In this document: one piece after another, positions 1-45,521 of the stretch
Layout: each line of letters starts with the position of its first letter
Numbering within the stretch: position 1 is the first letter of the stretch
Origin: a bacterium
GTDB taxonomy: Bacteria > Patescibacteriota > Saccharimonadia > Saccharimonadales > Saccharimonadaceae
DNA length: 45,521 nt
Reading direction: 5' to 3'
Assembly (NCBI GenBank): GCA_030530825.1
Contig: JAUMUF010000002.1
Location: 1-45,521 of the forward strand
Notes under the pieces: generated by a model
Told to the model about the DNA's origin: nothing
What the model saw: only the letters and a program-made list of their open reading frames with translations
The model's database searches: none
Position numbers and translations under genes: made by a program

Positions 1-55
1 TTGGATCAGCGGGTGCTGGATCTTGTGGTGCCGGTTTTGGATCAGCGGGTGCTGG
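1..55. repeat. 36-bp tandem repeat coding for a Pro/Ala-rich 12-mer
   Basis: The 19-base stretch at 1-19 recurs exactly at 37-55, a period of 36 bp or 12 codons. It encodes PAPADPKPAPQD followed by a second PAPADP. The array is cut by the window edge, so its copy number is unknown. In-frame repeats of this kind can vary in length by recombination without breaking the frame. Confidence 0.7.
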
Positions 56-451
56 TGAAGCATATTGATATATTACGCCACCATCATAAGAAGAGGTTGG
101 TTTACCGTTAAAGTCCTCAACTGAAACTGTAGAGTTATTTGAAAGCTTGCGTTCAGTTTGATCGTTAAACCTTAAATAAATCCCCTCTAGTTCCCAGCCA
201 TCTATGTCAGGCGCTTTAACTATGTAAGGATTTTCAGAGGTTATCCAAAATTCTGAAGAGTACTCATTAAAATAAGTAATTGTTCCGTCACTATTGACTC
301 CTTGAGCACCAGTAAGGATTGCCTTCCCTGACACCTCAGCCTTAACGACAGTTGCGCCAATAAAAGGCACTGTTGCAGGCAAGATTTGAGCCGCCCCAAG
401 GAGAGCAACTGAAGCGAGAGCGATACCGAATTTTGCATATTTTTTAGCCAT
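1..451 (-). CDS. Secreted protein with Pro/Ala-rich repeat, 5' part only
   Basis: The gene runs off the left edge; 150 codons are visible from the ATG at 451. The protein starts MAKKYAKFGIALASVALLG, a lysine N-terminus and hydrophobic core typical of a Sec signal peptide, with likely cleavage near residues 35-39 (ATVVKAE). A soluble region of about 90 residues follows, then a Pro/Ala/Asp-rich repeat (PAPADPKPAPQD units) that continues past the edge. Such repeats usually span or reach through the envelope, so a surface or wall-associated protein is inferred; no family was recognised. A weak Shine-Dalgarno site (AAGG, 8 bases before the ATG) is present. It lies downstream of a TTGACA/TAATAT promoter and a structured leader. 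Confidence 0.85.
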   Translation of the reverse strand, partial: MAKKYAKFGIALASVALLGAAQILPATVPFIGATVVKAEVSGKAILTGAQGVNSDGTITYFNEYSSEFWITSENPYIVKAPDIDGWELEGIYLRFNDQTERKLSNNSTVSVEDFNGKPTSSYDGGVIYQYASPAPADPKPAPQDPAPADP

Positions 452-456
452 TTTAA

Positions 457-594
457 TTACCTTAACCTACCACATGGCAACGATAGGCCCTTTCTTTTAA
501 TAAAAAGACTCCCATCAAGACCACTAGCAGATAAAGATAAACTCATCTTCAACTGATAATGTTCTTGATAGGAGTCTGAAGTGAAGTGCGACAT
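457..594 (-). CDS. Possible leader ORF of 45 codons (uncertain)
   Basis: An ATG at 594, about ten bases after the predicted transcription start, opens a 45-codon frame that crosses the whole leader hairpin. It ends with TAA at 457-459, five bases before the next gene's ATG. The peptide begins MSHFTSDSYQEHYQLK and holds nine serines. There is no convincing Shine-Dalgarno site. A frame that spans the terminator-like hairpin and stops next to the main gene is what a translation-controlled leader would look like, but it may be a chance open frame. Confidence 0.25.
   Translation of the reverse strand: MSHFTSDSYQEHYQLKMSLSLSASGLDGSLFIKRKGLSLPCGRLR
506..577 (-). terminator. Long two-stem hairpin with U tract: leader attenuator or terminator
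   Basis: The arms 506-520 and 563-577 pair over 15 bp. The single mismatch becomes a G-U wobble only on the minus strand, which supports minus-strand RNA. Inside is a second stem of 11 positions with one mismatch and a six-base loop. The 3' arm is followed by UUUUUA. It sits between a strong promoter and the ATG of the secreted protein, and also downstream of uvrA. It could stop readthrough from uvrA, attenuate the secreted-protein transcript, or form the 3' end of a roughly 100-nt small RNA. Positions 595-601 could pair with 565-571 to break the 5' arm. Confidence 0.65.
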
Positions 595-610
595 CTATCA
601 ACTGGCTTTT

Positions 611-639
611 ATATTATCACATTTTGGTTATTTTGTCAA
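611..639 (-). promoter_or_regulatory. Strong sigma70-type promoter for the secreted protein leader
   Basis: On the minus strand, TTGACA (634-639) and TAATAT (611-616) are 17 bases apart. The start of transcription is predicted near 604, giving a leader of about 150 nt. The element lies just past the uvrA stop codon. Confidence 0.8.
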
Positions 640-654
640 TAGTTTAATGGTATT

Positions 655-3462
655 TTATAAAATTTGAGCCAAATATTGTCCCGTCCAACTATCCTTAACT
701 CCGGCAATCTTCTCTGGTGTACCTTGCGCGACAACTTGGCCCCCACCAGATCCGCCCTCTGGACCCATATCAATAATCCAGTCCGCAGACTTGATCACAT
801 CAAGATTATGCTCAATAATCACCATTGAGTTACCACCATCAACCAACTTGTTCAAAATCTCCAAAAGGCGCTTGGCATCAAGACCATGAAGCCCTGTGGT
901 TGGCTCATCCAAAATATACATTGTTTTGCCGGTAGAAACTCGAGATAGTTCTGTCGCCAGTTTAATGCGTTGCGCTTCGCCACCAGAAAAAGTCGTGGCT
1001 GGCTGACCAAGCGTGATATAGCCAAGTCCAACATCAACGATAGTTTGAAGTTTGCGATGAATTGCAGGGATATTCTTGAAGAATTCCGCCGCCTGCTCTA
1101 TTGTCATATCCAAAACATCCGAGATAGTTTTGCCCTTATACAGGATTTCGAGAGCCTCACGATTGTAGCGCTTGCCGTGACAGACATCACATTCAACATA
1201 AACATCAGGCAAGAAGTGCATTTCTATCTTTTTAACACCGTCGCCTTGGCAGGTCTCACATCGTCCACCCTTGACATTGAATGAAAACCGCCCCGCCTTA
1301 TACCCACGGATATTAGCCTCAGGAGTAGAGGCAAACAACTCACGGATCTGAGTGAAGACGCCCGTGTAAGTTGCAGGGTTGGAGCGAGGTGTGCGACCGA
1401 TGGCGGATTGATCGATGACGATGGCCTTGTCCAACTTTTCCATTCCAAGAATTTGGTCATGCTTGCCCGCCACATCTTGACTTCTGTTTTTCTTGGAAGA
1501 AAGTTCTTTGCTCAAAATCTCATTAACCAAAGTCGACTTGCCCGAGCCAGAAACACCCGAGACAACTGTCATTACACCCAAAGGAATTTCAACATCAATA
1601 TCCTTAAGATTGTTCTCGCGCGCTCCGAGAATTGTGAGTTTTTCATCTTTTTGAATTTTGCGACGCTTTTTGGGTACAGGGATACTTTCTTCACCCGACA
1701 AGAATCTGCCCGTTGGAGAATCGGGGTTTTTAATAATCTCTTCTGGCGTGCCACTTGCCACAATTTGACCTCCGTGAGTACCAGCCTTAGGACCAACATC
1801 AATCACAAAGTCTGCCGCACGAATCGTATCCTCATCGTGTTCAACCACCAACACAGTATTGTTGAGATCGCGGAGATTTTTTAGTGTAGAGATAAGTTTG
1901 TCGTTATCCCTTTGATGAAGGCCAATCGATGGCTCGTCCAAAACATACAGCACGCCTTGAAGCCCCGAGCCAATCTGAGTAGCAAGGCGGATGCGCTGAG
2001 CCTCACCGCCACTGAGCGTATTGGCGGCACGGCCCAACTCAAGATAGTTAAGGCCAACATTCTTCATAAAATTGAGCCGAGAAGAAATTTCTCTAATAAT
2101 CTGATGCGCGATGAACTTTTGCTGATCATTCAACTCAAAATTTTCGAAAAGATCAACTGCTTCTTCGATAGAAAGTTGGGTGATTTCGACAATGTTAAGT
2201 CCAGCCACCGTAACTGCGAGAGCCACAGGCTTAAGGCGTGCGCCGTGGCAAGTCTGACACTCACGGACGCGCATAAACCGCTCGATGTCTTTGCGCATAA
2301 ACTCGCTGTCGGTTTCTTTATGGCGACGCTCCAGATTGGGAATTACGCCTTCAAAAACCACATTGAACTTCTGGCCGTTGGAAGTTCTAACTTCATACTT
2401 TTGATTGGTACCATAGAGAATGATGTCGATGGCTTCTTTAGATAATTCTTTAGTAGGAACTTTAGTCGAAAATCCGTGCTGACGGGCGATTTCTTCAAAA
2501 TGCTTGATACGCCAAGATTTTTCATTGATGCGATTATATGGCCTAATTGCGCCCTCGCTGATGGTTAAATTGGGGCTAAGAACGAGATCAGGATCAATCT
2601 CCATACGCGTGCCGAGACCCGAGCAAGTTTCGCAGGCACCTTGAGGAGCGTTGAATGAAAAAAGTCGTGGCTCGAGTTCTGGAATGTTTTCTTCTGGGTG
2701 AAGATGGCAGGCGTAATTTTGGGAGTAAGACTTGACGGTGCCAGTTTGGTCGTCTAGAACTTCGATAAATCCTTTGCCAATTTCAAGCGCTTGCTCCACG
2801 CTTTGAGCAAGTCGGGTCTGAATTTCAGGACTCAAAACAAGACGATCAATCACAATCTCGATATCGTGCTTGATGTTTTTTTCAAGATCAGGAAATTCAT
2901 CCAGCGCATAAATCACGCCATCAACCCGCGCGCGAGCAAAGCCAGCCCGAGAGAATTCATCTGGAATATGAGCAAATTCACCCTTTTTACTCTTGGCGAT
3001 AGGCGCAAGCAAAATCAGGCGGGAGCCTTCTTCCATTTTCAAAATAGAGTCAACAATATCTTGCGGTGTGCGGCGCTTGACCGTTCTACCACAGATTGGA
3101 CAATGTGGCGTGCCAATTCGCGCAAAAAGCAGGCGGAGATAATCGTAAATCTCAGTGACGGTGGCAACGGTGGAGCGCGGGTTTCGAGAAGTGGATTTTT
3201 GATCGATCGAAATCGCCGGACTCAATCCCGTGATACTATCGACATCCGGCTTATCCATCGTTCCCAAAAATTGGCGGGCGTAAGAGTTGAGACTCTCCAT
3301 ATAACGGCGCTGGCCCTCGGCGTAAATTGTGTCAAAGGCGAGGCTGGATTTGCCACTCCCAGAAAGCCCCGTAATCACCACCAATTTATCACGCGGGATT
3401 TTGATATCCACACCCTTCAGATTATGCTCGCGCGCGCCCTTTACCTCTAAAAACTCCGCCAT
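655..3462 (-). CDS. uvrA: Excinuclease ABC subunit UvrA
   Basis: This is the 935-residue damage-recognition ATPase of nucleotide excision repair, which acts as a dimer with UvrB in the cytoplasm. It has two ABC ATPase halves. The first Walker A (GLSGSGKSS) is at residues 32-40, with an [12 protein letters not shown] signature near 490. The second half has [10 protein letters not shown] and [12 protein letters not shown]. Zinc-finger cysteine pairs are visible (CPIC near 122; CETC and CDVC in the second half). Length is normal for the family. The start has GGAG upstream and an extended -10 (TGCTATAAT) at 3495-3503, so the leader is about 26 nt. It is separated from the RuvB/PH genes by the prepilin on the other strand. 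Confidence 0.98.
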
Positions 3463-3494
3463 TTTGCTCCATTTCGATTAAATTTGCTCCAGAT

Positions 3495-3503
3495 ATTATA
3501 GCA
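3495..3503 (-). promoter_or_regulatory. Extended -10 promoter of uvrA
   Basis: TGCTATAAT on the minus strand, about 33 bases before the uvrA ATG. The leader carries a Shine-Dalgarno site, so uvrA is not leaderless. Confidence 0.6.
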
Positions 3504-3547
3504 TTTTTGAGCAGATTTTTCAATCACTTCAACTTTTATCCCAAATA

Positions 3548-3556
3548 TGATAAAAT
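3548..3556 (+). promoter_or_regulatory. Extended -10 of the prepilin gene, leaderless type
   Basis: TGATAAAAT is followed by six bases and then the ATG at 3563. With the usual 6-7 base distance to the start site, transcription begins at the ATG. No Shine-Dalgarno site is present. Confidence 0.6.
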
Positions 3557-3562
3557 AGATTT

Positions 3563-3946
3563 ATGACTAAAAAAGGCTTTACCGCAATTGAAATCATCGT
3601 CGTGGCGATTTTTCTCGTAGTCGTGGGCGTGTTTTTTGTGATTCAAAAAGGCGACCTTCAGGACCGCTTCATCAACGAGAATAAAAAGTCGGCAATTAAC
3701 GCGATTCACTTCAATCTTCAACATTTTTATAAGCAAAATGGCTTTTATCCGCGAGAAATTTCCGACAAAAATCTCACCGCCATCGACCCCAATCTCTTTA
3801 CCGACCCAATGGGTAGAAAGTTGGGCGAGGCTGAAAGCGATTATCGCTACGAGTCAACCGATTGTGAAGGCGACAAGTGTAAAAATTACTCACTTCGTAC
3901 CAAAATCTTGAATGAGAACGACTTCGTGAAAAGTTCAAAGCAATAG
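3563..3946 (+). CDS. Type IV prepilin-like protein
   Basis: This 127-residue protein has the class III prepilin signal: a short basic leader MTKKG, a peptidase cut before Phe, Glu at +5 (GFTAIE) and a hydrophobic helix (IIVVAIFLVVVGVFFVI). Family knowledge says PilD cleaves after the Gly and the helix packs in the pilus core. The globular part holds a Tyr-rich stretch and two cysteines (DCEGDKC). It is the only + strand gene in this block and stands alone, so it is a minor pilin or pseudopilin rather than part of a pilus operon. The promoter is of leaderless type. A long inverted repeat and a bidirectional terminator follow. Confidence 0.85.
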   Translation: MTKKGFTAIEIIVVAIFLVVVGVFFVIQKGDLQDRFINENKKSAINAIHFNLQHFYKQNGFYPREISDKNLTAIDPNLFTDPMGRKLGEAESDYRYESTDCEGDKCKNYSLRTKILNENDFVKSSKQ

Positions 3947-4014
3947 CAGAAAAATTCAATTTTCGAATTTTCCACAGGACTTGTCCAAGGACTTTTCGAA
4001 AATAAATTTTCTGC
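3946..4014. repeat. Long imperfect inverted repeat after the prepilin gene
   Basis: The arms 3946-3967 and 3995-4014 are near-complementary over about 20 bp, with a 27-base loop that contains a small GGAC/GTCC hairpin. It begins at the last base of the prepilin stop codon and precedes the bidirectional terminator. It may protect mRNA 3' ends or act as a second terminator. Confidence 0.55.
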
Positions 4015-4026
4015 CAATAGACTTTC

Positions 4027-4057
4027 AAAAAACAGGGACCGCCAAATCCCTGTTTTT
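4027..4057. terminator. Bidirectional terminator between prepilin and PH-domain gene
   Basis: AACAGGGA (4031-4038) pairs with TCCCTGTT (4047-4054), with A and T tracts on the outer sides, so it works for both converging genes. It lies just after the prepilin and ten bases past the PH-domain gene stop. Confidence 0.8.
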
Positions 4058-4066
4058 ATATCAAGA

Positions 4067-4819
4067 TTATTGAGACAGTCGCGCAGCCTCAGAGTAAATA
4101 TTCTCTTCCAAGATGCGCTTGTTTTTGGCGGCCTCACAGACTTCGCCAACAATTTCTGCGAGTTTTGCGGGGCGACCAACCATCACAAAGGTATAGGTAG
4201 ATTCTTCACCAACAGTCGAGAGTTTAAGCGTGCCGTAATTAAACATATGCTGAAAAACTCCCGTCTGCGTAAAACTGATGTCTTCAACGGATTCGAGATT
4301 AATAACTTGCTTCTTTCGATGAAACAGCCCACGCACAATCAATTGTATCGCCCGCTCGTTAGTGATAGTTAATTTATTAGAATTGTAAGTAGAATATCCA
4401 ATCACGCCAGCCAAAATCGTCAAAAGACTAAGTGGCGCAAAAATCAACGACAAATTGCCCTTCATTGACGCAGTAAGGCCAAGATTATTGGGCGAAAACA
4501 CCAACAAAATCCATGCACTCACTACCAGCACAAACATCGCCGCCGCACTCGCCACAATCGCATAAATACCAATCGCGTGGCGCGAGAGTGAAAGCACAAC
4601 ATACTCATCATCATCAACCGACACACTTGGATATTTTTTGAGCGAAGTTTCGCGCCTGCCGCGCAAAATCTCCATTGCCTGCTCCGCCTCAGGAGTCATT
4701 GTCTGCGACACAGCATTAAGCGCTTCGACAGCCCTTGGTACAGCACGCGGCACGACTTCCGCCTCCTGGACAGCCTCGGCGTTGATTTTTCGTTCAAATT
4801 CTTCTGCAAGATTACTCAT
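4067..4819 (-). CDS. PH-domain (bPH_2-like) membrane protein
   Basis: The 250-residue protein has an N-terminal cytoplasmic stretch of about 80 residues, two membrane helices (about 84-108 and 122-142) and a C-terminal bacterial PH-like domain. The domain start is marked by [34 protein letters not shown], shown here in part: [10 protein letters not shown] and [11 protein letters not shown], the hallmark pattern of this group. The role is unknown; in other bacteria such proteins are membrane-linked envelope or stress factors. The ATG overlaps the ruvB stop (ATGAGTAA), so it is translated from the ruvB transcript and possibly coupled to it. Confidence 0.75.
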
Positions 4820-5822
4820 TTTCCCATTCCTTTCCCATATGCTCGTAAGCCTTTTTAGTGATAACTCGTCCGCGTGGTGTGCGCTGAATAAATCCTATCT
4901 GCATTAAATATGGCTCATAAAAATCCTCAATTGTCGAAGTTTCATCACCTGTCAGCGCCGCTATCGTAGAGAGACCAACAGGTCGAGTCTGATAATTTTC
5001 AATTATGGCTTGGAGCAAATTTCTGTCAGCGGCGTCAAGTCCAAGATGATCGATTTCAAGAAGTTTAAGCGCTCTGGAAGCGGTTTCTTCATCTATAAAA
5101 CCGTCAGTGTTAACATCCGCAAAGTCACGCACTCGCTTCAAAATCCTGTTAGCGATCCGAGGCGTTAGGCGAGCACGAGTAGAAAGAAGTTCTGCCGCAC
5201 TCGGCGTAATCTGGCTCTCCAATATCCGCGCCGATCTCTCAATAATTTGCCCAATTTCTTCCGTCGTGTAAAACTCCAACCGATAAATATGCCCGAATCG
5301 ATCCCTGAGTGGCGCCGCCAAACTCCCTGTCCGCGTAGTAGCGCCAATCACCGTAAACTTGGGTAAATCCAATCGCACACTTCGCGCGGCTGGGCCTTTA
5401 CCAATAATAATATCAAGTTTGAAGTCCTCCATCGCCGAATACAGTATCTCTTCAACCGCCCTCGGCATCCTGTGGATTTCATCAATAAAAAGAATATCTC
5501 CAGATTGAAGATTGGTCAAAATCGAAGCCAGATCACCAGCCTTTTCGATCGCAGGACCAGATGTGATACGCAGCCCCGCCCCCATCTCCGAGGCAATTAC
5601 GCCAGCCATCGTGGTCTTACCCAGCCCCGGCGGGCCATACAGCAAGATATGATCAAGCGGCTCATCACGCTTCTTGGCAGCCTCGATCGCAAGCGTAAGA
5701 TTACGCTTCAAGCGCTCTTGTCCGACATATTCACCAAAAGTTTTAGGCCTGAGCGAAATTTCCACCTGCTCTTCTTGCGGCTCATCGTGAAGTTCAGCGT
5801 CCATAATTCTTTCTATCGCCAT
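4812..5822 (-). CDS. ruvB: Holliday junction branch migration helicase RuvB
   Basis: RuvB is the AAA+ motor that drives branch migration with RuvA at Holliday junctions. The 336 residues include Walker A (GPPGLGKTT, 63-71), Walker B (LFIDEIHR), the sensor 1 stretch (IGATTRTG) and a C-terminal winged-helix domain (QRTPRGR). Length is normal. Two starts are possible. The ATG at 5822 lies seven bases after an extended -10 (TGGTATAAT) and would be nearly leaderless. The ATG at codon 7 (5804) has a weak AGAAAG upstream. I keep the first. The gene overlaps the PH-domain gene by eight bases. Confidence 0.97.
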
Positions 5823-5829
5823 TGCTTCA

Positions 5830-5838
5830 ATTATACCA
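5830..5838 (-). promoter_or_regulatory. Extended -10 of ruvB, leaderless type
   Basis: TGGTATAAT on the minus strand, seven bases before the ruvB ATG. Confidence 0.6.
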
Positions 5839-5882
5839 TATAATGGGCCGATTTTACACTTTTAGCAGTGTTTTTGAAAAAG

Positions 5883-6455
5883 TTAGAAGTTATTTCGAAG
5901 CGCCTGCATGATACGCTCTTCAGTAGAAAGATCCGCCGATACGGCTTGGAGCATTTGCGTGGCGTCATTCAAGGTATAGCCGAGAGCAATCAGCGCTTCC
6001 ATTGCTTCATCCGAGCCAGTCGCAGTTGGCGCATCGGTCGCAGTATAAGCGGTCGCCAAGCCCACCTTATCTTTCAGATCAACAATCACGCGCTCGGCGG
6101 ATTTTTTACCCACACCAGCGGCTTTTTGAATAAATTTAGAATTCTCATGAGCGATAGCGTTGCGGACCTGCTCGGCTTCTCCAAGGCTCATTATTGCTAT
6201 GCCCGCCTTAGGACCAATACCTTGGACGGTGATTAGTAGTTCGAACAATTTCTTAGCCGCCAACGAAGAAAACCCAAACAACTCTTGGCTCTGCTCACGG
6301 ATGTGGTGATAGGTGTAGAATTTTATACTTGAGTCAAGCGAAGCGGAGTCGTATTCTCCAGCCGGCACAATCACCTCGTAGCCCACACCATTAACATCAA
6401 CAATCACGCTCCCTGCGAATTTTTCAACAATTTTACCTTGAATGTGTGCAATCAT
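5883..6455 (-). CDS. ruvA: Holliday junction DNA helicase subunit RuvA
   Basis: RuvA binds four-way junctions as a tetramer and loads RuvB. The 190 residues show the N-terminal OB fold (MIAHIQGKIVEK...GVGYEV), the helix-hairpin-helix pair (LITVQGIGPKAGIAIMSL and AAGVGKKSAERVIVDLKDK) and a C-terminal three-helix domain (EAMEALIALGYTLNDA) that contacts RuvB. Length is normal. It has its own leaderless-type promoter and is followed 60 bases later by ruvB, which also has its own. The two genes can therefore be transcribed together or apart. Confidence 0.97.
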   Translation of the reverse strand: MIAHIQGKIVEKFAGSVIVDVNGVGYEVIVPAGEYDSASLDSSIKFYTYHHIREQSQELFGFSSLAAKKLFELLITVQGIGPKAGIAIMSLGEAEQVRNAIAHENSKFIQKAAGVGKKSAERVIVDLKDKVGLATAYTATDAPTATGSDEAMEALIALGYTLNDATQMLQAVSADLSTEERIMQALRNNF

Positions 6456-6462
6456 AGTGCTT

Positions 6463-6471
6463 ATTTTAACA
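6463..6471 (-). promoter_or_regulatory. Extended -10 of ruvA, leaderless type
   Basis: TGTTAAAAT on the minus strand, seven bases before the ruvA ATG; no Shine-Dalgarno site. Confidence 0.6.
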
Positions 6472-6476
6472 TAATC

Positions 6477-8357
6477 TTATTCTAAGCGCAAATTCTTCAA
6501 AGGTGAACGGCGGGCATTAAGTAGAAGCGGTAAAAGGCTCGCCCCCAACCCCACGGCAAAAATCGGTAAGAAAGATAGAAGTATGACAGGCGTAAATTCT
6601 ACAATTTTGAAAGTTTCAATATTTTTAAGCGAGAACATTGCTGAAATTTCTAAACTGGCAGATTCTTGGACATCTCCACTAATCCAGATTACGACAAGTA
6701 GAGACAAAATCGTCGCCAAAACTGTCACAATCAGCGAATAGATCGCAACATAAGCGATGTAAATCTGGGTAATCTCCAAACGAGAATAGCCAATCGCACG
6801 AAAGACGGCAGTTTCACGCCGAGAATCGACCATAATTCTATTTACAACAACATATATTATTATCGCTGTCAATACAGCAACTCCTGCAATTATCCAGTTC
6901 AAAACATTCTGCACAGAAGATTTGATTTCTGCAATAACGGTGGCATTATTGGGCATTTCTTGAACCGCCATCGAGAATTCTTTACCACAATAATTCTTTG
7001 CGCAATTTGTTTCTGATACAAATTTAGACAAATCTTGCGCATTAGAAAATTCGACCAAATGCATCTTATCAACTGCGACTTCTCCAAGATAACTATTTTT
7101 AATAGGGCTATTGACATTCGGTGGATTTATTATATCATGTATACGCTGATTGGTGTTTTGAGTAAGCGCATTTTGCGGAATCATAATGCCACCGCCCGCG
7201 CCAATAGTAGATGACAGCATCTGGTAAAACAGCCCTTCAAGTCCGCCGATGCTCGGAGTTCTTCCAGTCGGAAATAAACCAATCACGCGCAATTTAATAA
7301 TCTGCTTATCCGGCGCAATGTATTCTGGCAACTTTTTCATCTCGGCGTCCTGCTTATCTTGAAGGATCTTCTCCTCACGCGTGCGAGTATCTTTAATTGC
7401 CTTTGAATCTCCACACGGAGTCTTGGCGATTTCATATTTAATTTTAGAGTCGGAACTTCGATTGGCGATAAACGCCCTTCTCATATTGTCGAAGTCAGCC
7501 TGATTATTACGCCAGCAAAATTCGAAGGCGTGCGAGTTGATTTTACTTCTCAATTTCTGGATGTATTCGTATTTCTGACGAGGTGGCGCAGAGTCAGCAA
7601 TCGGTTTTTCGCCCAAAAGATGCGCCGCAAAATCATAATTCACAAGAGCCGGAACTTCGTCTTTCTCCAGAACATAATTGTCGTTGTAAAAGATCTTTGC
7701 TAATTCGTCATTCTGGAGACTCATCTGGGAGAAAAACGAGTCCGCTCTACCGCCAGAACCATTTTTGACGGATTCCGCCAGATTCTCCTTGGAATCTTTG
7801 ACTTCAATCATTTTACCGCCAAGTGTGAGCGTTTTAGATTCAAAAACACTCTTGACGGGATATTGAGCGAGTTTTTTCTTGATAAAGTCTTCGCTAGTTT
7901 TAGGGAAATTTTGTCTTAAATATTCAGCCAAAACATTATTGGCAATTTTACTGGACAGATTGAGCGACTCCGTCTTTTCAAAACCGTCATCGTAGACTTC
8001 AATTGGGCTTTCTGCTGGATTGGGAATAAATTCTTCACCCTTTTTCCTGGCTTCTTGTGCTAGACAGCGGTTTTCTTCCGTGTAGAGATTCTTGGCTTTT
8101 GCCAAAATTTCTTGCGGCGGGTTGCTGATAATTTCAAAGGCTTTCTCGTTTTTATACGCCATCATCGCAATGTATCTACCGGATAGCCCGCGGGAAGTAA
8201 CTTTTTCAAGGCTCTCGGTAGATTTTTCCAGCCCCAGATAAGCCGTAATCACAGCCGCACACAAAATCGCAATGAACACAACGCTTAATCCAAGACGCAC
8301 TCGCCTAATCTTAAATTTAGTCAAAGCCAACAGGGCGGAATCTTTAATTTTCAACAT
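6477..8357 (-). CDS. FtsX/MacB-type ABC transporter permease
   Basis: The 626-residue permease has one N-terminal helix (about 20-43), a large external domain of some 430 residues, and three C-terminal helices (about 485-510, 535-560, 588-615), the classic MacB/FtsX plan. The C-terminal part has RRETAVFRAIGYSRLEITQIYI, given here as RRETAVFRAIGYS, the conserved coupling motif of the FtsX domain. Proteins of this type usually do mechanical work across the membrane or export peptides or lipids instead of transporting small solutes. The start overlaps the ATPase gene by 14 bases, so the pair forms one unit. The substrate cannot be told from sequence. Confidence 0.88.
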   Translation of the reverse strand: MLKIKDSALLALTKFKIRRVRLGLSVVFIAILCAAVITAYLGLEKSTESLEKVTSRGLSGRYIAMMAYKNEKAFEIISNPPQEILAKAKNLYTEENRCLAQEARKKGEEFIPNPAESPIEVYDDGFEKTESLNLSSKIANNVLAEYLRQNFPKTSEDFIKKKLAQYPVKSVFESKTLTLGGKMIEVKDSKENLAESVKNGSGGRADSFFSQMSLQNDELAKIFYNDNYVLEKDEVPALVNYDFAAHLLGEKPIADSAPPRQKYEYIQKLRSKINSHAFEFCWRNNQADFDNMRRAFIANRSSDSKIKYEIAKTPCGDSKAIKDTRTREEKILQDKQDAEMKKLPEYIAPDKQIIKLRVIGLFPTGRTPSIGGLEGLFYQMLSSTIGAGGGIMIPQNALTQNTNQRIHDIINPPNVNSPIKNSYLGEVAVDKMHLVEFSNAQDLSKFVSETNCAKNYCGKEFSMAVQEMPNNATVIAEIKSSVQNVLNWIIAGVAVLTAIIIYVVVNRIMVDSRRETAVFRAIGYSRLEITQIYIAYVAIYSLIVTVLATILSLLVVIWISGDVQESASLEISAMFSLKNIETFKIVEFTPVILLSFLPIFAVGLGASLLPLLLNARRSPLKNLRLE

Positions 8358-9030
8358 TTTTCACCTTTCCGTCTTCAATTTCGATAATTCTGTCTGCTTT
8401 TTGCGCAACTCTCTCGTCGTGCGTTACCACAATCAGCGTCATCCCTGTTTGCTTTTGGATTTTTTGGAGAAGATCAATAATTTGGCTCGAATTTTTACTA
8501 TCCAAATTTCCTGTCGGCTCATCTGCAAAGAGAATTTCAGGAGAATTTATTAGACTTCTCGCGATAGCCACGCGCTGGATTTGCCCGCCAGAAAGTTCTC
8601 GCGGATAAGCATTGGCGCGATCACTTAACCCAACCACGCTCGCCAACTTTTCTGCGCGGGGACTGCGGATCTTGCTCTTTATCCTCCGCGGGAGGGCGGC
8701 AACTTCGATATTCTGTCTCACGGTTAAAAACGGCTGAAGATAGAAAAACTGAAAGATAAAACCGATCTTTTTATTTCGAAATTTTGAAATTTTGCCGTCG
8801 CGAAGTCTGGAAATATTTTGCCCATCAACCAAAACCTCACCACTAGTGGACCTGTCGAGTCCGCTCAAGATATTAAGCAAAGTCGACTTTCCGCTTCCGC
8901 TCGCACCAGTTATCGCCAAAAATTCACCTCTTTTAATCTGAAGATCTTTAATATCAAGCACGGTATTTCGACCGTATTTTTTGGTTAAATTCTTTACAAT
9001 AATTACCGAAGTCTCGCCCACCGTTTCCAT
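8344..9030 (-). CDS. ABC transporter ATP-binding protein, MacB/LolD type
   Basis: This 228-residue ATPase powers the FtsX-like permease encoded next to it. Visible motifs: Walker A GASGSGKST (42-50), Q-loop region (FIFQFFYLQPFLTVRQNIE), signature LSGGQIQRVAIAR, Walker B ILFADEPTG, and the H-loop (VVTHDERVA). The arrangement is that of the MacB/LolD/FtsE group. It has its own promoter of leaderless type with the ATG exactly six bases past the -10. It sits between ruvC and ruvA, so the ABC pair interrupts an otherwise recombination-related group; a functional link with Ruv proteins is not implied. Confidence 0.92.
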   Translation of the reverse strand: METVGETSVIIVKNLTKKYGRNTVLDIKDLQIKRGEFLAITGASGSGKSTLLNILSGLDRSTSGEVLVDGQNISRLRDGKISKFRNKKIGFIFQFFYLQPFLTVRQNIEVAALPRRIKSKIRSPRAEKLASVVGLSDRANAYPRELSGGQIQRVAIARSLINSPEILFADEPTGNLDSKNSSQIIDLLQKIQKQTGMTLIVVTHDERVAQKADRIIEIEDGKVKNVEN

Positions 9031-9036
9031 AATTTT

Positions 9037-9045
9037 ATTTTATCA
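9037..9045 (-). promoter_or_regulatory. Extended -10 of the ABC exporter pair, leaderless type
   Basis: TGATAAAAT on the minus strand, six bases before the ATG at 9030. Confidence 0.6.
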
Positions 9046-9058
9046 TAAACTTAATATT

Positions 9059-9544
9059 TTACAATCCGCGCGTCATATAAAAATGCGTGATCGCCGCCGC
9101 TAGCGCATCCGCCGCGTCATCTGGCTTGGGGGTTTGCTTGAGACCGAGTTGGGTTTTCACCATCTCCTGAACCTGCTTTTTGTCAGCAGAGCCGTAGCCG
9201 GTCAAAGTCTGCTTAATCTGATTGGGGGTATATTCAGAAACTGGAATCCGAGCAAGTTGCGCCGCCAAAATTGCCACTCCACGAGCCTGCGCCACAGAAA
9301 TCGCAGTGGTGACATTCTTCGAAAAGAAGAGTTTTTCAATCGAAACTTCAGTCGGCTTAGTCTCGTCAATAATCTGATTGAGACCATTGAAAATCTCCTC
9401 CAGCCTAACCTCAATCGGCGTATGCGCCGGCGTAGAAATCACTCCGCCGGTAATCATCTTTAGTGGCTTTCCAATATGGCAATCCACCACACCAAAACCC
9501 AAAATTCCCGTTCCAGGATCAATGCCTAAAATTCTTCGTGTCAT
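9059..9544 (-). CDS. ruvC: Holliday junction resolvase RuvC
   Basis: RuvC cuts Holliday junctions after RuvAB branch migration. The 161 residues hold the four expected acidic catalytic positions: D9 in GIDPGTG, E70 in VSIEKLFF, and D143 and D146 in PDDAADALA (the same three-residue spacing as the E. coli pair). Length is normal. The promoter is an extended -10 with the ATG exactly six bases downstream, so the mRNA should be leaderless. RuvA and RuvB are encoded a few kilobases further along on the same strand. Confidence 0.97.
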   Translation of the reverse strand: MTRRILGIDPGTGILGFGVVDCHIGKPLKMITGGVISTPAHTPIEVRLEEIFNGLNQIIDETKPTEVSIEKLFFSKNVTTAISVAQARGVAILAAQLARIPVSEYTPNQIKQTLTGYGSADKKQVQEMVKTQLGLKQTPKPDDAADALAAAITHFYMTRGL

Positions 9545-9550
9545 TTTTCC

Positions 9551-9559
9551 ATTTTACCA
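9551..9559 (-). promoter_or_regulatory. Extended -10 of ruvC, leaderless type
   Basis: TGGTAAAAT on the minus strand, six bases before the ruvC ATG; the bases between are GGAAAA. Confidence 0.6.
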
Positions 9560-9565
9560 CTTTGG

Positions 9566-11344
9566 CTAATTTTTCTTAAACTTGGAGAAAAATCTGCCGA
9601 TAGTCGCTCTAAAGTCCCCTATCAAAATCCCAATAATCGCCAAAATTACGAGAATTATCGCCCACCAGCCTGAGAATTTTTTGGAGTTTTCCACAGCGTT
9701 TTCCACAGTATCAGTTGCCGATAGGTTCTTAACGATCTTGCGACACCTGTTGGTTTCAGGATTGCGCTCATAGCCCTCTTTACAAGGGGCTGGCTCTTTG
9801 GTAGAAGTAGTAGCAATCTTCCGGCAACGGTTGGTTTCTGGGCTTCTATAATATCCCTCACGGCAAGGCGTTTGAGTAGCGACTCGGCTTGAAGACAATG
9901 TTGCTATTTTGCGACATCTACCAGTTTCTTCACTTCTGTAATAGCCAGGATTACAAGGGGTTAAGGTCGCAGTTAAATTCTGGATTTTTCGGCATCGATT
10001 AGTTTCCGGATTTCGCTCATATCCAATCTGACAATCAACTTCTGTTTTTGGAGTTTCGAGTTTTTTACATCTTCCCGTTTCCGGATTTCGAAAATACCCT
10101 ATTTCACAAGGTTTTTCTTCTTTGTCAATAAACTTTTGCTTTTGACATTTATTTGAATTATTATCAAAATAGTATCCTTCTTGGCAAGTCTGCTCAATTT
10201 CTTCAATATTTTCCGCGCTAAAGGTAGAGGTTTTTACATTTTTCCAACCACTATCAAATTTAGCATATGGGACTTCTGGCTTCTGCTTATCATATTTAAT
10301 ACTTTCAATTTCTGCGCCACTCTCATCAAGTAGGAAAAATTCACCTGCAGTGGTTTTGGCTGGTTTGAGATTGGTTTCGCTAAATTTCAGCGCAAAATAC
10401 TCACCCGATTTAAGAATTTTATCCGGTAAATCAAAAGGCTTTTTGGTGTTTTTGTAGGCAATTTTACAGTTTTCAAGATTGATTTTATGATCAGATTTAT
10501 TTTGAATTTCGAAAAATCCGTCCGCAGAATTTATCAGCAATTCCGTAAATTGAAGCGCAAGACAAGAATCTTGATTCTCTTTTTCATTATCTTGCGATGG
10601 ATTATTCTGGGTAGAGTCCTCCGTATCTGGATTATCTCCAGTTTTATCATCTTTTGGTGGAGTTACAGGATTTTGCGGATCTTTATCTTCTTTATTACCA
10701 TCAATAGGTGGCGTAGCACTGGGTGGAGTAGACTCTTCTGTGCTATCTATCGGCGGAGTAGGAGTAGTTGGCGAAATTTGCGGGGTAGTTTTTTCTATGA
10801 TTCCGCCCATATTAGGCGTCGAAATAGGCTCGCTAGAATCAATCAGCTCGAAGTCGTATTTCTTCTTCTCCATCCCAAGAGAAAATATATTAACGGCTAT
10901 TTTATTGCCTTTAATATCCGTGGAATTCTTAGAAAGACCTGCTTTTTGACATTGAGCCCCGGATTCCGCACAAATAAAATTGGTTAATTTATCATTGATA
11001 TTTAATTTTAGAATAGCCTTTTCACTAATATTGTTGCCGTCAAAATATCCATCCGCCAGACCGCTGCCACTTTGGCGGATTAAAATATGGCTTCCCCCTT
11101 GAAAAATAATATTTTCTGTAGAGAAAATCTCCTTATTGCCAGCGCCTTGGCTAATTGAAATTTTAGAGATTTCGGCGTCACTGCCACTGTTAAAAATCTC
11201 AATGAATTCCGCTCCATTCGTGGCATTCACTCTCGAAATAAAAAACTGCGACGAGCCAGAAGCCGCCGCAATATTCGAGAGGTGAACAAAAACAGTTGCG
11301 CAGATAACCGCCAAAGAAATTATTTTTTTGATAATTTTGTTCAT
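9566..11344 (-). CDS. Surface protein with two lamin-tail-like domains and a Cys-repeat array
   Basis: I take the ATG at 11344 (592 residues) because it has AGAGGG upstream; an upstream in-frame ATG at 11395 lies inside the promoter. Order: signal peptide (1-29); first lamin-tail-like domain (about 31-170, ISRVNATNGAEFIEIFNSG); Pro/Thr/Asp-rich linker (about 175-260); second lamin-tail-like domain (about 262-370, LQFTELLINSADGFFEIQN); six Cys-x-x-Gly-Tyr ... Cys repeats (about 387-537, consensus CxxGYxRNPETNRCRKI); a final helix (about 559-576) and basic tail. It is thus anchored at the C-terminus with everything else outside. The repeats hold two cysteines each, suggesting small disulfide-closed units. 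Function is unknown; an adhesin or envelope structural role is inferred. Confidence 0.8.
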   Translation of the reverse strand: MNKIIKKIISLAVICATVFVHLSNIAAASGSSQFFISRVNATNGAEFIEIFNSGSDAEISKISISQGAGNKEIFSTENIIFQGGSHILIRQSGSGLADGYFDGNNISEKAILKLNINDKLTNFICAESGAQCQKAGLSKNSTDIKGNKIAVNIFSLGMEKKKYDFELIDSSEPISTPNMGGIIEKTTPQISPTTPTPPIDSTEESTPPSATPPIDGNKEDKDPQNPVTPPKDDKTGDNPDTEDSTQNNPSQDNEKENQDSCLALQFTELLINSADGFFEIQNKSDHKINLENCKIAYKNTKKPFDLPDKILKSGEYFALKFSETNLKPAKTTAGEFFLLDESGAEIESIKYDKQKPEVPYAKFDSGWKNVKTSTFSAENIEEIEQTCQEGYYFDNNSNKCQKQKFIDKEEKPCEIGYFRNPETGRCKKLETPKTEVDCQIGYERNPETNRCRKIQNLTATLTPCNPGYYRSEETGRCRKIATLSSSRVATQTPCREGYYRSPETNRCRKIATTSTKEPAPCKEGYERNPETNRCRKIVKNLSATDTVENAVENSKKFSGWWAIILVILAIIGILIGDFRATIGRFFSKFKKN

Positions 11345-11376
11345 TTTCGTCCCTCTTTTAATTTGTTTATGGTTAA

Positions 11377-11405
11377 ATTTTAGCAGAAGCACCAAAATTT
11401 GTCAA
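11377..11405 (-). promoter_or_regulatory. Promoter of the lamin-tail surface protein
   Basis: TTGACA (11400-11405), 17-base spacer, TAAAAT (11377-11382), with TG just before the -10. One of the best promoters in the window. It starts right after the PilX-like gene stop. Confidence 0.8.
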
Positions 11406-11409
11406 CGGC

Positions 11410-12558
11410 TTACGAACATTTTTCAAAACCACTTGCTTTGTTGGTGGCCCAGAAATCTTTGCACAATTTTTTATTTTCGCCATCAATCTGTACGGCAAAA
11501 TCAGCAACTGGCAAATTTCCGTTCGAAATCTCAATCCTGCTCTCTACTCGCCTAAATTGATCATTGGCGCGCCCCGTACTATCAACCACTGGCTGAACGC
11601 CATCAAACGCCACCAACTGGCCACCGTCATAAAGCTCTACCTTAAAATTAGCCTTTTTATAAATTGGTGATAGCCTCAAATATGCCTCACTACCCGCCTT
11701 AATTTGAGTGCCAATATCAACCAAAACTTCGCAAGAATAGACGACCGATGATAAATCAGACCGACAAGTCACTCCGGTTGTATTATTCGTAGAATTAGCA
11801 TCTCCCGTCCTTTTATTTTTAGGCAAACTATCCGAAGCAAGTCCAGATCGCACAGGATAGTACAGCCGTTCATCTATGCCGACACCATCATCAGAAAAGT
11901 TAGAATTCAAAACCTCAAAATTATGAGCGTCCGAGCTAAAGCCAAAGAATTGCGCCTTCATCAAAGCCGGCCTTTGACCCCACTCGCCAGACTTAAAATT
12001 AGGTTTATTGTTAACATTTCCATCTAAAAAAATACTATCCGAGTCTTTTCTAGTATGCCAACTAATTTTAACCTTATTAAAATCCGCCACCGATCTCAAG
12101 GGTATAATCTTAGACTCGCCAGAGTCAACTTCACCAAGAAAATCGAGACTATCTTTTTTAATCTTCAAACAAGTGTAGGCTTGGTTAAGTTCATTATTTC
12201 CATCAGACTGAATCAGGGTTTCACCAGTCTCAGCGCCAACCCCAACGCCTTCTGCGTAAAGTGCGTTGCAGGAGTTTGGCGAATTTTCCAAAGCACGACG
12301 CAATTTTTCACACTCGCTCGGCTCAGATCCAGCACCAAAACACTTGGATTGATACTTCGACATGAACCTTTTAGCATCTTCTACCCCCGCTTGAGCCGAG
12401 TCATATGCCGATTGCGATAAATCCTGAGTGCTCGCTCGCTCTTGATCTCTAACCATCAATCGCAAAAAACTTGCCGAAATAATCGCGATCAAAACAGTAG
12501 TCACGATCACAATAAACATCGAAACACCACCACGTCTAAAATTATTAAACTTTCTCAT
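11410..12558 (-). CDS. PilX-like pilus assembly protein
   Basis: The 382-residue protein starts with a short basic segment and one hydrophobic helix (about residues 13-33: VSMFIVIVTTVLIAIISASF), then RLMVRDQERASTQDLSQSAYDSAQAGVEDAKR, of which the part SAYDSAQAGVEDAKR is typical of the PilX N-terminal region. The rest is a predicted extracellular domain with several cysteines. Lower-similarity members of this group occur with type IV pili as minor pilins. The ATG is one base after the stop of the 805-residue protein gene, so the two are co-translated. A role as tip-complex partner of that large protein is inferred. Confidence 0.7.
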   Translation of the reverse strand: MRKFNNFRRGGVSMFIVIVTTVLIAIISASFLRLMVRDQERASTQDLSQSAYDSAQAGVEDAKRFMSKYQSKCFGAGSEPSECEKLRRALENSPNSCNALYAEGVGVGAETGETLIQSDGNNELNQAYTCLKIKKDSLDFLGEVDSGESKIIPLRSVADFNKVKISWHTRKDSDSIFLDGNVNNKPNFKSGEWGQRPALMKAQFFGFSSDAHNFEVLNSNFSDDGVGIDERLYYPVRSGLASDSLPKNKRTGDANSTNNTTGVTCRSDLSSVVYSCEVLVDIGTQIKAGSEAYLRLSPIYKKANFKVELYDGGQLVAFDGVQPVVDSTGRANDQFRRVESRIEISNGNLPVADFAVQIDGENKKLCKDFWATNKASGFEKCS

Positions 12559-12559
12559 T

Positions 12560-14977
12560 TTAATACCTCACTGGTAATTCTTTATTATAGGTTGTCTTAA
12601 AATACGCATCCCCAACAAAATTCTTCAAACTCCACAGATACATATCTGGACGCTGATTATATATTTCCGCCGGAGCGTTGGAATTATTCTCACCAAAAGC
12701 CCGATAAGATTTAAGTTGGCCGGTCAAAACAGCCCCGTTGACAACTAATTTTCTACCACAATTCTCAATATTAACAAAATTTTCACTCGAAGCAAATCCA
12801 TTAGAACAAGTAGAAGCACTATTTCTAGCAATCAACCACGCATCGATATTCTCTACTTCCGGAGAAATATGGATATTATTCGCCACAATTATTACTTGCT
12901 GGCCAACTTTGGAGTAATTTATATTCTTCGAAATCCTAATGCCGTCGCCATAAATTACAACTGTTTTTAGATTTTCAGGTATAGAAGCAGTCGTCAGATC
13001 ATATTTTCCGGTGTATCTTTCAACGATAAGTCCGCGCGAAGGGTCTTCTTTTGCGGAACTGCCAAATTTGGATTCGATTTGATTAATGATCTGGCTGATT
13101 TGCTTGAAATTATTGGCGCCGAAATCACCTCGTCTTTTAGAGTTGTTCGAAAATGATAGATTGGTGCCTAAAACTGAGCCCTCCGAGCCGAATCGAGCAA
13201 TCTCGCCGTTCGAAATTGCCTCATACTCAACCCAAGAGCCAAAATTTTGCCCATTTTTATTCACTCGACTCGTCTGAATTCCGCCTCGCGAGAAAATTCC
13301 GTTGTTCCAAATTTGGAGCTTGGGCTTTCTTACAACCAAGATACATATCGGCGAAGAATGTCGCCACAACACGGCATTCTTTTGCGTATTTTCATCCTGA
13401 TTTTTAGTTAACTTGTACGGAGAAACAGACAACGCCACACAATATCGCTCGCCAACTTGCGCCGAAGCAGGCACTTCGGGGAATGGATTTTTGAAATCTT
13501 CGCCATTGTAATACTCGCTCTTACAATTGCGGGCACTTCCGTTATAAAACCTACTCGAATTATAAACGACGCATGTATCCGCATCACCAGAATCCTTCAA
13601 CTCCTCTTTAGAAGTAGTAGGATTACCCTCGTTGTCTTTTGGGATTATCCAACTTGTAATTAGGTATTTAGTGTAATCTGGAGGATTGTCTCCATTCTCT
13701 TTATTTATAACACCAGAAATATCAACCTTCTCTTCTGGCTCGGCATAAATTTCACCGCCACACTTTTCACCTCCAGAGTTAACGCAAGGCTTGAGTTCAT
13801 ATTCGTAAGGGATATAAACACAGGCGGGAGCGCTGATTGCGCCATCACCCTCCGCTCTCTGGCCGTTTTTATTCGAAATGGACATATTTAAGTGGCCAGG
13901 TTTATAGAAAATCTGTGAACAAATACTTTTACCAACCTCAGAATTCTTAATTTTATAGCTATACTTTTCTGAAACGAATTCATTTAAATCCTGCTTAGAT
14001 TTACCACTTTTAACGGCTTTATTATCAACTCTGATTTCCCAATCCACATCAGTGCCGACTTTATTTTCAATCTCAGACCAGACTTTATGCTCGAAGTTGA
14101 TACTATCATTAGGCCGGGCAACTTGTTTATCGGCAGAAGTTTTTGACTCTCCCTGCCATTTTTTGGGCTCTTTGATATTAAAAGTAACGGGTAAATTAAA
14201 ATCATCACAATGGAATTTACGACCACCAACATAATAATTAGCCGTCCTATTATAAGATTCCCTCTCTATTTGACCACCATATCCATTGGTATTGCCTGCA
14301 TTACATAAATGTATACCCAAAGAAAGGGTCTTTTTGCCTGTACTATCCGTCAATCCATTCAAATCTACACTGACCCTAATAAAGGATCCATCATTAGCTG
14401 AATGCCTCGGATTAATAAAGCCCTTGCCGCTCACTCTGCCTCTTTCAATAAAACCGCCATTCTTGTTAGTTCTAGTCAAATGCAAGGTTGCTCTGTGCAT
14501 GTCCAAGGCAGTAGTCGAAGGCTTAATATTAGTATAATGAACGCGGTAATTATCTTGGGAGCCATCCGGCGTATAACCAGTAACAAACATAGAAAAGGCC
14601 GCATAAATATCCACGCTCTGTTGGCCTTTTTCAACCTCTATGGCGTTAGGATAGTGGAAAGGGTTGGCATTACTCTGCGTAAACCACGCCCTTAAATATG
14701 TGTTGGAATTACAGCCTATAACATTATTCATATTAAATACACCCGGCCTATCCCATCCCATATGGCTTGGCTCAAACTTATCATCGATATGGTTAAAATG
14801 ATAGTTGAGGCCAGCATAGCTACAACCCGCAATAGGATTAGCAACAGCATTAACCTCCCAAGAGTTTTTTGGGGCTCTATTTTTAGCTTTATACACCCCT
14901 TGAGAAGCTTTTACTTCTCCAACAGAAACAGTTAACCATATAATAAACAAAATAGCTAAAAATACCCAGCGGCGCAT
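12560..14977 (-). CDS. Large secreted protein of a pilus-linked type, unknown function
   Basis: The 805 residues begin with a signal peptide (MRRWVFLAILFIIWLTVSVGEVKA, about 1-24). No further membrane helix is evident. The C-terminal quarter has a pattern I associate with CPR surface proteins coded beside PilX-like genes: IYGDGIRISKNI, VIIVANNIHISPEV, DAWLIARNSASTCSNG, LVVNGAVLTG, suggesting a stack of short beta strands as in a beta-helix. At least 15 cysteines are spread through the chain. It is the middle gene of a three-gene operon (small membrane protein, this gene, PilX-like). AAGGAG lies ten bases before the ATG. An adhesin or pilus-tip role is an inference from size, secretion and neighbours. 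Confidence 0.7.
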   Translation of the reverse strand: MRRWVFLAILFIIWLTVSVGEVKASQGVYKAKNRAPKNSWEVNAVANPIAGCSYAGLNYHFNHIDDKFEPSHMGWDRPGVFNMNNVIGCNSNTYLRAWFTQSNANPFHYPNAIEVEKGQQSVDIYAAFSMFVTGYTPDGSQDNYRVHYTNIKPSTTALDMHRATLHLTRTNKNGGFIERGRVSGKGFINPRHSANDGSFIRVSVDLNGLTDSTGKKTLSLGIHLCNAGNTNGYGGQIERESYNRTANYYVGGRKFHCDDFNLPVTFNIKEPKKWQGESKTSADKQVARPNDSINFEHKVWSEIENKVGTDVDWEIRVDNKAVKSGKSKQDLNEFVSEKYSYKIKNSEVGKSICSQIFYKPGHLNMSISNKNGQRAEGDGAISAPACVYIPYEYELKPCVNSGGEKCGGEIYAEPEEKVDISGVINKENGDNPPDYTKYLITSWIIPKDNEGNPTTSKEELKDSGDADTCVVYNSSRFYNGSARNCKSEYYNGEDFKNPFPEVPASAQVGERYCVALSVSPYKLTKNQDENTQKNAVLWRHSSPICILVVRKPKLQIWNNGIFSRGGIQTSRVNKNGQNFGSWVEYEAISNGEIARFGSEGSVLGTNLSFSNNSKRRGDFGANNFKQISQIINQIESKFGSSAKEDPSRGLIVERYTGKYDLTTASIPENLKTVVIYGDGIRISKNINYSKVGQQVIIVANNIHISPEVENIDAWLIARNSASTCSNGFASSENFVNIENCGRKLVVNGAVLTGQLKSYRAFGENNSNAPAEIYNQRPDMYLWSLKNFVGDAYFKTTYNKELPVRY

Positions 14978-14980
14978 CTC

Positions 14981-15412
14981 TTACAAGCTCCTTAAGGTTT
15001 TTACGGGTATAATTCTCTCAATTCTACTATCAAATCCCGATAGCTTTAATAATTCTTCATATTTATCAATAAGGCGCCCAAATTCTTCTTTAGGTATATA
15101 CTTAGTAGGCCCAAGTGTTACTGCGAATAAGATATTCAAACAGTTTATGTCTTCATCATAACCCTTCCTACTCTTTATCTCTTTAGCGAATTTAGAAATA
15201 TTCTCGTTAGTAGATAGGTCTTGGTCATAGTTAATAATTTTATTAGCCTTAACCATATCGCCATCACCACAAACAGCAGTGTACTTAGCCTTGTTTTTTA
15301 TTTCATATTTATCAAAAAATGCAAAACCGCCAACAATAATGAAAATGGTTAAAAATAAGATGCAGACAACTTTAAGCCATTTATATTTTTTAGATTTTTC
15401 TATTGATTGCAT
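14981..15412 (-). CDS. Small membrane-anchored protein, unknown
   Basis: From the ATG at 15412 the product has 143 residues: a basic start, one membrane helix (about 13-34, VVCILFLTIFIIVGGFAFF) and an external domain of about 105 residues with two cysteines. GGGAGG lies right upstream of this ATG. An alternative ATG at 15430 lies seven bases after an extended -10 and would fit the leaderless pattern; it would add six residues. First gene of the operon with the 805-residue protein and the PilX-like gene. I recognise no family. Confidence 0.65.
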   Translation of the reverse strand: MQSIEKSKKYKWLKVVCILFLTIFIIVGGFAFFDKYEIKNKAKYTAVCGDGDMVKANKIINYDQDLSTNENISKFAKEIKSRKGYDEDINCLNILFAVTLGPTKYIPKEEFGRLIDKYEELLKLSGFDSRIERIIPVKTLRSL

Positions 15413-15437
15413 ATTCCTCCCACTATTCATTAAGAAT

Positions 15438-15446
15438 ATTTTAACA
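15438..15446 (-). promoter_or_regulatory. Extended -10 of the surface operon
   Basis: TGTTAAAAT on the minus strand, upstream of both candidate starts (15430 and 15412). Confidence 0.55.
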
Positions 15447-15471
15447 TAAGGGAAATAATTTTTCAACTAAA

Positions 15472-15497
15472 AACCACCCTTCTTGCGAAAGGTGGTT
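15472..15497 (-). terminator. Terminator of the tRNA-Asn gene
   Basis: AACCACC (15472-15478) and GGTGGTT (15491-15497) form the stem, extended inward by AA/TT pairs, and on the minus strand it ends in TTTTT. It begins 12 bases after the tRNA 3' end. Confidence 0.8.
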
Positions 15498-15508
15498 CTA
15501 TCCAAATT

Positions 15509-15583
15509 TGGCTCCGGCAGCTGGGCTCGAACCAGCGACCTATTGGTTAACAGCCAACCGCTCTACCACTGAGCTATGCCGGA
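15509..15583 (-). tRNA. tRNA-Asn (GUU)
   Basis: The cloverleaf folds on the minus strand. The acceptor arms TCCGGCA/TGCCGGA pair fully, the T loop is GTTCGAGCC-like, and the anticodon loop CTGTTAA has GUU at 15549-15551. The terminal CCA is encoded. Length is 75 nt. It has its own promoter and terminator and lies just downstream of the aspS-trmB operon. Confidence 0.96.
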
Positions 15584-15593
15584 ATACTTTTTC

Positions 15594-15622
15594 ATTATAC
15601 CGCACATTAACTCAAATTTCAA
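15594..15622 (-). promoter_or_regulatory. Promoter of tRNA-Asn
   Basis: TTGAAA (15617-15622), 17-base spacer, TATAAT (15594-15599) on the minus strand. The start is expected near 15587, four bases before the mature tRNA. Confidence 0.75.
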
Positions 15623-15627
15623 GACTT

Positions 15628-16284
15628 TTATTGATTTTTTGGCGGAATAGCCCTGACAAAGTTAATTTTTAGACCTGCACCAACAAAGCGCTCTTCGTAA
15701 GTAGTCATTACTTTATAGTTATCATTCAGATCACTCTCATGAAGATCAAAACTAAGTCGATCTATAGTCCAACCTTCCGCAACTAACTGCTCAAGACTCC
15801 ATTGGAACAACTCCAAAGCATCAGTCTTAAAATAAAGCGCACCGCCCTCAGCGAGAAGTTGAGCATAAATCTTCAAAAAAGTCGGATGCGTCAAACGACG
15901 ACCAGCGTTTCTGGAGCGAGGATAAGGATCTGGGAAAGTAATCCAAAGGTGTTTTACAGAGTTTCTATCAACAATTTCAAGAAGTTGGTCGCCACGCGCG
16001 CGCAAAAATCTGATATTTTTTACGCCGTCTTTTTCCGCTTGAATCGCACCCTTCACCAATCTATCAGCCTTGATATCTACCGCAAGAAATGTTTTAGATG
16101 GGTTTTTTAGCGCTAGTTTTTCTGAAAATAATCCCGTTCCAGCGCCAATTTCAAGATTAGTTATTTCACCACTTTTTTGCCATTCGTCAAACTCAAAACA
16201 AATCGAAGAGTTGTTGAACAGCGCAAATTTATATAGTTTTCGCTTACGAGTAATGATAAAATCGGCTGGGTTCAAAAACGCCAT
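15628..16284 (-). CDS. trmB: tRNA (guanine-N7)-methyltransferase TrmB
   Basis: TrmB methylates G46 of tRNA using S-adenosylmethionine. The 218-residue protein has the SAM-binding motif (LEIGAGTGLFSEKLA), the acidic motif II (FLAVDIKADRL), and the family signature HLWITFPDPYPRSRNAGRRL, seen here as ITFPDPYPRSRN. Length is normal. Its ATG overlaps the previous stop (TAATG). It is the last gene of an aspS operon, and a tRNA gene follows, so the whole block serves tRNA charging and modification. Confidence 0.95.
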   Translation of the reverse strand: MAFLNPADFIITRKRKLYKFALFNNSSICFEFDEWQKSGEITNLEIGAGTGLFSEKLALKNPSKTFLAVDIKADRLVKGAIQAEKDGVKNIRFLRARGDQLLEIVDRNSVKHLWITFPDPYPRSRNAGRRLTHPTFLKIYAQLLAEGGALYFKTDALELFQWSLEQLVAEGWTIDRLSFDLHESDLNDNYKVMTTYEERFVGAGLKINFVRAIPPKNQ

Positions 16285-16670
16285 TATTCTGTCCTTTCCT
16301 TATTTTCATCTGTTAAGTTGAGAGTTTCGTCGCTCAAAGTTTTCTGGTCGAAGAAGTCGCCTTCGATTTTTTTCATTCTTTCGGAAAAGATTTTTTCGAA
16401 TTCTGCCAACTTTTTCGAAGTCAAATTTCCATCCAGATTCCACTCTTCAGCAGTTTTTTTCTGCTTTTCCTCTTGAAGTTTTTCTCGCTTAGCCTGCTCA
16501 CGCGCCTCTTGATAACTTGGCCGGCTCAGATCAAGTTGCGCTGCACCACTAAAATAGTACAACCAAAGGCTCGCCGATACGGCCAAAATTGCTAAAAATA
16601 TCGCGCCAAAAACGAAAAACATCAATTTATTAGTCTTGAATTTTTCTTTAACTATGTTATAAAATCTCAT
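16284..16670 (-). CDS. Small single-pass membrane protein with coiled-coil stretch
   Basis: From the ATG at 16670 the product has 128 residues: a cytoplasmic basic start, one membrane helix (about 17-40, LMFFVFGAIFLAILAVSASLWLYYF), then a highly charged, likely helical region rich in Lys and Glu (EAREQAKREKLQEEKQKK). I recognise no family. The start overlaps the stop of the upstream gene as TGATG, and its own stop overlaps trmB as TAATG, so it is translationally coupled on both sides. Its place inside an aspS-trmB operon may only be transcriptional. Confidence 0.7.
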   Translation of the reverse strand: MRFYNIVKEKFKTNKLMFFVFGAIFLAILAVSASLWLYYFSGAAQLDLSRPSYQEAREQAKREKLQEEKQKKTAEEWNLDGNLTSKKLAEFEKIFSERMKKIEGDFFDQKTLSDETLNLTDENKERTE

Positions 16671-17212
16671 CACTTAACTCCGCTCTTGAATTTATCGACG
16701 ACTTCAAGATACTTCTTGGAAATCTCACCCAACTTCTTAGTATTGAAATTTAATTCTTCACGAAGATAGCGTAATCTTTCCAATTCTTTATAAAAATCGC
16801 TGTAATTTTTACTGCAATCTGTATCAATAGTTTTCATCAATTCTCGCTCGTATATCTGATAATTTTCTTTGAAAAAGTTAAAATTTTCAGAGAATTCAGC
16901 AGAGATTGCCACAAGTTCCGCCGCATTCATTTTATTTGAAACTGCAGCAAGATTCAATTTTTCCATTAAATTATTGGAGATATTCTCGTAGTTTTGCCCC
17001 AAATTAACACGCTTAAGAGCATCTGTTGATCGTAATTTCTTTAAGTGAGTTTTAATATTGGAGCATTCTAAACCAACTTTGTCAAGTTGCGTGGAAGTCG
17101 GAATCTTAGGCTCAAAAGCACGCTTCTCTGCCCAAGAAGTACCAGAAAACACCAATACGGCCAGCCCCATTATGACAACTCCAACCTTTAATCGCACGAT
17201 TTTATTCTTCAT
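16670..17212 (-). CDS. Secreted or anchored helical protein, unknown
   Basis: I choose the ATG at 17212 (180 residues) because AAGGAAG precedes it and the upstream extension lies inside aspS. The product starts with a signal peptide (MKNKIVRLKVGVVIMGLAVL, cleavage probably after SWA near residue 28). The rest is predicted mostly helical with heptad-like stretches and two cysteines. It overlaps the aspS 3' end by 11 bases. It is probably an extracytoplasmic partner of the following single-pass membrane protein; this is inferred only from adjacency. Confidence 0.7.
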   Translation of the reverse strand: MKNKIVRLKVGVVIMGLAVLVFSGTSWAEKRAFEPKIPTSTQLDKVGLECSNIKTHLKKLRSTDALKRVNLGQNYENISNNLMEKLNLAAVSNKMNAAELVAISAEFSENFNFFKENYQIYERELMKTIDTDCSKNYSDFYKELERLRYLREELNFNTKKLGEISKKYLEVVDKFKSGVK

Positions 17213-18965
17213 CTTCCTTCGCCTGAATTTTAAGTTCATCCAATTGAGAACCTTCAACAAAACTTGGGCTACTCATCATCAAGTCAACGCCCGAACCATT
17301 CTTTGGGAATGCCACGACTTCACGAATATTGTCTTCATTCATCAAAATCATAAAGATTCGATCCAAGCCAAAGGCGCAACCCGCGTGCGGCGGCGCACCA
17401 AATTTGAAGGCATTAAGCATCGCGCCAAACTTTTCTTCAACATAATCTTTATCGTATCCAAGCACGCCAAACGCCTCATACATCACCTCTGGATTATGAT
17501 TTCGAACAGCACCCGAGCAGATCTCATAACCGTTCATCACCATATCATATTGATCGGCGACAATGGCGAGTTTTTCGGCATCAGTTTTGGCGTTTCGAAG
17601 CGCCTCAACACCACCTTTTGGCATAGAGAAAGGATTATGACCAAAGTCAACTTTTTGATTTTTCTCGTCAAATTCATAAAACGGAAAATCAGTAATCCAC
17701 GCGAGCGCAACGGTGTTTTCGTCCTTAAGATTGAAGTGCGAGGCAAATTCATTTCGAAGTCGACCAAGAACTTTATTGACCACCTCTCTCTTATCCGCAC
17801 CAAAGAAAATTGCGTCGCCAGCCTGCGCACCAGTCTTATAAATTATGCCATCAATCTCACTTTCTGTCAAAAATTTAGCAATCGGCGATTTAGGCTCGCC
17901 ATTTTCTTCAATAATAATATAAGCCAAACCACCTGCACCCTCGCTTTTGGCGATTTCAGTAAAGTTATCAATCTGTTTTCGACTGAGGCTTGCGCCATTT
18001 TCGACGCGGATCGCTTTGACAACCTCGGCGTTCTTGAAGACGCCAAACTCGGTCGAAGCAAGAACTTCACTCAAATCAATCAACTCCATACCAAAACGCA
18101 GGTCAGGCTTGTCTGAGCCATATCGCTCCATTGCTTCCATATAAGGGATGCGTGGGATTTCACTGGAAAGCAGTTCTTTGCCAGCAAAATTTTCAACCAA
18201 ATCTTTGATCAAAACTTCCATTTCGCTTCGAATTTCTTCACCACTTTCTACAAAGGCTCGCTCCAAATCAAGTTGGTAAAAATCGCCATACAGCCTATCC
18301 GCACGAGGATCTTCATCTCGGAAGCAAGTCGCAATCTGGTAATACTTTTCAATTCCGCCCACCATCAAAAGTTGCTTGAACTGCTGTGGAGCCTGCGGCA
18401 AAGCGTAAAATTTGCCGGGATGAACGCGGCTTGGAATGAGGAAATCTCGCGCACCCTCGGGGCTAGAATTTGCCAAAATCGGTGTCGCCACCTCTGTAAA
18501 ATCGTGGGCTTCCATAAATTTCCTAATTTCACGGTAAAATTCTGCCCGCCGACGAAGCATTTTGTTCATTTTAGGCCGTCGAAGGTCCAAGAATCTATAT
18601 TTAAGCCGAAGTTCCTCGCCAGAAATATTCTCATCATCCACAGAAATCGGCAACGGAGCCGAAGTATTGAGCACTTCGAACTGCTCCACAATCATCTCGA
18701 TAGCGCCTGTTTCGACGCGCGGATTCTTCAAATTCTCCGCCCGCTCAGCAATAACGCCCACCGCAGAGATGACAAATTCGTCCCGAGCCTTTTCAGCCAA
18801 GTCAAAGCCGGCCGTATCTGGAGAAATCACCAACTGTAAAATCCCGCCCGCATCGCGCAAATCAATAAATATAAGCCCTCCGTGGTCACGCCGAGCGTTT
18901 ACCCAACCCTTTACTGTAATTTTTTCGCCGATTTTGCCGACGGTATCTTTGGTAAGTGTCCGCAT
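17202..18965 (-). CDS. aspS: Aspartyl-tRNA synthetase
   Basis: AspRS charges tRNA with aspartate. The 587 residues show the N-terminal OB anticodon-binding domain (VKGWVNARRDHGGLIFIDLRD in part: WVNARRDHGG), class II motif 1 and 2 (FRDEDPRADRLYGDFYQLDLE in part: CFRDEDPRADR), the bacterial GAD insertion, and motif 3 (GFALDRIFM-like: GCAFGLDRIFMIL). It may be discriminating or able to charge tRNA-Asn too, which is common where AsnRS is missing; the sequence alone does not settle this. A Shine-Dalgarno site (AGGAG) precedes the ATG. First gene of a four-gene overlapping operon ending in trmB. Confidence 0.97.
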   Translation of the reverse strand: MRTLTKDTVGKIGEKITVKGWVNARRDHGGLIFIDLRDAGGILQLVISPDTAGFDLAEKARDEFVISAVGVIAERAENLKNPRVETGAIEMIVEQFEVLNTSAPLPISVDDENISGEELRLKYRFLDLRRPKMNKMLRRRAEFYREIRKFMEAHDFTEVATPILANSSPEGARDFLIPSRVHPGKFYALPQAPQQFKQLLMVGGIEKYYQIATCFRDEDPRADRLYGDFYQLDLERAFVESGEEIRSEMEVLIKDLVENFAGKELLSSEIPRIPYMEAMERYGSDKPDLRFGMELIDLSEVLASTEFGVFKNAEVVKAIRVENGASLSRKQIDNFTEIAKSEGAGGLAYIIIEENGEPKSPIAKFLTESEIDGIIYKTGAQAGDAIFFGADKREVVNKVLGRLRNEFASHFNLKDENTVALAWITDFPFYEFDEKNQKVDFGHNPFSMPKGGVEALRNAKTDAEKLAIVADQYDMVMNGYEICSGAVRNHNPEVMYEAFGVLGYDKDYVEEKFGAMLNAFKFGAPPHAGCAFGLDRIFMILMNEDNIREVVAFPKNGSGVDLMMSSPSFVEGSQLDELKIQAKEDEE

Positions 18966-19010
18966 ATTTCTCCTAAAACTGTATAAAATTTATATTTTCA
19001 ATCTGTCTAT

Positions 19011-19019
19011 ATTTTAGCA
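19011..19019 (-). promoter_or_regulatory. Extended -10 of the aspS operon
   Basis: TGCTAAAAT on the minus strand, giving a leader of about 40 nt that carries AGGAG before the aspS ATG. Confidence 0.5.
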
Positions 19020-19078
19020 TATTTTAAGATAAAAAGCGAATTTATTTCAGTCAACAATCTCTTATCTTCCGACACAAC

Positions 19079-19106
19079 AAAAGGAGATTCCCGAAAATCT
19101 CCTTTT
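19079..19106 (-). terminator. Terminator after the ASCH-domain gene
   Basis: AAAAGGAGATT and its complement AATCTCCTTTT form a stem around a short loop, four bases past the ASCH gene stop, with TTTT at the 3' end on the minus strand. Confidence 0.75.
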
Positions 19107-19110
19107 ATAC

Positions 19111-19444
19111 TTATAACTCAACTCGTATACCTAATACGCCATACTTTTGTTGCTTGTCTTGATCATAGAACTCGCTCAAAATCTCCAATAACTCCTTTTT
19201 GGTCATAGATCTATCTGCTAAAATATCAATTTCAAAATCACAAAAAAATTCTTCAAAAGATCTATATTTATTCAATCCGATAACGGTAGCGGAGAAGTTT
19301 TCTCCCAGACTATTAAAAAAACACAATATTATCCCCTAATTTTATCAACTGACGCTTTTCATCTGCGAGGCGTAATTCAATTCTTTTAGTGCCGTTTAAG
19401 ATATAATTAAAATACCTGTCTTGAAGATTCATTTGGTGAATCAT
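19111..19444 (-). pseudogene. ASCH-domain protein gene with a +1 frameshift in a T7 run
   Basis: The first frame from the ATG at 19444 reads MIHQMNLQDRYFNYILNGTK then RIELRLADEKRQLIKLGDNI, the standard start of small ASCH-domain proteins (predicted RNA binding). It hits TAA right after a run of seven T (19315-19321, A on the + strand). Removing one T joins it to the second frame (NSLGENFSATVIGLNKYRS ...), giving a complete protein of about 110 residues, the usual size. So this is a frameshifted gene, a slippage-corrected gene, or a sequencing error. The promoter is TGCTAAGAT (19451-19459), six bases before the ATG, of leaderless type. Confidence 0.75.
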
Positions 19445-19450
19445 TCTTTT

Positions 19451-19459
19451 ATCTTAGCA
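19451..19459 (-). promoter_or_regulatory. Extended -10 of the ASCH gene, leaderless type
   Basis: TGCTAAGAT on the minus strand, six bases before the ATG at 19444, with TTGTTT 17 bases further upstream. Confidence 0.5.
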
Positions 19460-19531
19460 CAAGATATAGGTAAAAACAATTTATAATCTAAAAAGCAACA
19501 TCCATACTCAAAAGTCTACTATTGAATGGTT

Positions 19532-20434
19532 CTATTTGTTTTTAATCTTAGGCAAAAGTGTTTCCAGATGGAGCAGACCCAGATGTTGCCCCTTTTTATT
19601 TTTCACCACCGCGAATGTTTGGCTTGTGGCAAGGAGCGTTTCGAGCGAGTCAAGGACCGATTTGTCGGCTGAAAGGGTCAAAAATTCTCTTTCCATTACA
19701 GTCCGCACACGCTTAGAGTCCACAGAAATCTGCCCAATCTCAGACATTTTAACCACACCAAGCACTGCTTTGTTTTCTACATCCATTACTGGGAAAATCT
19801 CCCGCTTAGTTTTGAAAAGTTCATCAATTACAAGAGGCGTTAGCAGGTCCTTTTCATGAAGTATATCGAGTAGATCCAAGTTTTCTGCCCAATCTCCTAC
19901 CCTTTCTTCGTGAAGTCTCGCAATCTGCTCCCACCAAATTGTCTCCTGCTCGGAGAGAATCTTCTTTTGCCCCCGCAAAAAGTCCAAGAGTTCCACCATA
20001 GAATGCGGTGTATAGGGCTTGGGCGCGGAAAGTTTGAGCAACTTTTTCTGCGTTTTTGGCTTCAAACTCATAAATACAGCGTAAATTTTGGGCGAAATTT
20101 CCTTAAAAATCTTTTTTGACACCCCTCTGGCAAAATCTGTCCGAGACAAAATAAATCCTGCCCCGATCAAACCAAAAACCACAAGGTTAGCATCCCAGAA
20201 TTTCAGCATTCCAGCCACAATCAGCGCCAGTAAAATCGCCAATGCTGTCGCCAAAAATCCCCGTACACGGTTGAAAAGTGGCACCACTCGCTTCTTAATG
20301 AGCAATTTCTCGGCTCTTTTATCGCCTTCGCTGACGCGTCGGTTAATCTCGAATTCAGAAAATTCAACTTCTTTCTCCTTAATAGAAAGCACAAAGACCA
20401 GCACCAAATAAACAATTACGGCAAAAAATATCAT
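19532..20434 (-). CDS. CBS-domain membrane protein
   Basis: The 300-residue protein has an N-terminal helix (1-17), a charged loop, two more helices (about 59-78 and 83-98), then a soluble half. Residues about 185-298 look like a CBS pair: LDILHEKDLLTPLVIDELFKTKREIFPVMD-type start, VLGVVKMSEIGQI, RTVMEREFLTLSADKSVLDSLETL, and FAVVKNKKGQHLGLLHLETLL. CBS pairs bind adenosyl ligands or Mg-ATP and control attached channels or enzymes. The plan recalls CorC/CNNM-type proteins but the membrane part is short, so no transport role is claimed. The promoter is leaderless type, back to back with that of the DsbA-like gene. Confidence 0.7.
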   Translation of the reverse strand: MIFFAVIVYLVLVFVLSIKEKEVEFSEFEINRRVSEGDKRAEKLLIKKRVVPLFNRVRGFLATALAILLALIVAGMLKFWDANLVVFGLIGAGFILSRTDFARGVSKKIFKEISPKIYAVFMSLKPKTQKKLLKLSAPKPYTPHSMVELLDFLRGQKKILSEQETIWWEQIARLHEERVGDWAENLDLLDILHEKDLLTPLVIDELFKTKREIFPVMDVENKAVLGVVKMSEIGQISVDSKRVRTVMEREFLTLSADKSVLDSLETLLATSQTFAVVKNKKGQHLGLLHLETLLPKIKNK

Positions 20435-20440
20435 AATTTT

Positions 20441-20449
20441 ATTGTATCA
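20441..20449 (-). promoter_or_regulatory. Extended -10 of the CBS gene, leaderless type
   Basis: TGATACAAT on the minus strand, six bases before the ATG at 20434. Confidence 0.55.
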
Positions 20450-20487
20450 TACTGACCCCCTAAACACTACCTTTTTGTGCTTATTTG

Positions 20488-20496
20488 TGGTATAAT
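20488..20496 (+). promoter_or_regulatory. Extended -10 promoter of the DsbA-like gene
   Basis: TGGTATAAT on the + strand; start near 20503 gives a 21-nt leader with AAGGAG before the ATG. It is divergent from the CBS gene promoter. Confidence 0.65.
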
Positions 20497-20523
20497 TTGA
20501 AATGAACTAATTGAAAGGAGTTT

Positions 20524-21195
20524 ATGGAGAAGAAAACTTTAATAATTTTTGCGGCGATTTTTGTTGGTTTTATGGGCTTGATGCTTTATTTTTCCAACCA
20601 AAATAAAATCGACCTAAGCAAATACGACCTCAATAAAATAATCTCAGCCGATAAAAATACTGGTGAGATCAAAGAACATATTTTCCAAAATGAAACCAAG
20701 AATCAAAAGGCTGTTTTGATCGAGTATGGAGATTATCAATGTCCATCATGTGCCACAATGAGCACTAAAATCAAGGCTTTAGCAGAAGAATATAAAGGTA
20801 AAATGACCGTTATCTTCCGCAATTTCCCGCTAGAAGGCCACCCAAACGCATTGAGCGCAGCAGCAGCGGCAGAAGCAGCAGGCCTTCAAGGAAAGTATGA
20901 TCAAATGCACTCTCTTCTATTTGAAAAACAGAGCGAGTGGAGCCCAGCAACTATCAGCGAGCGAGGCAATTTTTATGAAAAATACGCCAAAGAAATCGGC
21001 CTTGATCTTGAAAAATTCAAAGAAGATATGAAGAGTGATGCTATAAACAAAAAAATCCGCTTCGATAAATTGACCGGAAAAGAACTCAAAGTTAACGCAA
21101 CACCAACCTTGATTCTCAACGGACAAAAGTTGGATAGCAATACATATGGCGACGATTCCAAATTCCGTGAAGCAATTGAAAACGCCATCAAATAA
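20524..21195 (+). CDS. DsbA-family thiol oxidoreductase, membrane-anchored
   Basis: The 223-residue protein has one N-terminal helix (about 5-23) and a DsbA-type thioredoxin fold outside the cell. The active site is CPSC at residues 73-76 (YGDYQCPSCATMS), followed by the inserted helical domain and the cis-Pro loop (NATPTLILNG). Such enzymes make or correct disulfides in exported proteins. Several surface proteins in the window are Cys-rich (lamin-tail repeats, 805-residue protein, LGFP protein), which makes them plausible clients. AAGGAG lies four bases before the ATG. A terminator follows at 21220-21243, so it is a single-gene unit. Confidence 0.9.
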   Translation: MEKKTLIIFAAIFVGFMGLMLYFSNQNKIDLSKYDLNKIISADKNTGEIKEHIFQNETKNQKAVLIEYGDYQCPSCATMSTKIKALAEEYKGKMTVIFRNFPLEGHPNALSAAAAAEAAGLQGKYDQMHSLLFEKQSEWSPATISERGNFYEKYAKEIGLDLEKFKEDMKSDAINKKIRFDKLTGKELKVNATPTLILNGQKLDSNTYGDDSKFREAIENAIK

Positions 21196-21219
21196 ACTTT
21201 AGCATTTTCAAACAAAATA

Positions 21220-21243
21220 AATAACCTCCCGAGAGAGGTTATT
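21220..21243. terminator. Terminator after the DsbA-like gene
   Basis: AATAACCTC pairs with GAGGTTATT around six bases, followed by TTTTTT on the + strand. On the minus strand the T tract is poorer, but it may also serve the 31-residue peptide gene. Confidence 0.8.
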
Positions 21244-21257
21244 TTTTATTTTTCACC

Positions 21258-21353
21258 CTATTTATGTTCAATGTAGCGTTGCCATTCAGCAGGCACCACA
21301 TCAACCTCAATCATTTTCTTCCTTGATGGAGGAAAATTGACTTTGATTGGCAT
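21258..21353 (-). CDS. Short peptide gene, 31 residues, unknown
   Basis: The ATG at 21353 is preceded by AAAAAAGGAG, seven bases away, and by a good promoter at 21443-21471. The product is MPIKVNFPPSRKKMIEVDVV followed by PAEWQRYIEHK. It has no signal peptide and no cysteine. A basic middle (SRKK) and a Trp/Tyr helix-like end are visible. Strong promoter, long leader and ideal Shine-Dalgarno site argue for a real small protein. It could be a regulatory peptide, a toxin or a peptide precursor; nothing in the sequence decides this. Confidence 0.6.
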   Translation of the reverse strand: MPIKVNFPPSRKKMIEVDVVPAEWQRYIEHK

Positions 21354-21442
21354 TGGAATTCTCCTTTTTTAATGGAAACTTACGCGTTTCGACCTATTCT
21401 TTCTGTAATGAATTTTATTGTTTTAACGCAAGTCTGTTGTCT

Positions 21443-21471
21443 ATTCTATCAAAAAAATTAGCAAAAGTCAA
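21443..21471 (-). promoter_or_regulatory. Promoter of the 31-residue peptide gene
   Basis: TTGACT (21466-21471), 17-base spacer, TAGAAT (21443-21448) on the minus strand. The leader of about 83 nt contains a small GAAAC/GTTTC hairpin. Confidence 0.65.
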
Positions 21472-21567
21472 GAAGATATGCGATTTTTACGCGCACCTCC
21501 CAAAAAGCTTAAACGCCTTAATAACTATATTTTATCGTATTTTAAGCGCGAGCGCAATAGGTTTTTA

Positions 21568-21653
21568 CTACTTTTTGAGATAATTTTGAGCGAATTTTTC
21601 TTCATATTCAGCCAATGTCCACTTTCTCCACTTGCCAGTTTCATTGTCTGAGA
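21568..21653 (-). pseudogene. Out-of-frame 3' extension of the preceding gene
   Basis: Directly after the in-frame stop of the 161-residue gene, another frame reads VIISDNETGKWRKWTLAEYE and EKFAQNYLKK, then TAG at 21568. It has protein-like composition but no start codon. Adding one A to the A5 run (21661-21665) joins it to the upstream gene, giving a 190-residue product. I read it as the true C-terminus, cut off by a one-base deletion. Confidence 0.55.
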
Positions 21654-22139
21654 TTATGACTTTTTAAGCGGGATTTTTTGCTCAATTAGCCAAGATTTCA
21701 TTTTATCGAAGTTTTCTGCGCGGCAAACAAAGCCGTCATATCCCCATTCAAAGCACTTAATACCGATTCGATCGCCAGGCGTAATGCTGCCATTCAATTC
21801 AACAAAATCCTCAATCGCAAAATCAGGATAACCTAGAGCTTTCCCCAATAGAGTTGGTTTTTCGACGGGATTTTCCGCAAAGGTCATCTTCTGAGAAATA
21901 TCAAATTTTCTCAAATCTTCAAAATTCCTAAATAGAAAAATTGTAGTGTAATAATCCGTAAAATCCTTCTTCCATTGTTTTTCAAACTTGGAATTTTTCT
22001 TCAAAAAAATCCTGACAGCCCAAAAAATAAATTTATCCGTCAAAGTATCGCTACTCAAAATATCGATAATCACCGATTCTCGCCTTCCTCTAAGGAATGC
22101 TACCAGAGTTTTTAGTTTGATTCTTGAAGATAATTTCAT
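21654..22139 (-). CDS. Unknown protein, probably truncated by a frameshift
   Basis: The 161-residue frame begins MKLSSRIKLKTLVAFLRGRR and has AAGAAAGGTG before the ATG. There is no signal peptide; the N-terminal region has a basic helix, and the second half has a compact-looking segment (GDRIGIKCFEWGYDGFVCRAENFDK). I recognise no family. It ends IPLKKS at a TAA just after an A5 run; the continuation in the next frame (21568-21660) looks like the real C-terminus. It starts 23 bases after the terminator of the Cys-rich peptide gene, so it may be transcribed by readthrough or from its own weak promoter. Confidence 0.6.
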   Translation of the reverse strand: MKLSSRIKLKTLVAFLRGRRESVIIDILSSDTLTDKFIFWAVRIFLKKNSKFEKQWKKDFTDYYTTIFLFRNFEDLRKFDISQKMTFAENPVEKPTLLGKALGYPDFAIEDFVELNGSITPGDRIGIKCFEWGYDGFVCRAENFDKMKSWLIEQKIPLKKS

Positions 22140-22161
22140 CTTACACCTTTCTTAAATATAG

Positions 22162-22186
22162 AAAAAGGCGAAGCAGGTTTCGCCTT
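22162..22186 (-). terminator. Terminator after the Cys-rich peptide gene
   Basis: AAGGCGAA and TTCGCCTT form an 8-bp stem around six bases, with TTT on the minus-strand 3' side. It lies between the peptide gene and the 161-residue gene, so the short peptide may be made from a much more abundant transcript than the gene behind it. Confidence 0.75.
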
Positions 22187-22211
22187 ATAGCTCATTTAAA
22201 CGAAAGAAAAT

Positions 22212-22310
22212 TTACCAGTCCTCGCATTGTGGGCATCCACCACCGCCGATATCTCCACTTTCAGGACATTCGTTATCATTACTAAATACAATAACATCAA
22301 ACTTAGTCAT
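22212..22310 (-). CDS. Cys-rich short peptide gene, 32 residues, unknown
   Basis: The ATG at 22310 follows an excellent Shine-Dalgarno site (AAGGAGG, seven bases away). The product reads MTKFDVIVFSNDNE, then CPESGDIGGGGCPQCEDW. It has an acidic leader-like half without cysteine, and a C-terminal half with three cysteines (15, 26, 29), a Gly4 run and a CPQC motif. That division is the one seen in precursors of ribosomally made, modified peptides, but a small metal-binding protein is equally possible. No radical SAM or lanthionine enzyme is near; a TylF-like methyltransferase is directly upstream. The promoter has a G8 tract in its spacer, and a terminator follows. Confidence 0.65.
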   Translation of the reverse strand: MTKFDVIVFSNDNECPESGDIGGGGCPQCEDW

Positions 22311-22413
22311 TTTCTTCCTCCTTGTAAAGTACTCTCTAAAATCCGAGACGCCATTCTTGTGCTGGCTCCAGTAAATACTTCAACTTCCTTCTTAGTTAAA
22401 ATACTACCCCTTG

Positions 22414-22443
22414 ATATTATCACACTTCGCCCCCCCCTGTCAA
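22414..22443 (-). promoter_or_regulatory. Promoter of the Cys-rich peptide gene with a G8 tract in the spacer
   Basis: TTGACA (22438-22443), 18-base spacer, TAATAT (22414-22419) on the minus strand. The spacer begins with eight G (C on the + strand, 22430-22437). Loss of one G would give the optimal 17-base spacing. Start near 22407; the leader is close to 100 nt. Confidence 0.75.
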
Positions 22444-22449
22444 TAATCT

Positions 22450-23037
22450 TTAAGGTTTCATAAAGATCGCCAGCGTGGCTTCAACCTTTTTAGAAATGTT
22501 GTATTTTTTACACCATTCATCAACTGCTTTAGACGCGCCAGGTAGGGCGTGATTGCCGTAATCGTCCACCACAACAATCGCACCACTCTCGAGATTATTC
22601 CATATCAGTTCAAGCGGATCAAGAATCGAGCGATAATAATCACCGTCAAGAAAGGCAAAAGAAATCTTGGGCGGGATTTGACTTTTGTCAAGAGAGTTGA
22701 ACCAGCCCTTGGTGATACGAGGCATTTTTTGAACACCAGACTTTCGAAGATTGGCGATAAGTTGCTTTTTAGTAGCGAGAAGTTCACCCTTTTTGAAGGC
22801 TTCACCGAGAGAGTTGACGTCTTCTTGAGATTTTTCTGGCAATCCCTCAAAGGAATCGTAAAGCCAGAGAGATTTTTCATTGCCCCACTTTTCAATTTCT
22901 TTCGCCAAAAAAACAGATGTCGTGCCAACAAAGCAGCCAAATTCAACCGCGTCACCCGTAATATCGCGAGTTTTGGCCAATTCCCGCAGAATCACCGCAA
23001 TTTCTTTTTCATCAACTTGATCACTCAGTAATTTCAT
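22450..23037 (-). CDS. TylF/MycF-like SAM-dependent methyltransferase
   Basis: I choose the ATG at 23037 (195 residues): a TATAAT ends six bases upstream, which makes a longer TTG start (23064) unlikely. The protein has a Rossmann SAM site (AVEFGCFVGTTSVFLA), the family stretch LWLYDSFEGLPE, the metal site FAFLDGDYYRSILDPLE, and IVVDDYGNHALPGASKAVDEW. TylF-type enzymes methylate sugar hydroxyls in macrolides, but relatives in other bacteria act on surface glycans or unknown targets. Its neighbours are the peptide genes and, further off, the arginine operon. The substrate is unknown. Confidence 0.8.
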   Translation of the reverse strand: MKLLSDQVDEKEIAVILRELAKTRDITGDAVEFGCFVGTTSVFLAKEIEKWGNEKSLWLYDSFEGLPEKSQEDVNSLGEAFKKGELLATKKQLIANLRKSGVQKMPRITKGWFNSLDKSQIPPKISFAFLDGDYYRSILDPLELIWNNLESGAIVVVDDYGNHALPGASKAVDEWCKKYNISKKVEATLAIFMKP

Positions 23038-23043
23038 ATTTAC

Positions 23044-23049
23044 ATTATA
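23044..23049 (-). promoter_or_regulatory. -10 element of the methyltransferase gene, leaderless type
   Basis: TATAAT on the minus strand, six bases before the ATG at 23037. It decides the start choice for the methyltransferase. Confidence 0.5.
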
Positions 23050-23068
23050 TATTTTTTCAGGCAAAAAT

Positions 23069-23101
23069 AAAACAGTCTCGATCTAAAACCGAGACTGTTT
23101 T
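23069..23101 (-). terminator. Terminator of the arginine deiminase operon
   Basis: A 12-bp stem (23069-23080 with 23090-23101) is followed by TATTTTT on the minus strand. It starts 15 bases after the carrier gene stop. Confidence 0.85.
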
Positions 23102-23115
23102 GATAGATTTAAAAT

Positions 23116-24702
23116 CTATCGTCCAATTCCCATAAAGAAAATCACAGCCAAAGAAATCGCCACAAAAACAGCCATAATTGGCAGAGTTCTCTTTACCCAA
23201 GCCTTGTAAGAAACTCCCGCTATTGAAAGTCCGGCCAAGAGTGAGGCAATTGTTGGTGCAATCATATTGAGCACACCGCTCGCAGTCGCAAATGCCACAA
23301 CTGCAACTTCTTTAGAAGATCCAGCAAGTTCTGCAACCGGCGCAATAATTGGCATAGAAGCCGTCGCAAGACCAGAACTTGAAGGAATAATAAATGACAT
23401 TGGAATGTAGAAAATATATGTCAAAACACCAACAAGCGGTTTTGGCACATTTTTTAGAGCCATTTCACCCCAATAAACAATGGTATCTTGAATTTGGCCC
23501 GCAGTCATAATCTCACCAATCGCTGCAGCGACAGCGATGATGAATGCAACACTCACCATATCAGAAACACCCGCAAGGAAAGAATCCGTCATAGTGGTAT
23601 TTTCTTTCTTGAATTCTTCTCGATAGATAATACCCATCAAGAAAGCAGAAATCAAGAATAATGCAGAGATCTCATTAAAATACCAATCACCAAATGGCAA
23701 AGCGTGGCGGAAGCCAAACAACGCACCAATTCCAGGCAATTCTACAAAATAATTGTGAATATCTTGGAAGATATTGATGTTAAACTTACTCCAAGGAATA
23801 AGTGAAAGGATCATAATCGCAAATGTAACACCAAATACTCCAACGATGAACTTTCGCTCCAAAGTATATTTTGGCAAATTACCCATATCGAGCGCAGCAA
23901 TCTTGGAAGATTTCAAGCCTTCTTCTTTGATTTTACCAGCCTTAACTTTGGCAGCATATCGCATCGTGAAGAAAATCGAAGCACCCAAAGTTAGCGCCAA
24001 AATCAATCCCTGAACTCCAATAATATTTCCTAAAGAAACATCCGCCGCCTTAGCAGCAACACCTGTTGAGAACGGGTTGATTGTTGAAGCTAAAACACCC
24101 GATCCAGCACCAAGCACAATCACCATAACAGATGTCATAGTATTGTAGCCAGCCGCCAACATAATTGGCACAACCAATGCATAAAAAGCCACAGCCTCTT
24201 CTTGCATACCGTAAGTCGTTCCACCAATTGCAAAAAGCGTCATCAGAATTGGAATCAACCACTTTTCTCGGCCTTTCATTTTAATCAAAAGTCCGCCGAG
24301 AGCAGCATCCAAAGCCTTGGTTTTCATCACAACACCAAGGAAGCCACCAAGAATCAACACGAACAATATCACATCGATACGGCTAATCATACCCTTAACT
24401 GGCGCCAAGAAGAAATCCCAAACACCTTGTCGAAGGTCGGTAGTTTCAGTGGTTTTTTCACCAGTAGTTTCGTCAACTTTTTCTGTAACTTGGACCTTTT
24501 CAATCTGTTTGTATGAGCCCTGAACGATCTTAGCGTTGTCACCTTCACCAACTCGCTCATATTGTCCGCTTGGAATAATCCAAGTCAAGCCAACAATCAA
24601 GGCGATAATCGCAAACAAAACGCTGAACGCATTTGGCGATTTGAAAACTTTTTTCTTTTTCGAAGGAGATTTTACAACCTTCGAAGGTTCTTTTTCAACC
24701 AT
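23116..24702 (-). CDS. YfcC-family carrier, likely arginine/ornithine exchanger
   Basis: This 528-residue membrane protein has 12 or 13 predicted helices and belongs to the YfcC/C4-dicarboxylate anaerobic carrier group. Visible landmarks: LTWIIPSGQYERV near the start, PVKGMISRIDVILFVLILGGFLG, GAGSGVLASTINPFSTGVAA, and SFIIPSSSGLATASMPIIAP. YfcC-type carriers are often coded with arginine deiminase genes and take the place of ArcD, exchanging arginine for ornithine. Its place as the third gene of an arcA-argF operon makes this role likely here. AGGAG precedes the ATG. A strong terminator follows. The N-terminal extension is rich in Lys and Ser and cytoplasmic. Confidence 0.85.
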   Translation of the reverse strand: MVEKEPSKVVKSPSKKKKVFKSPNAFSVLFAIIALIVGLTWIIPSGQYERVGEGDNAKIVQGSYKQIEKVQVTEKVDETTGEKTTETTDLRQGVWDFFLAPVKGMISRIDVILFVLILGGFLGVVMKTKALDAALGGLLIKMKGREKWLIPILMTLFAIGGTTYGMQEEAVAFYALVVPIMLAAGYNTMTSVMVIVLGAGSGVLASTINPFSTGVAAKAADVSLGNIIGVQGLILALTLGASIFFTMRYAAKVKAGKIKEEGLKSSKIAALDMGNLPKYTLERKFIVGVFGVTFAIMILSLIPWSKFNINIFQDIHNYFVELPGIGALFGFRHALPFGDWYFNEISALFLISAFLMGIIYREEFKKENTTMTDSFLAGVSDMVSVAFIIAVAAAIGEIMTAGQIQDTIVYWGEMALKNVPKPLVGVLTYIFYIPMSFIIPSSSGLATASMPIIAPVAELAGSSKEVAVVAFATASGVLNMIAPTIASLLAGLSIAGVSYKAWVKRTLPIMAVFVAISLAVIFFMGIGR

Positions 24703-24734
24703 TTCGTCTCCTATTATTTATTGATATTTTCCCA

Positions 24735-24819
24735 CCCGCTGTTTTATCTTCTCGCTCGAAAAGATAAAATTACGGGCAGAAATGATGAAATGGGCGAAGA
24801 AATCTCCGCCCGTTTCAAA
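24735..24819 (-). other. Two intercistronic hairpins between argF and the carrier gene
   Basis: Positions 24742-24753 and 24758-24769 form a 12-bp stem (one G-U) with a GAGC tetraloop, extended by CCCG/CGGG at 24735-24738 and 24773-24776. A second hairpin just after the argF stop pairs GGGCGGAG with CTTCGCCC. Neither is followed by a real U tract, so they look like mRNA-stability or processing elements and not terminators. Confidence 0.55.
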
Positions 24820-25809
24820 TTACAGCGTAAGCGCCATAATCGCTTTAATTGTATGCATTCGGTTTTCGGCCTCATCGAAGACAATCGACGCCTCGCTCGA
24901 AAATACATCGTCCGTGACTTCCATCTCCGTAATGCCAAATTTTTCGTGCATTTCTTTCATGACCTTAGTGTCGAGATCGTGAAAGGCTGGTAAGCAGTGC
25001 ATAAATTTGACATTTGGGTTACCAGTTGCTGCCATCAAACGGCGATTAACTTGGTATGGCTGGAGAAGTTTGATGCGTTCTTCGTATTTATCTTCTTCAC
25101 CCATCGAAACCCAAACGTCCGTATAAATCACATCTGCACCATGAACAGCCGCAAAGACATCATCAGTGATAGTGATCTTGGCGCCAGTCTTGGTTGCTAT
25201 CTCGCGACACTTTTCAATCAAAGAATCTTCTGGATGAAGGCCATTTGGCGCAGCGATACGAAAGTCAAGACCCATTTTTGCCGATCCAATCATCAAGGAG
25301 TTAGCCATATTGTTGCGACCATCGCCGACAAAGACCAATTTAACACCTTTGAGGCGGCCAAGATGCTCTTGAATTGTCAAAAAGTCAGCCAAAATCTGCG
25401 TTGGATGATATTGATCCGTCAAGCCATTCCAGACTGGAACACCAGCATGAGCGGCAAGTTCTTCAACGGTTTTATGCTCAAAGCCACGGAATTCGATACC
25501 GTCGAAACTTCGACCAAGAACTTTAGCAGTGTCAGCGATGGATTCTTTTTTACCCATCTGAATATCATCTTTGCCCAAAAATTCTGGGTGAATACCGAGA
25601 TCTCGCGCCGCCACAGTGAAGGCGGTTCGAGTACGAGTTGAGGCCTTTTCGAAAAGCAAAGCAATCTGTTTGCCGTCGTGGATTTTGTGCGGAATGCCCG
25701 CCCGCTTCAAACGCTTGTATTCTGCCGCCACATCGAGCATAAAGCCGATTTCTTCTGGCGTGAAGTCAAGAAGCGTTAAGAAATTTCGATTTTTAAGATT
25801 GAAAGCCAT
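24820..25809 (-). CDS. argF: Ornithine carbamoyltransferase (catabolic)
   Basis: In the arginine deiminase pathway this enzyme splits citrulline with phosphate into ornithine and carbamoyl phosphate. The 329 residues show the carbamoyl phosphate site STRTRT (57-62), the HPTQ motif ([14 protein letters not shown]), the ornithine-loop DVWVSMGEE, and HCLPAFHD near residue 275. I use the ATG at 25809, with GGAGG upstream and TAATG overlap with the arcA stop; the longer form lies inside arcA. The gene order arcA-argF-carrier shows the catabolic role; arcB would be the pathway name. No carbamate kinase gene is present in the window. Confidence 0.96.
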
Positions 25810-27056
25810 TAAATTTCCTCCCTCCAAATTGGCATTGACATACAACGTGGACCTCCTCGGCCTCGACCGAGTTCGGCACCTTCAACCTCGATAACTTCAA
25901 TGCCCGCTCGTCGAAGCGCCTCGTTAGTTACATAGTTACGGTCATAAGTCACCACTACGCCCGGCGCAATCGCCAAAGTGTTGGAGCCATCATTCCACTG
26001 CTCACGAGCGGCAGCAATTGGGTCGCCATCACCACAAGGGATAAGAATGGCTTCTTCGAGCCCCAAAACTTCTTCGAGAGTTTGCTTGAGGTTTTTCTTG
26101 TGAGTGATTTTTGGCTGTCCAGGAATGCCAGAATCTTCAAGAATATAAATATTAAGTTCGCCCTCACCTGTTAAAATCTCAGGATGAACGGTAAATTTGT
26201 TGCGGTCAATCATCGTGAAAACTGTGTCAAGGTGCATAAACGCACGAATCGCAGGAATTTCAATCGCTAAAATCTTCTTAAAATCTGAGAATTCAAAGAG
26301 TTTAGCAGCAGTTTTTTCAATCGCTTCAGCCGTAGTACGCTGAGAAACGCCGATCGCGAGAACTTCTTTGGAAAGAACAAGTTCATCACCACCCTCCATC
26401 GAGAATTTATTGTATCGATCAAACCAAATTGGCACTTCTTCACCAGTTTTAGTTGAAGCAAATCGTGGGTGATAACGGATGATATACTCCATAAATAGAC
26501 TCTCGCGGCGGCGAGCAGCAAACTTCATCTTATTGATTGTGAGGCCATTACCAATCGCGGCGGCTGGGTCGCGCGTAAAGTAAAGATTTGGCATTGGGTC
26601 AAGAATAAATGGATAGTCATCTGCGAAGAAATTATTGAGATGAACTGTTTCTGTTTTGGCCTTAATTTCATCTTTTTTAACGCCGGCCATGATCTTTCGA
26701 ACAAGTTCGAGCGGCTCAAAACTGCCCAAATAGCGCATCAAATCATGCGTAATTTCTCGCTCACCTTGCTTGGATGCGCGCACAATATCAGAGATGAAGC
26801 GCCATTTGATTTCATCATTATAAAGCGCCTCTGCAGCGAGTTGGTCAAGGTAAAGCACTTCTACACCGCGTTCGCGCAAAACCTCAGCAAATTTATCGTG
26901 CTCCTCTTGAGCCTTTTCAAGATATGGAATATCGTCAAAAAGCAATCGCTCCAAATAATCCGGCGTCAAACCTTCAAGTTCTTTACCTGGACGGTGTAAA
27001 ATTACTGTTTTGAGATTTCCGATTTCACTGTTTACATTAATCGGCTTATCGTTCAT
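25809..27056 (-). CDS. arcA: Arginine deiminase
   Basis: ArcA converts arginine to citrulline and ammonia. The 415 residues contain the family motifs [43 protein letters not shown], and the catalytic C405 in [14 protein letters not shown]. Asp and His of the catalytic set are in the second and fourth motifs. I use the ATG at 27056 because GGGAGGG precedes it. First gene of a three-gene operon with overlapping argF. The pathway is known in host-associated Saccharibacteria as a source of ATP and ammonia; it is patchily distributed and thought to be acquired. The promoter carries a palindrome in its spacer, a possible operator. Confidence 0.97.
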
Positions 27057-27083
27057 TTTCCCTCCCATTAAGTTTATGCTTTC

Positions 27084-27112
27084 ATTATAGCACTAAAATC
27101 CAATTTTAGCAA
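27084..27112 (-). promoter_or_regulatory. arcA promoter with a palindrome in its spacer
   Basis: TTGCTA (27107-27112), 17-base spacer, TATAAT (27084-27089), with TG before the -10. A perfect 7-bp inverted repeat with a 3-base centre (27093-27109) fills the spacer and reaches into the -35. A bound protein would block RNA polymerase. Confidence 0.6.
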
Positions 27113-27124
27113 ATATTTCTCACC

Positions 27125-27153
27125 TTGATTTATTGAGAATAATGTGTTATAAT
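27125..27153 (+). promoter_or_regulatory. Promoter of the 98-residue Cys protein gene
   Basis: TTGATT (27125-27130), 17-base spacer, TATAAT (27148-27153), with TG before the -10. It is divergent from the arcA promoter, 13 bases away. Confidence 0.75.
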
Positions 27154-27188
27154 TAAATCACTTTGGAACATTAGAAAGGGGTGAAATT

Positions 27189-27485
27189 ATGGCAATTTAC
27201 ACCGTTTCACACAAACATCTCGCAAAAACTGCCGAAATGAAAATCTCCATTAATCCCATAGCGGGATACGTGGAGAGGCGCCAGATGAACGCGATCTGTC
27301 TTGGATTCAAGCGGCTCACGGGATATAAAAAATATATCCATTACGGGGATTTGCGCTTCAAGGAGAAAAAAGCACCTCAAAACATCGAAGAAAAACCAGA
27401 TATTGGTGGCGCCTGCGACAAAGATTGGTGCAATCATTGCCGTGTAGGCGATTATGAAAATTGCCCCAATCGCTATAATACCTAA
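27189..27485 (+). CDS. Small Cys-rich protein, 98 residues, unknown
   Basis: The protein is basic and cytoplasmic (no signal peptide). Its C-terminal part has a cysteine cluster C76-x4-C81-x2-C84-x7-C92 (DIGGACDKDWCNHCRVGD), a likely metal site. The middle (MNAICLGFKRLTGYKKYIHY) is basic and aromatic, which would suit nucleic-acid binding. I recognise no family. AAAGGGG lies eight bases before the ATG. It is divergent from the arginine operon and convergent with mscS, with the stop codons overlapping and a terminator starting inside its stop codon. Regulation of the arc genes is possible but is only inferred from position. Confidence 0.75.
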   Translation: MAIYTVSHKHLAKTAEMKISINPIAGYVERRQMNAICLGFKRLTGYKKYIHYGDLRFKEKKAPQNIEEKPDIGGACDKDWCNHCRVGDYENCPNRYNT

Positions 27486-28417
27486 ACCCGCTTAGCTGGC
27501 GGGTTGTTTTTTGCTTTGGCGATTAGCCTACCAGCCGCCGCATATCCAGAGATTCTCTTTGAAATCGAAGCCTGATCATGAACCACAACTTGCGGAAATG
27601 GAAACTCGATGCCATTTTGGTCAAATGCCTTCTTCAGCATTCGCCTAAATTCACCCGTAATTGAATACTGCTCGCCCGCCTTAACGCGACCAAGACAATT
27701 GATCTCGATCTCACTTTCCTTGAACGCAGAAATCCGCACAAATCTAATCGGCTCAATAATAATTTTAGCAAATCTATCATCTTCTGCCATCTTTAAGCCA
27801 ACCTCATTTATCACCTTTTCTAGATGATCTATATCCGTATCATACGCCACGCCGACCTTAAAATTGACATTGGCATATCTGAAGGACATATTGGTTGTAG
27901 CCTCGCTGGCACCATTTCTAATGCTATGGAGTTTACCTTCACGGTCACGAATCTGCGTAATCCTTAGCGACATGTTCTCCACCTTACCAGTCATCAGCCG
28001 ACCGGCAATCTGAATTTCAATAATATCGCCCACACGATACTGATTTTCCAAAACGATAAAGAAGCCGGCCAAAATATCACGAATCGTATTTTGCGCACCA
28101 AAACCAATCAGCGCACCAATCAGCCCAGCCCCAGTCATCATCTTAGCAACATCAACGCCAATTTCACTCAAAAACAAAATAACCGCATAGATCCAAATCA
28201 CAATATCGAGCGCAGTCTTGGTTATCCGAGAAAGCGTGCGTGAACGCTTTTGAAGATCTTCGCTCCGCTTATATCTGCCAATCCGCCTCTGATAATGAAA
28301 CAAAACATCAATCACACGGTGCATCAACCAACTTGCAGTAATCGCAAGAATTATAACCACAGTCGCCTGAATCATATCCTGCTCAAAAAACCACTTTAAG
28401 AATTTTCCAATATCCAT
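27482..28417 (-). CDS. Small-conductance mechanosensitive channel, MscS family
   Basis: MscS-type channels open under membrane tension and release solutes after osmotic downshock. The 311-residue protein has three helices (about 15-33, 66-85, 90-118). The third carries the pore pattern MMTGAGLIGALIGFGAQNTIRDILAGFFI, seen here as GAGLIGALIGFGAQ. The beta domain (YRVGDIIEI) and the alpha/beta C-terminal part follow. Length and layout are normal. The promoter is leaderless type (TGGTAAAAT six bases before the ATG, with TTGCGC 17 bases upstream). Its 3' end overlaps the converging 98-residue gene, and the shared terminator stem lies within its last codons. Confidence 0.93.
   Translation of the reverse strand: MDIGKFLKWFFEQDMIQATVVIILAITASWLMHRVIDVLFHYQRRIGRYKRSEDLQKRSRTLSRITKTALDIVIWIYAVILFLSEIGVDVAKMMTGAGLIGALIGFGAQNTIRDILAGFFIVLENQYRVGDIIEIQIAGRLMTGKVENMSLRITQIRDREGKLHSIRNGASEATTNMSFRYANVNFKVGVAYDTDIDHLEKVINEVGLKMAEDDRFAKIIIEPIRFVRISAFKESEIEINCLGRVKAGEQYSITGEFRRMLKKAFDQNGIEFPFPQVVVHDQASISKRISGYAAAGRLIAKAKNNPPAKRV
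27485..27512. terminator. Terminator at the convergent 98-residue gene/mscS junction
   Basis: AACCCGC (27485-27491) pairs with GCGGGTT (27499-27505) around seven bases, with GTTTTTT on the + strand side. The stem is part of the last mscS codons. Confidence 0.8.
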
Positions 28418-28423
28418 AAGATT

Positions 28424-28452
28424 ATTTTACCATCTCCACGCAATAAGCGCAA
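28424..28452 (-). promoter_or_regulatory. mscS promoter, leaderless type
   Basis: TTGCGC (28447-28452), 17-base spacer, TAAAAT (28424-28429) with TGG before it; six bases separate the -10 from the ATG. Confidence 0.65.
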
Positions 28453-28468
28453 GCATTTAGCGGATTTA

Positions 28469-29464
28469 TTACTTAATTTTTATGCCAAAGGTTGAGCCTT
28501 TACCAATTTCACTCTTCACAAAAATCTCAAAATTATTCTTTTCTGCCAACTTTTTAGCGATCGCGAGACCTAAGCCGTGAGATTTATCTGCTTCGCCACG
28601 AGTTCTGGCAGAATCAACTCTACAAAACCGCTCAAAAATCCTGCTCTGATTCTCTTTCGAAATACCCTCGCCGTTATCTTCAACTTCGAAAATCGCAACT
28701 CTTCTATCTTTTTTACTTCGAATTTTTATAATTGAATTTTTATCAGAATATTTTATAGCATTATCTAAGAAAATTGTTAAAATCTGCCCAATTGCCAACC
28801 GATTGGATTTTATTTTACAGTCAAAATTAGATTTTTCAATCTTAATATTTTTCATCATTGCCTTATTTTTTAATTTTTCAACAACAGATTCAATAGCCAC
28901 AGAAGAAGAAAATTCTTCAATCTTTACATCACTTTTGTCTACTTTTGTCAAATTAAGCAAATTTTCTGCCAAATTGGAGAGATTTTGGATTTCTGCCACA
29001 TTTTTTTGCAAGATTTCTCGCGATTTTTGATCTGTTAATTTAGGCTTCCTCAGCGCAATCTGGTTAACCGCCAACATCGCCGCCAGAGGCGTCCTAATCT
29101 CGTGGCTTGCATCAGAAATAAACTGAGATTGGAGTTCAAAATTCTCCTCAATTGGGCGGAGAGTCCACCTAGCAAGCCCAAGACTGACAAATCCGCCCAG
29201 CACCAAAATCGCCAAATTCATCACGACAAGCGAAGAAATTATCTGTGCTTTGGCATATTCTTGCTGTTCTATCAAACGATTCTCAAAAAAAGAAAAAAAT
29301 TCTTTCTCTCGAAGTTGGAATTCCGCCCCTTCTTGGTTACGCGGAGGCTTTTGCGACATATTTACTGAAAAAATTGCAAAAATTACAACCGAGAAAAAGA
29401 TCGAAATCGCCATAATTACCGCTAAATAACTGGCCGAAAGTCGCAAAACCTGATTATTTTTCAT
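28469..29464 (-). CDS. Sensor histidine kinase
   Basis: The 331-residue kinase has two membrane helices (about 13-36 and 73-97) that enclose a short external stretch of about 35 residues. A HisKA domain follows with the phosphorylated H121 (SDASHEIRTPLAAML), then the ATPase domain with N box (FLDNAIKYSD), G1 (VEDNGEGIS), F box (FERFCRVD) and G2 (HGLGLAIAKKLAEKN). The small outside loop suggests it senses something in or near the membrane rather than a bound external ligand. The ATG overlaps the response regulator gene by 11 bases, so the two are coupled partners. Confidence 0.95.
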   Translation of the reverse strand: MKNNQVLRLSASYLAVIMAISIFFSVVIFAIFSVNMSQKPPRNQEGAEFQLREKEFFSFFENRLIEQQEYAKAQIISSLVVMNLAILVLGGFVSLGLARWTLRPIEENFELQSQFISDASHEIRTPLAAMLAVNQIALRKPKLTDQKSREILQKNVAEIQNLSNLAENLLNLTKVDKSDVKIEEFSSSVAIESVVEKLKNKAMMKNIKIEKSNFDCKIKSNRLAIGQILTIFLDNAIKYSDKNSIIKIRSKKDRRVAIFEVEDNGEGISKENQSRIFERFCRVDSARTRGEADKSHGLGLAIAKKLAEKNNFEIFVKSEIGKGSTFGIKIK

Positions 29465-30137
29465 TTGACAAATCCTCTATTTTATAGCCAAATCCAGAAA
29501 CCGTGTGAATCAATTTTTTATCAAATGGCTTGTCGATTTTTCTTCTTAAAAACATCACAAAAATTTCAACATTGTTAGGTAAAATATCACTATCAAAATC
29601 CCAACAATGTGCGATAATATCATCTTTGGAGCGGACAGTGCCAGCATTTCTCATCAAGAATTCAAGTACAGTGTATTCTTTGGCCGTGAGTTTGATCGGA
29701 CTACCCGCCCGCTCAACAGCCTTGGTAGCAGGATCGAGGGAAAGATCCGCCACGCGCAGAACTTCATCAATTTTATCTTTTGGCCGTCGAAGAAGCGCTC
29801 GAATCCGTGCCAAGAGAACTTCAAAATTAAACGGCTTAGCCAGATAATCATCCGCACCAAAGTCAAGTCCTGCCACCGTATCCTCAACCTCGGATTTGGC
29901 CGTCAACATCAAAATCGGCGTAGAATTACCGTCCTCGCGCAACTTTTTAACGACCTCAAATCCATCCATCTCAGGCATCATCACATCCATAATTATAGCG
30001 TCGTAATCGCTGGCTTGAGCCGTCAAATAGCCCTCTTGACCATCCTCAGCCACATCAACGGCATATTTCTCATCTTCAAGTCCCTCTTTTAGCGCCTCAC
30101 GAATCGCCCTGTCATCTTCAACAATCAATAACTTCAT
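29454..30137 (-). CDS. OmpR/PhoB-family response regulator
   Basis: The 227-residue regulator has a receiver domain with the acidic pocket (VEDD near 7-9), phospho-acceptor D51 (IIMDVMMPEMDGF), switch Thr (ILMLTAKSE) and Lys (YLAKPFNFE), then a winged-helix DNA-binding domain (LTAKEYTVLEFLMRNAG ... HTVSGFGYKIE). It acts with the histidine kinase encoded next. Three 7-base repeats lie directly upstream at its -35 region (30151-30177), two of them 11 bp apart, the usual layout for this family, so it probably controls its own promoter. The promoter is leaderless type. Confidence 0.96.
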   Translation of the reverse strand: MKLLIVEDDRAIREALKEGLEDEKYAVDVAEDGQEGYLTAQASDYDAIIMDVMMPEMDGFEVVKKLREDGNSTPILMLTAKSEVEDTVAGLDFGADDYLAKPFNFEVLLARIRALLRRPKDKIDEVLRVADLSLDPATKAVERAGSPIKLTAKEYTVLEFLMRNAGTVRSKDDIIAHCWDFDSDILPNNVEIFVMFLRRKIDKPFDKKLIHTVSGFGYKIEDLSNEK

Positions 30138-30143
30138 AATTCT

Positions 30144-30177
30144 ATTTTACGCTAAAACGGCTTTAATTTCGCTTTAA
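30144..30177 (-). promoter_or_regulatory. Response regulator promoter with 11-bp spaced direct repeats
   Basis: TAAAAT (30144-30149) ends six bases before the ATG. Just upstream, TTAAAGC occurs at 30171-30177 and at 30160-30166 (11-bp period), and a weaker copy TTTTAGC at 30151-30157. OmpR-family dimers bind such direct repeats. Confidence 0.55.
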
Positions 30178-30181
30178 GTGT

Positions 30182-30640
30182 CTATAGCGCTTCAAAAATT
30201 GCTTCAATTTTACTTTGAAGTCTTTCAAAATCTCGAAATTCGGTTTCAATATCGTAAATCCGCCCGTTAAAAGACAAAATCCCCCTTCGAGAATGATAGT
30301 CTTGACTCGGAACACCATGCGCAACCATATTGCGGATATTCATCCATCGCTCAAAACTTTTATGGTCAAACGGAATGTTTTTTCTCTTTAGGATAGAAGT
30401 AAAAACTTTGATTTTATCGTTGAGTCGAAGTCTGCCAGCAAACATAAAATCCTCCATAAAAGCACTTTGCTTATCTGGAGAAACATAATACGCAGCAATA
30501 ACTTGATTCATCCTTAACTCTACCGCATTAACTCGCTCCACAATCATTCCGATTTTGGCGTAATCAGTAAAATCTTGGTCTAAATATTTAGGATTATTTC
30601 TAAATACACTGCGACGAATTTTCCTAAAATGACGCGACAT
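30182..30640 (-). CDS. HEPN-like helical protein
   Basis: From the ATG at 30640 (TGATG overlap with the signal peptidase gene) the product has 152 residues and no signal peptide. It looks mostly helical. Near the end of the helical part it has R103-N-M-V-A-H108 followed by Gly, the R-x4-H pattern of HEPN ribonucleases and related non-enzymatic HEPN proteins. The N-terminal 20 residues are very basic. In general HEPN proteins act in toxin-antitoxin, defence or RNA processing systems. No nucleotidyltransferase antitoxin is adjacent. Its coupling to a surface-fibre signal peptidase is odd and may be only positional. Confidence 0.55.
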   Translation of the reverse strand: MSRHFRKIRRSVFRNNPKYLDQDFTDYAKIGMIVERVNAVELRMNQVIAAYYVSPDKQSAFMEDFMFAGRLRLNDKIKVFTSILKRKNIPFDHKSFERWMNIRNMVAHGVPSQDYHSRRGILSFNGRIYDIETEFRDFERLQSKIEAIFEAL

Positions 30641-32340
30641 CAATACAACTTCCCAATATCATAATGCTCTTTAACCTGAAACGGCGTCAAAATTGTATCG
30701 TAAAGCGCCGCATTCCTGATAGATCCCGTAAAGTGAATTGGTCCATCAAATCGCGTATTGTCCGCATGCCGCCAGTTAGCAAGCCTACCGCAACCTATCT
30801 TCCAGTATCCAGTGGTATCTTCCGCCCTCGTCATCGAGGAACTATTAGCCACCAACTGACCGTCCAGATACAGGGAAGTTCCAGCAGTTGTAGAGAAAGA
30901 AACAATCACATGATGCCAATTATTGTCAGCGTAATTTCTGCCAGCTGGACTATTTATAAAAGTTATGCTTCCATAAAACAGCCCGAAGACAATTTGGCCG
31001 TTTTTGTCTATATATAAATTGCGGTCGTTTTTGCTGTCTCCAGTGAAGGGATCGTTGCCGAAACCCATAATTTTACCATTAGATTTTTTCGAAGTTTTAA
31101 ACCAAGCTTCGAGCGAAAAATTAGTAGGACTTACTAAGCGGGCCGAGGAGTCAGCGATACAAGTATCTGCACCGTTAAAAACCAAAGGAGTTCCACCATC
31201 GCGAGAGCAGATATTCGAAGCTCTATCTACGGTAAAGTTTCCTCGAGGCTGTCCATTTCTGGCCCTACCTTGAGAGTCTGTCCCCGCGAGATTATTATGA
31301 CTTGCCATAATCGAATTCATCTGATATGCAAAAGTAGGTTTAGGCTTAGCGTAGTGCGATTGAGTTGCTCCACATGTAAAATAACTGTTTGTCCGAGCTA
31401 TATTCTGACTATTCGAAATTCTTGCTGTAAATGCCGCCAATGAAGATAGCTGGAGAACCAAAATCAAAACAGAAATAGCAATAATAGCTGCAAACAATAT
31501 AAAATTTATCCGCTTTTCCTTGGCTATTTGATCGGGCGTAAGTTCATCCACATATCTTGAATCAGGAATATCCACCATTAAAGCCACGATTAACGGAATT
31601 AAGCACCATAGCGCAACCAAAACCATCCCCCAAAAACCAAGAGACGGTCGAGGGATATATACAAACCTCCCCTGATCATCAATTTCAGTCAAGTGGACGG
31701 TATTAGTTTCTCCAGCAAAAAATCGACCACCCTTTTCATCCCTTATCGGGAAAATGCCAGTATTAACAATCCGCATATTGGCGCCCTTTTCGGTATTAGG
31801 AGCATAGCCAAGCATTTGAACTCTCATCCAAGGGTTGAGTATAAAGGTCGCTATCATCACAACAACAGAATATCCTATCAACCTAATTGGCCAACGCCAC
31901 GGCTCATCAATTCTCTTGATACAAGAAATGAGATAAACAATAATCAGGCCAATCGTCAATATTGGCAATGCACGCCAGATCCAGCCAATATACTTCCCAA
32001 TGAATACAGCTGATCCGATAATATTATATTTCTCAACAGGCAAAGAATCAGCAAAATCATTCAAATCACCTTTTGTCTTAAATGTGCCATCACGATTTTC
32101 TTCAATAATCCTATGTGTATAAATTTTACCACTTCTATAAAAAGATATAATATCGTCTTTAGAATATTGATTTTTATCCTTAGAAATAACCAAAGAACCA
32201 ACAGGAGCAGTCGTCCCCATACTTGGAGTTTCTATGAAGAAAAATCTATATCCCAAAAGGAAAGACCCCAACAATAATCCTACCATTAGCAAGACTACTG
32301 TTGAGATAAAAATTAAAGACTTCTTCCCTATGTTAAGCAT
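30640..32340 (-). CDS. SipW-type signal peptidase fused to a LamG-like domain
   Basis: The 566 residues start with a helix (8-30) and an S26 peptidase domain: Ser40 (TPSMGTTAPVGSLVISK), then His76 (YTHRI) in place of the usual bacterial Lys, and Asp92/Asp96 (TKGDLND). Ser/His is the SipW/ER type. Four more helices follow (about 121-140, 155-171, 226-247, 279-300). After the last helix the sequence AAFTARISNSQNIARTNSYF copies the SipW-type cleavage region of the neighbouring TasA-like protein. A LamG/concanavalin-like domain (about 365-566, FSLEAWFKTSKK, WHHVIVSFS, SLYLDGQLV) ends the chain. The peptidase may release its own LamG domain. Promoter leaderless type, at 32348-32356. Confidence 0.85.
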   Translation of the reverse strand: MLNIGKKSLIFISTVVLLMVGLLLGSFLLGYRFFFIETPSMGTTAPVGSLVISKDKNQYSKDDIISFYRSGKIYTHRIIEENRDGTFKTKGDLNDFADSLPVEKYNIIGSAVFIGKYIGWIWRALPILTIGLIIVYLISCIKRIDEPWRWPIRLIGYSVVVMIATFILNPWMRVQMLGYAPNTEKGANMRIVNTGIFPIRDEKGGRFFAGETNTVHLTEIDDQGRFVYIPRPSLGFWGMVLVALWCLIPLIVALMVDIPDSRYVDELTPDQIAKEKRINFILFAAIIAISVLILVLQLSSLAAFTARISNSQNIARTNSYFTCGATQSHYAKPKPTFAYQMNSIMASHNNLAGTDSQGRARNGQPRGNFTVDRASNICSRDGGTPLVFNGADTCIADSSARLVSPTNFSLEAWFKTSKKSNGKIMGFGNDPFTGDSKNDRNLYIDKNGQIVFGLFYGSITFINSPAGRNYADNNWHHVIVSFSTTAGTSLYLDGQLVANSSSMTRAEDTTGYWKIGCGRLANWRHADNTRFDGPIHFTGSIRNAALYDTILTPFQVKEHYDIGKLY

Positions 32341-32347
32341 ATTTTAT

Positions 32348-32356
32348 ATTATAGCA
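32348..32356 (-). promoter_or_regulatory. Extended -10 of the signal peptidase-LamG gene, leaderless type
   Basis: TGCTATAAT on the minus strand, seven bases before the ATG at 32340. It gives this gene a start independent of the TasA-like gene. Confidence 0.55.
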
Positions 32357-32365
32357 AATTCACTC

Positions 32366-33040
32366 CTACGCACCAAATTGCCAAGTTATAGGTTGAGAAA
32401 TTTGAAGTCCCTGATGGGTTGCGTCAGCAGAATTGTCAAGAGATACGGCAAAAGTTAAAGGAATCTCATCATTAGGATTGATTGTTTGCTTTCCGAGTTT
32501 TTCAAGCAGGTTAATGGTTTGAGCATCTTGGAATTGCTTAGCGGTGCCTTCAAAAATAGTAGTAGCGCCAGATTTTAGAACAACTTTAACCTTTTCGCAA
32601 AGAGTGTTTGTGCCAGCACCTGAATACGAAGCACCAGCAAAAGCAGAAGCCGAGCAAGCCTCTCCCTTAACAGTGAAAGCATTAGCAGGAATATCCCCTG
32701 TGTTAGAGATTTTAATTGTAGTTTCTTTAGCTGGCTTACCAGGAATTAGTGGCTCATTAGTGCCTCCATACTTATTGATAGTTCCACAAGTATGTGAATT
32801 TCCTGCCCCCAACTTACTCTCACAACTTACTTCACCAGAAGCTCCAGGGCCAGTTTCTTTCATCACCAAAGAGGCAGTTCTCGCAGTATTGACAGAGTTT
32901 TGGATTTGCGCAATAAGCCCAGCCATCGCAGGAGAGAGCGCAAAAACAAGCATCAAGCTCATAAAACCACCAACAAGCACCAAGCCAACGCGCTGTTTCT
33001 TAAAATAATAATTTTCTTTTCTTTCGTCCTTTTGACTCAT
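32366..33040 (-). CDS. TasA/camelysin-like secreted protein with SipW-type signal
   Basis: The 224-residue protein has a long basic N-terminus, a hydrophobic helix (about 18-38) and a cleavage region (SPAMAGLIAQIQNSVNTART) of the kind processed by SipW. The mature part looks all-beta with four cysteines. ISNTGDIPANAFTVKGEAC resembles the TasA/CalY core (ISNTGDIP). TasA-like proteins form extracellular fibres. The gene directly precedes the SipW-like peptidase gene, as expected for enzyme and substrate. Promoter TTGACC-N18-TATAAT, leader of about 25 nt, and GGAG before the ATG. Confidence 0.8.
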   Translation of the reverse strand: MSQKDERKENYYFKKQRVGLVLVGGFMSLMLVFALSPAMAGLIAQIQNSVNTARTASLVMKETGPGASGEVSCESKLGAGNSHTCGTINKYGGTNEPLIPGKPAKETTIKISNTGDIPANAFTVKGEACSASAFAGASYSGAGTNTLCEKVKVVLKSGATTIFEGTAKQFQDAQTINLLEKLGKQTINPNDEIPLTFAVSLDNSADATHQGLQISQPITWQFGA

Positions 33041-33071
33041 AATTTTCTCCGTTAATTATATTTTCATAAGA

Positions 33072-33101
33072 ATTATACCATAAAAACATAAGCGTGGTCA
33101 A
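33072..33101 (-). promoter_or_regulatory. Promoter of the TasA-like gene
   Basis: TTGACC (33096-33101), 18-base spacer, TATAAT (33072-33077) with TGG before the -10, on the minus strand. It lies at the end of the TraX-like gene. Confidence 0.7.
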
Positions 33102-33102
33102 G

Positions 33103-33861
33103 TTAGAGACCAGCAACAAAAATCAGATATAAAATCACAATATGAAGCGGATAAATTACATAAAAAAGCCATTTAAGATTGGCGCCTTTCCGTCCATTAT
33201 ATGCAAGCATAAAAATCACCGCCACAAACATCATCCCCTGCTGGAATGGCTCAATCGGACTTGTGGTCAAAAAATGCCAGCCAGAAAACATTAGCATAAT
33301 TATCACAATCGCTAATTTCGAATTTCGAAAAATATAAAGTAGTATTCCCAAAATCACAAACCAAAAATGATATTCCAGGTAAAAAATCGACGGCAAAAAT
33401 CCAGAGAGGATCTTTCCCTCCATTTCATCCCAATTCATCACTCGTAAAATAATCGCGTGAAGCAAGACTGACACGAAAGCCACTAGGAGAATTTTAAGAG
33501 ATTTGCGCCAATTATTTTTGAGGTTTTCTAAAATCGAAATTCCGATCCCGATAAATAAAAAATTAAGAAAAATATTGTGTTGCGGGTAAAATTTAACCGT
33601 CTTTTCTTGCCAAAAATAAAGAAAAACAAGGTTAATAATGCTCATCAAAACACCAAAAAGATAGAGCCGAAAAAGTTGCAATCTTCTATTTTTTATATGA
33701 TAATATCCCCAAATAAACGCAAAAATAAATAGCGGAAACGCCACGCGACCAATCAGACGAAGCATCGGCCCCCATTGTCCAAATTGATCGTAAAAATAAT
33801 AACCAATATGGTCAATCAACATCGCAATTAGCGCGATGATTTTAATGGCGGATGTCGTCAT
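33103..33861 (-). CDS. TraX-family membrane protein
   Basis: The 252-residue protein has about eight membrane helices and the TraX start pattern (SAIKIIALIAMLIDHIGYYFY) with the typical Met-Asp-His. TraX acetylates F pilin; most relatives in other bacteria are of unknown role. In this setting, coded with a glycosyltransferase and the initiating sugar-phosphate transferase, modification of the glycan or of a surface protein with an acyl group is a reasonable guess. It overlaps the glycosyltransferase gene by 20 bases. No Shine-Dalgarno site could be chosen with confidence. Confidence 0.8.
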   Translation of the reverse strand: MTTSAIKIIALIAMLIDHIGYYFYDQFGQWGPMLRLIGRVAFPLFIFAFIWGYYHIKNRRLQLFRLYLFGVLMSIINLVFLYFWQEKTVKFYPQHNIFLNFLFIGIGISILENLKNNWRKSLKILLVAFVSVLLHAIILRVMNWDEMEGKILSGFLPSIFYLEYHFWFVILGILLYIFRNSKLAIVIIMLMFSGWHFLTTSPIEPFQQGMMFVAVIFMLAYNGRKGANLKWLFYVIYPLHIVILYLIFVAGL

Positions 33862-34999
33862 TTTGACCTTCTGGACTTAATTTTTCTGAAATTTTTCCAT
33901 TGACAAATTCTGCAAAATATTTCTTAAAATTGTCTTCTGAGAATTTTTTAGCCGTTTTTGAAATTTCTTTTTTATCAAAATTTATCTTTTCGAATTTCTT
34001 AATCGCTTCCTCAAGACTTTCGACTGTCTGCTCGTCAAAGAATACGCCGTTTTTGCCCTCAATAATATAATCGCGCGCCCCGCCCTGACTGAAAGCCACC
34101 ACTGGAACGCCAGCACTCAACGCCTCAATAGGCGCAATTCCAAACGGCTCAAGGCTAGGAAAGACAAATCCGTGCGCCTCGGCCACAATTTGCGAGAGTT
34201 TTTCAGTGTCGTGAATCGGAGAAATAAATTCAATATTTGGCGAATTTTCAGCGAGATTTTTGAGTTTTTCATGCTCTGCTCCAGTTCCGACAAGTTTTAA
34301 TTTTACACCATTTTTCTTAAAAACTTCAACTGCTAAATCAAGCCTTTTCCAATTAACTTGACGAGATGTAGAGATAAAGTAATCGCCCGTCTCGGAAGAA
34401 ATTTCAAACTTCTCCGCATCAACTGGCGGAAAGATGATTTGCGATTCTCTACCATAATATTTAGCAATTTCATCTTGAGAATAAGTAGAATTAGCAACTA
34501 AAAAGTCTGGCCTTTGCGCAAATTTATAGTCTAAATTTCTAAGCGGCTTAACTAAAAGTTTGAAAAAAAATCTCACCAAAAAATTCAACTTGCCAAAACC
34601 TGGGTTCTTGACATAATCGTCAAACATTGCCCAATAGTATTGGGTTGGTGGACCTTGAAGATATGAAACATGAAGTTGGTCATTTCTCGTTTTTATCGCC
34701 TTACTTTCTGCGCAACAGATCGAAATCACGACATCATATTCAGATAAGTCCAATCTCGAAAAATAAATCGCCCTAAATACGCCCAAAAACTTTCTGAGTC
34801 TGGGTGAGAAAAAATTAACCCAACCCGTCCTAATATCCTTATCCTCAAACCACTTGACTTCTTTCTCAGAATATTGCGAAGTAAAAATAGGCGCATCCGG
34901 AAAAATCTCGCTCACCGCCAAAACAACTTTTTCCGCCCCGCCATAAGTTGTCAACCAATCTGTTACGATGGCGATTTTGGGCTGATTTTTCTCTGGCAT
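33842..34999 (-). CDS. Glycosyltransferase family 4
   Basis: The 385-residue GT-B enzyme has the N-terminal donor-binding start (IAIVTDWLTTYGGAEKV), which is typical of GT4 mannosyl/galactosyl transferases, and the C-terminal family pattern (FISTSRQVNWKRLDLAVE, GFVFPSLEPFGIAPIEALSAGVPVVAF) with the E-x7-E motif. It adds a sugar to a lipid-linked chain at the inner membrane face. The ATG overlaps the upstream sugar-phosphate transferase stop (TAATG), so it probably adds an early sugar after the initiating step. Confidence 0.92.
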   Translation of the reverse strand: MPEKNQPKIAIVTDWLTTYGGAEKVVLAVSEIFPDAPIFTSQYSEKEVKWFEDKDIRTGWVNFFSPRLRKFLGVFRAIYFSRLDLSEYDVVISICCAESKAIKTRNDQLHVSYLQGPPTQYYWAMFDDYVKNPGFGKLNFLVRFFFKLLVKPLRNLDYKFAQRPDFLVANSTYSQDEIAKYYGRESQIIFPPVDAEKFEISSETGDYFISTSRQVNWKRLDLAVEVFKKNGVKLKLVGTGAEHEKLKNLAENSPNIEFISPIHDTEKLSQIVAEAHGFVFPSLEPFGIAPIEALSAGVPVVAFSQGGARDYIIEGKNGVFFDEQTVESLEEAIKKFEKINFDKKEISKTAKKFSEDNFKKYFAEFVNGKISEKLSPEGQNDDIRH

Positions 35000-36417
35000 T
35001 ATTTTGCCCCTCTTCGAAAAATCACGCTCGCCACGGTCTTAAATAAAATCTGAATGTCGAGCAAAATCGACCAGTTTTGGACATAATAAACGTCCAATCT
35101 GCGCCTCTCATCGAAAGAAATATCTCGCCTGCCCGACACCTGCGCTAGTCCCGTCACGCCCGACTTAACTGCCAAAATTACATCCTTTTTCTTGTATTGG
35201 TTGATTTCTTGCGGAATCAAAGCGCGCGGCCCCACAAGAGAAATCTCACCTTTCAAAACATTAAAGAGTTGCGGCAACTCATCCAAAGAGGTTTTGCGAA
35301 GGAGCGCGCCAATCTTAGTCACGCGCGGATCATCATCCAATTGGTCACCGTTTTCACGATATTTTTTAGCAAGTTCTGGCTTGCCCATTTTTTCGAATGC
35401 TTCTTCTGGTGTAAGACCATCAAATTCTGCCTTTTGTGAACGGAATTTATAGATATAAAATTCTCGATTAAACCTCGTCAAACGCACCTGGCGGAAGAAG
35501 ATCGAATCCTTTGGCGAAAAAATCTTCATCAAAATTGCTATCAATAACATAATTGGAGAAAAAATCAATAGCGTCACGAGACTTATAGAAAAATCCATAA
35601 AACGCTTCCAAACGCGACCAATTCCAAAAAGTTTAGTTACTTTAATATCAATAATTGGCAGTCCGCCGACGATCTCAACGGTATTGAGTGACGACAAAAG
35701 CCTATCTTGCTGAGGTACAAACATATAACTGAGGTGTTTTTCGATAGCAAAATTGTAAATTTCTTCACTTCTAACATTATCGGTGTGAATTATAATTTCT
35801 GGTCGAAATTTTGAAACCGCCTCACGAAAAGTAGAAAAATGGCGCGGGCAATTTTTAATCGGCAAAAATTCTGGCCTTGAAACCATCCCCAAAACGTCGT
35901 ATCCGTAGTCGATATTTGTCGCAAAAAACTCCGCCAACTCTGTCGCGCGAACATTATTGCCCACAAGCAAAACTTTATGGCGCCCAATTCCACCACGAAT
36001 AAGTAGTCGATTGACAACTCGAACAATTTCTCGCCCCGCAATCATCAAGATAAAATTAATCGCGATAAAATAAATAGGAATAATTCGAACCGGGAAAATT
36101 TCTTCACCGGAAAAATAACTAAATGCAATCAACGCCATCACATTAAAGATCGACGCCAAGAAGATTCTACCATATTCCTTGGGACGATAAAGAAAGATCG
36201 CGCGATCATACAGGCCGGAAACGCGGTTGACGATCAGCCAGAGCGGCACAAAACTAACCGCCAAAATCAAAAAATTAAAGGTATGCGCCTCGAAATAAAA
36301 TGGTCGACTGTCAATATTTACCCGAAAATAATACGCTAGCGCCAACGCTGATACAACAGACGCGACATCGGATATTGTTAGCGCAATTCTAAGAAAAACA
36401 GATTTATCGTATTTCAT
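34999..36417 (-). CDS. Undecaprenyl-phosphate sugar phosphotransferase (initiating enzyme)
   Basis: The 472-residue polyprenyl glycosylphosphotransferase starts glycan synthesis by moving a sugar phosphate to undecaprenyl phosphate. It has four N-terminal helices (about 12-30, 45-65, 85-103, 112-130), a Rossmann-like middle domain (KVLLVGNNVRATELAEFF), a fifth helix (about 275-298) and the catalytic domain (RFMDFSISL, YKFRSQ, KTSLDELPQLFNVLKGEISLVGPRA in part: SLDELPQLFNV). Length matches WbaP/WcaJ-type enzymes. An extended -10 (TGGTAAAAT, 36427-36435) ends nine bases before the ATG and there is no Shine-Dalgarno site. The sugar cannot be told. Confidence 0.94.
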   Translation of the reverse strand: MKYDKSVFLRIALTISDVASVVSALALAYYFRVNIDSRPFYFEAHTFNFLILAVSFVPLWLIVNRVSGLYDRAIFLYRPKEYGRIFLASIFNVMALIAFSYFSGEEIFPVRIIPIYFIAINFILMIAGREIVRVVNRLLIRGGIGRHKVLLVGNNVRATELAEFFATNIDYGYDVLGMVSRPEFLPIKNCPRHFSTFREAVSKFRPEIIIHTDNVRSEEIYNFAIEKHLSYMFVPQQDRLLSSLNTVEIVGGLPIIDIKVTKLFGIGRVWKRFMDFSISLVTLLIFSPIMLLIAILMKIFSPKDSIFFRQVRLTRFNREFYIYKFRSQKAEFDGLTPEEAFEKMGKPELAKKYRENGDQLDDDPRVTKIGALLRKTSLDELPQLFNVLKGEISLVGPRALIPQEINQYKKKDVILAVKSGVTGLAQVSGRRDISFDERRRLDVYYVQNWSILLDIQILFKTVASVIFRRGAK

Positions 36418-36426
36418 TACATCTAT

Positions 36427-36435
36427 ATTTTACCA
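36427..36435 (-). promoter_or_regulatory. Extended -10 of the sugar-phosphate transferase operon
   Basis: TGGTAAAAT on the minus strand, nine bases before the ATG at 36417, so the mRNA is nearly leaderless. It follows the rfbA terminator directly. Confidence 0.5.
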
Positions 36436-36450
36436 TTTTTTCGCAAAATT

Positions 36451-36474
36451 AAAAAGCACTCTTTTCGAGTGCTT
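36451..36474 (-). terminator. Terminator of rfbA
   Basis: AAGCACTC (36454-36461) pairs with GAGTGCTT (36467-36474) around five bases, and the minus strand continues with T residues. It lies 13 bases past the rfbA stop. Confidence 0.85.
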
Positions 36475-36486
36475 AAACCGTTGGAG

Positions 36487-37359
36487 TTATTCTCCAAGCA
36501 GGCGAAGGAGATATTTACCATACTCATTTTTCTTGAGTGGCTGAGCCAGTTTTCGAACATCTTCCGCCGAAATCCAGCCCTTTCGAAATGCAATTTCTTC
36601 AAGATTGGCAACTTGCAGATTTTGCATTCGCTGAACAGTCTCGATATATTGCGATGCTTCGAGAAGGCTTTCGTGCGTGCCTGTGTCGAGCCAAGCAAAC
36701 CCGCGAGCCATAATTTCGACCGAAAGTTTACCTTTTTCGAGATAAACTTTGTTAATATCAGTAATTTCAAGTTCGCCTCGAGCGCTTGGTTTGATATTTT
36801 TAGCAATCTCTACAACATCATTGTCATAAAAATATAGACCTGTGACCGCATAATTCGATTTTGGATTTTGCGGCTTTTCTTCGACAGAAATAGCTCGCAT
36901 ATCTTTATCGAATTCCACCACACCAAACCGCTCCGGATCTTTGACGTGATATCCAAACACTGTCGCACCATCTTGTCGCGCAGCCGCTCGAGCAAGCATA
37001 TCGCTCAAGCCATTACCGTAGTAAATATTATCGCCGAGAATCAAACAAACGTTATCATCGCCGATAAATTCTTCGCCAATAATAAATGCTTGCGCCAATC
37101 CGTCAGGACTAGGCTGCTTGGCGTAAGATAAATTTATCCCCCAATCAGATCCGTCACCAAGAAGTTCCTGAAATCTTGGTAGATCCTGCGGAGTAGAAAT
37201 TATTAAAATTTCACGAATCCCCGCAAGCATCAGAGTTGAAAGCGGATAATAAATCATCGGCTTATCATAAATCGGCATCAATTGTTTCGAAGCCGCACGA
37301 GTCAACGGATAGAGACGAGTCCCAGACCCGCCAGCAAGAATAATACCTTTTAACATAGC
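36487..37359 (-). CDS. rfbA: Glucose-1-phosphate thymidylyltransferase
   Basis: RfbA (RmlA) makes dTDP-glucose from glucose-1-phosphate and dTTP, the first step to dTDP-rhamnose and related sugars. I use the ATG at 37359 (290 residues), since the longer frame runs through the leader. Motifs: [20 protein letters not shown] (8-27) for nucleotide binding, [11 protein letters not shown] for metal, and [21 protein letters not shown] in part ([11 protein letters not shown]). Length is normal. rfbB, rfbC and rfbD are not in the window. It has its own promoter and terminator, so it is a single-gene unit between two groups of glycan genes. Confidence 0.96.
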
Positions 37360-37405
37360 ATTATTTCCTTTCTTAAAAGTTATAATAGAAAATCTATTTA
37401 ATAAT

Positions 37406-37434
37406 ACTATACAATATTTCTTGCTTATAATCAA
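37406..37434 (-). promoter_or_regulatory. Promoter of rfbA
   Basis: TTGATT (37429-37434), 17-base spacer, TATAGT (37406-37411) on the minus strand; leader of about 40 nt. Confidence 0.65.
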
Positions 37435-37451
37435 TATTAATAATTAAAAGA

Positions 37452-38453
37452 TTATTTTTTAATCCGAAGGAATTCTTTAATTCGATTCACTTGTCGAAGA
37501 GGCAATTGATGGAGTAAAATACTTGAGATGTATCTGTTCGAAACAACTTTACTTTTTTGGATTTTATGGCGCTTATGTAAAGATTTTGGAAGTAACAGTA
37601 GACTTTGACCCAAGCCCTTCAAAGCGAATTTCAGACCGCCTTTTGGAATTTGGTAAAAAATAAACGCTGTATAAACTAGCATAAATTTTGGCAACATCCA
37701 AACAATCATCGGAAACGGCACATTCTTCCAGAAAACTTGCGGAAGATTTTTGAAAACCTGATTAATTGTAAAACCAGGTATCTTTGAACTAGTCGCAGAA
37801 TGCTTATGTAACACAACAGCAGATTTTTCATACCAAATTTTATAACCAGCCAACTGCATGCGCCAGTCGATATCAACATCTTCATTATAGGCGAAAAAAT
37901 CTTCATCAAAAAGCCCAATATGCTTAAAAACCTCTGTAAGATATAGAGTCGCTCCACCTGTTGCGCCAAAAACCAGTCCGCTTTCTGGTGCGTTTTGTTT
38001 TGGCTCGTTTTCGTTTCGAAGTGCCGGAATCCCCCAGGTCGAAAATTCATCGCCCGCATCGTCAATAAATTCACCGGTCTTATCAAGCATTAAACTTGTA
38101 ACTGCGCCAATTTCAGGCGAATTTTCGAAAGCCTTTTCGAGATTTTCAAGCCAATTAGGCTCAGCAATCGTGTCGTTATTGAGTAACGCTACCGCATCAA
38201 AATTATTTTCAATCGCCCACTTAATGCCAATATTAACCCCACCAGTAAAGCCAGTGTTCTTTTCTTCTAAATGAAAATGTAGATTTTTATGCTTAATCTT
38301 TGAGAGTTCTTCTACAGACTCATCACCAGAGCCATTGTCAATCAAAAAAATCTCAAAATTTTTATATGTCTGATCAAAAAGCGCGGCTAAACATTTTTTT
38401 GTATCACGCCAACCTTTATAGTTCAAAATAACTACTGCTATCTTACTTTTCAT
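37452..38453 (-). CDS. Glycosyltransferase family 2, rhamnosyltransferase-like
   Basis: I use the ATG at 38453 (333 residues). The GT-A domain has IAVVILNYKGWRDTKKCL, FEIFLIDNGSGDES and the metal-binding variant ALLNNDTIAEPNWLE, typical of the WbbL-like rhamnosyltransferase group, then YNEDVDIDWRMQLAGYKIWY. The C-terminal region has one hydrophobic stretch (about 235-255) and a basic tail that may sit on the membrane. It overlaps the upstream 744-residue gene by 11 bases and is the last of four glycosyltransferase genes. With rfbA next door a dTDP-sugar donor is plausible. Confidence 0.9.
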   Translation of the reverse strand: MKSKIAVVILNYKGWRDTKKCLAALFDQTYKNFEIFLIDNGSGDESVEELSKIKHKNLHFHLEEKNTGFTGGVNIGIKWAIENNFDAVALLNNDTIAEPNWLENLEKAFENSPEIGAVTSLMLDKTGEFIDDAGDEFSTWGIPALRNENEPKQNAPESGLVFGATGGATLYLTEVFKHIGLFDEDFFAYNEDVDIDWRMQLAGYKIWYEKSAVVLHKHSATSSKIPGFTINQVFKNLPQVFWKNVPFPMIVWMLPKFMLVYTAFIFYQIPKGGLKFALKGLGQSLLLLPKSLHKRHKIQKSKVVSNRYISSILLHQLPLRQVNRIKEFLRIKK

Positions 38454-40677
38454 AAACTTCCACAATATCTTTTATTTTATTATTCCAATCGAATTCTTCT
38501 GCTGTTTTTCTCGCTGTACAAGATATATCTTTTAACAACATAGGGTCTTGGGTTAATTTATCGATTTTATTCACCGCCCCTTCAATATCGCCAGAGGCAT
38601 AAACCAAGCAATTCTCTCCGTCAACCGCATATGTTGCGTTGCCTTCATTTTTAGCCAATACAACAGCCCCACCTGTAGCCATCATCTCAAGAGGTGGCAA
38701 AGAAAAACTTTCAGCCACAGAACTTTTAATAAGAATGTCGTGATTGGAATATATTTCCGCAACTCCTTCTGGAGAGATTTTAGTGAAAATATTATCAAAA
38801 TCATACCAATCTTTATGCTCGCCATTGTAAGTTAGGTATGAAATCTCAATTTTGTCGCGATCAAGTTTTTTTACGATCTCAAAAGATTCATCAACCTTTT
38901 TATTTTCAGCAGAGCAATTACCTTCGATGAGGATTTTAATCTTTTTACCTAAAACTCTTTTTTTGAATTTAAACTTAGAAAGATCAATTCCGTTAAGTAT
39001 AAGGTCAGATTCTCTGCCAAAATCTTCCTTCAGCCAATCTTGGCACCACTTAGAAACAGTCAATATTTCTATATTTTTATCAGCATAGGTCTGGGATACT
39101 TCGCCCCTTAGTTTGTCATTTTCTGGGTAAAAACCAACTTCATAACCCTGAATGAGATACTTCTTTTTACTATTTCTGTTTCGAAGTCGGGGATAATTTT
39201 TAACAAAATTATTACTGGACCAAAAAGTAGCAATCATTTTGTCAAAAGTCATATCAAGGTTAACTTTATCGGACAATCTTGATGAGTTTATTCTAAATAT
39301 ATCAAAGTTTTTATCGTCTTCAAGATTAGCATCGACCCATTTATCCTTTTTAGAATACGGCAAACTTTCTACTGCGTAAACAATTTTGCCCGCATTTCTT
39401 AGGGTCTCCATATGCTTTTTAATTACGATGTTTCCGCCTGAAATATCAGCAAGGCTAACTGCGCTAAAACAATAAACTTCTGGAGTGATTTTTTCGATAA
39501 AATTTCTTAATTTAGTCGCATTTTTACCTATTGTCTGGTAATTTTTTATAACAAAATTATACGCAGAATCGGCGATATTAAGTCTAAGATTATCATCGTC
39601 TATCAATTGTTTTATAGATTTATACCATTCTTCAGTATTGTTTGCGGGCAAAATTCCTGTTTCTCCATTTTTAATAGAATCACGAAAGGATCCCATATCG
39701 CTAGCAACCACCGGCACTTTAACCAATGCAGCTTCCATCCATTTAATCTCACTTTTTGCTCTATTAAACAAACTATCAATCAAAGGAGAAAGAATAATAT
39801 CACATTTTCTAAGTTCAAACGGCAAATCCCTCCAATCTACATATGGCGTAAATATAAGCCTATCTTCATATCCAGTGAATTCCTTTGGCGCATCAATTCT
39901 TCCTGCTAACTTAACACGGACCCTTTCATCTTCATCCATGATCTTGGTTAAGGCAGGCGCAATCATCTGAAAATCCTCATTGTGAGTAGATGTTCCTGAG
40001 AAATATCCTACAATAATCTTGGTTGGATCTTTTTCAACTTCAGAAATTGCTTTATTAGAAAAATAAATCATCTCTTGGCTGGCAGCATTTCTGTCTATAA
40101 AAACTTCTTTGAAATTAGGATATTTTGAAAATTCCTCTGCTATCTGATTGGTTGTAGCAACGGCATAGTCGCAATGCTCCATAATTTTCTTATATCTCTT
40201 AACTCCGTCATCATAAAGATCTCTATCCTCTTTGTTTAGAGCCTGAACGGTAGGTATTTCGTCAGTATATTTAGTGTCTATAACCAAATCATCAACCGTA
40301 TAGACCAATGCCTTATTGCGTTTTTTTGCCTCCTCAAAGAATTTTTCAAAACCATTCATCCACGGGCAACGATAAAAAATAAAAGTATTATAAAATTTAG
40401 CATGCTCCGGCTTTAATTTATGATAATAAATTTTATCCACTGTCAATCCAGCCGAGGTAATTTCCTCAATCATATGATCCGCTCTATATCTATCCAATAG
40501 AGGCTCGTCTATTGATACAATCAAGACGTCCTTAGCATTATCCGTGAACGAAATTGGTGTAACCCTTTTCTTGATCGCAATTTTTGCCTGAAAAACAAAC
40601 TCTCTCAATCCCCCATTCCTTAAAATAAAAGAGACTGTTTTGAGTTTAGATTCTATATATACCAAAAACTTTTTCAT
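38443..40677 (-). CDS. Large two-domain GT-B glycosyltransferase
   Basis: The 744-residue protein contains two GT-B units. The first half (about 48-395) has VGYFSGTSTHNEDFQ, CDIILSPLIDSLFNRAKSEIKWMEA in part, and VPVVASDMGSFRDSI. The second half (about 400-744) starts with CFSAVSLADISGGNIVIKKH, has YLIQGYEVGFYPEND and LTVSKWCQDWLKEDFG, then VAESFSLPPLEMMATGGAVV. The second half resembles WsaF-type rhamnosyltransferases. Two active units in one chain suggest it adds alternating sugars or repeats. A basic N-terminus likely contacts the membrane. It is the third gene in a four-gene operon. Confidence 0.88.
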   Translation of the reverse strand: MKKFLVYIESKLKTVSFILRNGGLREFVFQAKIAIKKRVTPISFTDNAKDVLIVSIDEPLLDRYRADHMIEEITSAGLTVDKIYYHKLKPEHAKFYNTFIFYRCPWMNGFEKFFEEAKKRNKALVYTVDDLVIDTKYTDEIPTVQALNKEDRDLYDDGVKRYKKIMEHCDYAVATTNQIAEEFSKYPNFKEVFIDRNAASQEMIYFSNKAISEVEKDPTKIIVGYFSGTSTHNEDFQMIAPALTKIMDEDERVRVKLAGRIDAPKEFTGYEDRLIFTPYVDWRDLPFELRKCDIILSPLIDSLFNRAKSEIKWMEAALVKVPVVASDMGSFRDSIKNGETGILPANNTEEWYKSIKQLIDDDNLRLNIADSAYNFVIKNYQTIGKNATKLRNFIEKITPEVYCFSAVSLADISGGNIVIKKHMETLRNAGKIVYAVESLPYSKKDKWVDANLEDDKNFDIFRINSSRLSDKVNLDMTFDKMIATFWSSNNFVKNYPRLRNRNSKKKYLIQGYEVGFYPENDKLRGEVSQTYADKNIEILTVSKWCQDWLKEDFGRESDLILNGIDLSKFKFKKRVLGKKIKILIEGNCSAENKKVDESFEIVKKLDRDKIEISYLTYNGEHKDWYDFDNIFTKISPEGVAEIYSNHDILIKSSVAESFSLPPLEMMATGGAVVLAKNEGNATYAVDGENCLVYASGDIEGAVNKIDKLTQDPMLLKDISCTARKTAEEFDWNNKIKDIVEVYEK

Positions 40678-40683
40678 TGTGAT

Positions 40684-41625
40684 CTACCTCTTCAATTTAT
40701 TCTTAATGCCAATAATTTTATTTCTTAATTTTATAAAAATTGAATCTTCATATTCTGCTAATTTTATTTCAAGACTGCTTATGCTTGAATGTAGTTTTTT
40801 ATTTTCATCAGCCAAAATATGATTTGTTGTATACATTTGACAATCTTTTTCTAAAAGAGAATTTATTACGCTGAGCCTATTGCTTTTAGATATTTTATCA
40901 GAATATGACAACTGCGTATTTAATAGTTTTTTATATCTTTGTTCTATTTTACTATAGTCTTCAGGGTGAGAGTCGGAATTTTGATTTATTCTATATACAG
41001 TAGTTATATCTTGAAGATGCGTAAGTTTAGTTCTGAGAAATAATTCTAATTGTATATTGAACGTGTCATCAATAGCGTCATCTGGTAGAGTCTTATTTAT
41101 GTCTCTCATTAAATCAGCCTCAACAAGCCATGTTGATGCCATAGTAAATCCAAGAGTAGTCAGCATCTCATCAAAATCTTTTGGTAAATTAATGAAACCT
41201 GAGGCAAAACTCTTTTCGCAAATCGTATCGCCTTTCTCATTTATTGTTTTAAAGTCTGAATTACACCATTTAGAATCGTCATCTTTCTCCAGCAAATCAA
41301 CTTGCTTCTGGAGTTTATATTTGTCAATCCAAAAGTCATCTCCGTCGCATCGAGCAATATATTTACCTTTCGCCTCTTGACAAATCTTCTTCCAAGTTTT
41401 TGTGATGCCCATATTTTGCTTATTTTCAAATAGCCTAATTTTTTTAGGATATTTTCTAGCATAATCCCTCAATATATCTATAGAATTGTCTGTTGATTTA
41501 TCATCGATAAGTATAATTTCAAAATTAAACTCGGTGATCTGCATCAAAAATCCTTCGATGGCTTCTTTGATCCACTCACCTTTATTGAAATTGGTACATA
41601 TAACTGAAACGAGAGGTTTTTTCAT
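40684..41625 (-). CDS. Glycosyltransferase family 2 with C-terminal coiled coil
   Basis: The 313-residue protein has a GT-A domain (VSVICTNFNKGEWIKEAIEG, ILIDDKSTDNSIDIL, RCDGDDFWID) and the acceptor-side DDTFNIQLELFLR. The last 60 residues are a likely coiled coil that ends in a very basic tail (IGIKNKLKR), which may dock on the membrane or bind the larger partner encoded just upstream, which has a similar end. Its ATG overlaps that gene's stop (both at 41625). The sugar and acceptor are unknown. Confidence 0.9.
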   Translation of the reverse strand: MKKPLVSVICTNFNKGEWIKEAIEGFLMQITEFNFEIILIDDKSTDNSIDILRDYARKYPKKIRLFENKQNMGITKTWKKICQEAKGKYIARCDGDDFWIDKYKLQKQVDLLEKDDDSKWCNSDFKTINEKGDTICEKSFASGFINLPKDFDEMLTTLGFTMASTWLVEADLMRDINKTLPDDAIDDTFNIQLELFLRTKLTHLQDITTVYRINQNSDSHPEDYSKIEQRYKKLLNTQLSYSDKISKSNRLSVINSLLEKDCQMYTTNHILADENKKLHSSISSLEIKLAEYEDSIFIKLRNKIIGIKNKLKR

Positions 41626-43772
41626 TATCGCAAAACCTTTCTCGCGATTTTTGCAAGTAATCTTTTTGATGCTCTTAAGAAATTTTTCAGCGAGCCTCTA
41701 AATGACTTCAATATTTCAATCTCACTTTCCAAGTTTCTGGTATGAACATTAAAACCAGCGATGGACTCCTCTAGTTTCTTCAAATGTTTTTTGGTGTAAG
41801 AAATTTTCCAAAGCATAAAATCTTCGTAATCATATTCAAGAATTGCAAGCATTTGGTTGTAGTCGTCTTCATGCAACATTTTAACAGTTTTGTCAATATT
41901 TAATTTTGGCCAAAGATCGTTTTTTATATAATCAAAAACATCCCTGTGATCAGATTTTGAATTTTCAGTCGCATAAAAAGTAAAGTACGAGTGCTGAACT
42001 ACCCCAGCCCGAAAAGCCTCGTGAATTTTTTTATTCTTCGGAAAATTCTCTTTTATGAATTTATCGATCTCCAATAAAGCCTTTCCAAAATCGAATTTTT
42101 TATTAGACATAGTTTTGGTAGCAGAAGAGTAATTGTCTATTCTATAAAAATAAACATCTTGATTTATGGCCTGTATTTTTTTAGACAAAAGCAAAGATTT
42201 CACAACAAAAACTAAATCCTCGCCCATCCTTATGTCTAGAGGGAATTGTATTTTATTTTTTACTATAAATTCTCTTCGATATAATTTGGACATAGGCATA
42301 TTTAAACCATCCCAAAAACGCAGAATTTCAACTTCAGAAGAATTATCGATATTAAAAATTCTGTCAGTAGGTATGAAAGGATTATAATATGTATTCAGCG
42401 AATCACCATCTCTAAAAATTACTCTGGCGCTCAATACATCAACTTCATCTTTAAGTTGCGATACCATTTTTTCAATCCCATCACCCACTAAAGAATCATC
42501 AGAATCAACTAGAGTGAAGTATTCTCCACTAGATTTCGAAATTGCAACATTTCGAGCATTAGAAACTCCTCCATTTTCGATATGGAAAACTTTAATTCTT
42601 GAGTCTCTAGATGCATATTCATCACATATTTTACCGGATTGGTCAGTAGATCCGTCATTTATAATAATTACTTCAATCTTAAAATATGATTGGTTAATGA
42701 CAGAGTCAAGACATTCTTCCAAGTATTTTTCAGCGTTATAAACTGGTATAATTACAGAAATTAGTGGCTTAGACTTATACCAATCGACCAAGCCATCACT
42801 ATTTTTTTCTATAGCAACCTTTAACATTTCAGCATAAAAGTCATTGCGTCCAGTCTTTTTTAATGAATAATCAATTTCACTAGAATATCTTCTCAACACT
42901 TCAATCGAGTTAGAAAAATCATCACTATTTTTCAATAACGTATCTCGCAATACAAAATATCCAATACACCCCATAAAACTATTAAATATTTCTGCTTTAT
43001 ATTCGGAAAAATATTCAAGTCTTTTATCTGCAAGATTGGCAAAAAAATCACTTCTGGTAATCTTCTCGCCATTGTAGTGATTAACATATGGCTTTTCTTT
43101 ATAGTTTGCCGTAATAGAATTTGGGTTTTTTCTGTAAAAATATAATTTCTGGTCGACTATAGAAATCTTATGCGCGGCGGCATAAAACATTATAGACATA
43201 AATTCATCTTCATTGATTTTATAATTCGAAACACTCCAATCTACTTCTTCTAAAATGCTCCTTCTAAAAATCTTACCCCAAGCAGTTTGTGGAAAAATAT
43301 TTTTCGAACTAAAATCCTCTCGAATCCATCGAGGTATAAATTCATCTCTTTTCCAGTACAAAGTTTTTTTATTTTTAATATCAGATTTTGGCTTTTTGTC
43401 CGTAAAATAAGTATATCCACCAACTGCAATATCACTATCTTCAATATCTTCTAAAAGTCTATCTATAAAATTTAGGTGTAAAATATCATCAGAATCAACA
43501 AACGTAATATACTCACCCCTAGAAGCCTTAAACCCAGTCTCACGAGCACCATTCAAGCCCTTATTTTTTTGCCTAATAAGTCTAATTCGCTCATCTTTTT
43601 CAATAAAACTTTCAACAATCTTGTAAGATTCATCTGGAGAGCCGTCATCAACGACTATAATTTCAATATTTTTATATGTTTGGTTTACAACACTTTCAAG
43701 ACAATCTTTAATATATTTTTCTACATTATAAACGGGTATAATTACAGATACGAGACTACTTAGATGATTCAT
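41625..43772 (-). CDS. Tandem glycosyltransferase family 2 protein
   Basis: The 715-residue chain carries two GT-A domains: residues about 6-230 (VSVIIPVYNVEKYIKDCLES, FVDSDD) and about 337-560 (ISVIIPVYNAEKYLEECLDS, LVDSDD). Each DSDD is the metal-binding motif. Two GT2 units in one protein occur in polymerases that add two sugars in turn, such as those for capsules. The C-terminal end is a predicted coiled coil with a basic tail (RASKRLLAKIARKVLR), like that of the next gene. First gene of the operon; promoter TGGTATAAT, seven bases before the ATG, so leaderless type. Confidence 0.92.
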   Translation of the reverse strand: MNHLSSLVSVIIPVYNVEKYIKDCLESVVNQTYKNIEIIVVDDGSPDESYKIVESFIEKDERIRLIRQKNKGLNGARETGFKASRGEYITFVDSDDILHLNFIDRLLEDIEDSDIAVGGYTYFTDKKPKSDIKNKKTLYWKRDEFIPRWIREDFSSKNIFPQTAWGKIFRRSILEEVDWSVSNYKINEDEFMSIMFYAAAHKISIVDQKLYFYRKNPNSITANYKEKPYVNHYNGEKITRSDFFANLADKRLEYFSEYKAEIFNSFMGCIGYFVLRDTLLKNSDDFSNSIEVLRRYSSEIDYSLKKTGRNDFYAEMLKVAIEKNSDGLVDWYKSKPLISVIIPVYNAEKYLEECLDSVINQSYFKIEVIIINDGSTDQSGKICDEYASRDSRIKVFHIENGGVSNARNVAISKSSGEYFTLVDSDDSLVGDGIEKMVSQLKDEVDVLSARVIFRDGDSLNTYYNPFIPTDRIFNIDNSSEVEILRFWDGLNMPMSKLYRREFIVKNKIQFPLDIRMGEDLVFVVKSLLLSKKIQAINQDVYFYRIDNYSSATKTMSNKKFDFGKALLEIDKFIKENFPKNKKIHEAFRAGVVQHSYFTFYATENSKSDHRDVFDYIKNDLWPKLNIDKTVKMLHEDDYNQMLAILEYDYEDFMLWKISYTKKHLKKLEESIAGFNVHTRNLESEIEILKSFRGSLKNFLRASKRLLAKIARKVLR

Positions 43773-43779
43773 ATTTATT

Positions 43780-43788
43780 ATTATACCA
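43780..43788 (-). promoter_or_regulatory. Extended -10 of the glycosyltransferase operon, leaderless type
   Basis: TGGTATAAT on the minus strand, seven bases before the ATG at 43772, divergent from the next promoter. Confidence 0.6.
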
Positions 43789-43809
43789 TACTTCCATAAA
43801 AATCAATAT

Positions 43810-43839
43810 TTGACACTTATATTAAGTTTATGTTAAAAT
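43810..43839 (+). promoter_or_regulatory. Promoter of the anchored protein/LGFP operon
   Basis: TTGACA (43810-43815), 18-base spacer, TAAAAT (43834-43839) with TGT before the -10. Its -35 lies about 22 bases from the divergent glycosyltransferase -10 element. Confidence 0.75.
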
Positions 43840-43858
43840 TGTCTTAGGAGAAACACTT

Positions 43859-44458
43859 ATGAAAATACAAAACACTCAAAAACCAAACAAAAAAATCATT
43901 ATTACTACTTTAATTATCGTATTAGTTGCCGTCGGTGCTTTCGGCTTCATGATATTAAACAATCAAAAAAATGAAAGCCCTTCAAAAACACAAACCACCA
44001 CTTCAGAAAAAAATGAAAATAAAACCGAATCATCAAAAGATTCAACAAAAGAAAAAAAGACTGAAGAATCTCAAACCAAGACTGAGAGTAAACCCCTAAC
44101 TTCAAATTCTGACACCCCTAAACCTCCAGAAGTAAATACTTCAACTCAAAAGACAACCTTCGTCGTAAATTCAAATTTTCAGATTGAAGACGGAAAATTA
44201 AGGCTATCTGCAATTATAGATGCTCTATATGTAGACGAAGGAACTTGTCAATTTATTCTAACCCACTCAAATGGTTCACAAAAAATATATGACACCACAA
44301 TTTTGCCAAGCCCACAACATAAGCACTGTTCTGCAAAAGAAATTCCTCTTTCAGAACTAGGTCAATCTGGCGACTGGACTTTCAAAGCAAAATATGAGAA
44401 TACCAAATTAAATTATGAAGGAGTATCAAGTGATAAAAAATTCAAAATTGAATTATAG
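43859..44458 (+). CDS. Membrane-anchored protein with charged linker and small outer domain
   Basis: The 199-residue protein has a basic N-terminus, one membrane helix (about 13-34), a long Lys/Ser/Thr/Glu-rich linker (36-98) of low complexity, and an outer domain (about 99-199) that looks all-beta with two cysteines (C130 and C157), perhaps a disulfide. The linker may reach through the cell wall. No family was recognised. AGGAG precedes the ATG. The next gene starts inside its 3' end (29-base overlap), so it may work with the LGFP protein at the cell surface. Confidence 0.75.
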   Translation: MKIQNTQKPNKKIIITTLIIVLVAVGAFGFMILNNQKNESPSKTQTTTSEKNENKTESSKDSTKEKKTEESQTKTESKPLTSNSDTPKPPEVNTSTQKTTFVVNSNFQIEDGKLRLSAIIDALYVDEGTCQFILTHSNGSQKIYDTTILPSPQHKHCSAKEIPLSELGQSGDWTFKAKYENTKLNYEGVSSDKKFKIEL

Positions 44459-45521
44459 AATACTGACTTTTTGCGGTATTATATCGCTGATTGCCGGTTT
44501 CTTCACGATATCTTTTATTGAAAATTTGAATTCCAAGGCCGTCAGAGCCACCGATTTTAACCCTGGCCGAATTATCGATGATGAAGTTTTCTATAATAAA
44601 GATGCCATGAACGTTCAACAGATCCAAGACTGGCTCAATCAGCAAATTGGCCATTGCGATGTTTGGGGAACACAACCAGCAACAGACTGGGGTCGTGGAG
44701 ATATTACACGGGCACAGTTTGCCCAGCAGAAGTGGGGGGTTGGTGCTCCTTTTGTGTGTCTAAATCATTATCATGAAAACCCAGAAACTCGTGAAACATC
44801 TTATGAAAAAGGAGGTGGATGGTTTCAAGGCGGAATTTCTGCTGCACAGATAATCTACAATGCCGCCCAAAAATATGGAATAAATCCACAAGTACTCCTA
44901 GTTCTTCTAAAGAAAGAATCTTCTGGTCCACTTACCAATGATAAATGGCCACTTAAAAATCAATATAAATATGCTATGGGATATGCCTGCCCAGATAGTG
45001 GTCCTGGATATTCTGCCGCCTGCTCAGAATCAAAATCAGGTTTCTATAAACAGATGGATCTTGCTGCTTGGCAATTAGATTATTATAAAAAGAACCATAT
45101 GTATGGTGGCTATTCCTTAAGGCTCGGCTGGAATGATATTCAATATTCTCCAGATCCAGCATGCGGAACCAAAAGAGTTAATATAGAAAACGTCGCAACT
45201 CTAAGTCTATACATCTACACACCCTACACACCAAATGATGGTGCGCTTGCTAACTGGCCAGGAACTTCACACTGTGGAGCATATGGAAACAGAAATTTCT
45301 TTATGTTCTTTAATCAGTTATTTGGATCAACTTATTCCAATAAATCACGCTTTAATGTTTCCGGAAAAATATTCGATCGCTACCAACAACTTGGCGGAGA
45401 AAATGGTAAATTGGGTCGTCCTGCAGGAGAAGAGCAAAAAATATCAGACGGATCATATCAGCAATTCGAAAAAGGCTTCATCATTGGAACTGGCAGAACT
45501 GGATACTGGGAGTCTATGGGC
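44430..45521 (+). CDS. Secreted lytic transglycosylase-like protein with LGFP repeat, 5' part
   Basis: The frame starts at a GTG (44430) with AAGGAG seven bases upstream and stays open to the window end; 364 codons are seen. Order: N-terminal signal or anchor (about 9-31); a Cys-containing domain (about 58-300) with YGINPQVLLVLLKKESS, where E163 sits where the catalytic Glu of lysozyme-like transglycosylases lies; MGYACPDSGPG; CGTKRVNIENVATLSLYIYTPY in part; CGAYGNRNFFMFFNQLFGS; then an LGFP repeat (about 311-364: GENGKLGRPAGEE, FEKGFIIG). This plan is known in Actinobacteria, often labelled hemagglutinin; LGFP repeats bind mycolata-type cell walls. In an epibiont of actinobacteria it may bind or cut the host wall. 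More repeats probably lie beyond the edge. Confidence 0.85.
   Translation, partial: MIKNSKLNYRILTFCGIISLIAGFFTISFIENLNSKAVRATDFNPGRIIDDEVFYNKDAMNVQQIQDWLNQQIGHCDVWGTQPATDWGRGDITRAQFAQQKWGVGAPFVCLNHYHENPETRETSYEKGGGWFQGGISAAQIIYNAAQKYGINPQVLLVLLKKESSGPLTNDKWPLKNQYKYAMGYACPDSGPGYSAACSESKSGFYKQMDLAAWQLDYYKKNHMYGGYSLRLGWNDIQYSPDPACGTKRVNIENVATLSLYIYTPYTPNDGALANWPGTSHCGAYGNRNFFMFFNQLFGSTYSNKSRFNVSGKIFDRYQQLGGENGKLGRPAGEEQKISDGSYQQFEKGFIIGTGRTGYWESMG

Follow-up and report, generated by a model that had tools for sequence, protein, structure and literature searches.

The window analysed here, a stretch of 45,521 nucleotides from a bacterium of the Saccharimonadaceae, belongs to a genome of 0.69 Mb in three contigs, whose small size and gene content point to a Saccharibacterium, and carries on its reverse strand an intact ORF of 566 amino acids (30640-32340). 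The encoded protein is a signal peptidase of the SipW type with LamG as a fused C-terminal domain, an architecture shared with five full-length homologues. The S26B catalytic domain occupies residues 30-115 (31996-32253, reverse strand, as are all features of this gene) within a match to the SipW/archaeal-type model TIGR02228 over residues 11-134, which scores 47.2 bits, just below the cut-off of 51.85. NF046067 scores 40.2 bits, far below its cut-off of 190; since both curated SipW models fall below cut-off, the protein is filed as SipW-type and not as an equivalog of Bacillus SipW. The catalytic motifs, PSM-Ser40 (32221-32223), THR-His76 (32113-32115), with histidine and not lysine as the base, and KGDxN-Asp92 (32065-32067), are invariant in the six homologues.

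The predicted model has five membrane helices. The first spans residues 6-28, and TM2-TM4 (residues 118-141, 146-167, and 235-255; 31576-31989) are kept in the homologues and include a small beta-rich loop, predicted to lie outside, at residues 173-232. TM5 (about residues 279-300, helix 269-299 in the model; 31441-31506) aligns with the TasA signal peptide in hhalign and, from its sequence, appears to be an internal signal-peptide-like segment behind a charged KEKR stretch. By the positive-inside rule, with KRI and KEKR as the charged residues, its N-terminus would be inside and the helix would run outward, so that everything beyond it would lie outside, as in any signal-peptide substrate. 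The predicted scissile bond, Ala302|Ala303 (31432-31437), is placed by the register of TasA-like N-termini and agrees with the -3/-1 rule. Residues 303-322 (31375-31434) form a conservation island with a TasA-like motif and are a candidate donor strand, and the LamG (concanavalin A-like) domain follows at residues 401-556 (30673-31140; PF13385, 62.8 bits against a cut-off of 27.6). Its best solved fold is AbnA domain 4 (Z 15.9, rmsd 2.5, 161 aligned). The AlphaFold model of the whole protein has a mean pLDDT of 61, falls below 50 at residues 294-319, and is too weak to locate the tail relative to the active site. An internal start that would yield the LamG part as a protein of its own was rejected: start codons occur in frame ahead of the motif, not one of them is shared by all six genes, and inspection by eye of the bases upstream showed no evident Shine-Dalgarno sequence.

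Upstream of the peptidase gene, 25 bp away, lies a gene (32366-33040, reverse strand) whose product has no Pfam family and is identified by its predicted fold as a homologue of the fibre protein TasA. The model (mean pLDDT 69) has 8aur as its top Foldseek match (E 7e-4), and structural comparison with the two TasA structures gives Z 10.1 in both cases (rmsd 3.1 over 145 for 8aur, 3.0 over 139 for 5of2); the next-best solved fold is the Pyrobaculum TasA-like pilus 7ueg (Z 7.5). Signal cleavage is predicted at Ala40|Gly41 (32918-32923). Just upstream of this gene lies a TraX-type membrane protein (33103-33861, reverse strand; PF05857, 84.6 bits), followed by glycosyltransferase and sugar-nucleotide genes to about 37434, possibly an exopolysaccharide cluster beside the fibre genes. 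On the other side, a small ORF with weak HEPN similarity (30182-30643, reverse strand; PF18735, 17.2 bits, below cut-off) overlaps the last 4 bases of the peptidase-LamG gene, which points to coupled translation; an ORF of this type was not seen downstream at the other peptidase-LamG loci. A two-component sensor kinase and response regulator pair lies further downstream (28469-30137, reverse strand).

Likeness of the peptidase tail to a SipW substrate

Directly after the last helix, at residues 302-321, is the string AAFTARISNSQNIARTNSYF. The original prediction, that a signal peptidase here carries its own SipW-type site followed by a LamG domain, is borne out by the intact ORF, the Pfam match, and the position of this string. 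Its count of 10 identities in 23 positions between the tail (LAAFTARISNSQNIARTNSYFTC) and the TasA-like neighbour (MAGLIAQIQNSVNTARTASLVMK) is exact by hand; the best 23-residue window between the two also has 10, a value reached by none of 300 composition-keeping shuffles. When orthologue profiles are compared over 100,768 ungapped windows of 23 columns, the 12 with the highest scores fall without exception on the one diagonal that pairs the tail with TasA. The hhalign alignment of the tail with the TasA N-terminus spans the signal, the site, and the post-site strand at P = 2e-5, while other regions of the same protein give 0.068-0.94. Chance likeness of the tail to TasA is rejected on the strength of the shuffles, the profile comparison, and the orthologues.

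Orthologues lacking the string would have refuted the original prediction, and the pattern [AG]AF[TS][AG]xxxN.....R is common to all six peptidase-LamG proteins. Mean pairwise identity among them is 0.56 at residues 300-316, compared with 0.29 in TM5, 0.24 in the linker, and 0.10 in the preceding cytoplasmic loop. The predicted site has Ser300 at P3, Ala302 at P1, and Phe304 at P2'; in the TasA-aligned register, P1 is Ala in the six tails (Gly in G095), P3 is Ser or Thr, and P2' is Phe in all six. The tail thus has the features of a SipW substrate, namely a charged stretch predicted to be inside, a hydrophobic helix, small residues at P3 and P1, and a TasA-like mature N-terminus. In most of the TasA proteins that accompany the LamG fusions, P2' is Leu or Ile, and an aromatic residue at this position is therefore no strict rule here. 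TIGR04088 has no match in the peptidase-LamG tail or in the TasA-like neighbour.

The two proteins also travel together. Among 198 genomes of the family, peptidase-LamG and the TasA-like protein occur in exactly the same six, and their genes adjoin in five; in the sixth (G077) the TasA-like gene is on another contig. A profile of the helix and motif finds these two proteins as the only clear carriers in each of the six genomes, most of them by construction since it was built from the tails and TasA N-termini; the G095 tail, when left out, scored E 0.76. Its other matches, at E 0.003 (LemA-like by eye, in G038), 2.9, and 6.7, are unrelated on inspection.

Distribution of the fusion and its counterparts

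The five relatives found among the 198 family genomes are 35-47% identical to the protein in the window, and restriction to one genome is thereby ruled out. A larger draw of 394 genomes returned the same six proteins, which come from four genera. None occurs in the four other genomes of the same genus, which makes the distribution patchy, by loss or transfer. Outside the family, 393 genomes of the order and 380 of the phylum yielded no full-length peptidase-LamG. A stand-alone LamG version of the tail was sought and rejected, the inspected matches being a pseudopilin-LamG protein and secreted LamG proteins of ordinary type that lack the motif; a search of genome contigs gave only unrelated LamG matches, and the source genome was covered by profile search. 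The pseudopilin protein (L057:5740-6867, reverse strand, genome G195) joins the N-terminus of a type IV pseudopilin (N_methyl) to LamG.

The original prediction rested on a single case of the fusion and proposed a search for it in other CPR genomes. The arrangement recurs, in the six LamG genomes and in further Patescibacterial peptidases with other cargo across the phylum. A survey of S26B peptidases in 287 phylum genomes gave 72 matches above the TIGR02228 cut-off, of which 10 continue past the usual helices into an additional C-terminal stretch or domain. In nine of these, a SipW-type string lies behind the third hydrophobic segment. The tenth (G631; L173) has a plain signal (VNA|QT) and a camelysin-like domain without the SipW motif, and is an exception to the rule of an in-chain site; this peptidase (L112/L173:2048-3373, forward strand), whose domain scores 20.6 bits with PF12389, below threshold, ends in an LPETG-like sequence and a membrane helix. 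An eleventh fused peptidase (L109, genome G884) came from the separate search of 380 phylum genomes. TIGR04088 matches inside its chain (22.8 bits, cut-off 19) and falls just below cut-off, at 17-19 bits, in the peptidases of L104, L148, and L153. The other fused peptidases tested exceed the TIGR02228 cut-off, their cargo is mostly a lamin-tail domain, and, except at L167, a TasA/camelysin-like gene with a SipW-type signal lies upstream.

Across ten such pairs the tail resembles its own TasA beyond expectation (permutation, p = 2e-4; 0.0017 without this window), with several tails scoring higher with a foreign TasA, and shared ancestry of the loci could add to this tracking. That the third-helix fusions form a single clade was considered and set aside: the tree needs 9-10 changes, of which well-supported branches force only 2. 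Fusions of an S26 peptidase to a sortase, enzyme to enzyme, occur in other genomes of the same family beside genes with SipW-type signals, two with Pfam support (L113:1673-2743, forward strand, and L116:1566-2642, reverse strand; PF04203, 72 and 86 bits) and two recognized by eye (L114:2197-3384, reverse strand, and L115:1485-2699, forward strand).

The same arrangement exists in split form. At least a dozen loci with a short SipW have, directly downstream, a gene whose product has a SipW-like signal and in many cases a lamin-tail domain, and this accessory gene often overlaps the unfused SipW gene, by 1-29 bases. The fused tail of G712 and a separate gene of G730 (family f50) are 38% identical over 250 amino acids, and the alignment begins at the cleavage motif, which makes the fused tail the counterpart of a free SipW substrate. 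No split version with LamG cargo was found in the genomes searched.

A proposed fused fibre accessory and the alternatives

The original prediction that enzyme and substrate are one chain gains from several lines of evidence: conservation among orthologues, homology to the TasA signal, the -3/-1 rule, the aromatic P2', recurrence, and cargo in split genes. Judged from sequence, the tail is in all likelihood a fused SipW substrate, and it is probably also cut at 302/303 by the peptidase-LamG enzyme. The prediction further held that cleavage would free a binding domain; the LamG domain is there, and it is better read as a fibre accessory of the TapA or CapP kind, although for the LamG cargo a TapA-like role is a functional analogy that we propose tentatively, at slightly less than even chances. 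The reading favoured as a whole, at somewhat better than even chances, is a dedicated SipW-type peptidase fused to a TapA/CapP-like accessory substrate that is cut at Ala302|Ala303 by the molecule itself or by a sister molecule.

Under the favoured reading the TasA-like neighbour would be the major fibre subunit and the peptidase would remove its signal peptide. The enzyme would also cut its own chain or that of a sister at Ala302|Ala303, behind the fifth helix, freeing LamG as an extracellular domain. The N-terminus exposed by the cut, AFTARISNSQN..., resembles that of mature TasA and may serve as a donor strand. The LamG domain could then start, cap, or anchor the fibre and bind a surface glycan or protein, and the fused cargo would be released (or held) where TasA leaves the membrane. 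The donor-strand biology of TasA fibres has been described (PMC9674648). TapA, of which no more than the initial residues are required, gives TasA its first donor strand and is produced, as is SipW, at a low level (PMC10151520); CapP has a related assembly role in Bacillus cereus (PMC13082335).

An unlikely alternative is that the tail stays uncut, TM5 holding LamG and the TasA-like strand at the membrane so that the peptidase forms the fibre base and offers its own donor strand to TasA that it has just processed. In favour of this, TapA is associated with the membrane and its N-terminal residues suffice for biofilms to form (PMC10151520), and conservation of the motif would also be expected of a donor strand alone. 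The P2' Phe of TasA (F29) is itself a donor-strand contact residue (PMC9674648), so that its service to the site and to the strand cannot be separated from sequence alone. Against a permanent tether, P3 and P1 both hold small residues in each of 16 tails (background, 9% of positions in these proteins), a requirement that does not apply to a donor strand, and the accessory proteins of the split loci have normal signals of the SipW type.

Release by the housekeeping enzyme LepB acting in trans, with the SipW domain irrelevant, is improbable. A separate LepB-type gene is present in all six genomes, as this explanation needs; its presence equally makes SipW-LamG a second and presumably dedicated enzyme. 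In Bacillus, Phe at P2' marks TasA, which SipW processes well and Escherichia coli LepB does not, and among 143 proteins with verified LepB cleavage not one has an aromatic P2' (PMC10269814). All six LamG tails have this Phe, and the P2' residue is aromatic in 15 of 16 tails overall, a count that is partly circular because the aromatic residue helped to set the register of the non-LamG tails (the LamG tails are free of this). The tail also matches the adjoining SipW substrate. Still less probable is a pseudosubstrate, in which the tail fills the active site and keeps the enzyme off until TasA or a LamG ligand displaces it; homology of the tail to a substrate agrees with this idea, but the conserved, permissive P3 and P1 suggest a site that can be cleaved. 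That the TM5-motif segment has no function, as a chance likeness or a remnant of stop loss between genes overlapping by 1-29 bases, which could simply yield fusions, is hardly credible when the motif is a conservation island among such divergent homologues and recurs in unrelated peptidases.

Several known systems share parts of this arrangement. Type I signal peptidases, among them E. coli LepB and Bacillus SipS, cut their own chain once purified, but this is a side reaction in vitro and not a means of releasing a fused domain that follows a complete signal segment. The archaeal bundling pili of Pyrobaculum are TasA-related donor-strand fibres and rank second to TasA among solved folds matched by the neighbour; we know of no peptidase fusion associated with them. 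In the tapA-sipW-tasA operon of Bacillus subtilis, as here, an ER-type Ser-His peptidase serves a TasA fibre protein and an accessory, and the N-terminus of TapA resembles the TasA donor strand, as does the tail (PMC9674648, PMC10151520). TapA, SipW, and TasA are, however, three proteins in B. subtilis, whereas here the accessory is fused to SipW, LamG stands in place of the TapA Ig domain, and tasA precedes sipW. In B. cereus (sipW-tasA, capP, calY), SipW processes the fibre subunits and the assembly regulator CapP (PMC13082335); CapP is a separate protein and is likened to the LamG cargo by function alone. LexA, UmuD, and CI (S24, in the signal peptidase superfamily) also have protease and cut site in one chain, but are cytosolic, Ser-Lys, and RecA-triggered, with neither a membrane signal nor a TasA partner (PMC12984324).

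No description of a SipW or signal peptidase fusion with LamG or a lamin tail was found in the open-access literature, in a search that covered few subscription papers. There is an even chance that these proteins represent a recurrent class in Patescibacteria of self-processing SipW peptidases, each shipping a fibre-accessory domain (LamG, lamin-tail, or camelysin-like) as its C-terminal substrate, with one enzyme per accessory and a single self-cut beside newly cut TasA. If the favoured reading is right, a signal peptidase chain would contain a genuine export substrate, and the step from enzyme to fibre initiation would be built into it. To our knowledge TapA itself is not conserved outside B. 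subtilis, and the fused and split forms offer a handle on a protein in its role elsewhere. TasA-type fibres would then exist in Patescibacteria, a group whose surface biology is poorly known.
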